Below are positions 1 to 35,122 of a stretch of 35,122 bases of DNA, piece by piece. This stretch comes from an uncultured Bacilli bacterium. GTDB lineage: Bacteria; Bacillota_I; Bacilli_A; RF39; UBA660. Where the stretch lies: positions 1 through 35,122 of the forward strand of contig CALVXD010000070.1 in assembly GCA_944368815.1 (NCBI GenBank), given 5' to 3'. Position 1 is the first letter of the stretch; each line of letters starts with the position of its first letter. The position numbers and the translations under genes are program-made. The notes under the pieces are model-generated. The model saw nothing but the letters and a program-made list of their open reading frames with translations. It ran no database searches and had not been told where the DNA came from.

Positions 1-13
1 TAATAATTTGTGT

Positions 14-69
14 ATGTAACATTTTTACTGAGAATTGACTACATAATCATGTAACATTTTTACTGAGAA
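14..69. repeat. Two direct copies of a 21-bp sequence
   Basis: A 21-base sequence beginning ATGTAACATTTTTACTGAG occurs identically at 14-34 and 49-69, a period of 35 bp. It does not resemble a DnaA box. Repeated roughly 20-bp motifs near a terminus are known from IS21-type elements, so this may be the end of an insertion sequence lying to the left; that reading is inference. It could also be a regulatory array upstream of the rpmH promoter. Confidence 0.6.
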
Positions 70-102
70 ATCACAAAAAATAAATAAAAAACATTAAAAT
101 TG

Positions 103-131
103 TTGACATAAACTTAATAACCATATATAAT
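103..131 (+). promoter_or_regulatory. Consensus sigma-A promoter of rpmH
   Basis: TTGACA at 103-108 and TATAAT at 126-131 with a 17-bp spacer match the vegetative consensus exactly. The rpmH start codon follows 32 bases later, behind a GGAGGTG ribosome binding site at 150-156. Confidence 0.93.
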
Positions 132-162
132 AAAATAGCATTTAACTTTGGAGGTGTTATAT

Positions 163-285
163 ATGAAAAGAACTTATCAACCAAATAATAGAAAAAAAGC
201 AAAGAAACATGGTTTTTTTGCACGTATTAAAGGAAAAGTTTTAAATAGTAGAAGAGCTAAAAAAAGAAAAAAATTATGCGCATAA
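163..285 (+). CDS. rpmH: Ribosomal protein L34 (bL34)
   Basis: Encodes a 40-residue, very basic protein beginning [18 protein letters not shown], the unmistakable start of bL34, a component of the large ribosomal subunit. It is about four residues shorter than the usual 44, with the gap in the middle of the helix-turn-helix. The strong GGAGGTG ribosome binding site fixes the ATG start. It is followed by rnpA, the pairing found beside oriC in most bacteria. A hairpin directly after the stop probably lowers transcription into rnpA. Confidence 0.97.
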
Positions 286-310
286 CCACTTTTTATTGTG
301 GTTTTTTCTT
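284..310 (+). terminator. Intrinsic terminator/attenuator between rpmH and rnpA
   Basis: AACCAC (284-289) pairs with GTGGTT (298-303) and is followed by a run of T. It starts within the rpmH stop codon. Its position inside the rpmH-rnpA unit suggests partial termination that sets a high L34 to RnpA ratio. Confidence 0.75.
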
Positions 311-328
311 TATGTTGAAGGTGAAGTT

Positions 329-655
329 ATGAAAAAAAAAGAGATTATTAAAAATAATAGAGAGTTTTCTAGGATAATAAATAAAAATAAAAATGTTAAA
401 AATAAATATTATTCTATATATTATGAAAATGGAAATTCAAGAAATTTATATGGAATAAGTGTACCAACAAAAACGGGAAATGCTGTAATTCGTAATAAAC
501 TAAAGAGGCAAGTAAAAAACATTATTGATAATAATAAAAATTATATACAAAGTCCATATAACTATGTTATAATATTAAGAAAGAGTTTATTAGAAATAGA
601 TTATCAATTAAAAGAAAATGAATTAATAAATCTATTTAGAAAGATTGGAGAATAA
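329..655 (+). CDS. rnpA: Ribonuclease P protein component
   Basis: A 108-residue basic protein that assists the RNase P RNA in maturing tRNA 5' ends. The RNR motif region, GNAVIRNKLKRQVKNII (about residues 51-67), is the family signature, and the preceding YGISVPTKTG block is also typical. The ATG at 329 is chosen because of the GAAGGTGAAG ribosome binding site; a longer frame upstream would start inside the terminator hairpin. The stop codon lies one base before the yidC start, so the two are almost certainly co-translated. Confidence 0.95.
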   Translation: MKKKEIIKNNREFSRIINKNKNVKNKYYSIYYENGNSRNLYGISVPTKTGNAVIRNKLKRQVKNIIDNNKNYIQSPYNYVIILRKSLLEIDYQLKENELINLFRKIGE

Positions 656-656
656 T

Positions 657-1565
657 ATGACAAAGAAAAAGATAATTTTAGTATTAATATCTGTACTTAT
701 GTTAACAGGGTGTACAACAACATTAAAAGATAAAGATAATAAAACAGTGGTTAATACAGAAACAGGGCAATCTATAACAGAAAACATTATTTGTAAACCA
801 ACAGATGAAAGTGTAATTAAGATATATGAAGAAAATGGTGTTGATATAAAAGATTTACCTAGTTGTAATAATTTTAATCCTGTTAGTAAATATGAAGGAT
901 TATGGACTACGTTTTTTGTAAAACCATTAGCGTGGGTAATTATTCAAATTGGTAATTTAGTAAATAGTTATGGTTTATCAATAATAATAACAGCATTATT
1001 AATTAGATTAGTTTTAATGCCAATAACTAAAAAAACTGCAATGCAATCAGAAAATATGAAAAAAGCTCAACCAGAAATTGAAAGATTAGAAAAGAAATAT
1101 AAAGGTAAAGAATCACAAGAAGATCAAATGAGAAAAACTCAAGAGATGCTTGCAATATATCAAAAATATCAAATAAACCCTGTATCAGGATGTCTACTTG
1201 CGTTTATTCAATTGCCATTATTATTTGCATTTTTAGAGGCAATTAATAGAACACCTGCCATTTTTGAAAGTAAATTTTTAGGTCTTCAAATGGCAACTAC
1301 AACATTAGTAGGTATAGAAAATGGTAATTATATATATATCCTATTTATAGTACTTATTTTAGGAACCACATATTTATCATTTAAGAAAACTTTAAAAGAC
1401 CAAACAGCAGCAGCAGCTCAAATGAAATATACAATATACATAATGCTAGGAATAATATTTATTGGTTCATTAACATTACCAACAGCTCTAGGAATTTATT
1501 GGATAACTTCAAGTACATTTACAATATTCCAAAATATGTGGGTTGAAAGAAAGAAGGTAAAATAA
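657..1565 (+). CDS. yidC: Membrane protein insertase YidC/OxaA/SpoIIIJ type
   Basis: Inserts and folds membrane proteins, alone or with SecYEG. The 302-residue product starts with a lipoprotein signal peptide (MTKKKIILVLISVLMLTGC; lipobox LTGC), then a roughly 70-residue extracytoplasmic stretch, and five hydrophobic segments of the YidC core: WTTFFVKPLAWVIIQIG and YGLSIIITALLIRL, then a charged cytoplasmic hairpin, then PVSGCLLAFIQLPLLFAFLE and two more helices. The conserved Arg of the core groove is in LLIRLVLMP. ATG 657 has GGAG at 647-650. The last base of the stop codon is the first base of the jag start codon. In spore formers SpoIIIJ-type paralogues act in engulfment; only one copy is visible here. 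Confidence 0.95.
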   Translation: MTKKKIILVLISVLMLTGCTTTLKDKDNKTVVNTETGQSITENIICKPTDESVIKIYEENGVDIKDLPSCNNFNPVSKYEGLWTTFFVKPLAWVIIQIGNLVNSYGLSIIITALLIRLVLMPITKKTAMQSENMKKAQPEIERLEKKYKGKESQEDQMRKTQEMLAIYQKYQINPVSGCLLAFIQLPLLFAFLEAINRTPAIFESKFLGLQMATTTLVGIENGNYIYILFIVLILGTTYLSFKKTLKDQTAAAAQMKYTIYIMLGIIFIGSLTLPTALGIYWITSSTFTIFQNMWVERKKVK

Positions 1566-2173
1566 TGAATACATATAAATTTGAAGATAAAACTATAGAT
1601 GAAGCCAAAAATAAAGCTTTAAAAGAGTTAAATATAAACGAAGAAAATATCATAATAATTAATAAAACAGAAAAAAATGGTTTATTAAAAAAGAGTGCAA
1701 GTATAGAAATTGTAACAATAGATGAAATAATTAACTATTTAAAAGATTCTTTAAATGAAATATTATCTCTAATGGGAATAGAAGCTAATTATGAAGTAAG
1801 AAGAAGAGAAAATAGAATAGAAATAAAAATATTTTCCGACAATAATGCAATATTAATTGGTAAAAATGGAAGAACAATGCAATCTTTACAAACAATATTA
1901 AGATTTATATTAAAAAATCATGTATCTTCTGATTTATCTGTTATGTTAGATGTTGAAAATTATAAAGAAAAGAGAAATAGAAATATTGAATATTTAGCAA
2001 AGAAAGTAGCAAGAGATGTAGCAAAAACTAAGGTAGAGACTAAATTAGATAACATGAATTCTTATGAGAGAAGAATTGTTCATAATATATTATCAGATAA
2101 TAAATATGTATATACAGTTAGTGAAGGTGAAGAACCTAACAGACATGTAATTATAAAGCCAAGAGAAGATTAA
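1565..2173 (+). CDS. khpB: RNA-binding protein KhpB/Jag (Jag-N, KH, R3H)
   Basis: A 202-residue RNA-binding protein that partners KhpA in cell elongation and division control in Firmicutes. Three parts are seen in order: an N-terminal Jag domain (residues 1-50, start MNTYKFEDKTIDEAKNKAL), a type II KH domain around GKNGRTMQSLQTILRF (about 98-113), and an R3H domain near the C-terminus with YERRIVHNIL and the terminal EPNRHVIIKP. It overlaps yidC by one base (TAATG), the usual coupling in this locus. No defects are visible. Confidence 0.94.
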   Translation: MNTYKFEDKTIDEAKNKALKELNINEENIIIINKTEKNGLLKKSASIEIVTIDEIINYLKDSLNEILSLMGIEANYEVRRRENRIEIKIFSDNNAILIGKNGRTMQSLQTILRFILKNHVSSDLSVMLDVENYKEKRNRNIEYLAKKVARDVAKTKVETKLDNMNSYERRIVHNILSDNKYVYTVSEGEEPNRHVIIKPRED

Positions 2174-2227
2174 TCTTTTCTTTCTTTTTTATTTGTGTTA
2201 AAATATTGTGGGTAATGAGGTGATACT

Positions 2228-3580
2228 ATGGAAGATACAATTGCAGCAATTTCTACAGCACTAGGAGTGGGAGCTATATCCATTATTAGAGTTAGTGGAA
2301 ACGAATCAATTAATATAGTAAATAAAATATTTAAAGGAAAAGATTTAACTAGTGTTTCATCACATACGATACATTATGGATATATAATGGATAAAGAAGA
2401 AATAGTAGATGAAGTGTTAGTTAGTGTAATGAAAGCACCCAAAACTTTTACTAAAGAAGATATTGTGGAAATAAATTGTCACGGAGGAATAGCAACAACT
2501 AATAAAGTGTTAGAATTAATATTAACTAATGGGGCAAGATTAGCAGAGCCAGGAGAATTTACAAAAAGAGCATTTTTAAACGGAAGAATTGATTTAGTAG
2601 AAGCCGATGGAATAATGGATTTAATAAATTCTAAAACAGAAAAAAATAGACAATTATCAATAAATGAATTAAATGGGAAGGTATCGAATTTAATAAAGAA
2701 TTTAAGAGATAAATTAGTGGGAATTATATCTAACATAGAAGTTAATATAGATTATCCAGAATATGAAGATATAGAAGTTTTGACTAATGAAAAAATTCTT
2801 CCAGAAGTAGTAGATTTTAAAAATCAATTAGAAAAAATTATTAAAGATTCCGAAGATGGAAAGATTATAAATGAAGGAATTAATGTAGGAATAATAGGAA
2901 AACCCAATGTTGGTAAAAGTAGTCTTCTAAATGCTTTATTAGAAGAGGAAAAAGCAATTGTTACTGATATTGAAGGAACAACTAGAGACATTGTAGAAGG
3001 TAAAATAAATTTAGGTGGTATAATTTTAAATATTATTGATACCGCAGGTATTAGAGAAACAGATAATGTAGTAGAGAAAATTGGAGTAGAAAAAAGTATG
3101 GAAATTATTGATAAAGCTGATTTAATAATTTTTGTACTAAATAATAATGATATTATAAGTGAAGAAGAATTGAAAATATTAGAAAAGATAAAAAATAAAA
3201 ATAGTATAGTAGTAATTAACAAGATTGATTTAGAAAAAAGAATAAATTTATCTAACTATGACAAAAAAATAATAGAAATTAGTGCTAAAGAAAATATTGG
3301 AATAGAAGAATTAAAAGATGAAATAAAAAGAATTTATAATATAGATAATATAGATACTAAAGATATGACTTACCTAAGTAATGCAAGAAGTATATCTTTA
3401 TTAAAACAATCTTTAACTAAGATAGAAGAAAGTATTAATAATATTAATAATGATAGTCCAATAGATATAGTAGAGATAGATTTAAAAAATGCATGGGAAT
3501 TATTAGGACAAATTATTGGTGAAACATATACAGATGAATTGTTAGATGAATTATTCTCTAGATTTTGTTTAGGAAAGTAG
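2228..3580 (+). CDS. mnmE: tRNA modification GTPase MnmE
   Basis: With MnmG it installs the carboxymethylaminomethyl or aminomethyl group on U34 of certain tRNAs. The 450-residue protein has the N-terminal tetrahydrofolate-binding domain (MEDTIAAISTALGVGAISIIR), a helical domain, and an inserted G domain with P-loop GKPNVGKSS (about 223-231), switch region GTTRDIVEG, DTAGIRET and NKID. The C-terminal FCLGK matches the catalytic cysteine tail (usually FCIGK). The start follows GAGGTGATACT. The next gene in the operon is its partner mnmG. Confidence 0.97.
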   Translation: MEDTIAAISTALGVGAISIIRVSGNESINIVNKIFKGKDLTSVSSHTIHYGYIMDKEEIVDEVLVSVMKAPKTFTKEDIVEINCHGGIATTNKVLELILTNGARLAEPGEFTKRAFLNGRIDLVEADGIMDLINSKTEKNRQLSINELNGKVSNLIKNLRDKLVGIISNIEVNIDYPEYEDIEVLTNEKILPEVVDFKNQLEKIIKDSEDGKIINEGINVGIIGKPNVGKSSLLNALLEEEKAIVTDIEGTTRDIVEGKINLGGIILNIIDTAGIRETDNVVEKIGVEKSMEIIDKADLIIFVLNNNDIISEEELKILEKIKNKNSIVVINKIDLEKRINLSNYDKKIIEISAKENIGIEELKDEIKRIYNIDNIDTKDMTYLSNARSISLLKQSLTKIEESINNINNDSPIDIVEIDLKNAWELLGQIIGETYTDELLDELFSRFCLGK

Positions 3581-3588
3581 GTGAAAAT

Positions 3589-5460
3589 ATGGAATATGAA
3601 GTTATAGTAGTAGGAGCAGGTCATGCTGGATGTGAAGCCGCTTTAGCAACAGCTAGATGTGGACATAAGACTTTACTTGTAACAGGTAATTTAAAAAATG
3701 TAGCAACAATGCCTTGTAATCCGTCAATTGGAGGTTCTGCCAAAGGAATTATTGTAAGAGAAATAGATGCTTTAGGCGGAGAAATGGGTATAAATGCTGA
3801 CAAAACATTAATACAAATGAAGATGTTAAATTCATCAAAGGGGCCAGCAGTTAGATCTTTAAGAGCACAAGCTGATAAAATAACTTATCCACAAGAGATG
3901 TTGAAAACTTTAAAAAACACTAAAAATTTGACATTACAAGAAGCAATGGTTGAAGATTTAATAGTAGAAAACGAAGAAGTAAAAGGAATTGTTACTGAAA
4001 ACGGTACAAAAATTACATCTAATATTGTAATACTTACAACGGGAACATACTTAAAAGCAGACATATTAGTGGGAAGTACAAGAACAAGAAGTGGTCCACA
4101 TGATGAGAAACCATCAATGCATTTATCAGATAATCTAAAAAAATATGGATTTGATATATTAAGATTAAAAACAGGAACTCCTCCTAGAATAGAAAAGAGT
4201 AGTATTGATTACTCTAAAACTAAAAGAGAAGATGGAGATAAAGAAGTATATACTTTTTCACATGATATTGCTCCAATATATGATGTTAATAATCAAGAAC
4301 CATGTTATTTAATATATACTACTCCGGAAACTCACAAAATAATATTAGATAATTTAAATAAATCAGCAATGTATGGTGGACTTGATGATATAAAAGGTGT
4401 AGGTCCTAGATATTGTCCATCTATAGAAGATAAATTAGTTAAATTTAAAGATAAAGAAAAACATCAATTATTTTTAGAACCAGAAAGTTTATATTATGAT
4501 GATATTTACTTACAAGGATTTTCTACTAGTATGCCAAAAGATGTTCAAGAAAAAATGGTACATAGTTTACCGGGCCTAGAAAATGCAAAAATTTTAAAAT
4601 ATGCTTACGCAATAGAATATGATGCTATATATCCTACACAAATTAAAGCATCATTAGAAACAAAAGTTTTAAAGAATTTGTTTACAGCAGGTCAAATTAA
4701 TGGAACAAGTGGATATGAAGAAGCAGCAGCACAAGGATTAATGGCGGGAATAAATGCTTCATTAAAGTTAAAGGGAAAAGAACCATTAATTTTAAAAAGA
4801 AATGAAGCTTATATTGGAGTATTAATTGATGACTTGGTAACAAAAGGAACAATAGAACCTTATAGAATGTTAACATCAAGAGCAGAATATCGTTTATTAT
4901 TAAGACATGATAATGCTGATATTAGACTTAGACAATATGGATATGATGTAGGATTAATTGATGAATCAAGATATGCAAAGTTTAAAAATAAACTAAATGA
5001 TATAAGTAAATTTAAAGAATATTTAAAAAGTACGAAAATTACTCCAACCAAAGAAATAAATGTTATTTTTGAAAAAATAGGAACACCATTATTAAAAGAT
5101 GGAATATATTTATATGATTTACTTAGAAGAAATGAGATAACTATAAATATACTAAAAGAAAATAATTTGCTTGTAAGTGATTATTCAAAAGAAGTTGAAG
5201 AACAATTAGAAATAGAAATAAAATATGAAGGTTATATAAAAAAGGTTGAAAGAGAAGCAGAAAAAATGATTAAAAATGAAGAAAAATTAATTCCTAAAGA
5301 TATTGATTATAGTAAAATTTTAAATTTAGCAACTGAAGCTAGACAAAAACTTGAAAAAATAAGACCAGAATCAATTGGTCAGGCACTTAGAATAAGTGGA
5401 GTAAATCCTTCTGATATTTCAATTTTAATGGTATATTTAAGGAAAAATTATAATGAATAA
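3589..5460 (+). CDS. mnmG: tRNA uridine-5-carboxymethylaminomethyl modification enzyme MnmG
   Basis: The FAD-dependent partner of MnmE. The 623-residue length is typical. The FAD Rossmann motif GAGHAGCEAA is at residues 9-18; further signatures are MPCNPSIGGSAKG, KGPAVRSLRAQADK and the ASRAEYRLLLRHDNAD block in the second half. ATG 3589 follows AAGTAGGTGAAAAT, which overlaps the mnmE stop; an upstream in-frame start would run into mnmE. The end overlaps rsmG by 8 bases. Confidence 0.97.
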   Translation: MEYEVIVVGAGHAGCEAALATARCGHKTLLVTGNLKNVATMPCNPSIGGSAKGIIVREIDALGGEMGINADKTLIQMKMLNSSKGPAVRSLRAQADKITYPQEMLKTLKNTKNLTLQEAMVEDLIVENEEVKGIVTENGTKITSNIVILTTGTYLKADILVGSTRTRSGPHDEKPSMHLSDNLKKYGFDILRLKTGTPPRIEKSSIDYSKTKREDGDKEVYTFSHDIAPIYDVNNQEPCYLIYTTPETHKIILDNLNKSAMYGGLDDIKGVGPRYCPSIEDKLVKFKDKEKHQLFLEPESLYYDDIYLQGFSTSMPKDVQEKMVHSLPGLENAKILKYAYAIEYDAIYPTQIKASLETKVLKNLFTAGQINGTSGYEEAAAQGLMAGINASLKLKGKEPLILKRNEAYIGVLIDDLVTKGTIEPYRMLTSRAEYRLLLRHDNADIRLRQYGYDVGLIDESRYAKFKNKLNDISKFKEYLKSTKITPTKEINVIFEKIGTPLLKDGIYLYDLLRRNEITINILKENNLLVSDYSKEVEEQLEIEIKYEGYIKKVEREAEKMIKNEEKLIPKDIDYSKILNLATEARQKLEKIRPESIGQALRISGVNPSDISILMVYLRKNYNE

Positions 5461-6154
5461 AGAAAAATTCATAGAAGAATTACTAAAATTGCATATAGAA
5501 ATTAGTGATATTCAATTAAAAAAATTAGAAAAATATTATGAAATATTAGAAAGAGAAAATAAATTATACAATTTAACTTCAATTACAGAAAAAGAAAGTG
5601 TATTTTTAAAACATTTTTATGATAGCCTTACAATTGTTAAAATAATAGATTTAAATGAAGGAACATTATGTGATTTAGGAACAGGAGCAGGATTTCCTGG
5701 TATGGTGTTAAAAATAATATTTCCTAATTTAAAAATAACATTAATTGACGCTACTTTAAAGAAGTGTAACTTCCTTGAAAAAGTAATAAAAGAATTAAAA
5801 TTAGAAAATATTAAGGTAATAAATGCAAGAGTAGAAGAATATGCCAAAATAGAAAGAGAGAAATATGATATTGTAACAGCAAGAGCAGTAGCACCTTTAA
5901 AACATTTATTAGAATATGGAATTCCATTATTAAAAGTAAATGGAACATTTGTTGCTATGAAGGGAAATATTAATGAAGAACTAAATGGTATTGAAAATTA
6001 TGAAAATAAATTAAAAATTAAACAAAATAAAAGGATAGATTTTCAATTACCTATAGAAAATAGTAACAGAACTTTAATTAGTTTTATAAAGCTTGAAGTA
6101 ACCAATAATAAGTATCCTAGAAAGTATACAGAGATTAAGAAAAAAAGCTTGTAA
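5453..6154 (+). CDS. rsmG: 16S rRNA (guanine527-N7)-methyltransferase RsmG
   Basis: Methylates N7 of G527 in 16S rRNA using S-adenosylmethionine. The 233-residue product shows the SAM-binding motif I LCDLGTGAGFPGMVLKI (about 66-82), followed by LIDATLKKCNFLEKV and the VTARAVAPL motif that is typical of this family. It starts within the last codons of mnmG, so translation is coupled. The mnmE-mnmG-rsmG order is the conserved oriC-side arrangement; parAB or noc normally follow. Confidence 0.95.
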   Translation: MNKEKFIEELLKLHIEISDIQLKKLEKYYEILERENKLYNLTSITEKESVFLKHFYDSLTIVKIIDLNEGTLCDLGTGAGFPGMVLKIIFPNLKITLIDATLKKCNFLEKVIKELKLENIKVINARVEEYAKIEREKYDIVTARAVAPLKHLLEYGIPLLKVNGTFVAMKGNINEELNGIENYENKLKIKQNKRIDFQLPIENSNRTLISFIKLEVTNNKYPRKYTEIKKKSL

Positions 6155-6155
6155 T

Positions 6156-6184
6156 TTGACAAAATCGAACAAATATGTTATAAT
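6156..6184 (+). promoter_or_regulatory. Consensus sigma-A promoter of the SPFH gene
   Basis: TTGACA at 6156-6161 and TATAAT at 6179-6184 are spaced by 17 bp, an exact match. The start codon at 6208 follows a GGGGGA ribosome binding site. Confidence 0.9.
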
Positions 6185-6207
6185 TTTAACGGAAATGGGG
6201 GATTTTA

Positions 6208-7137
6208 ATGAGAAATTTATTTCAAAGAAATAACAACGAAAGAGCAGGACAAGAAGTAGACGATTTTAGTCAATACAAAATAAGAATGTTTAAGGCTGTG
6301 CCACCTAATATGGCATTGATATGTCAAAATATTTTTACAGGTAGACCTTTTGTAAAAACAAGTGGTTTAGTAATACTAATGCCATGGGTTAAAAGTAAAA
6401 TGGTATCTTTGGCAGATAATACTATAGATTATCCTAAAGAAAAATATAAAACAGTTGATGGTATTGAATTGACTATTGATTTAGCTATTACTTTTTCAAT
6501 ATCAGATCCAATAAAATATGAGTTCAATAATAATGATCCAATGCAAGAATTAAAAATAAAAACACAAGATATGCTTAGACAGTATGTTGCTTTAAGAACT
6601 GTTGATGAAATGACTAATGGAAGACATACATTAAATGACTTTGATTCTAATAGGGATTACGCATCATTTGCAGTAAATAATGGATTAGAAATTAAGAATG
6701 TATATTTTAAAAATGTTGAATTACCACAGTCAATGAAAGATGACTATGAAAAAAAGAAAGTTCAAGAAATGGAAAATGCTAAATTATTAGCAGAAGCTCA
6801 AACTAAAAAAGCAGTTGCAATGTTAGAAGCAGAAGCAAGATATGAATCAGCTAAAAAAGATGCTGAGGCAAACAAAATTTTAGGAACTGCAGCAAATGTA
6901 GTACAAGCAGATGAGATAAAAAAAATTATAGAAAATATAGTTAATATGGATGCAAATCAGTTAGAATTAGTAAAAGCACAATTGCTTTCAAAGGGAAATG
7001 GTAATTTATTTTATGGTATGGAAGGACAATCAGAATTAATGAAATATTTAATTGCTAAAGATCAAAATGGAAGTAATAGAATGCAAAACAATGGAAATAA
7101 ACAAAAATCTGGATATACAAGAACAAGAAAAAAATAA
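6208..7137 (+). CDS. SPFH/band-7 domain protein without a membrane anchor
   Basis: A 309-residue member of the SPFH (stomatin/prohibitin/flotillin) superfamily. The band-7 core covers about residues 30-185 (PPNMALICQNIFTGRPF ... TVDGIELTIDLAITFSISDP) and is followed by a long Ala/Glu/Lys helix (about 185-235) that in this superfamily mediates oligomerisation. No N-terminal transmembrane helix or signal peptide is seen, unlike classical flotillins, so it is probably cytoplasmic or peripherally attached. The tail is basic and polar. It has its own strong promoter and terminator and sits between rsmG and parB. The specific role is unknown to me. Confidence 0.8.
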   Translation: MRNLFQRNNNERAGQEVDDFSQYKIRMFKAVPPNMALICQNIFTGRPFVKTSGLVILMPWVKSKMVSLADNTIDYPKEKYKTVDGIELTIDLAITFSISDPIKYEFNNNDPMQELKIKTQDMLRQYVALRTVDEMTNGRHTLNDFDSNRDYASFAVNNGLEIKNVYFKNVELPQSMKDDYEKKKVQEMENAKLLAEAQTKKAVAMLEAEARYESAKKDAEANKILGTAANVVQADEIKKIIENIVNMDANQLELVKAQLLSKGNGNLFYGMEGQSELMKYLIAKDQNGSNRMQNNGNKQKSGYTRTRKK

Positions 7138-7144
7138 ATTATTA

Positions 7145-7186
7145 AAAAAGATTATTAAAAATTATAAATAGTCTTTTTTTTTTTTC
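7145..7186 (+). terminator. Intrinsic terminator after the SPFH gene
   Basis: AAAAAGATTATT (7145-7156) pairs with AATAGTCTTTTT (7167-7178), allowing one G-T pair, and runs into a tract of T. Confidence 0.8.
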
Positions 7187-7242
7187 AAAAATATAGTATT
7201 ATTATATTAGTATAGTATCAAAAAGTAGAAAGAGGGATTAAA

Positions 7243-8760
7243 ATGGAAGTTGGAAAAGAAGTAATAAAAGTTAGATTAAGTAGTATTATTCCAAATAGAT
7301 TTCAACCTAGATTAGCGTTTAATGAAGATGAGTTAAATGAACTTGCTAGTTCAATAAAAATGTATGGAATATTGCAGCCATTGATATTAAGACCAATTGG
7401 AGATAAATATGAAATAATAGCTGGTGAAAGAAGATATAAAGCAGCTACAATTGCAGGTTTAACCGAAGTTCCTGCTATACTTGTTAATTTAGATGATCAA
7501 ACAAGCGCTGAATTAGCTATTATAGAGAATATTCAAAGAAAAGATTTGACAGCAATAGAAGAAGCAAAATCATATAAAAAATTATTAGATTTAGGTAATT
7601 TAACTCAAGACCAATTGGCAGCTAAAATGGGAAAAAAACAATCAACTATTGCTAATAAATTAAGACTTTTAAATCTAGTTCCTGAAGCACAGGATGCATT
7701 ATTACATAATTCTATTTCTGAAAGACACGCTAGAAGTTTATTACAAATAAAAGATGATCCAGCAAAGCAAAGAGAAGTATTAAATAAGATAATTGAGGGG
7801 AGATTAACTGTGAAAGAAACTGATGATTTAATAAAAAATTTAATGAATGTAGAACCAATTAACAATAGTAATACAAATATTGGAAATAATATAAATAATT
7901 TAAGCAATATAGAAATGAATAATTTTTCAAATAATAATCAATTAAACAATATACCATCTTTTAATTCTACTGTACCTGTAGATAATGGTTTTAATCAACA
8001 ACCATTACAAAATTTTGAACAAGCAAATCAAAATAATAATGAAGAATTTAAGTTTGTACAACCAAATAGTGATGTTGTAAATATTACGGATATTAGTAAT
8101 CCTAATATGAATATAGCACCAAATCCTAGTGTTGATAATTATACAGTTAATACTCCACCACAGTTTACAGAAACAGTACAATCTGCATTAAATGATTTAA
8201 ATGTAGTTAACGCAAATTCTAATGTATTTAATGAAACAGAACCAAAAATAGAAGATACTATGGATAAGACACAAGTAATTGATATAAATGCAATTAAAGA
8301 GGCAGCTAAAAATACAGAACCTTACAATGAACCAATACAAAGTCAAGCTCCAATTCCTAATTTTGATAGTTTATTAAAAGTTGAAGAACCACCTAAAGTT
8401 GAAGAACCAAAAGAAAAACCATTAGAATTCCCTAAAATAGGAGAACCAGTAAGTTTTGGTAATAAATATTTTCCATCACTTGAAGATGAATCAGCTAATA
8501 TGAATTTTGGTACAGCTTTTGATAGTCAACCTAGTGAAAGTATAGAATCTATTTTAGGTAATCAGCCTGATGCTATAGCAACAACACCAGCAAGTATAAA
8601 TAATGTATATCAAAAACCTAAATTAACAAATGCAATAAATATGACTAGAGAATTAATTTCAAACGTTGAAAAGGCTGGAAATAAAGTAGAAACACAAGAA
8701 TTAGATTTAGCTGATGAATATCAAATAATTATAAGAATAAAGAAAGAACCTGAAATTTAG
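7243..8760 (+). CDS. ParB/Noc-family CTPase DNA-binding protein with long Asn-rich C-terminal half
   Basis: The first 200 residues are a normal ParB core: IIPNRFQPR, the nucleotide-binding GERRYKAA motif (about 61-68), ENIQRKDLTAIEEA and a helix-turn-helix around TQDQLAAKMGKKQSTIANKLR. Such proteins load at parS and act in chromosome segregation or, as Noc, in division-site control. The 505-residue length is far above the usual 280 or so. Residues of about 210-460 are an Asn/Pro/Glu-rich, probably disordered linker, and the last 45 residues (ending DEYQIIIRIKKEPEI) do not resemble the usual dimerisation domain. No parA is adjacent. It lacks the amphipathic N-terminal helix of Noc. Confidence 0.88.
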   Translation: MEVGKEVIKVRLSSIIPNRFQPRLAFNEDELNELASSIKMYGILQPLILRPIGDKYEIIAGERRYKAATIAGLTEVPAILVNLDDQTSAELAIIENIQRKDLTAIEEAKSYKKLLDLGNLTQDQLAAKMGKKQSTIANKLRLLNLVPEAQDALLHNSISERHARSLLQIKDDPAKQREVLNKIIEGRLTVKETDDLIKNLMNVEPINNSNTNIGNNINNLSNIEMNNFSNNNQLNNIPSFNSTVPVDNGFNQQPLQNFEQANQNNNEEFKFVQPNSDVVNITDISNPNMNIAPNPSVDNYTVNTPPQFTETVQSALNDLNVVNANSNVFNETEPKIEDTMDKTQVIDINAIKEAAKNTEPYNEPIQSQAPIPNFDSLLKVEEPPKVEEPKEKPLEFPKIGEPVSFGNKYFPSLEDESANMNFGTAFDSQPSESIESILGNQPDAIATTPASINNVYQKPKLTNAINMTRELISNVEKAGNKVETQELDLADEYQIIIRIKKEPEI

Positions 8761-8770
8761 GTTCTTTATT
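8743..8770. terminator. Shared bidirectional terminator of parB and the PBP gene
   Basis: AAAGAACCT (8743-8751) pairs with AGGTTCTTT (8759-8767). It spans the two convergent stop codons, so it can end transcription from both sides. Confidence 0.8.
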
Positions 8771-10730
8771 CTTGATTAGAATTTTCTTTAAATACAGCAT
8801 CTAAGTCTGGGACAGTATTGTTTGAATATGGTTCTGTTCCTTTTATGAAATAAAATATTTTGGTTTTTTCATCACCGTCACTAGCAAGTTTTCCAGTTAT
8901 GGGATTAACTAATACTCCAACAACATTCTCTGGCTTTTCATACCAATTAGTTTCTACATCTTTAAAATATGATTCCATTGTATTTATCCATATATTTTTA
9001 TGACGACCATTATCTTCGTTGGATAATTCTCTGTTATCGTCATAACCATTCCATATACCTAATACAGCATCTTGATTGTACCCAATAATCCACACATCAG
9101 TATTGGTAGTTCCTGATTTAATTGCATACTTTTGTGTTATTTGAGGTAATAAACTTATTAAAGTAGGATAATTATAATCAACAAATGCATTATCATAAGT
9201 ATAAGTAAGCATTTCATTTAAAATGTAAGTAGTACTAGAGTTTAAAATACTCTCTTTTTTATTTTTAAATTCATATAATACATTTCCATTACTATCTTCT
9301 ATTCTTTCAATAAAATGTCCTTCTATTTTATAACCCATATTGGCAAAAGCAGAATATCCAGTGAGCATATCTTTTAAACTAATTTCTTCTGTTCCTAGCG
9401 CTAAAGATGGTATTGCAGTAAGTTCACTAGTTATGCCAACTCTACTAGCCATATTAACAAGCATATCTTCTCCTAAAAAAAGATTAGTTTTAACAGCATA
9501 AATATTATCTGAATAGGCGATAGCAGCACCCATTGAAATTGGACCTTCAGCATATTTATCGTTATAATTTTTTGGAGAATAAGTTTGGTCATTAGAAAAT
9601 GTAAAAGTAGTTTTTTCACTAGTAAATGATGATGCAGAAGTAAAACCACTTTCTAATGCAGCATAATATAAAAATGGTTTCATGGTAGATCCTACTTGTC
9701 TAGTAGCATTAGTTGCTCGATTAAATTGACTTTTAGAATAATCTGCTCCTCCTACTAATGCCATAATAGCACCATCTTCTGGATCCATCATCATTCCAGC
9801 AACTTGTAAATCGCTTTCTTCATCCATTTGTTCAATAACGGCAGTTTCTAATTTTTCTTGAGCTTTTAAATCAAGCGTTGTATATATTTTTAATCCACCG
9901 GTTTCTATTAAAGAGTCGGGAATACTATTAATACTATATAATTCTTCAATAACGGCATCTCTAAAATAATTTATATATTTTAGGTCATTATCAGAAGTTT
10001 TACCATAATATGTCATTTCCGTATTATAGGCTTCATTCATTTCTTCTTCGGTAATAACATCATTATTTTTCATTAATGTAAGAACTATTTTTTGTCTCTC
10101 TTTGGCAGCTTCAGGATTATTAATAGGAGATAAATTATTTGGAGACTGCGGAATTCCTGCTAACATAGAAGCCTCTGCTAAGGTTAAATCACTAGCACTT
10201 TTGTTAAAATAATATTTTGAAGCATTTTCTATTCCAAAAACACCTCCATAATTTATAGTATTTAAGTATCCTTCTAGTATTTCATCTTTAGTATAATGTG
10301 TTTCTAATTCAAATGCTAATATTGCCTCATCAATTTTTCTTGACCATGTTTTATCAAAATTTAAAAACAAGTTTCTTGCATATTGTTGAGTAATGGTAGA
10401 TGCTCCTTCTGACATACTTTTAGTAGTAATATTAGTGACAACAGCTTTTGCTATACGGGGATAATCAAAACCAAAATGAGTATAAAAGTATTTATCTTCT
10501 GTACTAAGTGTAGCATCAATTAAATAATCACTAATATTATCAAGACTAATCCACTCATTTCCATTAGACATAAATTCTTGACCACTATTATCATATAAAT
10601 AATAAGATTGGGCTTTATTTATTTCCATTTTTGGAGTTATTAAACAATAAATATACATTCCAACATTAAATAAAATAAATAATCCAATTAACAATAATCC
10701 TAATTTAGTTATTTTTTTTATAAATTTCAT
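8766..10730 (-). CDS. Class A penicillin-binding protein (GT51 plus transpeptidase)
   Basis: A bifunctional peptidoglycan synthase of 654 residues. After one N-terminal transmembrane helix (about 10-32) comes the glycosyltransferase-51 domain with STEDKYFYTHFGFD (about 76-89) and ASTITQQYARN. The transpeptidase domain has all three active-site motifs: STMK with the catalytic Ser (RQVGSTMKPFLYYAAL), AYSDN as the SxN motif, and KSGTTN as the KTG motif. The gene faces convergently to parB and diverges from the DUF1934 gene. It resembles PBP1a/PBPF-type enzymes; I do not assign a specific symbol. Confidence 0.93.
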   Translation of the reverse strand: MKFIKKITKLGLLLIGLFILFNVGMYIYCLITPKMEINKAQSYYLYDNSGQEFMSNGNEWISLDNISDYLIDATLSTEDKYFYTHFGFDYPRIAKAVVTNITTKSMSEGASTITQQYARNLFLNFDKTWSRKIDEAILAFELETHYTKDEILEGYLNTINYGGVFGIENASKYYFNKSASDLTLAEASMLAGIPQSPNNLSPINNPEAAKERQKIVLTLMKNNDVITEEEMNEAYNTEMTYYGKTSDNDLKYINYFRDAVIEELYSINSIPDSLIETGGLKIYTTLDLKAQEKLETAVIEQMDEESDLQVAGMMMDPEDGAIMALVGGADYSKSQFNRATNATRQVGSTMKPFLYYAALESGFTSASSFTSEKTTFTFSNDQTYSPKNYNDKYAEGPISMGAAIAYSDNIYAVKTNLFLGEDMLVNMASRVGITSELTAIPSLALGTEEISLKDMLTGYSAFANMGYKIEGHFIERIEDSNGNVLYEFKNKKESILNSSTTYILNEMLTYTYDNAFVDYNYPTLISLLPQITQKYAIKSGTTNTDVWIIGYNQDAVLGIWNGYDDNRELSNEDNGRHKNIWINTMESYFKDVETNWYEKPENVVGVLVNPITGKLASDGDEKTKIFYFIKGTEPYSNNTVPDLDAVFKENSNQE

Positions 10731-10831
10731 TAAAATTCACCACTTTTCAACATAAAATAAGTATTTTTTATTATCCATAATTATTATTTAACAAAAAAAT
10801 AAAAATATAAGTTTTATTTTTATTAATATTG

Positions 10832-10840
10832 TGATATAAT
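10832..10840 (+). promoter_or_regulatory. Extended -10 promoter of the DUF1934-argS-rpoE unit
   Basis: TGATATAAT is a perfect extended -10 element; no good -35 box is present at the expected distance. A transcript would begin near 10847, just upstream of the GGTGGTGA ribosome binding site. Confidence 0.65.
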
Positions 10841-10864
10841 GTCAAATGAAATTTATGTTTGGTG

Positions 10865-11254
10865 GTGAATGATATAAAAATTAAAGTAAAAGGTTATTTA
10901 AGAGATATAGATGAAGGAACAATAACTAATATTGATACTTTTGGAATAAAAAATAAAAATAAAATAACTTATAATGAAGAAACTGTTACTAATACAATAT
11001 TACAAGAAGATAATAAATTAATATTAATAAGGGAAAATAACGAATTTAAAAACATATTAATATTTGATTTAAATAAAGAAACAATTTCAGAATATTTACT
11101 TAAAGAAAATGATTTAACTATTGAACTTAATATAAAAACTAATTTAATAGAAATAGAAGATAATCATATAAAAGTAAGATATTTAGTTATTGATTCTGAT
11201 AATGAATATGAATATAGTATAGAAATGAGTGATAAGTATGAGTATAAAAACTGA
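10865..11254 (+). CDS. DUF1934 (YwiB-like) beta-barrel protein
   Basis: About 130 residues with alternating beta strands (IKIKVKGYLRDI, KNKITYNEE, LTIELNIKTN, HIKVRYLVID), matching YwiB, a small calycin-like barrel protein of unknown function that sits upstream of argS in many Firmicutes. The start is uncertain: no in-frame ATG exists near the GGTGGTGA ribosome binding site at 10861-10868. The GTG at 10865 overlaps that site, and the better-spaced codon is ATA at 10874. It overlaps argS by 17 bases. Confidence 0.75.
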   Translation: MNDIKIKVKGYLRDIDEGTITNIDTFGIKNKNKITYNEETVTNTILQEDNKLILIRENNEFKNILIFDLNKETISEYLLKENDLTIELNIKTNLIEIEDNHIKVRYLVIDSDNEYEYSIEMSDKYEYKN

Positions 11255-12851
11255 AATAGGACATATCATAAAATGTAGTTTAAATAAGTTAAATATTGAA
11301 AAAGATGTAATAGTAGAAATTCCTAAAGATAAAAGAAATGGAGATTATTCTACTAATATAGCATTAACTTTAACTAAAGATTTAGGTAAGAATCCTATGG
11401 ATATTGCTAATATGATTGTAGAAAATATTAGTGATGATATGATTGAAAAATTAGAAGTAGTAAGACCAGGATTTATTAATATTTTTATAAGTAAAAAATA
11501 TCTATTAAATAAGCTTAATGAAATAATTGATAAAGATAAAAACTATGGTAAAAGTGACATAGGAAATAATAAAAAAATTAATTTAGAATATGTAAGTGCT
11601 AATCCAACAGGTATACTTCATGTAGGACATGGAAGAGGAGCTACTTATGGCGACAATTTATCTAGAATATTAAGTTTTATTGGTTATGATGTAACAAGAG
11701 AGTATTATATAAACGATGCTGGTAACCAAATGAATAATTTAGGAATATCTATAAAAGAAAGATATAAAGAATTATGTGGATTAAAATGTGAATTACCAGA
11801 AGATGGATATCATGGTAAAGAAATAATAACTATTGCTAAAGAAATATATGATAATTATAAGGATAGTAAATTAAATGAAGACATATACTTTTTTAGAAAA
11901 GAAGGATTAGATATTTTACTAGATAAAATAAAAAAAGATTTAGATAAATATCGTGTTAATTTTGATGTATTTACTAGTGAACAAAGTTTATATGACAGAG
12001 GTCTTGTAGATACAGTGTTAACTAAACTTAAAAATAGTGGTAATTGTTATATAAATGAAGGCGCTTTATGGTTAAAAACTTCTGATTATGGTGATGAAAA
12101 AGATCGTGTATTGATAAAAAATGATGGTAATTATACATATTTACTTCCAGATATAGCATACCATGTTAATAAAATAGATAGAGGATTTGAAGAATTAATA
12201 GATGTTTTGGGTTCAGATCATCACGGATACATTAATAGATTAAAAGCATCATTAGAAATACTTGGTAAAGATAAAGATATGTTAAATATAAAAATACTTC
12301 AAATGGTTAGATTAATAAAAGATGGCGAAGAACTAAAATTAAGTAAAAGAACAGGAAAAACAGTAACATTAATTGATTTAATTGATGAAGTAGGAGTAAA
12401 TGCTACAAGATATTTCTTCGCATCTAAAAGTATAGATACACAAATGGATTTTGATTTAGATTTAGCCTTAAAACAATCAAATGACAATCCAGTATATTAT
12501 ATAGAATATGCTAATGCAAGAATTGCATCTATATTAAGAAATTATCATAAAAAGATTACTAAACAAGAAGAATATAGAACATTAGATAATGATGCAACAT
12601 ATATTATTTTGAATAAATTATATGAGTTTGAAGATATAGTAATAAGTGCAGGTGAAAAAAGATTACCTCATTTAGTGGCTAACTATGTCTATGAACTAGC
12701 AGCATTATTCCATAATTATTATGCAAAAGAAAAAATAATAACTGAAGATGAATTATCTACAAAAGAAAGAATAGTACTAGTAAAGGCTATTAAAATAGTT
12801 ATAAATAATGCTTTAGATTTAATTGGTATAATTCCAAGAGAAGAAATGTAG
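11238..12851 (+). CDS. argS: Arginyl-tRNA synthetase
   Basis: Class I synthetase charging tRNA-Arg, 537 residues. It has the N-terminal Add-1 tRNA-binding domain, the HIGH motif as HVGHGRG in ANPTGILHVGHGRGATYGD, the KMSK-equivalent KLSKRTG, and the C-terminal DALR anticodon-binding domain (YANARIASILRNY ... LPHLVANYVYELAALFHNYY). ATG 11238 is preferred to the GTG three codons earlier. The start lies inside the DUF1934 gene, so the two are coupled; rpoE follows after 11 bases with a GGAGG site. Confidence 0.96.
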   Translation: MSIKTEIGHIIKCSLNKLNIEKDVIVEIPKDKRNGDYSTNIALTLTKDLGKNPMDIANMIVENISDDMIEKLEVVRPGFINIFISKKYLLNKLNEIIDKDKNYGKSDIGNNKKINLEYVSANPTGILHVGHGRGATYGDNLSRILSFIGYDVTREYYINDAGNQMNNLGISIKERYKELCGLKCELPEDGYHGKEIITIAKEIYDNYKDSKLNEDIYFFRKEGLDILLDKIKKDLDKYRVNFDVFTSEQSLYDRGLVDTVLTKLKNSGNCYINEGALWLKTSDYGDEKDRVLIKNDGNYTYLLPDIAYHVNKIDRGFEELIDVLGSDHHGYINRLKASLEILGKDKDMLNIKILQMVRLIKDGEELKLSKRTGKTVTLIDLIDEVGVNATRYFFASKSIDTQMDFDLDLALKQSNDNPVYYIEYANARIASILRNYHKKITKQEEYRTLDNDATYIILNKLYEFEDIVISAGEKRLPHLVANYVYELAALFHNYYAKEKIITEDELSTKERIVLVKAIKIVINNALDLIGIIPREEM

Positions 12852-12862
12852 GAGGAAATAAA

Positions 12863-13300
12863 ATGTTAAATAAAATGACTAAAGATGAATTAGAGTTATT
12901 ATCTTATACAAAAATAGCAGAAATGTATTTAAAAGAAAATAAAACTACAATGAATACTGCTGAGTTATTTAAAGAAATATGTAATTTACTTGGATTAAGT
13001 GAAGCAGAATATCAAGAAAAAATTGCAGATTTCTTTCAATCATTAACAACTTCAAAAGAATTTATTCTATTAAATGATGGAAAATGGGATTTAAAAGCTA
13101 ATCACTCTGTGAAGATAAATATAGATGATATTTATGAAGAATCAGATGAAGGAGTAGAAAACGAAGAAAAAAATGATGAAATAGAAGATGAATATGAAGA
13201 CGAAGAAGATAATTATGATACTCCAATAGAAGATGATTATAATGATGATGATTTGTCTGATTTAACAATATTAGATGATAACGAAATGGAAGAAGAGTAA
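12863..13300 (+). CDS. rpoE: DNA-directed RNA polymerase delta subunit
   Basis: The Firmicutes-specific delta subunit, which increases RNA polymerase recycling and selectivity. The 145-residue product has the HARE-HTH domain in residues 1-90 (AEMYLKENKTTMNTAELFKEIC; SKEFILLNDGKWDLKANH) and a highly acidic, disordered tail of Glu, Asp and Asn from about residue 95, exactly the family design. It is the last gene of the DUF1934-argS-rpoE run and ends at an intrinsic terminator. Confidence 0.93.
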   Translation: MLNKMTKDELELLSYTKIAEMYLKENKTTMNTAELFKEICNLLGLSEAEYQEKIADFFQSLTTSKEFILLNDGKWDLKANHSVKINIDDIYEESDEGVENEEKNDEIEDEYEDEEDNYDTPIEDDYNDDDLSDLTILDDNEMEEE

Positions 13301-13314
13301 TGTCTTCTTTTTTT
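13290..13314 (+). terminator. Intrinsic terminator of rpoE
   Basis: AGAAGA (13291-13296) pairs with TCTTCT (13303-13308), followed by seven T. The left arm lies in the last codons of rpoE. Confidence 0.75.
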
Positions 13315-13358
13315 CATTAATAATAATATAGTGCATATATTTAATTAGGTGAATATTT

Positions 13359-14282
13359 ATGCAAAAGAAAATAAAAGTAGGAATACCAAGAGCATTTTTG
13401 TATTATCGACACAATGTATTATGGAAAACTTTTTTTGAAAAGTTAAATTGTAATGTTATACTTAGTCCTGAAACAAATAAAGAAATAGTAGACATAGGTA
13501 AAAAATATTCAATTGATGAATCGTGTTTATCATCAAAAATATATATGGGACATGTTGCATATTTAGTTGATAAATGCGATTATATTTTAGTGCCAAGAAT
13601 ATGTGATTATGGAAAGAATAATAATGTATGCGTAAGATTTAATGCACTATATGATATAGTAAAAAATTTATTTCCAATGGTAAATGTTTTAAATTACAAT
13701 ATAGAAAAAACTAAATTAAAAGGTGAATTTATTGGATTTATTAAAATGGGACTTAAAATAAATAAAAATATATGCAAAGTTATATATAGCTATATAATTG
13801 CTAAAATTAAAGAAAATAAACATAATAGCATGCTTATGAATAAACAAAGAAATATTTTAAAAAATAATAAATTAAAAATATTAATTGTGGCACATCCTTA
13901 TAATATTTATGATAAATATATTGGGGAACCTATAATAAAATTTTTAAAAAGTATGAATGTTGAAATATTATATGCAGATTTATTAGATAGGAAAACTGCA
14001 ATAGATTATTCATATGAGTTATCAAATACTTTATATTGGACATATTCTAAAGAATTAGTGGGAGCAGTTGATTATTATAAAGATGCAGTAAACGGTATCA
14101 TTTTTATTACATCGTTTCCTTGTGGTCCTGATTCGTTAGTAAATGAACTTTTAATTAGAAAATTAAATAATATTCCAATAACCAATATTTTAATAGATGA
14201 GTCTACTGCTGAAGCAGGATTAATAACTAGATTAGAAAGTTTTGTTGATATAATAAAAGGAAAGAAGGAAAAAAATGACTAA
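13359..14282 (+). CDS. Acyl-CoA dehydratase activase-related protein (DUF2229/COG3580-like)
   Basis: A 307-residue protein related to the 2-hydroxyacyl-CoA dehydratase/BcrB-type fold that occurs as part of large activase-related proteins in Firmicutes. Recognisable stretches are KVGIPRAFLYYRHNVLWKTFFEKLNCNV, the Cys-containing SIDESCLSSKIYMGHVAYL, DYILVPRICDYGKN and the late ITSFPCGPDSLVNELL; these cysteines are candidates for an iron-sulfur cluster. It overlaps the next gene by 8 bases, and the two may form a heteromer. The substrate is unknown, and no ATPase activase domain is encoded in the pair. Confidence 0.75.
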   Translation: MQKKIKVGIPRAFLYYRHNVLWKTFFEKLNCNVILSPETNKEIVDIGKKYSIDESCLSSKIYMGHVAYLVDKCDYILVPRICDYGKNNNVCVRFNALYDIVKNLFPMVNVLNYNIEKTKLKGEFIGFIKMGLKINKNICKVIYSYIIAKIKENKHNSMLMNKQRNILKNNKLKILIVAHPYNIYDKYIGEPIIKFLKSMNVEILYADLLDRKTAIDYSYELSNTLYWTYSKELVGAVDYYKDAVNGIIFITSFPCGPDSLVNELLIRKLNNIPITNILIDESTAEAGLITRLESFVDIIKGKKEKND

Positions 14283-15339
14283 AAAAATTACATTTCCCCA
14301 CATAGGTTCTTATTATATACCAATAAAATATTTAATAAAAAAGACTACATTATGTGAAGTAATAGTTCCTCCTAAAATAACTAAAAAAACAATAGAATTA
14401 GGAAGTAAATATAGTCCTGATTATGTATGTGTTCCATTTAAATATAATTTAGGTAATTTTATTGAAAGTATTGAATTAGGAGCTAATGTTATTCTTCAAG
14501 CAGGAGGGGGATGTCGTTATGGATATTATGCTGAACTTCAAGAACAAATATTAAAAGATTTAGGATACAATATAGAATTTGTAAACTTCATAAAAAATAA
14601 TCGAGTGTCTATATTTAATATTTATAAATATGTTAAAAAAGTAAATCCAAAACTTAATATTTTTAAGTATTTCTATTATTTAATTAATACTATTTTAATG
14701 GTAATAATAATGGATAAATTGCAAAAAAACATGCGTGAAAATATGGGATTTGAAGTATTAGAAAACAGTTTTAATAAAATAGAACAAAAATTATTTGAAG
14801 AACTTCAAGGTAAAATAAATCCTTTAAAGTTATTTAGAATATATCGTAAATATAAAAAAGAATATAAAAATTGTCCTATAAATAAGCCAAACGATTGTTT
14901 AAAAGTAGGTATAGTAGGAGAATTATATTCAATAATGGAACCATATTGTTCTTGTTTTATTGAAAAAAAACTAGCATTAAAAGGAATTGAAGTAAAAAGA
15001 TTTACGACAGTAACATATTTGTTACTTGAAAAACAACACAACATAAAAAGATTATTAAAAAAAGGTAAAAAGTATTTAAAATATCATTTAGGAGCTGATG
15101 CAACTGAAAGTGTGGTTTTAACGGAAGAGTTGGCTAAACAAGGATTTGATGGAATAATTCATATAAAAAGTTTTGGATGCACTCCTGAATTAAATGCTAT
15201 GCCAATACTATCAAAAGTATCTGAAGATTATGGTATTCCTATAATATATTTTAGTTTTGATTCACAAGATAGCGAAGTAGGAATAGAAACTAGATTGGAA
15301 GCTTTTTATGATATGATTATTGCTAAAAAGAAAAAATAA
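14275..15339 (+). CDS. 2-hydroxyacyl-CoA dehydratase-like protein (COG3581-like), partner of the preceding gene
   Basis: A 354-residue companion, same superfamily. Family-like stretches are KITFPHIGSYYIPIKYL, YSPDYVCVPFKYNLGNFIE, QAGGGCRYGYYAE, MEPYCSCFIEKKLALKG and IKSFGCTPELNAMPIL, giving several conserved cysteines suited to a 4Fe-4S cluster. In larger homologues the two halves and an ATP-dependent activase are fused; here two halves are separate genes translated in tandem. Its role is unknown; a function in radical or electron-transfer chemistry is inferred only from the family. Confidence 0.75.
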   Translation: MTKKITFPHIGSYYIPIKYLIKKTTLCEVIVPPKITKKTIELGSKYSPDYVCVPFKYNLGNFIESIELGANVILQAGGGCRYGYYAELQEQILKDLGYNIEFVNFIKNNRVSIFNIYKYVKKVNPKLNIFKYFYYLINTILMVIIMDKLQKNMRENMGFEVLENSFNKIEQKLFEELQGKINPLKLFRIYRKYKKEYKNCPINKPNDCLKVGIVGELYSIMEPYCSCFIEKKLALKGIEVKRFTTVTYLLLEKQHNIKRLLKKGKKYLKYHLGADATESVVLTEELAKQGFDGIIHIKSFGCTPELNAMPILSKVSEDYGIPIIYFSFDSQDSEVGIETRLEAFYDMIIAKKKK

Positions 15340-15354
15340 TTATATCTTTTTTTT
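15330..15354 (+). terminator. Probable terminator of the activase-related pair
   Basis: AAAAAGA near the stop codon pairs with TCTTTTT at 15346-15352, followed by more T. The stem is entirely A-T/G-C weak. Confidence 0.45.
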
Positions 15355-15394
15355 GTATATTATGTTACAATATAGTTAAAATAGAGGTGATAGA

Positions 15395-17020
15395 ATGACT
15401 GGTAAATCTAAGTTAGCTTTTTGGACAATAACACTAATAATTTTATTTGGGTTATTAAGTATTGTTGGGTATATGATGATAAATGAATATCAAGAAGAAA
15501 TAGTATATCAAAATTTGACACCTAATGGATATGAAGATATAAAAATAAATGAAAATACAACTTTATTAACTTATGAAAAAAATAAAAAATACGGGATAAT
15601 GGATTATAATGGTAATATTATAGAAGATGCCTTGTATGAATTTAATGATATTCTATATGGATATGATAACTATTATAGAGTATTTACTAATGATAATAAA
15701 ATATTAATAAAAAGAAATGGAAAATTAGTAAAAGATATTACAAATAATACAGATAAATATATTTTATTAAAAGATGAAACTGATAAAGACTCTGAATATA
15801 TTATATATATTACAAGCGATAATTCATTTGCTAATACTAAAATAAAAGATGATACATATGTTGCTAATATATTTGATAATAATAAATATACATCAAAAAT
15901 ACTAGATGTAAATGAAGGAATTGTAAATGAATTAGAAGGATTTATAGGAAAAGTAAATAATAGTAGTAGCGCATTAGAAAAATATTTGATTCAAATAATA
16001 GAAGACAAAGTAAATTTATTAAGTATATATGATTACAGCGTTTTATTGGAAGGTTATTCTAAAATAGGAGACGAAGAAAATATAGTTGGTTATGAATATT
16101 GTGGATCAATAAATAATGATAATTATATAACTGTTTGTAAAGACAATAAATGCGGAATAGTTAACAGTAGTGATGAAGTTTTACTTCCATTAGATTATGA
16201 AGAAGTAAAAATGGTGGAACAAGTAGAACCATTATATTTTGCGGCATCAAAAAATGGAAAATATGGAATAGTAAATTTTAATAATGAAGAAGTAGTAGAA
16301 TTTATATATGATAATGTAGCTTCTTATAACAATACCTTTATATTAGAAAAAGATAATCAATTATTGATTACTGACAATAAATTAAATAAACAATTACAAA
16401 TACAATTAAAAAGTTACGACAATGTTGAATATTCTATTTATAATGATGAATATATTAAAATTTCAATACATGACATGTCAAATGCAGGGACTCCTAGTAA
16501 AATAATAATTATTGACCAAGATAATAATATTAAAGAATATAAGTACGAAGAATTTATTGATATAAATAACAATGAAGGTAAAATGAGTAAAGATTATTAT
16601 GCAACTTATAATATAAAAAACAATGAAGTTTATATTGATGTATATGATGGATTATCAATAAAGAAATCATTTACTATAATACAAATTAATGAAATAAGTA
16701 ACATGTATTTGGATGCTATATCTAGTAATGAATTATTATTAAAAATGAAAACTAATAATGGTGATTATTATACTATATTAAATATAGATACTGGTAATAT
16801 AGTAATTAATGATGCTGTAAAAAAAATTAATGTAAGAAATATGGATAATAATGATTTTATAGTGGACATAGAAGATAGTAATTTAATATATTATAAAAAT
16901 GATTTAAATTCTAAAATATTAGAAGAAAATATTATTTCATCTATAAAAGTTACAAATGAAGTATATATTATAAAAAAATTGAATAATACAGTATATTTAT
17001 ACAAAATAGGAAAAAGATAG
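15395..17020 (+). CDS. Membrane-anchored WG-repeat protein
   Basis: A 541-residue protein with an N-terminal transmembrane helix (about 8-30) and a large extracytoplasmic region. At least three degenerate WG (KWG) repeats are visible: KKYGIMDYNGNIIEDALYEF, NKCGIVNSSDEVLLPLDYEEV and GKYGIVNFNNEEVVEFIYDNV. WG repeats are beta-rich modules of uncertain, probably binding, function. It has its own GAGGTGATAG ribosome binding site and a strong terminator, so it appears to be monocistronic. Confidence 0.8.
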   Translation: MTGKSKLAFWTITLIILFGLLSIVGYMMINEYQEEIVYQNLTPNGYEDIKINENTTLLTYEKNKKYGIMDYNGNIIEDALYEFNDILYGYDNYYRVFTNDNKILIKRNGKLVKDITNNTDKYILLKDETDKDSEYIIYITSDNSFANTKIKDDTYVANIFDNNKYTSKILDVNEGIVNELEGFIGKVNNSSSALEKYLIQIIEDKVNLLSIYDYSVLLEGYSKIGDEENIVGYEYCGSINNDNYITVCKDNKCGIVNSSDEVLLPLDYEEVKMVEQVEPLYFAASKNGKYGIVNFNNEEVVEFIYDNVASYNNTFILEKDNQLLITDNKLNKQLQIQLKSYDNVEYSIYNDEYIKISIHDMSNAGTPSKIIIIDQDNNIKEYKYEEFIDINNNEGKMSKDYYATYNIKNNEVYIDVYDGLSIKKSFTIIQINEISNMYLDAISSNELLLKMKTNNGDYYTILNIDTGNIVINDAVKKINVRNMDNNDFIVDIEDSNLIYYKNDLNSKILEENIISSIKVTNEVYIIKKLNNTVYLYKIGKR

Positions 17021-17054
17021 ATTATGCTTTTAGAGAAACTAGCATAATTTTTCT
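17021..17054 (+). terminator. Intrinsic terminator of the WG-repeat gene
   Basis: ATTATGCT (17021-17028) pairs perfectly with AGCATAAT (17041-17048), followed by a T tract. Confidence 0.9.
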
Positions 17055-17073
17055 TTTGTATCTTAAAAAAATA

Positions 17074-17082
17074 TGTTATAAT
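17074..17082 (+). promoter_or_regulatory. Extended -10 promoter of the membrane-protein pair
   Basis: TGTTATAAT forms an extended -10 element with TATAAT at 17077-17082. A TTGTAT box upstream is 15 bp away, shorter than ideal. Confidence 0.6.
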
Positions 17083-17108
17083 AAATTTAGAAAAAGGAGA
17101 CTATTAAT

Positions 17109-17768
17109 ATGATGATTTTTGTTATAATGACAATGCTTTGTCTAATAAGTATTCCATTAATGTATCATTTATTTGAAAAAAAGGGATTAAAAATTTTATT
17201 TTTATTATTTTATATGTTGGCTTATATATTTACATTAAAAAACATAAAAATATTAAATATAGACTTTAGTTTAATGATTATACCATATGTTAGTTTGTTA
17301 TCCATTCTATACATAGCTAATCAAAAAATAAGTGCTAAGGATATAAAGAAAAACTTGCATATAAATATTTTGTTTATTTTAACTATAATTATATTATTGA
17401 TAATACTATTTTTATATAATCAGTCAGTAACTGATTTAACAACAGCAAATTTAAATAAATTAGTAGAAAGTAATATTGTATCCTTGATACTATTTCCGAT
17501 AGTTACTGTTATATCATTATATGGCACATATAAATTATATAATTTTATGAAAAAAAGTAGCAACATATTATTTATTAATATATCTTTAACAACTATAATA
17601 ATAGGTATTATTGATTGTATTTTATTTACTGTTCTTGCTAATATAGGTAATTTTAATATAGTATCTTCAGTGAAATTAGGATTAGGTAATTACTTAATGA
17701 AAATAATTTTATCATTAGTTTTTATTCCAATTATTTCTTATGTAGTAAATAGAAAGAAGGGGATATAA
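17109..17768 (+). CDS. Six-helix membrane protein, possible VUT/YhhQ-family member
   Basis: A 219-residue, strongly hydrophobic protein with about six transmembrane segments and very few soluble residues. The late segment pattern IIGIIDCILFTVLANIG followed by LGNYLMKIILSLVFIPIISYVV resembles the VUT/YhhQ (queuosine-precursor transporter) family, where a SxxxQxxDSxxF helix is followed by a YxxKxxxAxxxTP helix, but key residues are diverged. The gene has the extended -10 promoter and an AAAAGGAG site. It overlaps the next, similar gene by one base; together they may be two halves or paralogues of one transporter. Function not proven. Confidence 0.55.
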   Translation: MMIFVIMTMLCLISIPLMYHLFEKKGLKILFLLFYMLAYIFTLKNIKILNIDFSLMIIPYVSLLSILYIANQKISAKDIKKNLHINILFILTIIILLIILFLYNQSVTDLTTANLNKLVESNIVSLILFPIVTVISLYGTYKLYNFMKKSSNILFINISLTTIIIGIIDCILFTVLANIGNFNIVSSVKLGLGNYLMKIILSLVFIPIISYVVNRKKGI

Positions 17769-18436
17769 TGAATTTATTATTTTTATTAATTGAAGTTATA
17801 TTATCTTATATAATACTTCTATTTGTGTGTAAAAAATATAAAGAAGAAGGAATATATATATGGATAATTGTAATTTTACTAATTTCAAGTATAATGAGTA
17901 TAAAAAGTATAGAAATAAATAATGTTAATATTGCATTAGGAATTGGAGTTTCATCTAGTATTTATATAGCTAATAATATTTTAATTCAAAAAAAAGGTAC
18001 TGAGCATATGAAAAAAATAACAACAATAATGTTGATTATTAGTTTTATATTTATTTGTTTGTTAATTTTGTCTAGTGGATTACAAATTAGTGATTATAAT
18101 AACATTTCAAATTTAATGTATAATAATGTGATTTTTTCAAATATTAAATTTATTATAGCTAATGTAATTTCAATAATTACTGCAATTTATATAAATAATT
18201 TTCTATATTATGAATTAAGGAAAGTAAAAAATAAAATATGGATAAGTAATATCTTTTCTTCACTAATTTTTGCTTTTGTAGAATCTATAATTTTTGTGCT
18301 TATAACTAAATTTATAAATGGTTCATTGTATGTAGTAATGATGACAATAGTAATTAGATATATATTAAGATTAATAATATTAATAATAGGTACTGATGTA
18401 ATATATATAGCTAATAATTTTAGGGAAAGGTTGTGA
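17768..18436 (+). CDS. Second six-helix membrane protein, possible VUT/YhhQ-family member
   Basis: 222 residues, about six transmembrane helices. The N-terminal half (EVILSYIILLFVCKKYKEEGIYIWIIVILLISSIMSIKSIE ... ALGIGVSSSIYIANNIL, quoted in parts) follows the VUT/YhhQ layout closely, including the helix after which an acidic/histidine turn (GTEH) occurs. The second half has IISIITAIYINNF-like and FAFVESIIFVLITKF segments in the expected order. It begins at the last base of the previous stop codon (TAATG). The two tandem proteins look like diverged paralogues. Alternative: another small permease component. Confidence 0.55.
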   Translation: MNLLFLLIEVILSYIILLFVCKKYKEEGIYIWIIVILLISSIMSIKSIEINNVNIALGIGVSSSIYIANNILIQKKGTEHMKKITTIMLIISFIFICLLILSSGLQISDYNNISNLMYNNVIFSNIKFIIANVISIITAIYINNFLYYELRKVKNKIWISNIFSSLIFAFVESIIFVLITKFINGSLYVVMMTIVIRYILRLIILIIGTDVIYIANNFRERL

Positions 18437-18441
18437 ATTTT

Positions 18442-19107
18442 ATGAGAACAAGAAAAAATGAATTGGTTAGTGATAATTTAAAACCATTTGTTAGTAGTAT
18501 TATTAGAGAAGGGAGAGCTAAATATAATTATTCACTAGAAGATTTATCAAAAGCTTTAGGACATAAAAAAAATAGACAAACTCTTCATAAATATGAAAAT
18601 GGAACTTTAAATATTCCATATGATATATTCTTTGAAATATGTCACATTTTTAACATAAAAGATGATATTTTAGATTCAATTCCTATGGATGAAGAAGAAA
18701 AAAATAAAATGGAAAAAAGATTGATAAAAGGGTATGTAAATAGTATGAGAGAAGATAACATGCTTACTACCAAAGATGAAAAAATAATCAATACTTATAA
18801 AAATGCATCTTATGAAAGCATATCAAGACCACAAGAGTTATCAATAAAATTATTAGATGACTCTATGTCTCCATTATATTTAAAAAATGATAAAATATAT
18901 TTTAAAAAAGAAGAAGATTATAAAAATGGTGATGATATAGTAATAGCTATTAAAAACAATGTTTTAGTAGTTAGAAGATTATATAGATATCCTAAAGGAA
19001 TAATATTACAAGCAATAAATCCTAAATATCAAACAATTAATGTTAACATTATATCTACTGATATGATATTAGGTAAAGTTAATGCTATTGTAAGAGAAAT
19101 AAAATAA
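18442..19107 (+). CDS. XRE-type regulator with S24/LexA-like C-terminal domain
   Basis: A 221-residue two-domain regulator. The N-terminal XRE helix-turn-helix covers about residues 12-70 (YSLEDLSKALGHKKNRQTLHKYENGTLNIPYD). The C-terminal half matches the S24/LexA fold: KLLDDSMSPLYLKNDKIYF with the nucleophile-position Ser at about 141, then DDIVIAIKNNVLVVRRLYR. The catalytic Lys expected before RL is Arg (about 178), so self-cleavage may be lost. ATG 18442 is chosen; a GTG at 18433 is also possible. It starts at the end of the membrane-protein pair and is probably co-transcribed with it. Confidence 0.85.
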   Translation: MRTRKNELVSDNLKPFVSSIIREGRAKYNYSLEDLSKALGHKKNRQTLHKYENGTLNIPYDIFFEICHIFNIKDDILDSIPMDEEEKNKMEKRLIKGYVNSMREDNMLTTKDEKIINTYKNASYESISRPQELSIKLLDDSMSPLYLKNDKIYFKKEEDYKNGDDIVIAIKNNVLVVRRLYRYPKGIILQAINPKYQTINVNIISTDMILGKVNAIVREIK

Positions 19108-19133
19108 AAAATAACCAAATGGTTATTTTTTTA
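19106..19133. terminator. Bidirectional terminator between the S24 regulator and HU
   Basis: AAAAATAACCA (19106-19116) pairs with TGGTTATTTTT (19120-19130). Both convergent genes end at it. Confidence 0.88.
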
Positions 19134-19403
19134 GTTTAAAGCATCTTTTAATTTGTTTCCAGCCTTAAATCCTGGAGCGATACGAGCAGCAATTTTAACT
19201 GTTTCACCAGTTTGAGGGTTACGTCCTTCACGTGCTTCTCTTTTTTTAGCAGAAAAAGTTCCAAATCCTACTAATGTAACTTTTCCTTCTTTCTTTAATC
19301 CTTCAGTGATACCTTTAACTACAGCATCTAATGCTCTAGCAGCATCAGCTTTTGTTAAATCTGCTTCTTCAGCAATAAAATCTACTAATTCAGTTTTTGT
19401 CAT
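19131..19403 (-). CDS. hup: DNA-binding protein HU
   Basis: A 90-residue nucleoid protein. It starts MTKTELVDFIAEEADLTKADAARALDAV and has the DNA-binding arm GFGTFSAKKREAREGRNPQTGE, both family hallmarks. It binds and bends DNA as a dimer and compacts the nucleoid. It lies immediately downstream of spoIVA on the same strand, which matches the spoIVA-hbs order of B. subtilis and supports identification of the broken gene next to it. It has its own promoter and a palindromic leader. Confidence 0.96.
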   Translation of the reverse strand: MTKTELVDFIAEEADLTKADAARALDAVVKGITEGLKKEGKVTLVGFGTFSAKKREAREGRNPQTGETVKIAARIAPGFKAGNKLKDALN

Positions 19404-19424
19404 TTTCTTTTACCTCCATCTAAT

Positions 19425-19442
19425 AAGCATATATATATGCTT
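19425..19442 (-). other. 18-bp perfect palindrome in the HU leader
   Basis: AAGCATATATATATGCTT lies between the predicted HU transcription start (near 19443) and its GGAGGT ribosome binding site. It could be a leader hairpin that stabilises the mRNA or an operator. Confidence 0.6.
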
Positions 19443-19449
19443 CTACATA

Positions 19450-19478
19450 AAGATATCATGAAAACCTTATAAAATCAA
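19450..19478 (-). promoter_or_regulatory. Probable HU promoter
   Basis: On the minus strand, TTGATT (19473-19478) and TATCTT (19450-19455) are separated by 17 bp, with TG one base before the -10 box. Confidence 0.6.
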
Positions 19479-19507
19479 TAGTTTTTACAAAATTTTACTT
19501 AAATTAA

Positions 19508-19780
19508 CTATAAAACTATAGCAATCATATTAGAAGAACCCTTATTTATAACTTTAGTAAGAGTTTGACCTAATTTGTATCTAATAGATTCTGGCATCAT
19601 AGATAATTTAGCTTGTATTCCTTCTTGTACTATTGCATCTAAACTTCTACCAAATATTTCTGATTTCCATATACTAGAAGATTCACTGTCTTTAGTTAGA
19701 TAGTTAATTAATTCCTTGCTTTGTAATTCAGAACCAATAATAGGTTCAAAAGTACTTTCAACTTCAACTTTTATCATATG
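19508..19780 (-). pseudogene. spoIVA: spoIVA, C-terminal part (interrupted gene, piece 3)
   Basis: The last 89 residues of SpoIVA, the ATP-driven protein that polymerises on the forespore surface as the base of the spore coat. The frame MIKVEVESTFEPIIGSELQS, GRSLDAIVQEGIQAKLSMMPE and the terminal MIAIVL match the B. subtilis C-terminus closely, with no stop or frameshift. Its upstream side is the boundary with element A at 19776-19780. The in-frame ATGs at 19783 and 19777 are junction artefacts rather than natural starts. The intact frame suggests continued selection, hence restoration by excision rather than decay. Confidence 0.93.
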
Positions 19781-21404
19781 CATAAGAACTATTAAACTGC
19801 TGTGATTTGTTTTTTATATAATCGGCTTCTATTTCGGTGCCGACTTTTAGGTATATTTTTAATTTAACTTTCTTTTTATCATCCATATGATATACGACAA
19901 TTTTATCTAATAATTCAAATAATACTTCATCACTAGGATTATTAACTTTATTTTCAATTAACAATTCTAATTTTTTTATTTCTTCTTCCATATTATTAGC
20001 TTTTAATTCTTCTTCTTTAATGACATTTAATTCTTTTTCTATTTTACTTAATCTTAAATTACAATCATCATTTCTTTCTTTAAACTCTTTATCACTAATA
20101 ATTTCGTTTATATTATGACTTAATAATTTATCTTTTTCCTTTTTAATCTTTTCTATTTCGCTCAACTTTTTATTTTTTTCTTTCTCAAAATCTCTTAAAC
20201 TTATATTTTCTCTATATAAATTAGTTAAATTATAAATAATTGACTTTCTTTGATTTATAAAATCTATTAAATTATGTCTTAATATTTTAACTAATTCTTT
20301 TTCATATAAAACTGGTGTTTTACATTTATCATCTTTACTTCTATTATTATGAGGACATATCCATACGACTTCATCATCTTTTGTTTTATAATTATATACT
20401 TTTCTATGAAAATGTCTATTATGCTCATTACATACTATTTTACCACTAAATTTATATCTATTTTGATAAACTCTTTTATCAACATCTTTATACTTATCAC
20501 TTCTTTTATTATATATATTTTGTGCTAAATCCCATATTTCTTCACTTACAATAGGGGGAACAGCATCATAATCTTTATACATAACCCAATCTTCTTCATC
20601 TTTTCTAACAATTGTTTTTAGTTTATAATCAACAATCGTTGTTTTATTTCCACAATAATAACCTTTATATTTGGGGTTTTTAATAATGTTTGCTACTGTT
20701 GTCATAGCAAGTACATTTCCATTTCTATTTTTAAAACCTTCTTTATATAATTCCCTTGCTATTGCAGCCATTCCATATTTACCACTACAATATAATTCAA
20801 ATATTCTTTTAACCATTTTTGCTTCTTCTTCATTTATAACTAACTTACCATCTTTTTTATCATAACCCCATATATCATTATTACCTAAAACTCTGCCACT
20901 CTTAATAGATCTTTTAAAACCAAATTTAACTCTTTCTGATAATTTCCTAACTTCATCTTGTGCTAATGATGTCATTATTGTTAGTCTTAATTCTGAATCA
21001 GCGTCTAATGTATTTATATTATCATTTAAGAAATATACACCAACACCATCTTTTAATAATTCTCTTGTATTTTTAATACTATCTAATGTATCCCTTGCAA
21101 ACCTTGATACTTCCTTTGTGATAATTAAATCAAATTTACCTTCTTTAGCATCTTTAATCATTTTATTAAAACTATCTCTTTTATTTGTTGATGTCCCACT
21201 TATTCCTTCATCAACATAACCTTCAACAAATTCCCAATTTTCTTTTTCTCTTATCATTTCTTCAAAGAAATTAACTTGATTTTCTAATGAATTTAATTGT
21301 TCATATTTATCTGTTGAAACCCTTGCATAATAGGCAACTCTTAATTTTAAATCAAATACCGTTTTCCCAGTTTTAAATTCTTCTCTTATTTTATATAAAT
21401 CCAT
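19764..21404 (-). CDS. Large serine recombinase of element A
   Basis: A 546-residue site-specific recombinase. The resolvase domain starts at about 21 (LRVAYYARVSTDKYEQLNSL) with catalytic Ser30; RFARDTLDSI and EVRKLSERVKFGFKRS complete the active-site region. A recombinase domain follows (GYDKKDGKLVINEEEAKMVKRIFELY), then a zinc-ribbon-like segment (VCNEHNRHFHRK to SKDDKCKTP) and a long coiled coil (about 385-500). It is the enzyme expected to excise and integrate element A, like SpoIVCA of skin. Its last codons cross the attachment core: integrated, it ends YAYDKS; in the excised circle the frame would continue 35 residues further. Co-transcribed with the preceding small gene. Confidence 0.95.
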   Translation of the reverse strand: MDLYKIREEFKTGKTVFDLKLRVAYYARVSTDKYEQLNSLENQVNFFEEMIREKENWEFVEGYVDEGISGTSTNKRDSFNKMIKDAKEGKFDLIITKEVSRFARDTLDSIKNTRELLKDGVGVYFLNDNINTLDADSELRLTIMTSLAQDEVRKLSERVKFGFKRSIKSGRVLGNNDIWGYDKKDGKLVINEEEAKMVKRIFELYCSGKYGMAAIARELYKEGFKNRNGNVLAMTTVANIIKNPKYKGYYCGNKTTIVDYKLKTIVRKDEEDWVMYKDYDAVPPIVSEEIWDLAQNIYNKRSDKYKDVDKRVYQNRYKFSGKIVCNEHNRHFHRKVYNYKTKDDEVVWICPHNNRSKDDKCKTPVLYEKELVKILRHNLIDFINQRKSIIYNLTNLYRENISLRDFEKEKNKKLSEIEKIKKEKDKLLSHNINEIISDKEFKERNDDCNLRLSKIEKELNVIKEEELKANNMEEEIKKLELLIENKVNNPSDEVLFELLDKIVVYHMDDKKKVKLKIYLKVGTEIEADYIKNKSQQFNSSYAYDKS

Positions 21405-21418
21405 TTATATCATCACCT

Positions 21419-21694
21419 TTATACTTTAATTATTTCTGCTATTGGCTTTATTCTTTCTAATAATATCTTTTCAACTTTCTCATATAACTCTTTTGATATA
21501 TTTCCTTTTTCATATAATTCTTTATTTATTTTTAATTCTAATTCATAAGAACATAATACATTTTTAAATATATTAAAAGGCTTCATATCTTTTATAGTTT
21601 CATCAATATATGTGGTATCAATATTTCCAAACTCATCTTCTTCATATTCTTTTACAACTTTGTCATTTTCATCTAATTCATAATAATATGCCAT
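21419..21694 (-). CDS. Small acidic SHOCT-like protein upstream of the recombinase
   Basis: A 91-residue acidic protein starting MAYYYELDENDKVVKEYEEDEFG, with a C-terminal helical pair (INKELYEKGNISKELYEKVEKILLERI) that resembles a SHOCT motif. The start has an AGGAGG site. It ends 14 bases before the recombinase and its tail overlaps the recombinase ribosome binding site region, so the two are one operon. Small proteins beside large serine recombinases are candidates for recombination directionality factors; this role is inference only. Confidence 0.65.
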   Translation of the reverse strand: MAYYYELDENDKVVKEYEEDEFGNIDTTYIDETIKDMKPFNIFKNVLCSYELELKINKELYEKGNISKELYEKVEKILLERIKPIAEIIKV

Positions 21695-21757
21695 ATATAT
21701 TCCTCCTATTTAAGATTATTCACAATCATAAATAATATAATAATTATTTATCTACAA

Positions 21758-21784
21758 AATGTATAAATAAATTATAAATTACTC
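21758..21784 (-). promoter_or_regulatory. Weak sigma-E-like candidate upstream of the recombinase operon
   Basis: On the minus strand TATACATT (21758-21765) resembles the mother-cell sigma-E -10 consensus CATACAHT, with GAGTAAT (21778-21784) upstream. The 12-bp spacing is short of the usual 13-15 and the -35 match is poor. Listed only because mother-cell expression is what a skin-like recombinase would need. Confidence 0.2.
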
Positions 21785-21815
21785 ATAATAATAAATTGCC
21801 CCTAAATATTCTCCT

Positions 21816-21857
21816 ATATATATTATACGATTTTTATTTTTCAAAAATTGCCATTTT
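21816..21857 (-). promoter_or_regulatory. Duplicated promoter-like block, copy 1
   Basis: 42 bp identical but for one base to 26556-26597. On the minus strand it contains TATAAT (with CG before it) and an A-rich upstream segment; the similarity continues more weakly upstream (AAATTTCTT, CATTTT). It stands about 125 bp before the SHOCT-like gene and recombinase. Likely a shared promoter or operator for both transcription units. Confidence 0.7.
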
Positions 21858-21907
21858 GAGCCTTATTTTTAAAATTTCTTTAATTTTTTAGCATTTTTTA
21901 TCAATTT

Positions 21908-22510
21908 TTAATCATTTTGGCTATTTTTTATTAAATTATAAAATGTATTATTCTTTAAACCTAATAATTCCATTGCTTCTTTACTTTTAATTTTTTTATC
22001 TTTCCATTTACTCATAACTTCATCATAATTACTTGGCTTTTCTATTTTAGGTCTTCCAAATTTAACACCTTTTTTTAAAGCATTTTCTATTCCTTCTTTT
22101 TGCCTTAATTTTATAAAACTTCTCTCTTGCTCTGCAACATAACTTAATATTTGCAAAACTAAATCACTTATAAATGTTCCTAATAAATCTTTATTATTTC
22201 TCGTATCTAATAAAGGCATATCAATAACGACTATATCTGCTTTTATATTTTTTGTTATATCTTTCCATTCTTCAATAATCATATTATAATTTCTACCTAA
22301 TCTATCAATACTCTTAATTACTAATAAATCATTTTCTCTTAATATATGCTTTAATATTAAATAATTTTCTCTATTAAAATCTTTTCCACTTTGCTTATCT
22401 ACATAAATATCTCTTTCATCAATATTAAAATCTTTAAAGGCATTTATTTGTCTTTCTTCATTTTGCTCTTTACTGCTAACCCTTGCATACCCAAAAACTT
22501 TATTATTCAT
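21908..22510 (-). CDS. Small serine resolvase/invertase
   Basis: A 200-residue resolvase-family recombinase. It starts MNNKVFGYARVSSKEQNEERQ with catalytic Ser12, has IKSIDRLGRNYNMI and the helix E region YVAEQERSFIKLRQKEGIENALKKG, then a C-terminal helix-turn-helix (about 165-195, SKEAMELLGLKNNTFYNLIK). Such enzymes resolve plasmid multimers or invert segments. It lies 8 bases after the 77-residue gene. With the Rep-like protein it points to a circular, replicating stage of element A. Confidence 0.92.
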   Translation of the reverse strand: MNNKVFGYARVSSKEQNEERQINAFKDFNIDERDIYVDKQSGKDFNRENYLILKHILRENDLLVIKSIDRLGRNYNMIIEEWKDITKNIKADIVVIDMPLLDTRNNKDLLGTFISDLVLQILSYVAEQERSFIKLRQKEGIENALKKGVKFGRPKIEKPSNYDEVMSKWKDKKIKSKEAMELLGLKNNTFYNLIKNSQND

Positions 22511-22518
22511 ATAAAAAC

Positions 22519-22752
22519 CTACCTTGCTAAATAATTACTAAATTCCCTAAAAATTCTATCAAATATGCTATCTTCAAATGTTCCTACTAATTCGAGCTTA
22601 ATATTTTTTTCTCTTAATTCAGCTAAAAAATTAGAGCAAGCAATAGTAATAGGGAAATCATCTGCATTATTTTCTTCTATTGCTGTCATTATAGTATCAA
22701 CATAACCATCGCATACCATTGTCACAATATTTCTTAAAATTTCTTCTTTCAT
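22519..22752 (-). CDS. Hypothetical 77-residue protein
   Basis: I do not recognise this family. The product (MKEEILRNIVTMVCDGYVDTI to FREFSNYLAR) is mixed acidic and hydrophobic, without a clear signal peptide or membrane helix. It has an excellent AAGGGGGTG ribosome binding site and sits directly upstream of, and is probably co-transcribed with, the resolvase. Confidence 0.6.
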   Translation of the reverse strand: MKEEILRNIVTMVCDGYVDTIMTAIEENNADDFPITIACSNFLAELREKNIKLELVGTFEDSIFDRIFREFSNYLAR

Positions 22753-22875
22753 TCATTACACCCCCTTACTATAAAAAAATATTATATTTTCACTTTTTCA
22801 AAAAAACAACTCTTTTATTTAAAAATCTCAAAAAACTTTTCAAACATTTAAAAACTTCAATATATACTTTTTCAA

Positions 22876-22913
22876 ATAAAAAAAAGACTTAATTCATATC
22901 AAAATTAAATCTT
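22876..22913 (-). terminator. Terminator of the 262-residue gene
   Basis: On the minus strand AAGATTTAATT (22903-22913) pairs with AATTAAGTCTT (22884-22894) and runs into a T tract. Confidence 0.75.
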
Positions 22914-22930
22914 TATAAACCTTTACTTTT

Positions 22931-23719
22931 CTAAATATTACTTACATTTATAATCATTGATGCAATAAAACTACCAACACTTGCTAACTCTGATAATATA
23001 CTTAAAATTTTCTTTTTATCTTTTTTGTTCATTGCTTCTTCTAATTTTTTTAATTTTTCTTCACAATTTTTATTTTTCAATTCCATTTTTAATGCTTCTA
23101 ATTTTTCATTTAATAATAAAAATAATTGCTCATCATTAACTTTTGATATATTAGCAACATTATTATTTCCTAATTGATTAACTAACTGTCCACTATTAGT
23201 AATATAAATATTGCCATATAAACTATTATCTTGCTTATTTATAATAACTCTTATATTATCATAAAAAATATTATATAATCTGTCTGAAGCATAAATAAAT
23301 GTTTTATTATCATCAAATTCTATCAAACCAATATTACGGCACTCATTTAAAATTTCTCTAATAGCTTCATTACACATATTTTCAAATATATTCTCTAAAT
23401 TATTAAATGCATCATTACCATAATTTCTAATAATTGTTTTTAATTCTTTTATCTTATAATTTACATATTCTTTTTGCCCAAAATAATTTAAAATAACAAA
23501 CTTTCCAACTGTGCCTTTATTTCCCGCCAAATCTTGCCACATACACTTTTTATTCATAGTTAATAAATTATCATTTTCAATAATAAAATCATATGGCAAA
23601 TATTTCATTTTTTCCAAACATATTTTTTCAAATTCCGACCACTTTAAATTATCATCTTTTTCAGTTTCAAATGTACTACTATAAACATAATTAAATAAGC
23701 CAATATTTTTTTTGTTCAT
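22931..23719 (-). CDS. Hypothetical cargo protein with hydrophobic C-terminus
   Basis: A 262-residue protein of unrecognised family. The first 140 residues are a mixed alpha/beta region rich in aromatic residues; a short Asn/Gln-rich segment (ITNSGQLVNQLGNNNVANIS, about 172-191) follows, then a lysine/glutamate coiled coil (about 197-238) and a hydrophobic end (ILSELASVGSFIASMIINVS). Segments of the GNN type followed by coiled coil and a hydrophobic helix occur in several abortive-infection and effector proteins; a membrane-acting effector is a guess. It follows the macro-domain gene, with its own GGTGATG site. Confidence 0.6.
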   Translation of the reverse strand: MNKKNIGLFNYVYSSTFETEKDDNLKWSEFEKICLEKMKYLPYDFIIENDNLLTMNKKCMWQDLAGNKGTVGKFVILNYFGQKEYVNYKIKELKTIIRNYGNDAFNNLENIFENMCNEAIREILNECRNIGLIEFDDNKTFIYASDRLYNIFYDNIRVIINKQDNSLYGNIYITNSGQLVNQLGNNNVANISKVNDEQLFLLLNEKLEALKMELKNKNCEEKLKKLEEAMNKKDKKKILSILSELASVGSFIASMIINVSNI

Positions 23720-23751
23720 AAATTCATCACCAATTACATTATACCACTAAA

Positions 23752-23773
23752 AAATGCCTTATAACTAAGCATT
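23752..23773 (-). terminator. Terminator of the macro-domain gene
   Basis: On the minus strand AAATGCTTA (23765-23773) pairs with TAAGGCATTT (23752-23761) around a GTTA loop, with a T run after it. It overlaps the stop codon. Confidence 0.75.
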
Positions 23774-24274
23774 TACATATATTTCTTTTATTTCTTCATT
23801 AGGCAATACTAATGTAAAATCAACATCATATTTTAATACTAAATAACTTAATAACTCTACGACTTTTTTTGCTATATCATTATGTTTATAACATTGTGCC
23901 TCAGTTCCTAAACTAACACTAATAATACTTTTATACATATTATTTTTTGCTTTAATTACTATTTTATAATAACTAAATAATAAATCATCTATTGCAACAT
24001 TATTATCTTTATATTCATAATAATTAGGACACAATATATGCAATATATCTATACCAATATCAAAACCTGGGCTAAATCTAACTTCATTTACTTTCATATT
24101 ATCTTTATACTGCTTTTCACAATATTCTTCTAATAATTTTTTATTAGCCTTTTCATATATTAAATTACAAACACCACTACTACAAAGCATATTTTTATTT
24201 GCACTATTAACTATTAAATCTTTATTATCTAAATAATCTAAAATATTTCCACAAACAATATTTAATTTTGCCAC
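23765..24274 (-). CDS. Macro-domain (ADP-ribose-binding) protein
   Basis: A 169-residue single-domain protein matching the macro fold in order: MAKLNIVCGNILDYL, DLIVNSAN (19-26; the ADP-ribose contact loop, usually VNAAN), SSGVCNLIYEKA (the glycine loop, usually GGGVxxxI), VNEVRFSPGFDIGIDILHILCP (usually GEVxxTxGxxLxxxxIIH) and YKSIISVSLGTEAQCYKHN (usually phage-like SIISxG). Macro proteins bind or hydrolyse ADP-ribose or related nucleotides; in mobile elements they often accompany ADP-ribosylation toxins or NAD-linked defences. GTG 24274 is chosen because of AAGGTGG seven bases before it. Confidence 0.8.
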   Translation of the reverse strand: MAKLNIVCGNILDYLDNKDLIVNSANKNMLCSSGVCNLIYEKANKKLLEEYCEKQYKDNMKVNEVRFSPGFDIGIDILHILCPNYYEYKDNNVAIDDLLFSYYKIVIKAKNNMYKSIISVSLGTEAQCYKHNDIAKKVVELLSYLVLKYDVDFTLVLPNEEIKEIYVNA

Positions 24275-24433
24275 AATAAACCACCTTAACAATATCAATT
24301 ACATAAATACAATATATAATCATCTCATTATACTTTCAATTTTTAGCAAATAACAATTCATTTAATCAATTTAATATAATTATATAATAAAATACAAAAA
24401 GTCCTTTAAACTTGCTCTAAATTATCAAATATT

Positions 24434-25000
24434 CTATTCATAAAAATTAAGCTGCTTTTCAATACATATATAATTATTTTTATCTTTCTTATTTCTATCA
24501 CTTATAATATTTTCATATTTATTTGAACTATCTAAATTTCTTTTAATAACATTAACAAATAAATTCCATTCTTTATCAGTAGGCAACTCATCACTAAAAA
24601 CAAACATAAAATCAAAATTTTCTCCATGGCTTAATAATCTCGACTTTATACTTTTTTCATTACTATTACCAACCATAAAACCATATTTTAAACCATTATA
24701 TAATTCTTTATGTGCCTTTGCTTTATTGCTATAAGTAATAACATCATGGGTAGAGTAGGTATTATATTTACTTTCAATTATTACCTTTGGCACTAAATTT
24801 TTTCCACGCTTTTCTTTTATTACTAAATCAACTTCATATTTCCTATATTTAATTTTTTCTTCTTCATTTTTATAATCTTCTATATATACCGAATAAGGCA
24901 CTTTATCAAAACAACTTATTTCATATTTATTATTATCTAATTCATCTTTTAATTTATCACATATTTTCATAGTCCATTTATCTTCTAATCTATCTCTCAT
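24434..25000 (-). CDS. PD-(D/E)XK nuclease-like protein
   Basis: A 188-residue protein with the restriction-endonuclease-fold signature: an early helix, then YEVDLVI with Asp58, a turn (KEKRGKNLV) and PKVIIESKYN giving Glu76-Ser-Lys78 (the ExK of PD-(D/E)XK), followed by a helix (HDVITYSNKAKAHKELY) and a strand (KYGFMVGNS). This is the arrangement of metal-dependent DNA cleavage enzymes of restriction or defence systems. No methylase accompanies it. It is preceded by AAGGAG and faces divergently from the XRE gene, whose product may repress it. Confidence 0.65.
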   Translation of the reverse strand: MRDRLEDKWTMKICDKLKDELDNNKYEISCFDKVPYSVYIEDYKNEEEKIKYRKYEVDLVIKEKRGKNLVPKVIIESKYNTYSTHDVITYSNKAKAHKELYNGLKYGFMVGNSNEKSIKSRLLSHGENFDFMFVFSDELPTDKEWNLFVNVIKRNLDSSNKYENIISDRNKKDKNNYICIEKQLNFYE

Positions 25001-25123
25001 ATCTAAAACTCCTTAACTTATATAAATTATATCATAAAATATATAATATTAAGCATATAAATATAACTAATATTGCTATCACTAATTTCTAATAATGAGA
25101 CAATTATATTAGGAGGCAATATT

Positions 25124-25453
25124 ATGAAAAATAACTTAAAAGAAATTAGAGTTTCTAAGAATTTATTACAAACAAAAGTAGCAATAGACTTAAATACAAC
25201 CCAAGAAACTATATCTTCTTATGAAACTGGCAGAGTATTCCCAAGTTCCGATATGCTCATTAAACTTGCTAATTATTATAATACATCTATCGATTATTTA
25301 TTATGCCGAACTAAATATAATATGCCAATAGATGATATTAAACCTAATAACATTAGCGATAACGACTTTATATTATTAAATAAAATAAATAAATTATCTA
25401 ATATAAATAAAGCAAAAGTAGAAGCATATATAGATGGCTTAAATGACAACTAA
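25124..25453 (+). CDS. XRE-family repressor of element A
   Basis: A 109-residue regulator with an N-terminal Cro/C1 helix-turn-helix (MKNNLKEIRVSKNLLQTKVAIDLNTTQETISSYETGRVFPSSDML) and a short C-terminal helical region. ATG 25124 has AGGAGG at 25111-25116. It is the only plus-strand gene in element A and diverges from the nuclease-like gene; the 120-bp gap probably holds both promoters and its operators. By analogy with other elements it may keep element A genes silent. Confidence 0.88.
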   Translation: MKNNLKEIRVSKNLLQTKVAIDLNTTQETISSYETGRVFPSSDMLIKLANYYNTSIDYLLCRTKYNMPIDDIKPNNISDNDFILLNKINKLSNINKAKVEAYIDGLNDN

Positions 25454-25692
25454 CTTCTAAATATATACATATTTATCTAAAACACCTTAATATTTCCTTA
25501 TTTTATATTTAAATATCAAATACTATATATAAAAATATCTGCTAAATTATATACCTATCTTTATACTTATTAACTTTATTATTTTTCCAATTCTTTATAC
25601 TTTACTATATATAATTTATATATTTATTTTTATACATATTTATTAAATATTATATGATAGCAAAAAACTATCTTTTTTTATGCTATTTCCCT
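25454..25692. other. AT-rich gap with one terminator
   Basis: About 240 bp between the convergent XRE and Rep-like genes. It is nearly all A and T and holds one clear feature, a hairpin GATAG (25656-25660) and CTATC (25668-25672) followed by seven T, serving as a terminator for the plus strand. No gene is seen. Confidence 0.6.
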
Positions 25693-26529
25693 TTAAAACG
25701 GGGAATTATCATCTATTATTCTATTGTTATTTATCTGTACTTTATTATCATTTTTTATATTATCATAATTCTCTGCTATCTTATTTCTTCTTACCATTGC
25801 CATAAATTCAAGTGCCTTTTTTTCATCTTCTTCTTTACTAATATTATAAAAATATTCAATTATTTCCTTAAATTTACTTTCTATCTTATTATATTTTTCT
25901 ATAAATTCTTCATCCGTCATAGGACTTTTTATTTGTTCTTTATTTAATTTTCTTATTTTATTTTTTAATTTTAAATATTCACTACAATACTGCTTTAAAC
26001 TATATTTTAATGGCTCTCCATTACCATAATTATAATTACAAAATAATCTTTTAGCACTTTGATCTATAAAATAATCAGCTAATTTTATATTACAATTCTT
26101 TTTATATACTTTCTTATTATTACTATTATTTTCACTAATATTATTATCAATATCTATCCAATTTTTATCTATATAATTTTTAATAACATTTCTAAAAGCA
26201 TAACTAGGACAACTAACTAATAATATATGTAAATGCCAATCAGTCTTATAGTTTCCATTATATAATCTATTAGCAAATAAATCTTCTATTTCCAATTCTT
26301 TTCTTTGCCCGCCAACTTTGCCATTATTTTTAATTTTTAATGAACTAACACCTTTTTTAACATTACTACTAACTATCAATGCTTGAGCATACCAACCTTT
26401 ATCTGCATTTTTCTTACACATATATCTAATAAATTCTCTTAATCTCTTTGCATATAAAAATGCTTCTTCGCCACTTTTAAATTTTTTATTAACTTCTATA
26501 CTCGCTATTCCTAATTTCTTCTTCGCCAT
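25693..26529 (-). CDS. Possible HUH-type replication initiator
   Basis: A 278-residue basic protein. The segment KTDWHLHILLV (His99-Leu-His101) in a strand context resembles the HUH metal motif of rolling-circle Rep proteins and relaxases (hydrophobic-HxH-hydrophobic), and a tyrosine in LADYFIDQSAKRLF lies about 75 residues later, the right order for a nicking tyrosine although not a perfect YxxK. The rest is Lys/Glu/Asn-rich helix. It follows the duplicated promoter block, copy 2. If right, element A would nick and replicate its circle. Alternative: an uncharacterised DNA-binding protein. Confidence 0.45.
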   Translation of the reverse strand: MAKKKLGIASIEVNKKFKSGEEAFLYAKRLREFIRYMCKKNADKGWYAQALIVSSNVKKGVSSLKIKNNGKVGGQRKELEIEDLFANRLYNGNYKTDWHLHILLVSCPSYAFRNVIKNYIDKNWIDIDNNISENNSNNKKVYKKNCNIKLADYFIDQSAKRLFCNYNYGNGEPLKYSLKQYCSEYLKLKNKIRKLNKEQIKSPMTDEEFIEKYNKIESKFKEIIEYFYNISKEEDEKKALEFMAMVRRNKIAENYDNIKNDNKVQINNNRIIDDNSPF

Positions 26530-26555
26530 AATACATACCTTCTTTTAATACCTTC

Positions 26556-26597
26556 ATATATATTATACGATTTTTATTTTTCAAAACTTGCCATTTT
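26556..26597 (-). promoter_or_regulatory. Duplicated promoter-like block, copy 2
   Basis: Matches 21816-21857 at 41 of 42 positions and lies 27 bp upstream of the Rep-like gene start. The minus strand reads TTGAAAAATAAAAATCG then TATAAT. Sequence conservation in such AT-rich DNA points to shared regulation of replication and recombination. Confidence 0.7.
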
Positions 26598-26782
26598 CCC
26601 ATATTTTCTGCAAATTTCTTAAATTTTTCTCATTTTAGCCATTTTAAAGCATCATTGCCAAATTATAATATAAATTATTAAATAACTTATTAAACCTTTA
26701 AAACAGCCAAATAAATATGCTTATATTATCTCTAAACAAAAAAACAATTCTTATCTCTAAAAATTGCCGTATCTAATAATAA

Positions 26783-26890
26783 TTAAACTAATTTTATATA
26801 ACTTTCAACTTCATAAATAAATTCAAATGGCTTCCTACTTCTTGCATTAACCCATCTATCAAATATTTCCACTGCATTTTTATAGTTGTT
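26783..26890 (-). other. Cryptic 35-codon tail of the element A recombinase
   Basis: In the integrated state this segment has no start codon and lies behind the SpoIVA frame. On the excised circle it would continue the recombinase frame across the joined attachment site: ...SYAY then NNYKNAVEIFDRWVNARSRK, ending PFEFIYEVESYIKLV and TAA. It is open for 35 codons with a protein-like, amphipathic composition. The frame relation is read directly; function is inference. Confidence 0.7.
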
Positions 26891-27732
26891 ATATGAATTG
26901 ATGGTGCTTTAGCTTTTAATTTAACTCCATATCTTCCACCTTGTTTTATAATTTCTGGAGTTTCTAATTTCATATCATCTAATGTTGGAGAAGCAATACC
27001 ATATCCTGTTTGCTTAACCATTTTAAGTGCTCCCTTAATTTGATCATATTCTTTTTTAGCAACATTAAATTCTTGAAATAGCGATAATAAATTAGCTTTT
27101 GAAGTAATATCAGTGCCAATTATATCATTTAATACTTGATTATATAGACCGTTTGGAGCTTCTAAATTTATAGTTACTTCTCCCGTTGAAGTATTTACTT
27201 CTGATAAATATGCTTTTGAAATATAGTCACAGTCATTAAAATGTTTAGTTATGTTATCAATATCTTTTAATTTATTAACTTCAATAACACTTTCTTTTAT
27301 TTTTTCAATATATGTTTTCTTTAATTCATGTTCATGATTTAATATAGCAATCCATTCTGGCATATTAACTTTTACTTCCTCAACAGGAAATTCATATAAT
27401 GCATTTTTTAAAATATTATACATGTCTTTTTCTTGCATATTTTCAACATTTATTGGCATAACAGGTACACCGTAATTTTCTTTTAAAGAATCTGCTAAAT
27501 TTTCTGTTTCAGGAAGCATTGGGTGAGCAGAATTTAATATAACTATAAATGGTTTTCCAATACTTTTTAATTCAGATACTACATTTTCTTCAACTTCTAT
27601 ATATTCATTTCTTGGAATGTCCCCAATTGAACCATCTGTAGTCATTACAATACCAATAGTAGAGTGATCTTTTATAACTTTTTCGGTACCTATTTCTGCA
27701 GCTTCTACAAAAGGAATTGGATCAGAATACCA
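26891..27732 (-). pseudogene. spoIVA: spoIVA, middle part (interrupted gene, piece 2)
   Basis: 280 codons of SpoIVA from WYSDPIPFVEAAEIGTEKVI through DGSIGDIPRNEYIEVEE, ALYEFPVEEV, EYDQIKGALKMVKQTGYGIA and RYGVKLKAKAPSIH, all close to the B. subtilis protein, with no frameshift or stop. It continues into element A sequence (26794-26890 in the SpoIVA frame: ITTIKMQWKY then unrelated residues to a stop), so an unexcised transcript gives a truncated product. The upstream junction with element B is at about 27733. The Walker A-containing N-terminal 120 or so residues are beyond the window. Confidence 0.94.
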
Positions 27733-27800
27733 GTATGACCTGTTTTTGTGATACCTAATTTTATTTTTAAAAATTGCTTGGAAGCAACTCGTATTTTTAC

Positions 27801-29387
27801 CTATATTAATACTTCACTTTTTTTAATTCTATAATGAATTTCTAGTTTTTTATCTTTCGTTACATATATTTTATCTATTAATCTATTCATGATTTCTCTT
27901 GTTGGATTTTTCATATCTAGAAAACTTTTAATAATATCTAAATATTCTACATAACAAGAAGAATCATCATTAATACTAGATATTTCATTTTGTAATTGTT
28001 CTAGTTTATCTTTTGCAGTTTTAATATCTTCTTCAGTAGCATTAAATAATCTTTGATAAGTTTCTACACTTATAACATTATTAAATTTATCATCATATAA
28101 AGAGTCTTGTTTTCTTTTTAAATCATTTATTGTATGATTTAATTCTTCTATCTTTTTTAGTTTATCTGCTTTTGGATCAACATATTGGCTTTTAATAATA
28201 TTTTCAAATTCTTCTTTATCATTAATATATTGATTAGCCATAGTACTTAACTTGTCATAGACTGTGTTTTCTAGTTTTGTATAGTTAATATAGTGAGAAA
28301 AGCATATATCATACTTACTAAACTTACGATAGTTATTACAATTCATTGTGACTCTATCTCTTTTCTTATCATAACTAATACTCATTCTAGCACCACAATC
28401 TTTACAAAATACTAAATCAGATAAAACATAATCAACATTTCTTCGTTCAGGATTATAATTATTTGATGAATCTTTAATAGATTGTGCGATTTCAAATGTT
28501 TTCCTATCTACAAGTGGTTCGTGTGCATTTTCTTTAATACACCATTCACTTTCAGGAACACTTTTTCTTTTCTTAATCTTATAATTCACTTTTTGAAATC
28601 TGTGTTGAATTAAATCTCCAATATAAACTCTATTTTTGATGATATTACTGACAGATGTGTGTTTCCATATTTCAGGATGGTCAAATCTATTTAATTTTGA
28701 ATCAGAGTATTTATACATAACTGGTGTAGGTAATTCTTCTCTTGTTAGTATTTCAGCAATTTGTGAGCTACCATAACCTGCAACATATAAATCAAAAATT
28801 CTTTTTACTACAGGAGCAGTTTCTGGATCAGGTACTAGTTTGTGTTTGTCTAAAGGATCTCTCATATAACCATAAGGTGCAGAACTTCCACAAAACTTTC
28901 CATCTTTTTTCATTTGAAGTAAGTTTGAACGAACTTTTTTAGAAATATCTTTTGCATACATATCATTCATACTTAATCTAAATGGCATCATATCAGAGCC
29001 ACTTGTTTCAAAAAAAGTATCTATATCATCGTTTACGGCAACATATCTAACATCGTTTTCTGGGAAAAATGTTTCAACATAATAACCAGTCATTATATGG
29101 TCACGACCTAATCTTGATAAATCTTTAGTAATAACCATGTTTATTTTTCCATTTTCAATGTCATTTAACATTCTCTTAAACTCTGGGCGTTCAAAATTTG
29201 TTCCTGTATAACCATCATCTACATAAATATCAACTGCAACTAATCCTTGTGCTTTTAAATAACCAATTAATAAACTTCTTTGATTAGTGACACTTTCTGA
29301 TTCCATATCATCACCATCTTCACGAGATAGTCTTATATAAATGGCTATTTTAAAAATCGTATTGTCTATTGCATACCTACTATACAT
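27801..29387 (-). CDS. Large serine recombinase of element B (TndX/TnpX-like)
   Basis: A 528-residue recombinase. Resolvase domain: FKIAIYIRLSREDGDDMESESV with catalytic Ser21, KDLSRLGRDHIMTGYYVE and NDDIDTFFETSGSD; then the recombinase domain (GYMRDPLDKHKLVPDPETAPVV), a zinc ribbon with FCKDCGARMS and later cysteines (MNCNNYRK, ICFSHY), a coiled coil (about 390-480) and a basic C-terminus. The style is that of Tn5397 TndX and Tn4451 TnpX enzymes of Clostridia. It ends some 70 bp from the spoIVA junction. AAAGGAG precedes the start. Confidence 0.95.
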   Translation of the reverse strand: MYSRYAIDNTIFKIAIYIRLSREDGDDMESESVTNQRSLLIGYLKAQGLVAVDIYVDDGYTGTNFERPEFKRMLNDIENGKINMVITKDLSRLGRDHIMTGYYVETFFPENDVRYVAVNDDIDTFFETSGSDMMPFRLSMNDMYAKDISKKVRSNLLQMKKDGKFCGSSAPYGYMRDPLDKHKLVPDPETAPVVKRIFDLYVAGYGSSQIAEILTREELPTPVMYKYSDSKLNRFDHPEIWKHTSVSNIIKNRVYIGDLIQHRFQKVNYKIKKRKSVPESEWCIKENAHEPLVDRKTFEIAQSIKDSSNNYNPERRNVDYVLSDLVFCKDCGARMSISYDKKRDRVTMNCNNYRKFSKYDICFSHYINYTKLENTVYDKLSTMANQYINDKEEFENIIKSQYVDPKADKLKKIEELNHTINDLKRKQDSLYDDKFNNVISVETYQRLFNATEEDIKTAKDKLEQLQNEISSINDDSSCYVEYLDIIKSFLDMKNPTREIMNRLIDKIYVTKDKKLEIHYRIKKSEVLI

Positions 29388-29390
29388 TTT

Positions 29391-29573
29391 TTATCTCCTT
29401 TCAGTAGACAACACATTCACTTTATTAGTTGAATTAATTATACTATTTTTTGCGTTCGATTTAAATACTTTTGATGAATTTTTATAAGCCATATAATATT
29501 TATATATACAACTTTTTAAGACTTCTTTTAAATCACAACCATTACTATCATAAAATTCTAGTGTTTCATACAT
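29391..29573 (-). CDS. Small 60-residue protein upstream of the recombinase
   Basis: Begins MYETLEFYDSNGCDLKEVLK and ends basic (NSTNKVNVLSTERR). A TGGAGGAATAATC ribosome binding site makes translation likely, and it stops 3 bases before the recombinase start, so they are coupled. Not recognised. Its placement parallels the small gene before the element A recombinase, so an accessory recombination role is possible but unproven. Confidence 0.6.
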   Translation of the reverse strand: MYETLEFYDSNGCDLKEVLKSCIYKYYMAYKNSSKVFKSNAKNSIINSTNKVNVLSTERR

Positions 29574-29575
29574 GA

Positions 29576-29632
29576 TTATTCCTCCACAATGAATTTTATG
29601 TGTAATAGTTTATAAAAATTACTATTCTTCAT
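29576..29632 (-). CDS. Tiny 18-codon open frame
   Basis: MKNSNFYKLLHIKFIVEE, preceded by AAAGGTGTG, and ending where the next gene's ribosome binding site begins (GTGGAGGAA lies in its last codons). It may be a translated leader that couples expression to the following gene. Too short to judge by composition. Confidence 0.35.
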   Translation of the reverse strand: MKNSNFYKLLHIKFIVEE

Positions 29633-29648
29633 AAATTATCACACCTTT

Positions 29649-30068
29649 CTATTGATATTCTTTTAGCATATCTTCCATTTCTTTAAGTTCTTCTTCAGTG
29701 GGTGGAATTGCTTCACATCTTTTTCCATCCCAAACTTCAACACCGTCTGAATCAAGTCTTATATGAGGACCTTTTCTTCCGTTCATCATTTCATCTTTAT
29801 TGTCTGATATATCAGTCACAGTAATAAAACTTTGTATTCTTTCATTTGTAATATAAGAATTAAGATAACCTTTAACAAAAACTCTTGTTCCTTTAACAAA
29901 AAAATCTTTATATATTTCATAAAGATTTCGGTTAATATTAAAACTAGCATAAACTTTCCTTTTATCATATTTAAGAGTGGTTAAACCAAACTTAATATAA
30001 TCTTTATTATTATCTGTCACATTATTAATAGTTCCAGATATTATAATTTCGTTTAAATCAATTTCCAT
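29649..30068 (-). CDS. Single-stranded-DNA-binding-like OB-fold protein
   Basis: A 139-residue protein whose first 105 residues follow the SSB/OB pattern: LNEIIISGTINNVT, IKFGLTTLKYDKRKVYASFNI, FFVKGTRVFVKGYLNSY and RIQSFITVTDI, with an acidic C-terminal tail (EEELKEMEDMLKEYQ). Such proteins are common in integrative conjugative and mobilizable elements, where they protect transferred or replicating single strands. Residues DGVEVWDGKRCEAIPPT precede the tail. A GGAAG site precedes the ATG. Confidence 0.7.
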   Translation of the reverse strand: MEIDLNEIIISGTINNVTDNNKDYIKFGLTTLKYDKRKVYASFNINRNLYEIYKDFFVKGTRVFVKGYLNSYITNERIQSFITVTDISDNKDEMMNGRKGPHIRLDSDGVEVWDGKRCEAIPPTEEELKEMEDMLKEYQ

Positions 30069-30176
30069 TTTTATAACTTCCTTTCTTTTTAATCTTTTTA
30101 AAGATTTAAATTATTAAAATAATTTTAAATTTATATTATCTATTAATATTATTTATTATATTATTTATTCTGTTAG

Positions 30177-30235
30177 AAGATACTTGCTATACTCACTAGC
30201 AGTATCTTGCTATTACATCTAGCAGAAATCTGCTA
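30177..30235. repeat. Two tandem hairpins behind the 93-residue gene
   Basis: AAGATAC (30177-30183) pairs with GTATCTT (30202-30208), with an inner GCTA/TAGC stem; TAGCAGA (30220-30226) pairs perfectly with TCTGCTA (30229-30235). The second overlaps the gene's stop. Neither has a T run, so they may protect the mRNA 3' end or mark a DNA site. Confidence 0.65.
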
Positions 30236-30500
30236 AATAGATTCTTCTTATATTAGGTTCATTTTCAACTCTAATATATTTTTTTGTTCTTAATGATGTT
30301 ATGCAACTAGTAATCGTTCTTTTAGATACTTTTAAAAGATTACTTAAATACTTATTACTTGCATAACAAAATCCCTCTTGCATAGATAGGGTATTAATTA
30401 AACCCATTAATAGTTTAGTAGTAGAAGATAGTTCTTCATCTAATAAAACTATTGTAGGCACCTCTATATGCTTTAATTTAGTAATATCGCTATTATTCAT
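30219..30500 (-). CDS. Small winged-helix replication-initiator-like protein
   Basis: A 93-residue protein with a winged helix-turn-helix core: IVLLDEELSSTTKLLMGLINTL, CYASNKYLSNLLKVSKRTITSCITSLRTKKYIRVE, the layout of HTH-36/replication-initiator N-terminal domains in Firmicutes elements. ATG 30500 follows AAAGGAG; an upstream TTG would overlap the terminator-like hairpin. It lies downstream of the structured 30541-30799 region. Confidence 0.7.
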   Translation of the reverse strand: MNNSDITKLKHIEVPTIVLLDEELSSTTKLLMGLINTLSMQEGFCYASNKYLSNLLKVSKRTITSCITSLRTKKYIRVENEPNIRRIYLADFC

Positions 30501-30540
30501 ATTATCAATCTCCTTTCCTTTAAATTTAGGCAATAAAAAA

Positions 30541-30799
30541 ACTTGTAAACACTACTTACAAGTCATACTAATAATGACAATAAAATCCCTGTGTGAGATA
30601 AATCTCACTAAATAGGTTGCTTGAAGTAAAACATACATAACATATTTCAATCCCTTTTATTCTTTTATTTCGTTCTTTGAAATATGTTTTACTTCAAACT
30701 AGTTCATCTTATATTTCTATAAGATAGGTTCTAATATAAATCTACGAACATTTACTGAACCTTTATTTGTTAGTGATTTAATCTTTTCTAACAAATCTC
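30541..30799. other. Dense cluster of inverted repeats between two winged-helix genes
   Basis: No gene; at least six dyads in about 260 bp: ACTTGTAA/TTACAAGT (30541-30563; on the minus strand followed by six T, a terminator or attenuator), GTGAGAT/ATCTCAC (30593-30608), a 21-base arm at 30677-30697 complementary to 30621-30650 with an 8-9 base insertion, ATCTTAT/ATAAGAT (30707-30726), AGGTTC/GAACCT (about 30726-30762) and TTTGTTAG/CTAACAAA (about 30767-30796). Candidate replication origin, transfer origin or structured leader RNA. Confidence 0.75.
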
Positions 30800-31054
30800 G
30801 TATGTGTATAATCCTCGGTCGTATTCATTGAACCTTATATATTTGTTATCTTCTAATATTTTTAGGTTCTTCTTGAATCCAACATTTGTTATACTCAATT
30901 TCTTTTGAACTCTCCCGATACTTATACTTGTGAATTCACATCTTTGGGATTGTTCCGCACAGAGTATTTTGTATATCAGCTTCGTTTCAAACTTGATATT
31001 TTTATCTCTCCATACTCTTGGATCAATTAATTCTAGTTGTTTTTTTAATCTCAT
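30788..31054 (-). CDS. Winged-helix replication-initiator-like protein (88 aa)
   Basis: 88 residues with a winged-helix pattern (WRDKNIKFETKLIYKILCAEQ, TSISIGRVQKKLSITNVGFKKNLKILEDNKYIRF). It is similar in layout to the 93-residue protein, suggesting a pair of related DNA-binding proteins around the dyad-rich region. GGAGG lies 13 bases upstream of the chosen ATG; another ATG four bases earlier gives only a tiny frame. First gene of the leftward operon of element B. Confidence 0.65.
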   Translation of the reverse strand: MRLKKQLELIDPRVWRDKNIKFETKLIYKILCAEQSQRCEFTSISIGRVQKKLSITNVGFKKNLKILEDNKYIRFNEYDRGLYTYEIC

Positions 31055-31133
31055 ACATTTGATTTCCTCCTTTCTTTTTCTATGTTACCCATTTAATTTA
31101 AAAGCGGGTTCATTTGGAAACATATTTAATATA

Positions 31134-31157
31134 TCATGCTAATTACTATATTGTCAA
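31134..31157 (-). promoter_or_regulatory. Leftward promoter of element B
   Basis: On the minus strand TTGACA (31152-31157) is followed after 18 bp by TATATT near 31128-31133. It diverges from the XRE promoter, and TACCCA operator-like repeats lie between and within the two. Confidence 0.65.
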
Positions 31158-31186
31158 CACTTTTTTACCCATTTATTGAAATTATG

Positions 31187-31215
31187 TTGACTTTTTTACC
31201 CACTGGGTGTATTAT
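31187..31215 (+). promoter_or_regulatory. Promoter and operator of the element B repressor
   Basis: TTGACT (31187-31192), 17 bp, TATTAT (31210-31215). The spacer holds the palindrome ACCCACTGGGT (31198-31208). TTTTTTACCCA occurs at 31161-31171 and again at 31192-31202, exactly 31 bp apart, and TTACCCATTTAA occurs near 31085. These are probable binding sites of the adjacent XRE protein. Confidence 0.75.
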
Positions 31216-31236
31216 TATGGTGTGAGGTGAATTTCT

Positions 31237-31740
31237 ATGCTAGAAAAAAATATCGGCGAAGTTATTGCTGAAGCTAGAGAAAAGAAAGGTTTATCGCAAA
31301 GACAACTTGCGAAACTTGCAAAGATTAATAACTCTGAACTTTCTAAAATAGAATCAGGTATAAGAAAAGATCCTAGTCCTAAAATATTAAGAAAGATAAG
31401 TAATATAATAGATGTTAATTATAGTGACTTAATGTATATGATAGGTTTAGGATTAGAAGTGACACAACTTAATTATTTTGTTAAGAGTCATTATGCTAGT
31501 TTAAATCTAGAACAATTAGATACTGCTGAAATAAATGTTTTAGGAAGTATAGAAAATTCTGAAAGTATAGTTTCTACATGTAAAAAAGAATTAGAAAAAG
31601 ATGATTTACCAGAAGAACAAAAAGAGTTATTAATACATACTATCGAAGATCATACATATCAAATTAATTCATCAAAAGAAATAATCAAACTTATTCAAAG
31701 TTTAAAAGTAAAGGGGAGAAATAAAAATGCTAAAAAGTAA
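31237..31740 (+). CDS. XRE-family repressor of element B
   Basis: A 167-residue regulator: Cro/C1 helix-turn-helix in residues 1-65 (IGEVIAEAREKKGLSQRQLAKLAKINNSELSKIESGIRKDPSPKIL) and a helical C-terminal part without an S24 protease. It faces away from the winged-helix operon; its promoter contains the ACCC/GGGT operators, so autoregulation and silencing of the leftward operon are likely. The last 14 bases overlap the next gene. Confidence 0.9.
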   Translation: MLEKNIGEVIAEAREKKGLSQRQLAKLAKINNSELSKIESGIRKDPSPKILRKISNIIDVNYSDLMYMIGLGLEVTQLNYFVKSHYASLNLEQLDTAEINVLGSIENSESIVSTCKKELEKDDLPEEQKELLIHTIEDHTYQINSSKEIIKLIQSLKVKGRNKNAKK

Positions 31741-32155
31741 TATAATTAAAAAATTATTAGTAGTAGTGAATTTTATTGTAGGATTATTTTTAATACTAAC
31801 TATCATATTTAATAATAAACTTACTTATTCTTTATATTGGATTTTAATTCCTATTTTAATATTTTTAATTGTAATGTTTATATATGAGGTAGATAAAGGG
31901 TTAATTGAAATAAATCAAAACGAGGGCAAGTCAATTAGAAGATCATATAATGATATAACAGTTGTATCTACTGTATTCTATGGATTAATATATTTAGGAA
32001 TAGAGTTTATTGATATGATAAATAGTGATGTTAGAAATAATATTTATTTAGTATGTGGTTTCTTTGCAATTACACTTTTATATGAATTATTTGTATTCAT
32101 GGCAATTAAGAGTGCTAAAAAAGAAACATCGGAATTACTAAATAAGAAAAAATAA
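31727..32155 (+). CDS. Four-helix membrane protein
   Basis: 142 residues with four hydrophobic segments (about 10-28, 34-52, 77-95, 105-123) and a basic end (KSAKKETSELLNKKK). Start overlaps the repressor gene, so the two are co-expressed. I do not recognise the family; an accessory to the repressor, or an exclusion or immunity protein, would fit the position. Confidence 0.65.
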   Translation: MLKSNIIKKLLVVVNFIVGLFLILTIIFNNKLTYSLYWILIPILIFLIVMFIYEVDKGLIEINQNEGKSIRRSYNDITVVSTVFYGLIYLGIEFIDMINSDVRNNIYLVCGFFAITLLYELFVFMAIKSAKKETSELLNKKK

Positions 32156-32182
32156 ATTTATGAAGTAAATTTATAATCCTTA

Positions 32183-32250
32183 CTTTTGCATAGCAAAAGA
32201 AAAAAATAACCTTTTACCCTTTCGTTAGATTAGGTATTAGGTTATTTTTA
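32183..32250 (+). terminator. Two terminator hairpins after the repressor operon
   Basis: CTTTTGC/GCAAAAG (32183-32199), and AATAACCT (32205-32212) with AGGTTATT (32239-32246) followed by T. The second is the likely transcription stop. Confidence 0.75.
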
Positions 32251-32254
32251 TTTA

Positions 32255-32520
32255 AAGAATACGTGGCACGTTTTGTTGCTTTAGCAATGAAAGTGGCGAT
32301 AGTATTCTTTCTTTTTTATGTAGTCGCAAGACAAAATAAAAAAGAGCAACATTCACTTACGATAGTTTGTGAAATGTTGCTTATTGGGTTTCAAAAGGGT
32401 GTCCCTTTGCACACTATTCCTAGTTGGCAAAATGCCGACTTGGTAGTGTGTTACTATCTTGTCTTAAAGATAGTCTTTCACGAAAATCCATTAGTTATGT
32501 AATTTCTTTTGGATTTTCGT
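32255..32520. other. 265-bp block of successive dyads, G+C richer than surroundings
   Basis: At least six inverted repeats in a row: AAGAATAC/GTATTCTT (32255-32309, enclosing TTGCT/AGCAA), GCAACATT/AATGTTGC (32346-32380), AAAGGG/CCCTTT (32394-32408), CACACTA/TAGTGTG with inner GGC/GCC (32410-32450), ACTATC/GATAGT (32453-32474), CGAAAATCC/GGATTTTCG then T (32481-32523). G+C is 65 of 180 bases over 32281-32460 (36%). A 79-codon frame (32263-32502, GTG start) covers it, but the nested dyads argue for a structured RNA or a transfer/replication site. Confidence 0.7.
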
Positions 32521-32601
32521 TTTCAATAGGTTTTGATTTTTATATTTAATTTATTCAGAATATCTTAATATTACGATTTAATCGATAAATTGTAATTTGT
32601 A

Positions 32602-33258
32602 CTAATAATTTTCTTTGTTTATTATACTTAATAAAGAATAAAAAGTCATTAATAAACCACTTGATATAAGTATGCCACCTATAATATCAGTAAACCAATG
32701 AACACCTGATATTAATCTTCCAACAACAGTTATTGTAATTATAATAATTGATAAATAATTAATAACTTTTGTTATTTTATTATTAAATAACTTTTTATTG
32801 ATTAAAATAGAACTTCCACAAATGCAAATTGTCATCAATGTATGAGATGATGGGTAAGATGCTTCTAAAAAGCCATTCATTAATATTGGTCTATAATTAA
32901 TAATTACTTTTTCAAAGAATACATATAAAGCTATTACAATAATATAATATAGTCCTAATAGTATAATCTCTTTATCGACTTTAAATATACTTCTTCTTTT
33001 TATGAATTGGATAAGCCCTATAAAAGCATACACTATAGCCATAAAAACAGGAATTAATCCTAACCAATCAGTAATGTGATACCAAATCATATTTACTCCT
33101 GTAGTTTCAAAAATAAATTGATTTAAAGTCGCAAACCCTATACTAGAATTGTTTACTCCAATTTGTTTTACATCTACTACTTTGACTAATATTGTAAAAG
33201 TTATTGCTATTAAAAGCAAAATTCCACTAATGAGAAAATTTCTTTTTTTGTTGTTCAT
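32602..33258 (-). CDS. PAP2-family membrane phosphatase
   Basis: A 218-residue protein with about six transmembrane helices and the three PAP2 (type 2 phosphatidic acid phosphatase) motifs: a Lys-Arg-Pro motif (EKVIINYRP), SYPSSH with the catalytic His, and GRLISGVHWFTDIIGG with the second His and the Asp. It dephosphorylates lipid phosphates such as phosphatidate or undecaprenyl pyrophosphate. GAGGAG precedes the start. It is cargo of element B; undecaprenyl-pyrophosphatase relatives can give bacitracin tolerance, but that is not demonstrable here. Confidence 0.88.
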   Translation of the reverse strand: MNNKKRNFLISGILLLIAITFTILVKVVDVKQIGVNNSSIGFATLNQFIFETTGVNMIWYHITDWLGLIPVFMAIVYAFIGLIQFIKRRSIFKVDKEIILLGLYYIIVIALYVFFEKVIINYRPILMNGFLEASYPSSHTLMTICICGSSILINKKLFNNKITKVINYLSIIIITITVVGRLISGVHWFTDIIGGILISSGLLMTFYSLLSIINKENY

Positions 33259-33419
33259 AATAAATACTCCTCGTATAATATGTTTGTAAGTTAAACTTGA
33301 CTTACAAACTAATATTCTTTCTAGTTAGTTTTATACTAACAAATTTATTTATTGGTTGTAATACTCTAGTGTTAAAATATTATTGAAATATTTTTGACTA
33401 AGATTTATTCTAAATTCTC

Positions 33420-33640
33420 CTGTAACCCTTTATGGTGTTTACTCAGAAAGACTGTTTCTCTTCTTATTAGTCATATTTCTTCTAACTCAGATGCTGTTTC
33501 TATTTTCTTATTAGTTCGCAGTATCCAAATCCCTAATGGAAAATATGTATTCTAATAACGAGGTTGTCGTAAGCTAATAAGCTAGAGTATCGTTGCCAAT
33601 TATATTTCACAAAAATCCAATCTGAAAGGTGGTGATATTT
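33420..33640 (+). ncRNA. Candidate bridge RNA region in the IS110 leader
   Basis: IS110-group elements encode a bridge RNA in the left non-coding end that pairs with donor and target DNA. This leader is non-coding and has nested pairing, for example AACGA (33557-33561) with TCGTT (33589-33593) around AAGCT/AGCT. Which loops guide the target cannot be told here. Confidence 0.4.
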
Positions 33641-34921
33641 ATGACTAATTCTTTGTTTATCGGTGTTGATGTTTCACTCCAATCTAATCAAATTTGTGTT
33701 GTAAATTTTGATCAACATAAGTTCTTTAATTTGAAATTTTCTAATACTCCAGATGGTTGTGAAGAGGCAATTAATAGAATTAAGGATATCTATGATAAAT
33801 TTTATTTTGATAAAATTATTGTTGTTTGTGAAGCTACTGGAATGTATTCTTTTCATTTAGCTTGTTATTTTTCATCGCATGAATATCTTAATAACTTTAA
33901 TACTGAAGTTTATCAAATTAACGCTCATGACTTTGCTAAATATAAGGATAGTTTTCCTGATGTAGAAAAAACTGATCCGTCAGATGCTTATATCCTTGCC
34001 GATTTTGCTAGAGTTGGTAGAACTAAGCAATTACATCCTTTTCGTGGTTCGCAACACATTGCTCTTCAGCGTTTAACTAGACAAAGATATCATATCTCTA
34101 AAAATCTTGTTAAAGAAAAACTTTATGTTATGAATAACATTTATTTATCTTTTTCAGGACTAATTATTGCTAACAAGAAGAATAAACCTTTTTCTAATAT
34201 GTTTGGTGCTACTTCTTGTGCTATTTTTGATAACTTTGACTCTCCAGATCAAATTGCTGAAACTCCCGTTGATGATTTGTTAGATTTAATTTCAAAAGTG
34301 GGGAAAAACCGAACTAAAAACCCAAATGAGAAGATTGATTTACTAAATAAAGCTATTCGCTCTTCTTATCGATTAGATCAAACTGCTTATAACGGTATTA
34401 ACATCGCTGTTGCTTCTTCTTTAAATACTATTCGCTTCTTAGAAAATGAACTTAAACAAGTTGATAAAGCTATTTTGGATACCGTTAGTGGTTTGAATTC
34501 TAACGCTTATAATTCTTTACTTTCTATTCGGGGTATTGGTAAAGTTTATGCGGCTGGTATTTTGGCTGAAATCGGTGATATTAATTATTTTAAACACAAT
34601 TCCAATTTAGCTAAATATGCAGGACTTTACTGGAATAGAACACAATCAGGTAAATTTGAAAAAGAAGATAAAAAATTCTCACAACACGCTAATAAATATC
34701 TTCGTTATTACCTAATCGAAGCCACTGCTTCTTGTGTTAGAATGAATTTCCCTTTTATTAAGAATTTTTATGATTCAAAATTTAAGGAAGTTACTAAACA
34801 TCAGCATAAACGTGCACTCGTTTTATCTGCTCGTAAACTTGTTCGTTTGATTTTTGGATTACTGCGAAAAAATCAATATTACAGTCCTATAGACTCGAAT
34901 ACTCAATCTTTAATAAACTGA
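33641..34921 (+). CDS. IS110-family transposase (DEDD, RuvC-like)
   Basis: A 426-residue transposase. N-terminal RuvC-like catalytic domain: LFIGVDVSLQSNQICVVNF (first Asp), IIVVCEATGMYSF (Glu) and DVEKTDPSDAYILADFAR (the Asp pair). C-terminal transposase-20 domain: LLSIRGIGKVYAAGILAEIGDINYFKHNSNLAKYAGL and a Ser-containing region that carries the second active residue in this family. ATG 33641 is chosen with AAAGGTGG upstream; an in-frame GTG at 33629 lies in the ribosome binding site. The frame is intact, so the element is probably active. Confidence 0.94.
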   Translation: MTNSLFIGVDVSLQSNQICVVNFDQHKFFNLKFSNTPDGCEEAINRIKDIYDKFYFDKIIVVCEATGMYSFHLACYFSSHEYLNNFNTEVYQINAHDFAKYKDSFPDVEKTDPSDAYILADFARVGRTKQLHPFRGSQHIALQRLTRQRYHISKNLVKEKLYVMNNIYLSFSGLIIANKKNKPFSNMFGATSCAIFDNFDSPDQIAETPVDDLLDLISKVGKNRTKNPNEKIDLLNKAIRSSYRLDQTAYNGINIAVASSLNTIRFLENELKQVDKAILDTVSGLNSNAYNSLLSIRGIGKVYAAGILAEIGDINYFKHNSNLAKYAGLYWNRTQSGKFEKEDKKFSQHANKYLRYYLIEATASCVRMNFPFIKNFYDSKFKEVTKHQHKRALVLSARKLVRLIFGLLRKNQYYSPIDSNTQSLIN

Positions 34922-34976
34922 GTTCGTTAGAAGTAGCGAACTAATGTTTAGTTTTTTGCTAAACACTTTTTAGCGT
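34922..34976 (+). terminator. Hairpins after the IS110 transposase
   Basis: AGTTCG/CGAACT directly after the stop codon, and GTTTAG/CTAAAC with T-rich loop and tail. They probably end transposase transcription and may belong to the IS right end. Confidence 0.55.
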
Positions 34977-35007
34977 GGAATAATTTGTTTGGTAAGGGAG
35001 AAATTAT

Positions 35008-35121
35008 TTAAAAACTTCTATAACTTCTATCTTGACATATTACCAGATGCCAAAGACGTGCTACATCAATTTGACGATAACCATCCACAAAAAGTAATGT
35101 CAATAGCTCCAAATCTTTCTT
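35008..35121 (-). pseudogene. Truncated helix-turn-helix gene at the window edge
   Basis: The minus strand is open from the window edge: KKDLELLTLLFVDGYRQIDVARL, then a stretch that loses similarity (WHLVICQDRS) before a stop next to the IS110 end. The first part looks like the start of a helix-turn-helix of sigma-region-4 type found in mobile elements. Loss of the recognition helix suggests the gene was cut by the IS. Short and partial, so tentative. Confidence 0.35.
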
Positions 35122-35122
35122 C

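Follow-up and report, generated by a model that had tools for sequence, protein, structure and literature searches.

Origins of transfer (oriTs) are commonly viewed as exclusive pairings in which each relaxase has its own nick region. For MobM, a MobV relaxase, the nick is printed as 5'-TAGTGTG/TTA-3' in an excerpt of PMC5090054, and the same source gives TAGTGCG/TTA for IMESag-rpsI, an integrated mobilizable element of Streptococcus agalactiae with a MobV relaxase. In IMESag-rpsI the oriT is described as a 42-bp stretch preceding mob, and ssoA follows that gene. In pMV158 (MobM, MOBV1) the oriT is a short site of overlapping repeats upstream of mob, and the nick is placed directly 3' of the IR3 arm (excerpt of PMC5863519). 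Single-strand origins (ssos) are, in the cited part of PMC4595007, folded and orientation-specific, and in rolling-circle plasmids most of them precede the nick origin; those of pBAA1 and ICEBs1 have three stem-loops, and sso1 of ICEBs1, of the pBAA1 type, functions in an orientation-dependent manner and is located downstream of oriT. Beside the oriT of the mobilizable island SGI1 lies another structured non-coding module, sgm-sRNA, an RNA from an mRNA 3' end in a system with a tyrosine-recombinase-type relaxase (PMC9299015, in part). Skin-type elements are described as serine-recombinase elements within a sporulation gene.

We analyzed a stretch of 35,122 nucleotides (the window), which is an entire contig (C70) of a 1.27-Mb genome assembled in 71 contigs. 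The first-pass annotation had marked positions 32255-32520 as a segment filled by successive dyads and had offered a transfer origin, a structured non-coding RNA and a small non-autonomous element as candidates. Our best overall explanation, at a probability of roughly 0.85, is that the segment serves as oriT module in an integrative and mobilizable element (IME) of MobV type that has inserted in spoIVA. The oriT reading itself is very probable because the structure, an exact nick motif, a MobV relaxase on the same element and a constant geometry in relatives all agree with it; nicking and transfer activity are predicted from these features. The MobV nick sequence TAGTGTG/TTA was located at 32444-32453 on the plus strand, with the predicted cut between 32450 and 32451, and the 10-mer TAGTGTGTTA occurred once in the window against 0.16 expected. 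The predicted cut is directly 3' of an arm of the hairpin that we call H5, and a hairpin arm ending at the nick is characteristic of MobV oriTs. MobV oriTs also have three inverted repeats that overlap and are mutually exclusive; the inner and outer arms of H5 resemble IR1/IR3, while an IR2-like TAGT...ACTA was seen by eye only. The locus shares with pMV158 the nick directly 3' of a hairpin arm and a relaxase homologous to MobM, but its conserved hairpins extend over ~220 nt where pMV158 has a short site of overlapping repeats, it has extra upstream hairpins (H1-H3), and its oriT is not upstream of mob.

The relaxase of the element is encoded on a second contig, C7, at 3825-5117 on the minus strand, among further genes of the element and between the contig break and the spoIVA N-terminus; the link between relaxase and oriT across C70 and C7 rests on the two halves of spoIVA. 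The protein passed the NCBIfam MobV model (113.5 bits, cut-off 100) and matched the solved MobM relaxase structure PDB 4lvi with an E-value of 8.6e-14. A MobV gene was found in 23 of 41 related loci, always on the minus strand and on the side that would be transferred first, and in 17 of the 21 related loci with at least 9 kb of downstream sequence. The oriT was not found directly upstream of mob, overlapping its promoter; in the 23 relatives the relaxase gene was on the opposite strand, 0.9-10 kb from the oriT. The best plasmid relaxase matches (35-45%) came from Priestia plasmids NZ_CP015330, NZ_CP018881 and NZ_CP040364. By eye, all three have a GCACAC hairpin site upstream of mobV, and in two of the three the hairpin ends in a GAGTGTG/TTCTA-like site; they differ in that their oriT is upstream of mobV and that pieces of the H1 core were not found there.

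The host gene is cut by the element. The 3' part of spoIVA lies at 26794-27732 on the minus strand (Pfam SpoIVA_ATPase, profile 151-237, and SpoIVA_middle) and corresponds to the C-terminal part, cut at profile position ~120, while the N-terminal part (profile positions 1-123) is on C7 at 6286-6651. The gene is intact in five genus mates (L070-L074), and on these intact genes the two flanks overlap by 3 nt, a TGG (27730-27732) common to both junctions that we take as the insertion core (attachment site). The same gene is split in G082, of the same genus, and five fetched loci (the window, L024, L025, L026 and L038) have a protein that clusters with the SpoIVA fragment of the window (cluster 14). 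A site-specific recombinase and a defined insertion site are both present, as in an IME. The large serine recombinase (27801-29387, minus strand; Pfam Resolvase, Recombinase and Zn_ribbon_recom), for integration and excision, is followed on the same strand by a small element protein conserved in 14 loci (29649-30068; cluster 6, without a Pfam or NCBIfam family), an HTH_36 protein (30219-30533; Pfam, cluster 1) and a small conserved element protein (30788-31054; cluster 2, in 24 loci). On the plus strand are an HTH_3 regulator just upstream of the oriT module (31237-31740; Pfam, cluster 0, in 27 loci) and a putative small membrane protein (31727-32155; membrane character by eye, cluster 5, in 19 loci). 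Beyond the hairpins come a PAP2-type phosphatase that is probably cargo (32602-33258, minus strand; Pfam PAP2) and an inserted IS110-family transposase (33629-34921, plus strand; Pfam, and NCBIfam 206.3 bits against a cut-off of 140). The parts on C70 and C7 add up to an element of at least 13.68 kb, with a contig gap of extra length between them, and no mating-pore genes were recognized among the part of the element ORFs on C70 and C7 that was read. The idea of a small non-autonomous element was abandoned, since the segment is one site in a larger element, 13.7 kb or more in length, which encodes both a recombinase and a relaxase. By inference, the segment was also set aside as an IS110 guide RNA, as H1-H6 are more than 1 kb from the transposase with the PAP2 gene between. 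The non-coding ends of the IS110 transposase element could themselves hold a guide RNA, and C70 and the matching G082 contig both end shortly after the transposase. We also noted by eye that exact excision at the TGG core, in the window's genome (G000; window 26794-27732 with C7:6271-6651) and in G082, would restore the spoIVA frame. The arrangement recalls skin-type elements in being a serine-recombinase element within a sporulation gene, but here the gene is spoIVA and the element is mobilizable, any developmental excision being hypothetical.

Fold prediction, with coordinates taken from the alignment, indicated seven consecutive hairpins over 32255-32520, which bore out the description of a segment filled by dyads. 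As DNA the segment folded to a minimum free energy (MFE) of -57.8 kcal/mol, where shuffles averaged -22.3 (z -10.3), and the RNA MFE was -98.3 kcal/mol against -54.4 (z -9.7); in both cases none of 200 shuffles was as good. Among 526 overlapping 266-nt stretches on both strands, the lowest RNA MFE in the window belonged to the stretch starting at 32187. The G+C content was raised as claimed, although by count it was 35.0% and not 36%, compared to 24.3% for the window, and equal richness was reached in just 0.6% of 1743 stretches of 266 nt. All seven hairpins are numbered or named on the plus strand: H1 (32255-32309; model R1 match 32245-32320), the module conserved ahead of three oriT classes; H2 (32311-32344) and H3 (32345-32381), both from fold and alignment, the stem tip of H3 being well supported and its base poorly aligned; H4 (32394-32408), from the alignment, which by eye has a counterpart ahead of mobV on a Priestia plasmid; H5 (32410-32450), with the nick at the end of its 3' arm and probably recognized by the relaxase; H6 (32453-32474), predicted to be the first DNA transferred; and a terminator-like hairpin (32480-32520). 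The last of these had been described as a final hairpin with a T tail; the hairpin is present by fold prediction and alignment, but it gave no score in a simple terminator scan and is missing from many relatives, which places it outside the conserved core.

We aligned 33 copies of the segment (alignment A3), namely the window and 32 of the 40 loci L024-L063, after removal of duplicates, exact or near, and of copies that were truncated or poor. Over all hairpins 82% of the cells were paired and 41 of 79 pairs were changed on both sides, with a covariation score of 0.247 relative to 0.119 for shuffled alignments (0/500) and at most 0.075 for slid ones. H5 had 92.2% of cells paired and double changes in 9 of 17 pairs and H6 had 91% and 7 of 8; support was weaker for H2 and H3 (71% and 50% of cells paired), where the alignment is poor. 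The nick read TAGTGTGTTA in 30 of the 33 copies and was a one-base variant in the remaining 3; in two of these the change in the nick-side arm was compensated in the other arm. Together with the nick motif and the relaxase, this covariation strongly supports the transfer-origin candidate of the first-pass annotation.

When the segment was searched by BLAST against 288 genomes of the order, matches were found in 128, many of them over the first 50 nt only. We read 19 of those places and found that H1 precedes differing oriT-like sites. A search of genome_contigs with the H1 core pattern returned at least 116 contig stretches, in metagenome-assembled genomes of small-genome gut Bacilli and Clostridia; 80 of these came with loci, 79 of which had enough downstream sequence. 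In all 79 sampled loci an oriT-like site was present 58-233 nt downstream of H1 on the same strand. The sites fell into three classes, whose patterns were written after seeing the same sequences: class A, TAGTG(T/G)(G/A)/TTA, in 19 of the 79; class B, for example CATAGGGGG/TTA, with a guessed cut position, in 52; and class C, CCCTAGTGAG/ATA, with the cut position likewise guessed, in 8. Control searches with the class patterns gave 1/79 on the reverse complement, 1/78 in the upstream 250 nt and 8/2676 in random stretches. The relaxases tested from classes A, B and C all matched Pfam Mob_Pre, but four representatives were only 22-29% identical over their BLAST matches, and those of classes B and C fell under the NCBIfam MobV cut-off. 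The next ORF downstream was on the minus strand in class A (17/17) and on the plus strand in classes B (47/49) and C (7/7). H1 therefore keeps its position relative to the nick, not to genes. Within class A, H1 was present in 37 of 40 loci, those without it being L037, L038 and L044. We consider that H1 is probably not the recognition site of the relaxase, because it is common to three relaxase clades with different nick sequences; a nick-fixed position that is independent of relaxase clade suggests that the transferred strand is acted on by some factor that is not the relaxase.

In samples by rank, 23 of 395 genomes in a class sample and 8 of 392 in a phylum sample had H1, all of them of the window's own family. 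Among the 80 H1 loci, 21 were labelled Clostridia, Clostridiaceae or Clostridium; of these, L139 has a coupling protein that looks like that of the Bacilli family, and the oriT of L133 is, by eye, like that of the Bacilli loci L105 and L107. The window's genome holds two H1 sequences, that of the segment and one on contig C36 (L069:7866-7946, minus strand), which has a changed stem (TTATG...TGTAA) with the T.G/G.T wobble kept; its neighbours are another Mob_Pre relaxase and a gene resembling serine recombinases. Two tandem H1 ahead of one oriT were observed at L041:9433-9633 and L036:9714-9932, and other copies, e.g. L080, L057 and L061, have different internal-loop variants. The segment and H1 DNA had no significant match in plasmids (72,556) and phages; the class A core pattern was found 0 times in genome_contigs and viral_contigs, and the H1 core 0 times in viral_contigs. 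We found no H1 near a replication origin alone, and H1 occurred only beside oriT-like sites. A description of H1 was not found in the open-licence literature on MobV oriT, IMEs, single-strand origins, spoIVA elements and RF39 conjugation, and the H1 core string gave no relevant paper there.

The structure of H1 was assessed in two sets. Alignment A1 comprised 67 sequences, the window and 66 of 68 distinct full-flank H1 sequences picked by core pattern (L102, cut 36 nt after H1, and L164, identical to the window, were excluded), and its free stems covaried with a score of 0.374 relative to 0.108 for shuffled alignments. A covariance-model search, in which the exact core was no longer demanded, gave 80 matches in 81 sources, most of which had been picked as expected carriers of H1 or the element, so that the figure is not a rate. 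The resulting 69 distinct sequences had 91.5% of cells paired, double changes in 18 of 23 pairs and a covariation score of 0.415 against 0.126 shuffled (0/500) and at most 0.095 slid, the alignment being fitted to the model, which favours the score. A tandem T.G/G.T wobble was retained in 66 of the 69, while neighbouring pairs changed with compensation. Such wobbles pair on one strand, and the other strand would have A.C mismatches. In all other columns G.T and A.C cells were about equally frequent (12 vs 17), and the pair changes in H1 were mostly Watson-Crick with no strand asymmetry beyond the wobble; the preference for one strand rests on the tandem wobble and on the RNA fold of the whole segment, which is better for the plus strand (-98.3) than for the minus strand (-79.5). 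Because of the strong covariation and the kept tandem wobble, we think that H1 probably acts as a folded transfer strand.

The best-supported role for H1, by analogy, is that of a single-strand origin that primes the complementary strand of the transferred DNA, a reading we put forward tentatively and at somewhat less than even odds. Like known ssos, H1 is folded and has a fixed orientation on the displaced strand, being on the same strand as the oriT-like site in 79 of 79 sampled loci, and H1-H3 match sso1 of ICEBs1 in being three stem-loops. They differ from it in lying upstream of oriT, and the sequence comparison, which covered 72,556 plasmids, gave no meaningful match. Compared to IMESag-rpsI, where ssoA is apart from the oriT, the candidate single-strand origin is here fused to it. 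With the same reserve, H1 may represent a new class of single-stranded DNA signal that recruits a host factor to the incoming strand for second-strand synthesis. Such a class would be a relaxase-independent hairpin of ~55 nt, marked by a tandem T.G/G.T wobble and by strong conservation of its internal-loop sequence, situated just 5' of the nick in gut Bacilli and Clostridia, in elements with different MobV-type relaxases and in one MobL conjugative element. The occurrence of H1 only beside oriT-like sites would be expected equally of a signal specific to conjugation and of a single-strand origin in general.

The main rival, which we regard as rather unlikely, is that H1 is a docking signal for a helper conjugation transfer protein, either a coupling protein or a relaxosome accessory factor. 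IMEs with different relaxases would then have H1 in common because they use the same helper. A constant helper may exist, since a VirD4-like coupling protein was found in 271 of the 288 genomes of the order sample, and H1 together with a class A nick is also present on the conjugative element G032:C11, whose relaxase is of MobL type. H1 does not, however, track one coupling protein: seven H1-bearing genomes labelled Clostridia have only a distant one (best matches 33-36% identity), while the other seven, Bacilli-like H1 genomes show 54-77% identity. This comparison weakened the helper-coupling-protein reading, and a double-stranded protein site would not need an invariant wobble. The VirD4-like protein (PF02534) is often one conserved copy of ~700-880 aa, encoded in the window's own genome at C7:31826-33565, and its presence in 271 of 288 small-genome gut Bacilli suggests a near-universal conjugation or secretion system. 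The G032:C11 integrative element (L277:6276-16553, L283:4919-10835) combines genes for the MobL relaxase, a VirB4-like and a VirD4-like protein with H1 and the class A nick. No MobV gene was found within 47 kb in that element, whose oriT may be a passenger there or be used by a different relaxase.

That the hairpins, or H1 alone, are a plus-strand small RNA needed for mobilization, like sgm-sRNA in SGI1, is improbable. Both are structured non-coding modules beside the oriT of a mobilizable element, but the segment is known here from DNA alone. The better plus-strand fold and the covariation are compatible with RNA; against it, an Rfam scan of the window at gathering cut-offs gave no match, no plus-strand promoter-like site was found close upstream, and the orientation follows the nick and not the neighbouring genes, the nearest upstream ORF of class A copies being on the plus strand in 9 and the minus strand in 7. 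Moreover, an inverted repeat with a T-run (I3, 32202-32249, plus strand, 88% complementary), which probably terminates the operon ahead of the hairpins, stops 6 nt short of H1; it was not scored by the terminator scan, as its loop is longer than the scan allows. A scan for tRNA and tmRNA gave 0.

More improbable again is that the hairpins are inverted repeats or cruciforms bound by protein as double-stranded DNA, regulating excision or relaxase expression without a single-strand role. The oriT hairpins of pMV158 do extrude on supercoiled DNA and also control mobM expression (excerpt of PMC5863519), and the pair changes here are mostly Watson-Crick and strand-symmetric outside the wobble. Nevertheless, the class A relaxase gene is on the other strand and up to kilobases off, and the tandem wobble is nearly invariant despite covarying neighbours.

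The weakest reading, that the 79-codon frame covering the segment (GTG start, 32263-32502) is a real small protein gene, is negligible and was ruled out by frame loss in the alignment: it is open in the window, and ORFs clustering with it (cluster 9) occur in 8 fetched loci, but it has no Pfam family and was open over the aligned stretch in only 3 of the 33 copies, indels and stops breaking it in the other 30 while the stems stay. Since the stems covary and the frame is lost, pairing and not codons constrains the segment, as the first-pass annotation had proposed.

In the transfer that we predict, the serine recombinase would first excise the element. The relaxase would bind H5, cut at 32450/32451 and stay on the 5' end, and H6 and the PAP2 side would lead into the recipient, with H1-H3 the last to arrive. 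Folding of H1, and probably also of H2-H3, would take place in the single transferred strand, and the folded H1, read as a single-strand origin, would recruit RNA polymerase or primase of the host, so that synthesis of the complementary strand is primed.

Taken together, the segment is a MobV oriT with an attached module that is common to several oriT classes; the evidence for this assignment is strong, and the function of H1 is what we infer. A module that stays constant across changes of relaxase and nick suggests that conjugation involves a second, common recognition step. H1 also offers a means of detecting mobile elements of gut bacteria that are uncultured: one pattern scan yielded at least 116 stretches. 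If H1 is a single-strand origin, how transferred DNA turns double-stranded in these hosts becomes directly testable.
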